Origin: Acidaminococcaceae bacterium
Lineage (GTDB): Bacteria; Bacillota; Negativicutes; Acidaminococcales; Acidaminococcaceae
NCBI GenBank assembly: GCA_024405585.1
Contig: JAKSOM010000004.1
Location: forward strand, 1 to 21,491
Direction of reading: 5' to 3'
Length of the DNA stretch: 21,491 nt
The notes under the pieces are model-generated. The model ran no database searches. It had not been told where the DNA came from and saw nothing but the letters and a program-made list of their open reading frames with translations. Shown here one piece after another: positions 1 to 21,491 of this stretch. The translations under genes were made by a program, and so were the position numbers. Numbering within the stretch: the stretch's first letter is position 1; the number at the start of each line of letters is the position of its first letter.

Positions 1-1447
1 CGTGGTTGCTGGTGATATCAACATCCCCGTCCAACGTTCTGATACCATGGTCTTTAGTAATGGCAATCTTTTTATCCGCAGTGATACTGATGCCCCTGCC
101 GCTCACCAGGGAGCTGTTAATTTCAATTTTGCCTTTGTCTTCCCCTTCCGCCGTGGCCTTCATGGTCAGTTTGCCCGTGCTAACCCCAAAATAGTAGTCG
201 TCTGTACCGCCTTCACCATTTTCACGCATAAAGTAGGTGATGTTGCCCCCTTCAGAAACGATGGTAAGGTTGCCTTCAGTTTCAGCATCCCCCAGCGCCA
301 CCAGATTGCCGGTGCTGTTGTCCACATTACCGCCCGCTCTAATCTCCAAATTACCCTGTTCTGTGTAGATGTCTTTTTGATTAGTCAAATCAGTTCCTGC
401 ACACAGAATGACATCACCCTTACCGGTGTGAATACTGCCATATCCTGTGTTGGTCAGATGCCCCTCCGCATTAAGGTTAATAAATCCTTCTTCGGTATAA
501 ATATTGCCGCTATTGTCCACGCTGCCACCGGTGGCGTTGGGGTCCAAGTATTCCATACCCATGCCCCGGTATTCGCCAACTCCGTACAATATCACGTCAC
601 CTTTTGTAACCTCAATATCCGCCGAGTTTGTAAGTCCCTCACTGCCGGCAAACATATAAACTCCCTTGTCCGCCTTGATAACTTCTCTGTCAGGGGCAAC
701 ATCATTAGTGTTCGCAATTTTGGTGTTGGACAAAATGGTTACATAGCCTGCTTCTTCACGATACAGAGAATCGCTTTCTGCCACACTCCCGGCAACAATA
801 CTTGCCGTATTGGTTACCCCCTTGTTACCGTAGAGCAAAACATAACCGTTTTTGGTAACAAGTTCGTTATTGTTGATGATTTCACCTTCACCGGTTCCTT
901 CACCCAAAGTGTAAATTTCAATGTTGCCGTTTTTGGAATAAATACCCGCATTATTGGTAATGTTGGTCTTGGCCCTCAGTTCCACATCGTCATGGGCATA
1001 CATGGCCAAACTATCCATATTGTTGATGGCACCCTTTTCGGCAATAAATTTGATACTACCGTTGACATAGGTTATATTGCCGCCGGCATCCTTTGAGCCA
1101 ACCATTCCGCCAAAGACAGATGCATCAATATTCCCTTCCAGGGATTCAACATAGAAACCGCCCCCATCTACCCAAGCAAAACTCGGTAATGCATTAACAT
1201 CACCCTTGGCAATGATACCCAAGCCCTTGCCTGCATAAATCGGCTTGCCTGCATTAAGGTCTGTATTCGCCATCAGCACAACCATTCCGTCAGCTCTAAT
1301 CACGCCGCCGTCATTATGCAAATCCAAGTTTCCTGCCTCGTCATAGAACATAATGTCGCCGGTGGCAAGGAAGTCCCCTTTGCCATAAAGATTGTTCTTA
1401 ATGGTATCCGTGTCATAAACCATTAAAGAAATATCGCCATGCACTTT
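1..1447 (-). CDS. Downstream part of the giant LktA/FhaB-type adhesin, after an in-frame TGA (partial, runs off left edge)
   Basis: I checked the minus strand triplet by triplet. From 1447 to 2 there are 482 codons with no stop, in exactly the frame of the giant ORF that ends at TGA 1450-1448. The translation is adhesin-like: short Gly/Asn/Asp-rich beta-solenoid rungs such as GDISLMVYD, GNIEIYT, GDVILYG, NSGNIYTEEG, GNLEIRAGG and GDVDITSNH. There is no signal peptide, so the segment could not be exported alone. It is best read as the original continuation of the upstream gene. If translated separately, the likeliest start is GTG at 1444-1442, which has GGAG six bases upstream overlapping the TGA; an ATG follows at 1420. 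The true C-terminus, where an outer-membrane anchor or partner-recognition region might lie, is outside the window. I am sure of the open frame and unsure whether it is expressed. Confidence 0.75.
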
Positions 1448-1455
1448 TCACTCCG
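1442..1455 (-). promoter_or_regulatory. In-frame TGA with adjacent restart-type signal (GGAG-N6-GTG)
   Basis: The minus strand reads GAT CCG GAG TGA AAA GTG CAT GGC. The GGAG at 1455-1452 lies six bases before GTG 1444-1442, which is in frame with the adhesin. Termination at the TGA followed by re-initiation at GTG is therefore mechanically possible. It may also be chance, because GGAG is simply the Pro-Glu codon pair. Confidence 0.35.
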
Positions 1456-4400
1456 GATCATGGCTGTTCTTAACAACGGCAGTAATGCCTGCATTTTCGT
1501 CATAACCTAATACCGCACCTCTCAAACTGCCGCTGGCAATTTGAATAGTCTTTTGGGCATCCGCCACTATATTGAAAATCTTGTTATCCCGACTTTCCAA
1601 ATCAATATCTGCATTACTGATTACATTCAAGTTATACGCACGGAGTATGGCCTCATCCTCCTGTGCCACTCTGGAATTAGCCAAATCTTTGGGATCCACC
1701 AACATAGTGGTGCCATAGGTGAATTTATCCAGTTCCACACCCGCAACCAGATTGACATTCTTACCTACAATGGCCGATTCTTTCCCCTCTTCTAAGCTGG
1801 TAACACTCTGCAAACTGATAGTATTAGCGTTAATATAACCGCCAGCAAACTTCAATTTGTCCGCTTTAAGAGCAATTACCGTCTCCGGATTATTATGATT
1901 CAGAATCAGGTCCTCTGCCATTAACAAAGTGCCATTGACCGTGATGGAAATCAGTTTTCTACCATTCTCTGATAAATCTTGAATCTTCTGCACACAGAAC
2001 ACGCCCTGTGCCGCCTGTTTTTCTCCTGTTACGGGTGCCGTGCTAACACCTTCCACCACAATGTTTGTCCCGGCGGAAAGGGTCAGCTTATTATTATCAG
2101 TTGCACTGTCCACATTCTTGATGCGGACGGTCTTGGCCTCGTCCCCCCAGAAACCGATGGAGCCATCCGCCTTAAGAGTAATGCTCTTGTTGCCGTCACT
2201 GCGGATATTGCCCTGTATATCCTGGCCACCCACATAAACACCATAAATATTGCCGGAATAGGCGCCATTTGTATCCCCTGCCGCCTCTACCGCCTGCAAA
2301 TAGATATTTCCTCCGTTTTCATTGCCTTTTCTGCCGGCAACCACATCCAACAGATTAAGGTTGACCAGGGATTTCAAATAAATATCGCCGGTAGCCAAAA
2401 GTTGCACACTGCCATCGGCCTGTACAAGGAAGGGCATTGCATTGGAACCGATAGAAAATCCGTTATTATCCGCCGCATCACCGACCGAAAGGAACAGATT
2501 CCCCTTCGTTACGATGGCCGGTCCATATTCAGGAGCGGAATAGTCAGTGAACAGATTGCCCAAACTGGTCAGACGGACTTCACCATTGGCTTTAATTTCA
2601 CCAACTTTAATATCACGGAATTGGACATCGTTGCTGTGCACATCCCTGCCCTCCAGGAAGACATGGTTCGCCACATTACCATTACTGGAATTCGTAACGG
2701 TCAAACTGCCACCGTTCTGATGCTGCACACCAATGGCAATTTTGTTGACAATAGTAATTTCCTTTTTGTCTTTGTCATACTTTGTTGTTCCCGGGTCCGC
2801 CCAGCTAATGGCACGGATATCATCAAGATGTATGAAATTACCCCTTTTATCCCTGTCATAGAGCCCCACCGTACTGATTTTTTTGACATCATCACTTAAA
2901 ATGCCCACATTGTTGGCCACTTTCAATGTGATTGATTTTCCGTAGAGATTGGGGTCCTTGGGACTGGCGTTTACGTCTGCCTCCGGATTGAAAATACTTG
3001 CCTGTAATGCATAGAGCAACTGGTCAGCATTCCAGGGGGTGTATTCTTTCGGTATTTCCGCCAGCTGCCTATCAATTTCCGCTTTACGTTCCGGAGTGGT
3101 GCCTTTCTGCTCCCGTTCCCATTCCAATACATACCTTTCACGCGCAAGTTGCTCATTTTTCATGGCAATCTGTTCTTTTGCGGTAACGCTGCCGTCATCA
3201 ATCAGACCGATGGAAGCCCATTCACTAATTAAATCCTTTTTGATTGTCTTTTCAGCATCCGGGGATTCCACAAACATTTGGGCATCCACAATACCGCCTC
3301 CGGGAACTTCAATCACCAAATCCCCCTCATGGGAAACAATCTTGCCTACCCGCAAAGTGCCGATGGTCTGCATCATATAAATTGAATTTTTAGCATCCGC
3401 ATTCACACTGGCGCTCATGCTGTTGTTGGTGTCAGCAACCTGTCCACCATTGATACACAAAACTTTACCTGCCTTACCAATACCACCGTTCGTGGAAACC
3501 AAATCAATTCTGTCGGCGTTCACCAAAGAATAGCCGTAGTTGTGATTTCCGTTCACCGCACGGTCGGCACACAGAATATCTCCCTGAGCCGTAAGATTTG
3601 CCAATGCCACGTAAGTACCATTGATGCCGCCGCCAAAGGCACCCAAATTAATATTGCCCAATGCATTGCCCTGTGCGGTTACATCAACCTTCACACTGCT
3701 GCCCGCCGCTGTGGACCAAGCATCCAAATTGACAATGTTGCCGGCGGTAATCTTGATATTTTCAATATTGCCCTTGGCGGACAAATCCACCGTCCGACCG
3801 TAGATATTGCCGCTTACCTGTTTGATTGCCCCATTGCTCTGGATATTGACCCTGCCCTTTTCATCCCCTGTTCCGTAAAGTTGGGTGTTACCCACATTGC
3901 CGTTAATGCTTATTATCTTGTCCTGTGCCACGTTACCAATGTTATTGATATTTATAACGCCATTGTCCGCCGTTGCACCGATAAAATCAATCTTGATGGG
4001 ATAATCCGCTTTTACCTTTGCTTCGTTGGTATAAGCATAGCCGTTCTTCTCCGTCCATTGGAAAACCATCCATTTGTGACAACCGTACAAACCGGTAGCG
4101 TAATACGTGGGAGGTCCGCTCTGAGTCCTCGCCCCCACAGTATGGCCGGTGTATGACCTGGAAATTTGCATAAATTCACTTTGGCTGGTAGCTTCTTGCG
4201 TAATATAGTTGCCAGGTGTACGCGCTCTTGCCTTTACAGGTTCATCTTTTACCACATGTTTATCTTCGGCTTCATCTATCAACTTCGCTATATCATAATC
4301 CTTATATTTCGACCAGCCCCACCAAGTTGCCCTCTTTTTCCCTTCATAAGTTTTAATTGTTTGTTCTGACTCACCGGAAACCCATTCGTAAGCGAGTCCT

Positions 4401-7400
4401 GACAGGGGCTGATAACTGAATGAACCGTTACCGCCACTGACATGATTTGTTGCAGAAGCATTGCCTTCATATCTGCCACTCTCAACCTTATTACGGTAAA
4501 TGGAAACATTCCGCATAAGACCGTCATCCGAAATAGTAACCTTGCCCTTCACCTCGCTCACCGTCAAATCACTGACAGCCAGGTTATGATTATAGGTATT
4601 GTTGATGTTAATGTTGCTGACCCCGTCCAAACATTTAATCAGGCCGTTGCCGGTGGATACAATACGTCCGCTCAGATAAATATCCCCACCCCGGCTGTTC
4701 ACGCTGGGAACAACCACCGTATCCGTGGCCGGATTGTAGTAGGCCGCCATTTCATAGCGGTAGGATTGAGTGGCACTGTCCCAGGCCGCACCACCCTCAC
4801 GGATGCGATAAGCGGAATTGTTCAGCACCTGTGCATCCGTCAAATCGCCGCCCTGATAACGATTCTTGATGGAATTAATTGCATTTTCATCCGCTGCTGT
4901 CAGGTTCAAGCGGTATTCGCCGTAGCCGCTTTGGATGATACCGTTGATATTGATATCCCTGCCCTGGATAAAGACCCTGTCACCGGCAATATAACCGGCG
5001 CTTTTATCGGTAACCCGGTCCCCATCATTACGGATAATAGTGGGACAATTATTCATCTTCAGAACCACATTCCTCTGAGTCTTATCTGAAGTACGATTAA
5101 GTGTAACCCGAACACCGTCCCATTGCTTTTTCACTTCCTTGCCTTTGGTAATATAAACCACCGGATGACCTGCATAACTAAAATCTACTCCCACTGTATT
5201 TGCATCTTTATCATCTTCTCCTACTATCCCCAAGGCATATGCTTCTTCACCAGTTATTGTTGCCTTATATTTGGTATCTGTTAGGTAGTCTCCTACTGAA
5301 TCACCTTCCCCCATCAATGCCGCCAATACTTTTCTGCCCGCAGGCGTTCTGTATGCTGCCACTAATTCATTATATTCCTTGTCGTAGGCAATATGGGGGG
5401 TCTGGCCGATGTTAATGGTGCTTCCCGGCGCCAGTTGTACAATACCACCCTGCTCCGCTTTCAAAGTGATGTTCGCACCACGGATACCTGAGCCATCATT
5501 ACTGTTGATCACAATATCATTATGAGCACTTTCCACAAAGACATTGCCGCTAAGGTTTTCCACCGTGCCTAAAATATAGACATCTGCAGGCAGGATAAGA
5601 GACCCTGCGGGCATAGTTTGGCCTTCAATTGTGAATGATTTATATTTAACATTGGCACCGGTCCACAAACCTCTGATTGTTATGGTGGGCACACCGTTCG
5701 CCTGGGTTACCAATGTGGGAATATTGCTTTCCCCCACACTCTTATCCACATTCAATTTTTTGATTTCTGCCCTATAGTTATCTTTAGGCAATACGTTTTT
5801 GTTGAAAGTAATCTGACCACCGAGATGGCCAACGTAAACATCATGAACTTCCAAAAGCGCACTGGTGTTGTTGGTAATTTTAACTTCCTGCATTCCGTTG
5901 GCAGTAATGGTACCGTCGCCTTTCAATGTGTCGGTTTCGATATGCACATTGCCGCCGCCAACGGTGATATTGGGAATCTTGAACCGCATATTTTGGGAAA
6001 CACGTTGGGCTCCGCCAGGAGCACCGCCGGCCAAACCGCGTCTCTCCATTTCGTTAATCAGCCGCTTTTCTTCCGCCTTTAACGCTTTATAGACAGCACT
6101 GTTCTGTCCGTCAAAACTGTATTCGCCCAACAATGTTTGAATTTCGTTCAGCCGTTTATCCGCATCGGCAGCCACATCCACCAATTCGGGTTTCAATGCT
6201 TCCTTATTGATACCGGTCAGACGGTAAAGGGCCGCCTCTTTTTCTGCCACCGTACCACTCGCATCATCCACAAAACCGAAACTAATGTATTGTCCATATT
6301 GGTCGGCAGTATAAACAGCAGCCGTATTACCAGCACCCTCAAGATAAGATTTAGTTGCTTCGTCAGGCACAATAATAATAGGGTTCTGGTCTTTCAGACC
6401 GATATAGATTTCAAAATTATTCAAAATGCCGGCTGTAACCTTACCTTTGACATCCACAAAATTATTTCTTGTTACGCTGGAATCAGTCTTTCCGTTGGAA
6501 CTGGTAACAAATTCATCTTTCAAATTATTTCTGTACCAACAATAGGAACCGTTCTTGCGGTTAATGGTTTCCAACCCCTTGTCCGCATAAATATCCACAT
6601 CACCAATGGAATACACCTCCGCACCGCTGCCAATAGTAACCTGATTGTTTTGGGTCAAATTGCTTGTAATATTGGAATAGGGGATGGTAATGGCACCGGA
6701 GGTAAAGGTACGGCTGCTCTCCTGCAAAAGCAGTCTGCCCAAAACATTCTTTTCGTCCAAATTGGTAAAGAGATTAACATCTTTATAACTGAAAATCTTG
6801 CCCCCATTGACATTAATCTTGTTGTTACGGTTAACGGTGTCTTGAAGATGGGCACCCGCCCCGGCAAATAACAAGGAGAAGGTGTGTTCGGAAAAACCCT
6901 TGGCGCTGGCATCCGTAATATCCGTCGCCACCAAATAAATGTCCGCATTGTTGTCCAGGGTGAGAAGTTCCGTGGTTTTGCCGCTGTCCTGATTAATATT
7001 GACCTCATCCGTCTCATTGATGGTACTCTTGACAACGGAGTTGTTGCCGCCAACTGCAAAACTGGAAGAAACGGCTGACTGGGTGACATAGATATGATGG
7101 TCACCGTAGCTGCCCACCACCAAATTACCCTTGGAGTGCAGTGTGCTGTTGGTGACATTTGTTCGGTTCGTTATATTCATAACGTTGGTCAGGTAAGAAC
7201 CGCAACCGGCGGCAAGCCCGCCCCTGTTGGAACCATAGAGCATAAAGTCACTGGGAGTGCCTTCATCCACATTGAACTTCTTGTTCAAATCAAACATGGT
7301 ATTGGCTTTGACCGTCAGGGTATCCCCTGTGGTAATATTGGCCGCATCCAGATTGGTGGTGCTGTTCACGGTAATATTATTGTTCACCTTAATACCGGAA

Positions 7401-10400
7401 CCGCCCACAATATTGCCGCAGTGACCGTCCGCAAAAAGATACAAATCGGAGGAATGCAAACTTTGAATATCCGCCTTGCCAGCCACTACAAAATTACCGC
7501 CGACGCTGACGGAAGTATTAAAAGACATTTCATTCTTCACGCCTGCCGCCACCGGACTGATTTCAATAATGCCACCATCATAGGCACGGGTGTGGACAGT
7601 GCCGTTTCCCGCAGAATTGGCTTTAATCTCCAATGCTTTTGCTTCAAGGTCAGTCCCCTTCGCCACGGTAAACCCGAGGGAGGTGGTGTTCTTTGTATAG
7701 TTGCGGGTATAGTTGGTACCGGTGCAGATGCCGATGGCCACATCCGCATTTTTCAGGTTATTATCTATATCCAAAACATTGTTGGCAAACACATGCCAAT
7801 CCGCCACGCCTGCTACACCAGTCAAACCATTGGCAGTCCGGTAAGCATTCGCCAAAGACGCATTACTCTTAATATTGCTGAAATTCGTGGAGGTATTAAC
7901 AACGGAGGTGGTACGTCCCTTGTTCACACCTATCTCCAATGCGGCGGACACACTGGTTACATTTTCATTCACTGTGAGTTTTGCCTGATGTCCGTTGTTG
8001 TCAGAAAGTCCGTTAACCACCTGCACATTATCTGCAAAAATACTGGTATCACTCACATCCATGGAAATTGTCTTGTCGGTGCTTGTTTCACTTTTATTAC
8101 CCAGCCAAGCAGTAGCCAAAGTACCCTGTCCGCTGGCAATTTTGCCGCCGCCGTAAGAAATCCCACTTTCCAACTGAGGTGCAAGAATGTTTTCAAAAGT
8201 AATACTGCCATTACTGTAAAGTGTTGAACTACCGACCCCCGCTGACTTGATATCCATCTTCATAGTGCTGTTATCAACAGTTTCCGCTTTCAGATAGGCA
8301 CCTGTCAAAACACTGGAACCGACAGAAATAACTTCCGCTCCCAGTTTCAAGGTATCCAGATTACGGAAGACCTGACCACTAAGACCAATCAGGTCACTAT
8401 TTTCCACGTTCACCTTTGTCTCACCTTTACCGGTAGCGGAACTTTTCACCACCGTGGCCGTAACGCCTTGTATCAATCTGGCATCTTCGCTGTGAACATT
8501 AACCTCTCCCTCTACAGCATTACCGACAAAAACATTGCCTGCCTTAATCTTGGCATTCGTAATATCTACGCTATTGTTTTGCTGCAATGTCACATAGTTT
8601 TTAAGGACATCAACACCAAGTGCTGCAACCATCGGATAACTGCCGCTGGTGGAAGTAATATTGTTCTTAGTAGTGGTGTCAAAGTTAGCAGAACCGGCCG
8701 AATCAATGTTAACCCCATTAACCTTGGTATGCACACCGGACGTAAATGTGGCCGAAGTGGGTATATCTGTGGTTTTCTGCTTCAAACCGCCCAATGGTCC
8801 CATATCTGACCAGTCACCGTAGAACTTGTTATTTTTGAATTTATTGTTGTTGAGTGCATCTTTAAGGATTTCCCGGGAATCCTCTTCCGCTTTGTAAGCG
8901 GCATCCAACTTCTTGTCATTGACGGTTTTACTGTTGTTTTCACCCAAATTCTCATTCGCATTATCAATGGTGGCTTCAGTAACTTTATCGGAGTAGGTAA
9001 CAACATAAGTGCCGCCACCTACAAAACCGATATTAGTAACAATGTCAGAAACGGCAACTTCCAAACCGCCTATTACCACCTGTAAAATTTTGTCCGTAAC
9101 ATTTCTAACCTCATTGGCCTTGACTTCTGCATTATTGACGTAAATTTTATTATTGTTGCCCGTCACTTCCGCATTGGTGGTGGTATTAAGGGTATTACGT
9201 ACCCGGTTGACACCGACAGCAATAACAGATGCTCCAACGGACACAGAATTGAATTTCTCCGTAACGTCCGTGTCAGCCACAACCTTCAGGTTCCCCCCAC
9301 GCTTACTCTCAGTGCCGATATTCGTATTATCAACCTTTGCCAAAACGGAGGAATTATAAGTATTGTTCCAAACTGCCACAGCAGAGGCAATTCCCAAATT
9401 AACACCAGCAGCAATAGCAAACTCTTTGCTGGTCAGGTGACTTTCTTTCTTGGCGGTAATTTCATCAGCTGCCACCGTACCGCTGTTATGGGTAACAACG
9501 CTGTTCTGCAACAGGGAAATGGTCTTGGAGTCATCCGTAAACTTGTAAACGGACACACCGGTAGCCAAACCGAACAAACCGAAAGTCCCGGCAGCACCGA
9601 CGCCGGTGGCATTTACCGTATCTTTTTTGAAAGCATTCACGGTCATACCCTGATTATCAGTATTCACATGGTCAACCTGGGCCAGGGTAATACCTTTCAA
9701 ATTAACATGGGTGGTGGCAACGGAAACCGCCCCGGAAACGTTAATAGGCGGCTTACCCATAGCCAACTGGGCAAGTGCTAAGGGTGTAATGGCAATGGAA
9801 ACCCCGGCACAGGCGTTAACAACATTATCCGTCTGGGTTGAATTGGCATCCACCTTAAAATTCTTGGCATTGATGGTACTCTTATTACTGCCGTTCTCCC
9901 CTGCCGCCAAGGCCTTGACACTACGATTGTTATCTTCCACCAGCACACCGGCACCCAACACAATCTCCACATTAAACTTGGGTGACACACCAACATGCAA
10001 TTGGACATCCGCTGTGGTGGAATCCAATCTTATATCATCCTTAGCCGTAACCTCCACAGCCGCCTGAGAACCGGTAACACCCTTATTCACATCGGTCTTA
10101 TACAGCCGTGCCTTGGTTTCACCGCTAATCTCATTATCTGAAACCACAGCATTGGCTGCAAGAGAGAAATTTGTCTTAGCAGAACTATTCACGGCCAAAC
10201 CGCCGCTGAACACCACATTTTTGTTTTTGTGGAAAGCGTCCGCATTCACATAAAACCCGTTCCCCACCTTAAAATCGGAATTCAGCACAGCCGCTATGGT
10301 GCTGCCGGTAATGGTATTCACCGCCACACTGGCACCAAAGCCGAAACTGAGGTTCGTGGTTGCACCTGTACCTACCTGAACATTCGCCGCACCCACCACA

Positions 10401-13400
10401 TTGGTAATCTTCTCTTCCGACTTTGCCTTCACCGTAGCGGTTTTACCCACCGCTACTTTAGAATTCTCCACCAAAGCAGTAGTATCGTTCTGCAATTTAT
10501 TCTTGGCCACATTCGCCAGAGCATCAAGAGAAAATGATGTTACAGTAGTCGGATCAATATTCAAACCGGTGGCAAGAGAAATGCCCACATTGGTCAATGT
10601 GTTGTCGGAAAGGGCAATGACCTCCATATCTTCCGTCTTGAAAGCATTGTTATTGCCGCCGGTGACACCGTTAACATGGGCCTTGGTAGTCATGACGCTG
10701 TCATTGGTGGCCACACCTGCCGCCCCCACAATGCTTGATTCTTTGCCGATGGAAGCCCCGTCCGCACTGGTGGTCATCTTCATAGTATTGTCCGCCCGCA
10801 CTTCCATCTTCTTGGCACTAAGATTGTTGTTCACGGAGATGGTGGAAAGTGCTACTGCGGCTTCCACATCCTTATAATTCTTTGCCTTAGCCACGCTGCC
10901 GTTCAGTCCGAATGCCGCTGCCTTATCATATCCGCCGCCTACAGCGATGGTGGTCAAATTGGAATTATCCTTTGCCCCAACCTTCAGGGCAGAATCCGCC
11001 CCGGCCAAGGTAATGGCCGTGTTTTGAATTTTGGCAAAATTATGCTGATGCTTCTTTACATCTTCTTCACCTATATAGGACTTGGCGATATGCACACCGC
11101 CGCTCACCTTGGAACCGCTAAGTCCCACCGCTACGGCAATGGCTTTTTCCGTACTGGTGTCGTCGGTGGTAACAGAAATGTTCCCCCCATTGGCAATTAC
11201 CGATGCCTTGGTATCGGTCTTATCCACAAGGGCCTCCGTACTATTGGTACCGCTATTGAAGGCATAAGCGCCACGCAATACACCCCATCCGCCCTTATCG
11301 GGGACAAACTCCACATCGGCATTAACTTCCGCTGCAATGGAATGCATAGTGAAGTTGTTTACCGCATTAACGGTCAAATCTGTTTTCTTCCCACTGTTAT
11401 ATCTGGCCAAGTTCGTGCCTAACATTTTGGCACTGGTCAGATTGTCCAGCATTCCCTGCGCCCAAGTCAAACCGCCGGATACTTTATTTTTTCCGCCGGA
11501 TTTGAAAGCGCTTAAAGCACCGGCCACACTTACAATGTTGGTCAGGTCATTGGCATAAATATAAGTTTTGTCCGCTTTCAAAGTACTGTTTTGAACCAAA
11601 GCCCCAACTCTGTCCTTAACATTATTCACCACCACAGAACCTGCCGCCTGCGCACTCGCCGGATCTCCCGTGCTGACAGCCAAACCAGCAGCCACAGCCA
11701 CCAATCTGCTGTCCGCTTTGGCCTGTGCCGACAGGGCGTTACTGCCGTCAGATGCTTTGGCGGTAATGCTGCCTCCGGAGATTGTTGTATCAAACGTATT
11801 GGTCAGATTGTTTGTAACCCCTCCCCCCAGTGCCTTAAATATCATTCCTTCACTGCCCACATCAATGGGGGCAACTACACCAAAGCTTACCATGGTGTTA
11901 CCCTTTTTCCCACCATCAGTGAATTTTCTGGTCTTATACGTCACTTCCGGCGGATCGTCCTGGTTGCCACTGGGGTTATCCTTGACATCCATATCCACAT
12001 CGCCGCCGGTGCTGTTCGCCAATTCCAATGCCCATTCGCCTTCAATATCAAAACCCCTCTTCTTCAGATAGTCAACATAAGCGTTTTTGTTACCGGAGGA
12101 TATGGAAAGCACACCGTCCCAGGCCAACATATCCACCTTGTTGGCAGTGATATTGGCATTCTGAGAGATTGACTTGACCGTATTTGTAATAGTATTGGTT
12201 GCGCCTGCCCCCTGGCCGGTAATTTTTCCGGCTCCCTTGAGTTGCAGTCCCACAGCCACCGCACCTGCCACCTGTTTGAGTTGGGAATTGGCATAATTTT
12301 GGAAGGATTTTACATCGTAGGTGCCCTCCTCCACTCTTGCCTCAATGGTGTTGGTAGTATTATTGAGAGCTGTCGTAACTCCCAAGCAGGCAAAATCATT
12401 ACCGGCGGCGCTGAGATTAAGTCCGCCCGCCACCTGAATATCCCTGGCGGCGGCAACATTATTAACCACTGCGTTACGAGAATTATCAGTGGTCACTTTT
12501 TTCAGTACGGCTTTTACCGTGCTATTTACTTTATTCTTGGAAACGGAAGCACTGGCATCTATCTCCTGCTCAGAGCGTTCCTCCATGGATAAACCGGCGC
12601 TCAATCCGGCCGCCACCTGTGTTCCCGTACTGTCGGCAAAATTTTCAACTTCCACCGCATTGACAATATTTGTACCCCAAACCTCCGTCACCGTGTTACG
12701 GGTAATATTATTCAACGCCACCGCACCGGCCAGTCGCCCGCCCGGATTAGCATCTCCGCTCTGGGTTATATGGAACGCTACCGCAGCCGCACCGCTGATG
12801 GCACCAATAAAACCGCTGTCCGCAGCATTAATTTTCAAATGCCCCGCATCAACGGTGGCCGTAGGTGCATGCAAAGCCAATTTGGGTGTCTCCAAAACCG
12901 CATCCGTACGGCTGACAAAATCGTTAACAGATACGCTGCCGGCAATACCAACCTCCGGCACCGTACTTGACTGCACGTTTTCCCAACGGGCATCCGTCTC
13001 CGTTCCTGTCAATGTAATATTCAGACGGAAGCCGGAGGTCTTGGCATCCAAAGTCAAACTGTCCGCATCAATTTCCCCGTCCGTCAGTGTTGTGCCTGTT
13101 CTGCCGGCTTGGGCATAGTCCGCCCCCAAAACCATTTTAAGTCGTTCGATGAAGTCCGCCGCCTCCCTGTCCTTGCGGGGATTAGCTTCGCCAGAGGGCA
13201 AAGTTATGGTCTTCCCGTCCGCTGATGCGTCCTGAATATCGTTATCCGCCACCATCGCCAGGTTATCGATACCAAAATCCATAACCCCCACACTGGCACC
13301 AATGCCTATGCCGCTGGCTTTAGTAAGATCCACCACCGCCGAAGCCAGCACGGACTTGTTGATGCCCTGCATAGTAATAATTTTCTCGGCAATCAACCTT

Positions 13401-16400
13401 GCCTCATCGTCAACACCAACATAACTGTAGTTATGGCCCTTCATCACCGCCGCCATACCCGTCAGGCCCAGCTTCATGGCCTTGCCGCCGCCAAGCACCG
13501 CAGCAATATCCACGTCATTACTGATGCTGTTCACATCCACATTGCCGCTGCTCTTGTGGGTCCTACTGTATTTGTTTATGATGTCTTCTGTCGTGATGAC
13601 AATACCCTTCTTTTCGTCTTCCCCCATTTGGTAGGAGTTCAACACTGTGGCGTTATGATAAGGTAACGCATAGGGAGAAGGATCACCGGTTGTATTTTTT
13701 GTCCGGATTTCCGCACCTTCAGACACCAAAACCACAGCATCGTTTTCTATGCTGTTTACAGCCACGTTACCGCCAATAGCAAACCTGCCGGAAGTGTCGT
13801 AGGGTGTGGGTATTTTAAAAATAGCTAGTGATTTCTTGCCGGTCAGAACATTGATGGCAATCTGCTTTTCATTGGCCCCGATATCCGCCCTGCCGGCCTC
13901 AATCTGCACATTTCTGCCAATAACTGTATTGGCGGAACTGTCGCTGTGGAAATAAGTCGCCGCCCCGGAGAATGACAGGGAATTATGGTCAGGATCTGCG
14001 TCTTTGCCTGACTGGGCTGTAGCCGCAATATTAGTGCCCAAACCTACCGGATCAAACGCTTTGGGAATTTCAACAATCAAGTTGAGCACTGTCATTATAA
14101 GGTCCGCCGGATTGTGTTGCACCGGTGCCTTAAAAGCCAGGTCTACTACCTTTCCGCCCTTTCCCGCTTCGCCGTCAGTTGTATAATCCCTGCTGTCATG
14201 GTCGATAAACTTCTTCTCGGACTTCAAAAGGTCATAGGCCTCATTAAAGGACTTTTGGTAATCGCCCTTAAATTCGTTCGCCATTTCACTCATACCATTG
14301 CCAGTTTTCAGCTCAACTTCCTGAAGCCGTGCAATAACATCATCCATGTAGAGGGACCCGTCATAAGTGTTGTAATTGGTATCGTTTACCACATTCCAGT
14401 CACCCTCGGCAGTAATGCCAAAGACCCTTTCAAATTCTTGGGTTACTTTTTTACCGTGAGTGAAAACGTCACCGATAGCAATGCCAAAATACTTGAACTG
14501 CTCCGGTAAACTCTTGATTCCTTTTTCCTTGTTGCCCACGAAGATGTCTTTAAGATTATTGAACCAACTGATGGGTTTATATCCCCCCACCAAAGTGGTG
14601 GAATTGATAGTCACCGTACCTTGAGGAGCATAGATATCCGCCGCCGGCAGATATATTGGTTCCTTCCCGTCTATTTTTTGTGCTGTTGTCTTGCCGTCCC
14701 TGGCATCAATCACCACATCCGCATTATTAACGATATCCTCAACAGATGCACTAAGCGCCGCAGAAACCGCCTGCCCTTCCATTCTGGCAGTGTCGGTCAT
14801 ATTCGAATTGGTCGAAATACTTATCGGTGCGACGGATGCATCGGCGGCAATGGTCAAAGCGGGAGTAATTTTATTAGCATCTTTGGTGGTCTGTAAATCC
14901 GGCCCCATTGCATAAACCTTGGCATCTTTGCCAACTTCAACCTTGGCGTTGTTCTTCACCTTCGTAATGGCAACAGACGCTCCAAAATCAAACTTATCAA
15001 AAACATTTGGACGTGACGGAGGATTGCCGGCACCGATAACGGGCTCATCTGCACCATTCTTACCAATCTGACCCATAAATTTGAACAATTCCTGCAGGAA
15101 CAGGAAATTAACTTGTTTGTCTTCGGGAACAAGAATCTTGAACGCCTCCGGGGGCAATCTCCACTCCGTTGTTCCATAGTTAAGCACCTCTGCCAATTTG
15201 GAGGCATTGTTCACACTGTTGACGTTGCTGGAAACATTGGCATTCGCCATAATATTGACCAGTCCTCCGGAGTTTACGGAACCCTTGATATCCGTATTGG
15301 CATTACCGTCCATTTGTATATAGCCCACACCAGTATTGAAGGCGGCACGCTGGTCGGTTGACATTGCAATCTGATTGGTGCCTCCCGTATCCGTCACAGC
15401 CCCCAACACCGCCGCAGTACCGGCATCAATGTTGGCATCTTTCCCGATAGTCAGCTTGGCATTATTCTTGACAATATCAATGCCTACAGCGGCATTGGCA
15501 TAGCCGGAGTAGGATTCACCCACCTTATGTTTATTAGCCGCAATAGTCGGCATGGTGGTAGCATTCGCTGCAGATATTGCCATCGCTTGCACGGTGCCGC
15601 CGGCATTCAGGTCTCCCTCAATATCCACATTGCTCATGCTGTCCAAATTTACCATGGCAAAGTTAATGTTTTCGTAGGGATGCTGCCCGCCCAATACGTC
15701 ATAAGTCGTATTGGGAGTTACACTCCGCATTGCGGCGCCCACCACAGTTGACATACCCTGGACAGTGATATCATCGGTTGCCGTAACCTTTGCAGTTCCA
15801 CTTACTTTGACATCTGCTTTCGCAGTTGCCTTAACAAATGCTATCGGGTTGTTCATAAGGAACGGAAAGAGATTTTCCTTGAATGCGTCAATAAAGTATC
15901 CGGCATAGTAAGCAGGATTAAAAGCATCCAATCCTTCCGTCAGAACCTTCATAATAATCTCTTCCGTGAAGTCGCTGGGACCGGAATGCATACCCACACT
16001 GGTGGCATTGGCATTGATATCCACGTTATGCCCCGCCTTAATCGTTCCGTTCACGCCCACATTGGCTTTGGCATTGAGAAAAGCCAACACCAAAGGAAGA
16101 TCGATACCCGAGGGGGAAGCATCCGCTGTTGCGGTAATATTCACACTACCCGCACTATCAATCACCGCCTCCTTACCAACCTCTATATTGGTCTTGATGT
16201 CGGCAGAACCGGTCACAGTTTCCGCACTGAGCTTCTCAATGCCCAGATTTGCCTGCAAAGTAACCGTACCATCACTACGTATACCCTGGTGGCTATCCAC
16301 AAGGTAATAGACGTCTTTCTTCTTCTTCTCGCCGTCCTCACCCGTCTCTTCCACAACTTCCTTTTTCAGTTTCAATCTGTATTTGCCGGCGGTGTCAGTG

Positions 16401-17233
16401 TCAAAGTCAGCGGGCAACGCATAGGCAAAACCCTCTATGCCCTTGGTATTCACAATATTGCTGAAATCCACACCATTGATGATGCGTGCCTGATAGTCGC
16501 CGCTAACCTTCAGCGTACCGTCATCGTTATAGACCGGCTCACCTTTTTCGTTGGTCTCCAAATCTTTACCCACCACGATATTGGCGGCCATAAAGCGGGA
16601 CTCAACACCGGTACGGACAGTACCGTTAATAACAATGGATCCGGATGGGTTCAGAGGAATATCACCGGTAATCATCCCCTTCAATACATCAGTAGCAGTA
16701 TTCGTAGCCCCATCATCCAAAGCAGTAAAGGCCTTGGAAATAAACCTTTCCTGCGGGGCCATAACTGTCAGTGCCCCCGCATTAATGGCACCTTTCTCGC
16801 CCACCAACATACCGTTGCTGCTGATAAAGTACATATTGCCGCCAATCCTGTTGTTGCGGATGCCGTTCACCGTGCCTTCAATATTGATACGGTCCTTGAC
16901 AAAGTTCAACAGATGGGTGGCAGTATAGGTTTTTTCCTGGTTATGGAACTGCATATTGGCAATTTCGCTCTGCTTTACATTGAATTTATCGAAAACATTC
17001 ACACCAACTGCACCGCTTTGTTTTCCAACGTAATAATCACCCACATTGCCATTAATCTTCGTTACACCGCCATCACTGCGGACAACCCCATCCAACGGCG
17101 CCGCATAGGCAGGACTAAAAGACGGCCAGGCAATCACCCCCGTCATCAGGAATGTCAACACCGCTTTTCGCAGCAAATTCTTTTCTCTCCTCTTGTCTCC
17201 ACCAAAAGATTGGGAACTTTTGTACTTTGTCAT
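1448..17233 (-). CDS. Giant secreted filamentous adhesin, leukotoxin LktA / filamentous-haemagglutinin-like
   Basis: The product is 5,261 residues if started at ATG 17233, which has GGAGG eight bases upstream; a GTG at 17248 lies inside that RBS region and is rejected. Residues 1-44 form an extended signal peptide: a polar Lys/Arg-rich n-region, then a hydrophobic core (about 24-40), ending AYA before APLDG. Residues about 46-170 resemble the FhaB-type secretion domain, with NRIGGNMYFISSNGMLVG matching the family's N-P-N-G-type region. The remainder is a very long beta-solenoid with recurring rungs of the VAVNxxxNxxxAxV type. It is interrupted by charged or aromatic non-solenoid blocks near residues 420-470, 678-738, 882-1080, 2755-2832, 3608-3748, 3946-4065, 4275-4412 and 4670-4763. 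By family it should be a surface or secreted adhesin/toxin contacting host cells. No TpsB-type transporter gene is in the window. It stops at TGA 1450-1448, but the frame continues open beyond, so this is probably a truncated form. Function is inferred from family. Confidence 0.9.
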   Translation of the reverse strand: MTKYKSSQSFGGDKRREKNLLRKAVLTFLMTGVIAWPSFSPAYAAPLDGVVRSDGGVTKINGNVGDYYVGKQSGAVGVNVFDKFNVKQSEIANMQFHNQEKTYTATHLLNFVKDRINIEGTVNGIRNNRIGGNMYFISSNGMLVGEKGAINAGALTVMAPQERFISKAFTALDDGATNTATDVLKGMITGDIPLNPSGSIVINGTVRTGVESRFMAANIVVGKDLETNEKGEPVYNDDGTLKVSGDYQARIINGVDFSNIVNTKGIEGFAYALPADFDTDTAGKYRLKLKKEVVEETGEDGEKKKKDVYYLVDSHQGIRSDGTVTLQANLGIEKLSAETVTGSADIKTNIEVGKEAVIDSAGSVNITATADASPSGIDLPLVLAFLNAKANVGVNGTIKAGHNVDINANATSVGMHSGPSDFTEEIIMKVLTEGLDAFNPAYYAGYFIDAFKENLFPFLMNNPIAFVKATAKADVKVSGTAKVTATDDITVQGMSTVVGAAMRSVTPNTTYDVLGGQHPYENINFAMVNLDSMSNVDIEGDLNAGGTVQAMAISAANATTMPTIAANKHKVGESYSGYANAAVGIDIVKNNAKLTIGKDANIDAGTAAVLGAVTDTGGTNQIAMSTDQRAAFNTGVGYIQMDGNANTDIKGSVNSGGLVNIMANANVSSNVNSVNNASKLAEVLNYGTTEWRLPPEAFKILVPEDKQVNFLFLQELFKFMGQIGKNGADEPVIGAGNPPSRPNVFDKFDFGASVAITKVKNNAKVEVGKDAKVYAMGPDLQTTKDANKITPALTIAADASVAPISISTNSNMTDTARMEGQAVSAALSASVEDIVNNADVVIDARDGKTTAQKIDGKEPIYLPAADIYAPQGTVTINSTTLVGGYKPISWFNNLKDIFVGNKEKGIKSLPEQFKYFGIAIGDVFTHGKKVTQEFERVFGITAEGDWNVVNDTNYNTYDGSLYMDDVIARLQEVELKTGNGMSEMANEFKGDYQKSFNEAYDLLKSEKKFIDHDSRDYTTDGEAGKGGKVVDLAFKAPVQHNPADLIMTVLNLIVEIPKAFDPVGLGTNIAATAQSGKDADPDHNSLSFSGAATYFHSDSSANTVIGRNVQIEAGRADIGANEKQIAINVLTGKKSLAIFKIPTPYDTSGRFAIGGNVAVNSIENDAVVLVSEGAEIRTKNTTGDPSPYALPYHNATVLNSYQMGEDEKKGIVITTEDIINKYSRTHKSSGNVDVNSISNDVDIAAVLGGGKAMKLGLTGMAAVMKGHNYSYVGVDDEARLIAEKIITMQGINKSVLASAVVDLTKASGIGIGASVGVMDFGIDNLAMVADNDIQDASADGKTITLPSGEANPRKDREAADFIERLKMVLGADYAQAGRTGTTLTDGEIDADSLTLDAKTSGFRLNITLTGTETDARWENVQSSTVPEVGIAGSVSVNDFVSRTDAVLETPKLALHAPTATVDAGHLKINAADSGFIGAISGAAAVAFHITQSGDANPGGRLAGAVALNNITRNTVTEVWGTNIVNAVEVENFADSTGTQVAAGLSAGLSMEERSEQEIDASASVSKNKVNSTVKAVLKKVTTDNSRNAVVNNVAAARDIQVAGGLNLSAAGNDFACLGVTTALNNTTNTIEARVEEGTYDVKSFQNYANSQLKQVAGAVAVGLQLKGAGKITGQGAGATNTITNTVKSISQNANITANKVDMLAWDGVLSISSGNKNAYVDYLKKRGFDIEGEWALELANSTGGDVDMDVKDNPSGNQDDPPEVTYKTRKFTDGGKKGNTMVSFGVVAPIDVGSEGMIFKALGGGVTNNLTNTFDTTISGGSITAKASDGSNALSAQAKADSRLVAVAAGLAVSTGDPASAQAAGSVVVNNVKDRVGALVQNSTLKADKTYIYANDLTNIVSVAGALSAFKSGGKNKVSGGLTWAQGMLDNLTSAKMLGTNLARYNSGKKTDLTVNAVNNFTMHSIAAEVNADVEFVPDKGGWGVLRGAYAFNSGTNSTEALVDKTDTKASVIANGGNISVTTDDTSTEKAIAVAVGLSGSKVSGGVHIAKSYIGEEDVKKHQHNFAKIQNTAITLAGADSALKVGAKDNSNLTTIAVGGGYDKAAAFGLNGSVAKAKNYKDVEAAVALSTISVNNNLSAKKMEVRADNTMKMTTSADGASIGKESSIVGAAGVATNDSVMTTKAHVNGVTGGNNNAFKTEDMEVIALSDNTLTNVGISLATGLNIDPTTVTSFSLDALANVAKNKLQNDTTALVENSKVAVGKTATVKAKSEEKITNVVGAANVQVGTGATTNLSFGFGASVAVNTITGSTIAAVLNSDFKVGNGFYVNADAFHKNKNVVFSGGLAVNSSAKTNFSLAANAVVSDNEISGETKARLYKTDVNKGVTGSQAAVEVTAKDDIRLDSTTADVQLHVGVSPKFNVEIVLGAGVLVEDNNRSVKALAAGENGSNKSTINAKNFKVDANSTQTDNVVNACAGVSIAITPLALAQLAMGKPPINVSGAVSVATTHVNLKGITLAQVDHVNTDNQGMTVNAFKKDTVNATGVGAAGTFGLFGLATGVSVYKFTDDSKTISLLQNSVVTHNSGTVAADEITAKKESHLTSKEFAIAAGVNLGIASAVAVWNNTYNSSVLAKVDNTNIGTESKRGGNLKVVADTDVTEKFNSVSVGASVIAVGVNRVRNTLNTTTNAEVTGNNNKIYVNNAEVKANEVRNVTDKILQVVIGGLEVAVSDIVTNIGFVGGGTYVVTYSDKVTEATIDNANENLGENNSKTVNDKKLDAAYKAEEDSREILKDALNNNKFKNNKFYGDWSDMGPLGGLKQKTTDIPTSATFTSGVHTKVNGVNIDSAGSANFDTTTKNNITSTSGSYPMVAALGVDVLKNYVTLQQNNSVDITNAKIKAGNVFVGNAVEGEVNVHSEDARLIQGVTATVVKSSATGKGETKVNVENSDLIGLSGQVFRNLDTLKLGAEVISVGSSVLTGAYLKAETVDNSTMKMDIKSAGVGSSTLYSNGSITFENILAPQLESGISYGGGKIASGQGTLATAWLGNKSETSTDKTISMDVSDTSIFADNVQVVNGLSDNNGHQAKLTVNENVTSVSAALEIGVNKGRTTSVVNTSTNFSNIKSNASLANAYRTANGLTGVAGVADWHVFANNVLDIDNNLKNADVAIGICTGTNYTRNYTKNTTSLGFTVAKGTDLEAKALEIKANSAGNGTVHTRAYDGGIIEISPVAAGVKNEMSFNTSVSVGGNFVVAGKADIQSLHSSDLYLFADGHCGNIVGGSGIKVNNNITVNSTTNLDAANITTGDTLTVKANTMFDLNKKFNVDEGTPSDFMLYGSNRGGLAAGCGSYLTNVMNITNRTNVTNSTLHSKGNLVVGSYGDHHIYVTQSAVSSSFAVGGNNSVVKSTINETDEVNINQDSGKTTELLTLDNNADIYLVATDITDASAKGFSEHTFSLLFAGAGAHLQDTVNRNNKINVNGGKIFSYKDVNLFTNLDEKNVLGRLLLQESSRTFTSGAITIPYSNITSNLTQNNQVTIGSGAEVYSIGDVDIYADKGLETINRKNGSYCWYRNNLKDEFVTSSNGKTDSSVTRNNFVDVKGKVTAGILNNFEIYIGLKDQNPIIIVPDEATKSYLEGAGNTAAVYTADQYGQYISFGFVDDASGTVAEKEAALYRLTGINKEALKPELVDVAADADKRLNEIQTLLGEYSFDGQNSAVYKALKAEEKRLINEMERRGLAGGAPGGAQRVSQNMRFKIPNITVGGGNVHIETDTLKGDGTITANGMQEVKITNNTSALLEVHDVYVGHLGGQITFNKNVLPKDNYRAEIKKLNVDKSVGESNIPTLVTQANGVPTITIRGLWTGANVKYKSFTIEGQTMPAGSLILPADVYILGTVENLSGNVFVESAHNDIVINSNDGSGIRGANITLKAEQGGIVQLAPGSTINIGQTPHIAYDKEYNELVAAYRTPAGRKVLAALMGEGDSVGDYLTDTKYKATITGEEAYALGIVGEDDKDANTVGVDFSYAGHPVVYITKGKEVKKQWDGVRVTLNRTSDKTQRNVVLKMNNCPTIIRNDGDRVTDKSAGYIAGDRVFIQGRDININGIIQSGYGEYRLNLTAADENAINSIKNRYQGGDLTDAQVLNNSAYRIREGGAAWDSATQSYRYEMAAYYNPATDTVVVPSVNSRGGDIYLSGRIVSTGNGLIKCLDGVSNININNTYNHNLAVSDLTVSEVKGKVTISDDGLMRNVSIYRNKVESGRYEGNASATNHVSGGNGSFSYQPLSGLAYEWVSGESEQTIKTYEGKKRATWWGWSKYKDYDIAKLIDEAEDKHVVKDEPVKARARTPGNYITQEATSQSEFMQISRSYTGHTVGARTQSGPPTYYATGLYGCHKWMVFQWTEKNGYAYTNEAKVKADYPIKIDFIGATADNGVININNIGNVAQDKIISINGNVGNTQLYGTGDEKGRVNIQSNGAIKQVSGNIYGRTVDLSAKGNIENIKITAGNIVNLDAWSTAAGSSVKVDVTAQGNALGNINLGAFGGGINGTYVALANLTAQGDILCADRAVNGNHNYGYSLVNADRIDLVSTNGGIGKAGKVLCINGGQVADTNNSMSASVNADAKNSIYMMQTIGTLRVGKIVSHEGDLVIEVPGGGIVDAQMFVESPDAEKTIKKDLISEWASIGLIDDGSVTAKEQIAMKNEQLARERYVLEWEREQKGTTPERKAEIDRQLAEIPKEYTPWNADQLLYALQASIFNPEADVNASPKDPNLYGKSITLKVANNVGILSDDVKKISTVGLYDRDKRGNFIHLDDIRAISWADPGTTKYDKDKKEITIVNKIAIGVQHQNGGSLTVTNSSNGNVANHVFLEGRDVHSNDVQFRDIKVGEIKANGEVRLTSLGNLFTDYSAPEYGPAIVTKGNLFLSVGDAADNNGFSIGSNAMPFLVQADGSVQLLATGDIYLKSLVNLNLLDVVAGRKGNENGGNIYLQAVEAAGDTNGAYSGNIYGVYVGGQDIQGNIRSDGNKSITLKADGSIGFWGDEAKTVRIKNVDSATDNNKLTLSAGTNIVVEGVSTAPVTGEKQAAQGVFCVQKIQDLSENGRKLISITVNGTLLMAEDLILNHNNPETVIALKADKLKFAGGYINANTISLQSVTSLEEGKESAIVGKNVNLVAGVELDKFTYGTTMLVDPKDLANSRVAQEDEAILRAYNLNVISNADIDLESRDNKIFNIVADAQKTIQIASGSLRGAVLGYDENAGITAVVKNSHDPE

Positions 17234-17241
17234 AATGAACA

Positions 17242-17246
17242 CCTCC
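17242..17246 (-). promoter_or_regulatory. Strong ribosome binding site fixing the adhesin start
   Basis: GGAGG on the minus strand lies eight bases before ATG 17233-17231. It settles the start in favour of MTKYKSSQ; the longer reading from GTG 17248 would begin inside this site. Confidence 0.85.
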
Positions 17247-17270
17247 ACTTGCGCTTGGCAAAATTCTCAC

Positions 17271-17293
17271 GGGCGTATGGAAGACACACGCCC
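17271..17293 (-). promoter_or_regulatory. Stable hairpin in the adhesin 5' leader
   Basis: Arms GGGCGTGTG and CATACGCCC form a 9-bp stem (one G-U pair) around a 5-nt loop. It lies about 22 nt after the predicted transcription start and 25 nt before the RBS. No U-run follows, so it is not a classical terminator. It could stabilise the very long mRNA or bind a regulator. The role is inference; the structure is direct. Confidence 0.5.
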
Positions 17294-17302
17294 ACAGCTA
17301 AA

Positions 17303-17320
17303 CATATACTAATATATATG
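17303..17320 (-). promoter_or_regulatory. Inverted repeat at the adhesin transcription start (possible operator)
   Basis: CATATA-N6-TATATG forms a perfect 6+6 palindrome just downstream of the -10 box and spans the predicted start near 17315. A repressor could bind here. Such A/T palindromes also arise by chance in A/T-rich leaders, so confidence is low. Confidence 0.3.
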
Positions 17321-17321
17321 T

Positions 17322-17350
17322 ATCATAAACCCCCCCCATTTTTTTGTCAA
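17322..17350 (-). promoter_or_regulatory. Sigma-70-type promoter of the giant adhesin gene
   Basis: A perfect -35 box TTGACA (17350-17345) and a -10 box TATGAT (17327-17322) are separated by exactly 17 bp. The predicted start is near 17315, giving a leader of about 80 nt before ATG 17233. The spacer contains eight consecutive G, so any slippage there would change the -35/-10 distance directly. Confidence 0.8.
17330..17337 (-). repeat. Homopolymeric G8 tract inside the promoter spacer (candidate phase-variation switch)
   Basis: Eight G on the coding (minus) strand lie between the -35 and -10 boxes. It is the longest G/C homopolymer I noticed in the window; tracts inside the adhesin reading frame reach about six. 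Poly-G or poly-C spacer tracts are the established slipped-strand switch of Neisseria porA and opc promoters. The G8 length here gives the optimal 17-bp spacer, which predicts an ON state. Confidence 0.6.
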
Positions 17351-17399
17351 TCTATATTTCAAAAATTTAATCGCTCAGTTGCAAAACGAAATTCCCGTT

Positions 17400-17442
17400 C
17401 GTAATGCGTATTTCCCGAGCTTGTTCATTGCACTACATTACG
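17400..17442 (-). promoter_or_regulatory. Upstream inverted repeat (CGTAATG / CATTACG)
   Basis: A perfect 7-bp inverted repeat has arms at 17400-17406 and 17436-17442, about 50-90 bp upstream of the adhesin -35 box. Nearby, CAGTTGCA occurs twice, in the regions of 17375-17382 and 17485-17492. The placement suits activator binding, but no known regulator motif is recognised. Confidence 0.2.
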
Positions 17443-17504
17443 CAATCTTAAATACTCACTTTTCCATCTTAGGTCACTCGTTTTTCAGTTGCACACACAA
17501 AATA

Positions 17505-17537
17505 AAACAACGCCGTCCGAAATGAACAGCGTTGTTT
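17505..17537 (-). terminator. Intrinsic terminator of the 291-residue protein gene
   Basis: Arms AAACAACGC (17505-17513) and GCGTTGTTT (17529-17537) form a 9-bp stem with a 15-nt loop. On the minus strand it is followed by a T-rich tail (TTATTTTG). It begins three bases after the TAG stop at 17540. It separates that gene from the adhesin promoter, so the two are independent transcription units. Confidence 0.85.
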
Positions 17538-17539
17538 TT

Positions 17540-18415
17540 CTATGCGGGGAACAATTCCAACACTTCACAATAAAGATAAACCTTTGCCGGCAACCACCCT
17601 TTTCTGTTATAGCGTATCTTGAAATGGCTGAGCAAGGACAACAAAAAGTTTTTTGCAGGGAATCCCAACTCCTGTGGCAAAGACACTAACCCCACACACT
17701 GCGGCAAAATTTGTTCCCTGCCGTCTCCAAAGCCCCAACGGCTAATTGCCTGCAATAATTTTTTTGCCTTTTTCTGTTTGAAAAATACATGCGGTTCCGT
17801 GCCGGGAATCCAACCCAAAATATCAATTCCCAGAGTATCTCCCCAGCTGCCGTCCGGCATTTTATCCACATGAACAAAAATTTTCTGCCACTGCAACTCT
17901 TCCAATTCCTGTAATTTTTCCGCTACAGCCGCCGGCAACTCGCCCCACTGCAATCTTTGTAACATATCTCTTACTGAAGCAGTCCGCCAGGGCATTATCT
18001 TCCTGTCAGATTTTTCAGCCGGCATAAAAACCATACGACGGGGTGTATTTTCCCTCCCCGTCATCAAACCAATCTGAATAAGTCCCCAATCTTTAAAAAC
18101 AGGTTTACGCACCTCCAAAAACAATGAGGGCTCCGTTGTTTTGCCTTGTGAAGTGTCAAATTCCAGGTAAAACGGGTACGGCAAATTTTCATTAACATAA
18201 CGCCGGGAAATAGTTAAATCCGCACCGGCGGGACCCGTCATGGGCATCTCCAAATAATACTGACTGTCCCACTGGTTCGGTACGGAAAAAGCATGTTCCG
18301 TCATCACTTTTTCAATAAATGACCCGCTGTCACCCAAAAGAACAGCACCACCATGATAACGCAAAACATCCAACCAAAAATGTACCGCTTTTGTAAGTTG
18401 GGAAACACTATACAT
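17540..18415 (-). CDS. Unrecognised soluble protein, 291 residues
   Basis: The start is ATG 18415-18413 (MYSVSQLTKAVHFW), preceded by AAGGA with seven bases between GGA and ATG. A longer reading from TTG at 18511 has no RBS and would begin close to the predicted mRNA 5' end, so it is rejected. There is no signal peptide or membrane segment, so the protein is probably cytoplasmic. It is Trp-rich, with recognisable stretches LFLEVRKPVFKDWGLIQIGL near the middle and KIFVHVDKMPDGSWGDTLG followed by GIDILGWIPG in the second half. A short Leu/Glu/Gln-rich helix (AVAEKLQELEELQWQ) links the halves. The C-terminal region ends KIRYNRKGWLPAKVYLYCEV. I do not recognise the family and assign no function. 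It has its own promoter and terminator, which argues against an operon with either neighbour. That this is a real gene is well supported by the RBS, promoter, terminator and protein-like composition. Confidence 0.85.
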   Translation of the reverse strand: MYSVSQLTKAVHFWLDVLRYHGGAVLLGDSGSFIEKVMTEHAFSVPNQWDSQYYLEMPMTGPAGADLTISRRYVNENLPYPFYLEFDTSQGKTTEPSLFLEVRKPVFKDWGLIQIGLMTGRENTPRRMVFMPAEKSDRKIMPWRTASVRDMLQRLQWGELPAAVAEKLQELEELQWQKIFVHVDKMPDGSWGDTLGIDILGWIPGTEPHVFFKQKKAKKLLQAISRWGFGDGREQILPQCVGLVSLPQELGFPAKNFLLSLLSHFKIRYNRKGWLPAKVYLYCEVLELFPA

Positions 18416-18505
18416 ACAAGATTCCTTTCTTTTCAATACATCTGCACAAATCTGTAAAGAAAACTTCACCAAGGACAGGCCCATGCAACGCCATGTGCGG
18501 TTATT

Positions 18506-18525
18506 AAGCAAGTTTTCTTTTGCTT
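18506..18525 (-). promoter_or_regulatory. Small stem-loop at the predicted mRNA 5' end
   Basis: AAGCAA (18506-18511) and TTGCTT (18520-18525) form a 6-bp stem with an 8-nt loop. It starts about 2 nt after the predicted transcription start of the 291-residue protein gene. A 5'-end hairpin of this kind may protect the transcript. It is weak and may be incidental. Confidence 0.25.
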
Positions 18526-18533
18526 GTTTTTCT

Positions 18534-18542
18534 ATTATAGCA
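18534..18542 (-). promoter_or_regulatory. Extended -10 promoter (TGCTATAAT) of the 291-residue protein gene
   Basis: The minus strand carries a perfect TATAAT (18539-18534) preceded by TG-n, the extended -10 form. No good -35 box lies at 16-18 bp, which is typical of extended -10 promoters. The predicted start is near 18527, giving a leader of about 112 nt before ATG 18415. Confidence 0.65.
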
Positions 18543-18615
18543 TAATACCGCCCCGCAAAGATAGTATCCTAAAAAAAATTATGATTAAAAAAGCGAGGGA
18601 CTGTTCCTCAAAATT

Positions 18616-18656
18616 AAAAGGGCGGAGCCGGGTTATTTTCCCGTTTCCGTCCTTTT
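18616..18656. terminator. Bidirectional terminator-like hairpin
   Basis: The outer arms AAAAGGGCGGA (18616-18626) and TCCGTCCTTTT (18646-18656) form an 11-bp stem with one G-U pair. A small internal loop follows, then a CGGG/CCCG inner stem. T-rich sequence follows the stem on both strands. No gene ends immediately next to it, so it may be a second terminator behind the Psd-like gene or the end of an unseen small transcript. Confidence 0.6.
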
Positions 18657-18817
18657 GTTATTTTGTTACAGCCCCTAAAAAAACAGTTTTTCCTTTCTGT
18701 CAAAGTATAAGCATTCTGTTTTCTAAAATCATTATTTTTAAATTTTTGGAAACAGTTTTTTGTATATCTCCTACGTGGATTGTCTGATGACCGGAGCGAT
18801 AGAAATAACAGGGCAAT

Positions 18818-18851
18818 AAAAATTTCCGTCACATCTGCAACGGAAATTTTT
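18818..18851 (-). terminator. Intrinsic terminator of the Psd-like gene
   Basis: Perfect 12-bp arms AAAAATTTCCGT (18818-18829) and ACGGAAATTTTT (18840-18851) enclose a 10-nt loop. The minus strand leaves the stem through its own run of five T. The structure starts about 45 nt past the stop codon at 18897. It would also work in the plus direction. Confidence 0.85.
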
Positions 18852-18896
18852 TAAACTTTTTGAACTCAAATTCTTCCTTATCCCATTCCTCTCCAT

Positions 18897-20216
18897 CTAT
18901 TTGCTTAAAATACCATACTGCGAACAAGCATCAATATGCTCATAATTACCATCAGTATTTTTCGGAACCGTCACGTTCAACTTTATACCTTTTTGGAAAA
19001 GCATAACAATATCACTGCCGCCAAAAAGGAAACAACCCATCATATCCCCTTTTTTCACTTCAGCACCAACTTTTATTTTTTCTTCAAAGCAAACAGAAGA
19101 AACTTGAGACATGGCAATTGGCAAAACAGCTACTAATCCATATTCTTTGGTATCAATAACCACCAGTCCACGGGTTTCAAGCATTTGCCATCCGGGTACA
19201 CTGGCCAAAAGAAGATATTTTTTCCTTTCAGGTGACCATACAGTTCTGCCACCAATCGCATCATCACTTGGAATTATTTTGACTTCTTTGATGACTCCGC
19301 TTACGGGAGAATGGTAGCGATGGTAATCATTAACATCCAAAAAGGTGTGTGTCAATATGCCGCCTGCAAAAGCTTTTTTGTAAGCACTATCCCCCAAAAG
19401 TTCTTCCACCAATGTAAATGAGCGGGATTTAATGCTGACATCCTTGTGATGTACAAAGCGTCCTTTTCTGTTTATTTTCCAAACACCCTGGGGTTGGGAA
19501 TCTGCCGGTGAAGCCAAAACACTATTGTCATCCGGAAATGCAACAGGTCTTTTGTCAGGGGAACTCAAATACCGTGCAAAAAAATCATTAAAAGTACGCC
19601 AATTATCCGGACTTTCGTATGTTCCATCATGCAAATGGAAAGAAGCGTCTTTTTTTGCTCTTTCGTAATAACTGTTATTCCATGAATCGGTAGTCGTCAA
19701 AAAATACCCATATAGTGCAGTAAACTTTATCATCCAAGTGCGATAAGGTTCGATATACTGAAGAGAATTGTTGTACAGCCCTTTTCCTGCCAATTCTTTC
19801 AATGGCATATCGCTAATGAAATAGAAATAATTTAAACTTTGGTCAATGCTGTCATACAGTTTAGAGTAATGCTTATCCGCATAAGGAAGAATTTCCCATG
19901 GCATTGCTGTAGCCGCCCAGTCAATATAATCATAGTACTCTTCAAGAGTTTGAGCAGGATTGCTATTTTTATCCGGGTTGATTTCCTTGCCTTTGGCAAT
20001 CGCTTTTTCCAACAACGCCTTAAGTTTGGAACTATGCTCAACCATATAAATCAATTCATTCGTAATATCAGCACGCTTTTCATTATAAAAGTACGCTGTA
20101 TTGACGCCTGATACCGGTGGCGGGGAATATTTTCCCCATTTATCATCCGCCAAAACATTGCCAACACAGAGCATCATGACCAATACCAAAAGACACACTT
20201 TGTTCCAAAATTTCAT
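18897..20216 (-). CDS. Exported phosphatidylserine decarboxylase-like proenzyme
   Basis: The product is 439 residues. The start at 20216 has AAGGAG about ten bases upstream. Residues 1-23 are a signal peptide (hydrophobic LLVLVMMLCVG core, VLA before DDKW), so the enzyme should act outside the cytoplasm. Residues about 205-435 carry the Psd (PF02666-type) fold: FNDFFARYL near 210, DYHRYHSPVSG at 297-307, and GGSD at 399-402. By family logic the chain self-cleaves before Ser401, leaving a pyruvoyl cofactor that decarboxylates phosphatidylserine to phosphatidylethanolamine. Residues about 24-200 form a polar, mostly helical, Tyr/Trp-rich extension reminiscent of the PSDC (PF12588) region found before some Psd domains. 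Classical Psds are about 290 residues and carry no cleavable signal peptide. No pssA-type synthase is adjacent. An alternative is a Psd-fold enzyme acting on another amino-acid conjugate. Family assignment is strong; substrate and location are inferred. Confidence 0.85.
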   Translation of the reverse strand: MKFWNKVCLLVLVMMLCVGNVLADDKWGKYSPPPVSGVNTAYFYNEKRADITNELIYMVEHSSKLKALLEKAIAKGKEINPDKNSNPAQTLEEYYDYIDWAATAMPWEILPYADKHYSKLYDSIDQSLNYFYFISDMPLKELAGKGLYNNSLQYIEPYRTWMIKFTALYGYFLTTTDSWNNSYYERAKKDASFHLHDGTYESPDNWRTFNDFFARYLSSPDKRPVAFPDDNSVLASPADSQPQGVWKINRKGRFVHHKDVSIKSRSFTLVEELLGDSAYKKAFAGGILTHTFLDVNDYHRYHSPVSGVIKEVKIIPSDDAIGGRTVWSPERKKYLLLASVPGWQMLETRGLVVIDTKEYGLVAVLPIAMSQVSSVCFEEKIKVGAEVKKGDMMGCFLFGGSDIVMLFQKGIKLNVTVPKNTDGNYEHIDACSQYGILSK

Positions 20217-20290
20217 TTTTCATTCTCTCCTTGTTAAATCCGATTTTTTCACACTACACAAGTAATTATGATTCCGTAATTTTATTTTGA

Positions 20291-20375
20291 CGGAGACAGT
20301 GGGATTCGAACCCACGTACCCGTGAGGGTAAACTGAATTTCGAGTCGGCTCAACATTCCGCCACTACATTTTCGA
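20291..20375 (-). tRNA. Degenerate tRNA-Ser(CGA)-like sequence, probably non-functional
   Basis: The 3' half is clear. It has an anticodon loop CTCGAAA (20344-20338, anticodon CGA), a long variable arm TACCC/GGGTA, a perfect T-arm GTGGG-TTCGAAT-CCCAC (20315-20299), and a 3' acceptor strand TGTCTCC plus discriminator G ending at 20291. The 5' half keeps a D-arm-like AGTGGCGGAA. However, the acceptor partner GGAGACA is absent, and the 5' anticodon strand (GCCGA) does not pair with TTCAG. No CCA is encoded (TCA follows). The whole reads as a decayed serine, possibly leucine, tRNA or a tRNA-derived attachment-site remnant. A tRNA finder might report it as a pseudo-tRNA. tmRNA was considered and rejected. 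Confidence 0.55.
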
Positions 20376-20466
20376 TAAATCGCACCGTCTTATACAATGT
20401 AGATGCATTAATTATCTTATTCTGACTCACGTTCTGCAACTTTTCTTTCACACTTATTGTTCCCAT
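20350..20466 (-). CDS. Possible small protein, 38 residues, running into the tRNA-like remnant
   Basis: ATG 20466-20464 opens a 38-codon frame (begins MGTISVKEKLQNVSQ, ends ENVVAEC) that stops at TGA 20352-20350. AAGGAG lies 11 bases upstream, which is slightly far. A near-consensus promoter with -10 at 20492 directly precedes it, so the transcript would be almost leaderless apart from the RBS. The peptide is charged and helix-prone, with no signal peptide or membrane segment, and I do not recognise it. Its last codons overlap the 5' half of the degenerate tRNA. It may be a real small protein, the N-terminal stub of a gene cut by an insertion, or chance coding in a promoter-proximal leader of the Psd-like gene. 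Confidence 0.35.
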   Translation of the reverse strand: MGTISVKEKLQNVSQNKIINASTLYKTVRFIENVVAEC

Positions 20467-20491
20467 TATTTTATCTGCTCCTTCATTGCAA

Positions 20492-20520
20492 ATAATACTA
20501 TCACTAAATAATTATGTCAA
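20492..20520 (-). promoter_or_regulatory. Sigma-70-type promoter upstream of the small ORF and tRNA-like sequence
   Basis: A perfect -35 TTGACA (20520-20515) and a -10 TATTAT (20497-20492) have a 17-bp spacer. The predicted start is near 20485. With no clear terminator before 20216, this may also be the promoter of the exported Psd-like gene, giving a leader of about 270 nt that contains the tRNA-like fold. Confidence 0.7.
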
Positions 20521-20543
20521 GTAAAAACATTTTTTACTTAACA
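20515..20543. promoter_or_regulatory. Long palindrome overlapping the -35 box (possible operator)
   Basis: AAGTAAAAA (20519-20527) and TTTTTACTT (20531-20539) form a 9-bp inverted repeat with a 3-nt centre. It extends through one mismatch to TGT/ACA at the ends. It overlaps the -35 box of the 20492-20520 promoter, the position expected of a repressor site. It could also be an A/T-rich terminator remnant. Confidence 0.35.
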
Positions 20544-20582
20544 TATGTTGGTCATACAAATCATTTATTATCGGAAATTTTA

Positions 20583-20618
20583 TATTCCCCCTATCTCAGT
20601 AAAGAGATTCGGGGAATA
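20583..20618 (-). terminator. Stem-loop downstream of the ZIP transporter, possible terminator
   Basis: Outer arms TATTCCCC/GGGGAATA (20583-20590, 20611-20618) and inner arms ATCTC/GAGAT are separated by a 2x2 internal loop, with a 6-nt apical loop. It lies about 64 nt past the ZIP stop. The minus-strand tail (TAAAATTT) is only moderately T-rich, so the terminator role is plausible but not certain. Confidence 0.5.
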
Positions 20619-20681
20619 ATAGGTTGGGATTGGAATAAACCACTTACCTTTTTTTAGAAAACCGGCAAGTTCGTTATTGCT

Positions 20682-21458
20682 TCAGGCCAACACACAATCC
20701 AGAACCATCATCAAAACAAACCCCAACGCCGCCCCCATGGTACCCAAATTACTGTGCTCACCCATCTGGGACTCCGGAATCAACTCCTCAATAACCACAT
20801 ACATCATAGAACCGGCAGCAAAGGCAAACAAATAAGACAAAGTCCCCAACACATGCTCTGCAAAAATGGCGGTCACAAAACCGAAAACCGGCTCCACCGT
20901 TCCGCTCAAAACCCCATAACCAAAGGACTTGTCCCGGCCCAACCCCTCTTTATACAAAGGCAAAGAAACAATGGCCCCCTCCGGGAAATTCTGAATGGCA
21001 ATACCCACGGACAAAGCCAAGGCCCCCATCATCGTCAGATGACCGTCACCGCTGTAAGCCCCCGCAAACGCCACACCAACCGCCATACCCTCAGGAATGT
21101 TATGAAGGGTCATGGCCAAAGCCATCATCACTTCCTTAGGCAACTTAACCGGCAAACCCTCCTGCTCTCCCCCATCCAAATGCAAATGGGGAATCAGCTC
21201 ATCCAAACACTTCAAAAACAACATCCCCAACAAAAACCCGGCCGCCGCCGGCACCCATTCCACCTGGCCGTTCTCCCTGGCCAGCTCCATGGAAGGAATC
21301 AGCAAAGACCACACTGCCGCCGCAATCATCACCCCGGAAGCAAAACCCAAAAGCACCTTCTCCACCCCGACAGAAAGCTTGTCCTTAACGACAAACACCG
21401 TCGCCGCCCCCAGAACAGTACCCAAAAAAGGCACCAAAAAAATAATCACCACACTCAT
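20682..21458 (-). CDS. ZIP-family divalent metal transporter (ZupT/GufA type)
   Basis: The product is 258 residues, a normal length for a bacterial ZIP. It is a largely hydrophobic polytopic inner-membrane protein with about eight membrane segments. The metal-pathway motifs are intact: HNIPEG at 119-124, its paralogous partner QNFPEG at 156-161, and EELIPE at 224-229. A His-containing loop (HLHLD, 91-95) lies between the third and fourth helices, and an additional acidic site occurs in GTVEP near 189. The family imports Zn2+ and often Fe2+, Mn2+ or other divalent metals down their gradient; exact specificity cannot be read from sequence. The start at ATG 21458 has only a weak purine-rich upstream sequence (GATGAG), and the promoter is cut off by the window edge. 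No metal regulator or partner gene is next to it. Confidence 0.92.
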   Translation of the reverse strand: MSVVIIFLVPFLGTVLGAATVFVVKDKLSVGVEKVLLGFASGVMIAAAVWSLLIPSMELARENGQVEWVPAAAGFLLGMLFLKCLDELIPHLHLDGGEQEGLPVKLPKEVMMALAMTLHNIPEGMAVGVAFAGAYSGDGHLTMMGALALSVGIAIQNFPEGAIVSLPLYKEGLGRDKSFGYGVLSGTVEPVFGFVTAIFAEHVLGTLSYLFAFAAGSMMYVVIEELIPESQMGEHSNLGTMGAALGFVLMMVLDCVLA

Positions 21459-21491
21459 TCTAACTCATCATTACACAGAAACCAAAGATAA

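Follow-up and report, generated by a model that had tools for sequence, protein, structure and literature searches.

A G8 tract in the spacer of a candidate promoter for a giant adhesin gene, found in a gut-type Acidaminococcaceae bacterium related to Phascolarctobacterium, most likely marks a transcriptional contingency locus like those of Neisseria porA and fetA, and one of a class-wide set. On balance, we favor reading TTGACA and TATGAT, 17 bp apart, as the housekeeping-sigma promoter of this gene, with the G8 between them as a slip-prone contingency tract. The window, meaning the whole 21,491-nt stretch analysed, corresponds to contig 206 of an assembly that is 80.9% complete (G000; 1.19 Mb in 271 contigs). 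Since many relatives carry similar runs in the promoters of surface genes, the G8 is probably a slip-prone dial for surface proteins.

Promoter anatomy and isolation of the adhesin gene

Read directly and by script, the minus strand from 17350 to 17322 consists of TTGACA, AAAAAATGGGGGGGGTT and TATGAT (Table 1), exactly the hexamers, 17-bp spacer and G8 of the original prediction. The spacer has the form AAAAAATG8TT, with the tract in its 3′ part and without ACAA. Between the −10 hexamer and the adhesin ATG (17231–17233) lie 88 nt; the predicted 89 bp is the same distance, counted to the A of the ATG. GGAGGTG is located just 5′ of this ATG. TTGACA-N17-TATNAT occurs twice in the window against 0.00 expected, and the G8 promoter is the window's sole site scoring at least 10/12 with a run of at least six G or C in a 16–18 bp spacer. 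With 11/12 matches it also ranks highest among five promoter-like sites in 17200–18600, where 3.0 are expected by shuffling. Because TTGACA-N16–18-TATAAT is found 19 times in the window's assembly and 0 times when the pattern is reversed, the promoter consensus is meaningful in this organism.

The terminator-like hairpin in Table 1, of a type for which ~1.9 sites are expected by chance across the 1.4-kb region, splits the adhesin gene from its upstream neighbor. The adhesin therefore probably needs its own promoter, for which the G8 promoter is probably the obvious candidate. The N-terminal domain of the encoded protein belongs to NCBIfam NF012204, the leukotoxin LktA family filamentous adhesins (131.3 bits; cut-off 60). 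At the other end of the gene, an ORF of similar character (2–1444) goes on in the same frame past the TGA at 1448–1450 on the minus strand and runs to the contig end, so that either the gene is interrupted there or the assembly is in error.

The leader folds in an ordinary way, no better than shuffles (z −1.02), and an Rfam scan of 17100–18600 gave zero matches above gathering scores. In 41 genomes, the leader had DNA homology only to parts of paralogues that encode signal peptides and to the terminator stretch. By eye, GTGTGTCTTC was seen in the hairpin loop of the window leader (17233–17315) and in that of the leader behind the G9 tract L013.

Table 1. Features of the adhesin locus, read from the sequence, and two further G-tracts of the same assembly
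Feature	Position	Strand	Remarks
Giant adhesin ORF, ATG to in-frame stop	1448..17233	−	>5,200 codons
Leader, −10 to ATG	17234..17321	−	short hairpin
−10 hexamer TATGAT	17322..17327	−	direct reading and script
17-bp spacer AAAAAATGGGGGGGGTT between TTGACA and TATGAT	17328–17344	−	holds G8
G8 tract, candidate slip-prone element in promoter spacer	17330..17337	−	direct reading and script
−35 hexamer TTGACA	17345..17350	−	direct reading and script
Terminator-like hairpin, 15 pairs	17504..17538	−	behind co-directional upstream gene
G9 tract L013	G000:C200:8882–8890		~160 nt before POMP-repeat ORF, at contig end; no clear promoter boxes
G7 tract L208, L079	G000:C239:17389–17395		in AAAAAATGGGGGGGT, same letters as window tract; boxes 14 bp apart

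Spacer tracts in the genome, the family and the class

Members of the adhesin family were collected as a set of 27 LktA loci, four of them without an assigned start; two of these four, the window and a paralogue on contig C252, were read by hand. No G6 or C6 lies upstream at any of the 23 loci whose start was assigned, a count with doubtful starts at L028 plus a few other loci and with <140 bp of upstream sequence at L028 and L034. The C252 paralogue has a TTGACA promoter without a tract. Since the other LktA loci examined are tract-free, the tract is a trait of the window gene and not of the adhesin family, and LktA orthologues are ruled out as tract carriers.

Tracts of at least G7 number 55 in the window's genome (from 64 overlapping matches), with 43 in ORFs and 12 outside, the latter counting the window G8, which overlaps an antisense ORF and was assigned by hand. 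Surface or envelope genes lie behind four of the 12: the window G8, the C200 G9, the C239 G7, in front of a signal-peptide-like protein without a family match, and a G8 on C1, which precedes a Polysacc_synt_2 gene without lying clearly between promoter boxes. The remaining eight, judged by eye, are in repeats (four), at ribosome-binding positions (two) or near contig ends (two). The loose promoter pattern gave two sites in this genome (window and C239) against one reversed, a weak enrichment that would not convince alone. The nearest named relatives, both in the window's genus, are Candidatus Phascolarctobacterium caballi (G001) and, as a MAG, a Phascolarctobacterium sp. (G002). In the latter, two signal-peptide-like proteins, one of them with LOFI repeats, have a G8 and a G9 tract 199 and 326 nt upstream. 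G002 also has a G11 (L104, G002:C1:36254–36264) ~320 nt upstream of a gene that looks like rpoB by eye; none of these three tracts is clearly flanked by promoter boxes. Two more tracts, a G9 (L174, G002:C6:148086) and a G8 (L178, G001:C255:1861), are inside ORFs for membrane-type proteins and are candidate coding-frame switches; a by-eye assignment of L174 as a membrane acyltransferase was dropped, as no Pfam match was obtained at 1e-3.

Genome sets for the wider searches had one genome per species, and the 59-genome family set includes Succiniclasticum ruminis DSM 9236 (G062). Across 380 genomes of the class, TTGA...G7...TATAAT gave 87 matches in 47 genomes against one for the reversed pattern, 26 of the 87 being in the family. 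The broader TTGA-N2–12-G7-N1–11-TANNNT gave 51 matches in 21 of the 59 family genomes against 10 for the reversed pattern, with double counting where two readings of a site overlap. Seven genomes of genera g17, g16 and g11 (G018, G053, G055, G024, G059, G060 and G061) account for 31 matches against 0 reversed, with 15 against 0 in G018 alone; six further genomes of these genera had zero matches to this pattern. The poly-C version was found 15 times in 13 genomes of the class, against seven reversed, and 11 of the 15 are C8–C13 tracts in genus g56. G is thus preferred over C by 87 to 15 in the class and by 26 to 0 in the 59 family genomes, a preference that slippage alone does not predict.

Outside the family, 60 of 61 matched sites were read, the remaining one being in G337. 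Tracts there extend up to G16, and the long ones (G9–G16) often have spacers off the optimum. A 16–18 bp spacer was seen in 22 of 63 readings (three sites were read twice); the others range from 9 to 29 bp, mostly 12 to 22. Some of the off-optimum sites are surely chance or mis-assigned boxes; many off-optimum copies would also be the pattern expected of a switching set.

In g16 and g17, the tract belongs to a conserved cassette, approximately CTTGAC-G7/8-ACAA..GTG.TATAAT plus a common upstream stretch; 13 to 19 cassette sites were extracted in each of three genomes. Sites matching GGGGACA-N4–9-TATAAT are present in all four g16 genomes, including two without a TTGA-type match. Among 59 extracted sites from g16, g17 and other family genera, 36 have G7, 19 G8, two G9, one G10 and one G6. 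The window tract is not a member of this cassette, as it does not directly follow the −35 hexamer and has no ACA.

Genes behind tract promoters include those for autotransporters, YadA-type adhesins, SLH porins, a TonB receptor, RTX-repeat proteins and surface-sugar functions. Twenty proteins were picked for family scans as interesting-looking: 14 behind spacer promoters, the C239 protein behind a weak one, four with upstream tracts and one with a coding tract. Twelve of the 14 match Pfam over the cut-off, the families being autotransporter barrel, YadA head with ESPR (two), TonB-dependent receptor, SLH, RTX repeat with DUF3060, bacterial sugar transferase (two), family 2 glycosyltransferase (two), MBOAT and acyltransferase. 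In a crude test with genes behind tract-free consensus promoters of the same six genomes as controls, a secreted, surface or RTX character was apparent for 27 of 47 genes with a tract promoter and for 7 of 27 controls (Fisher p = 0.015), in counts that include paralogues, sister-species copies and visible errors in both sets and that drop 14/61 tract and 4/31 control sites without a usable ORF. Non-surface cargo was also recognised by eye, including genes for XRE-type regulators, dynamin-like, AAA-like and CsoR-type proteins and others. In G055, two copies of a G-tract promoter, with G10 (L100) and G9 (L101), precede paralogous XRE-type regulators, so tract length may reach regulators too.

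Some near-identical promoters differ in tract length. Between G053 and G055, 10 promoters pair at ≥0.77 identity, and the G count differs in six of them and the spacer length in five. At L241/L235, the run is shortened by substitutions alone; swapping two pairs of near-identical porin paralogues brings their lengths into agreement and leaves 3/10 different. The 80-bp flanks of these pairs contain 12 indel events, of which the three most diverged pairs account for nine. L244 (G7) and L229 (G8) form the cleanest pair, with 80-bp flanks that are 95% and 99% identical and free of indels. Poly-C tracts L386 (C9, G160) and L392 (C8, G200) have four substitutions and no indel in their 80-bp flanks. 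Within one genome, L317 (G10) and L318 (G12) have a base change beside the tract and are identical downstream as far as shown; the flanks of L332 (G8) and L334 (G9) are more diverged. What is compared here is one assembly or copy with another, not members of a single population, and some of the differences may be assembly errors.

Proposed slippage and alternative explanations

We infer that replication slippage at the G8 would produce G7, G9 and so on, leaving TTGACA and TATGAT 16, 18 or more bp apart. The altered spacing would lower transcription of the adhesin gene, and larger changes would shut it off. The assembled G8 state would represent the 17-bp optimum, that is, high transcription. 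That the promoter is phase-variable, as originally predicted, is partly supported, by the class-wide excess of the arrangement, the frequent surface cargo and the length differences at other near-identical promoters; against it stands the absence of the tract from 23 LktA-family loci, which, with the tract-free C252 promoter, is the main result against a special role in the window gene.

The same absence from every orthologue and paralogue examined would fit a G8 that arose by chance or is neutral in an ordinary constitutive promoter, with length changes that are rare or hardly matter. A G8 alone is unremarkable, with ~2 expected per window from dinucleotide shuffles, several of the 12 tracts outside ORFs in this genome have no surface gene behind them, and the own-genome pattern stands at only 2 vs 1 reversed. 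We nonetheless consider this explanation rather unlikely, given near-consensus hexamers exactly 17 bp apart around the tract and the 87 vs 1 excess in the class. More doubtful still is a G-run that serves as a constant element, recognised by a regulator or RNA polymerase as an operator or through an effect on spacer shape. Such a role would suit the g16/g17 cassette, in which ACAA, TG before TATAAT and the common upstream stretch are shared and 55 of the 59 sites have G7 or G8, as well as the strong bias of G over C and the C-run/G-run palindromes in some spacers before genes that look CsoR-type by eye (L054, L060, L383). In contrast, the window tract has neither ACAA nor a palindromic C-run, lengths in the class reach G16 and C13, and near-identical promoters differ in tract length. 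The G-over-C preference and the conserved cassette do hint at an added sequence role, against pure slippage.

Inversion of the promoter is very improbable here. Surface variation in gut bacteria is known to arise through invertible promoters, but no good inverted repeats flanking the promoter were found in 17200–17560, where, apart from the terminator, only two inverted pairs turned up, both weak or short (18 nt at 72%; 10 nt at 90%).

A slip-prone G8 in the adhesin promoter would have its place in a larger set. We think it likely that the Negativicutes, diderm Bacillota of gut, rumen and mouth, have a class-wide phasome in which spacer poly-G tracts (and poly-C in g56) stochastically retune autotransporters, YadA-type adhesins, SLH porins, TonB receptors, RTX-repeat proteins and surface-polysaccharide genes; two Acidaminococcaceae genera would have spread one conserved cassette over many unlinked genes per genome, and the window adhesin would be an independent instance. 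If this is true for many surface genes of commensal Negativicutes, much strain-level surface variation, touching adhesion, phage receptors and immune recognition, would be heritable noise that is readable from tract lengths. Read sets already available from gut, rumen and mouth could be used to score it, and single-consensus assemblies would hide it.

Relation to known systems

Phase variation through spacer homopolymers is well known in Neisseria pathogens, in which opc also has a slipped-strand promoter homopolymer. The kind of mechanism is therefore already known and the window site is a new instance; the class-wide set, if reads confirm it, is worth attention. In the open-licence literature, as far as its text was available, no report of it was seen for Phascolarctobacterium, Acidaminococcaceae, Selenomonas, Veillonella (among the matches listed), Veillonellaceae or Negativicutes.

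The window protein is a member of the LktA-family filamentous adhesins (NF012204) by its N-terminal domain, whereas the G-tract promoter is not a trait of that family. With the g16/g17 cassette the window shares a spacer G7/G8, sigma-70-like boxes, surface cargo and membership in the Acidaminococcaceae; the cassette tract directly follows the −35 hexamer and is followed by ACAA, whereas that of the window is in the 3′ part of the spacer without ACAA. A G-run inside a promoter spacer is also a feature of CsoR-type operators, which we take the palindromes before the regulator genes at L054, L060 and L383 to be. Those operators are palindromic; the window tract has no C-run partner and, without a C-run/G-run inverted repeat, was rejected as an operator of this type.

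The closest parallels are described in the accessible portion of PMC5320596, which describes spacer phase variation of fetA (poly-C) and cites porA (poly-G), in agreement with the porA precedent invoked in the original prediction. PhasomeIt-type surveys, in the excerpt of PMC5953494 at hand, take tracts ≤200 bp from the ATG as transcriptional candidates. As at porA and fetA, the window has a homopolymer between −35 and −10 of a gene for an outer-surface product, here the adhesin with its NF012204 domain, and a change in length would alter the spacing (PMC5320596, same portion). The window differs in phylum and in cargo, and its phase variation is a prediction. The fetA tracts in that portion, C10–C14, are longer than the window G8; its table also lists a tract of G7 or G8 for a large surface lipoprotein, with variation indicated in one of its two passage columns, so that the G8 of the adhesin promoter is short, yet in principle not too short to vary.
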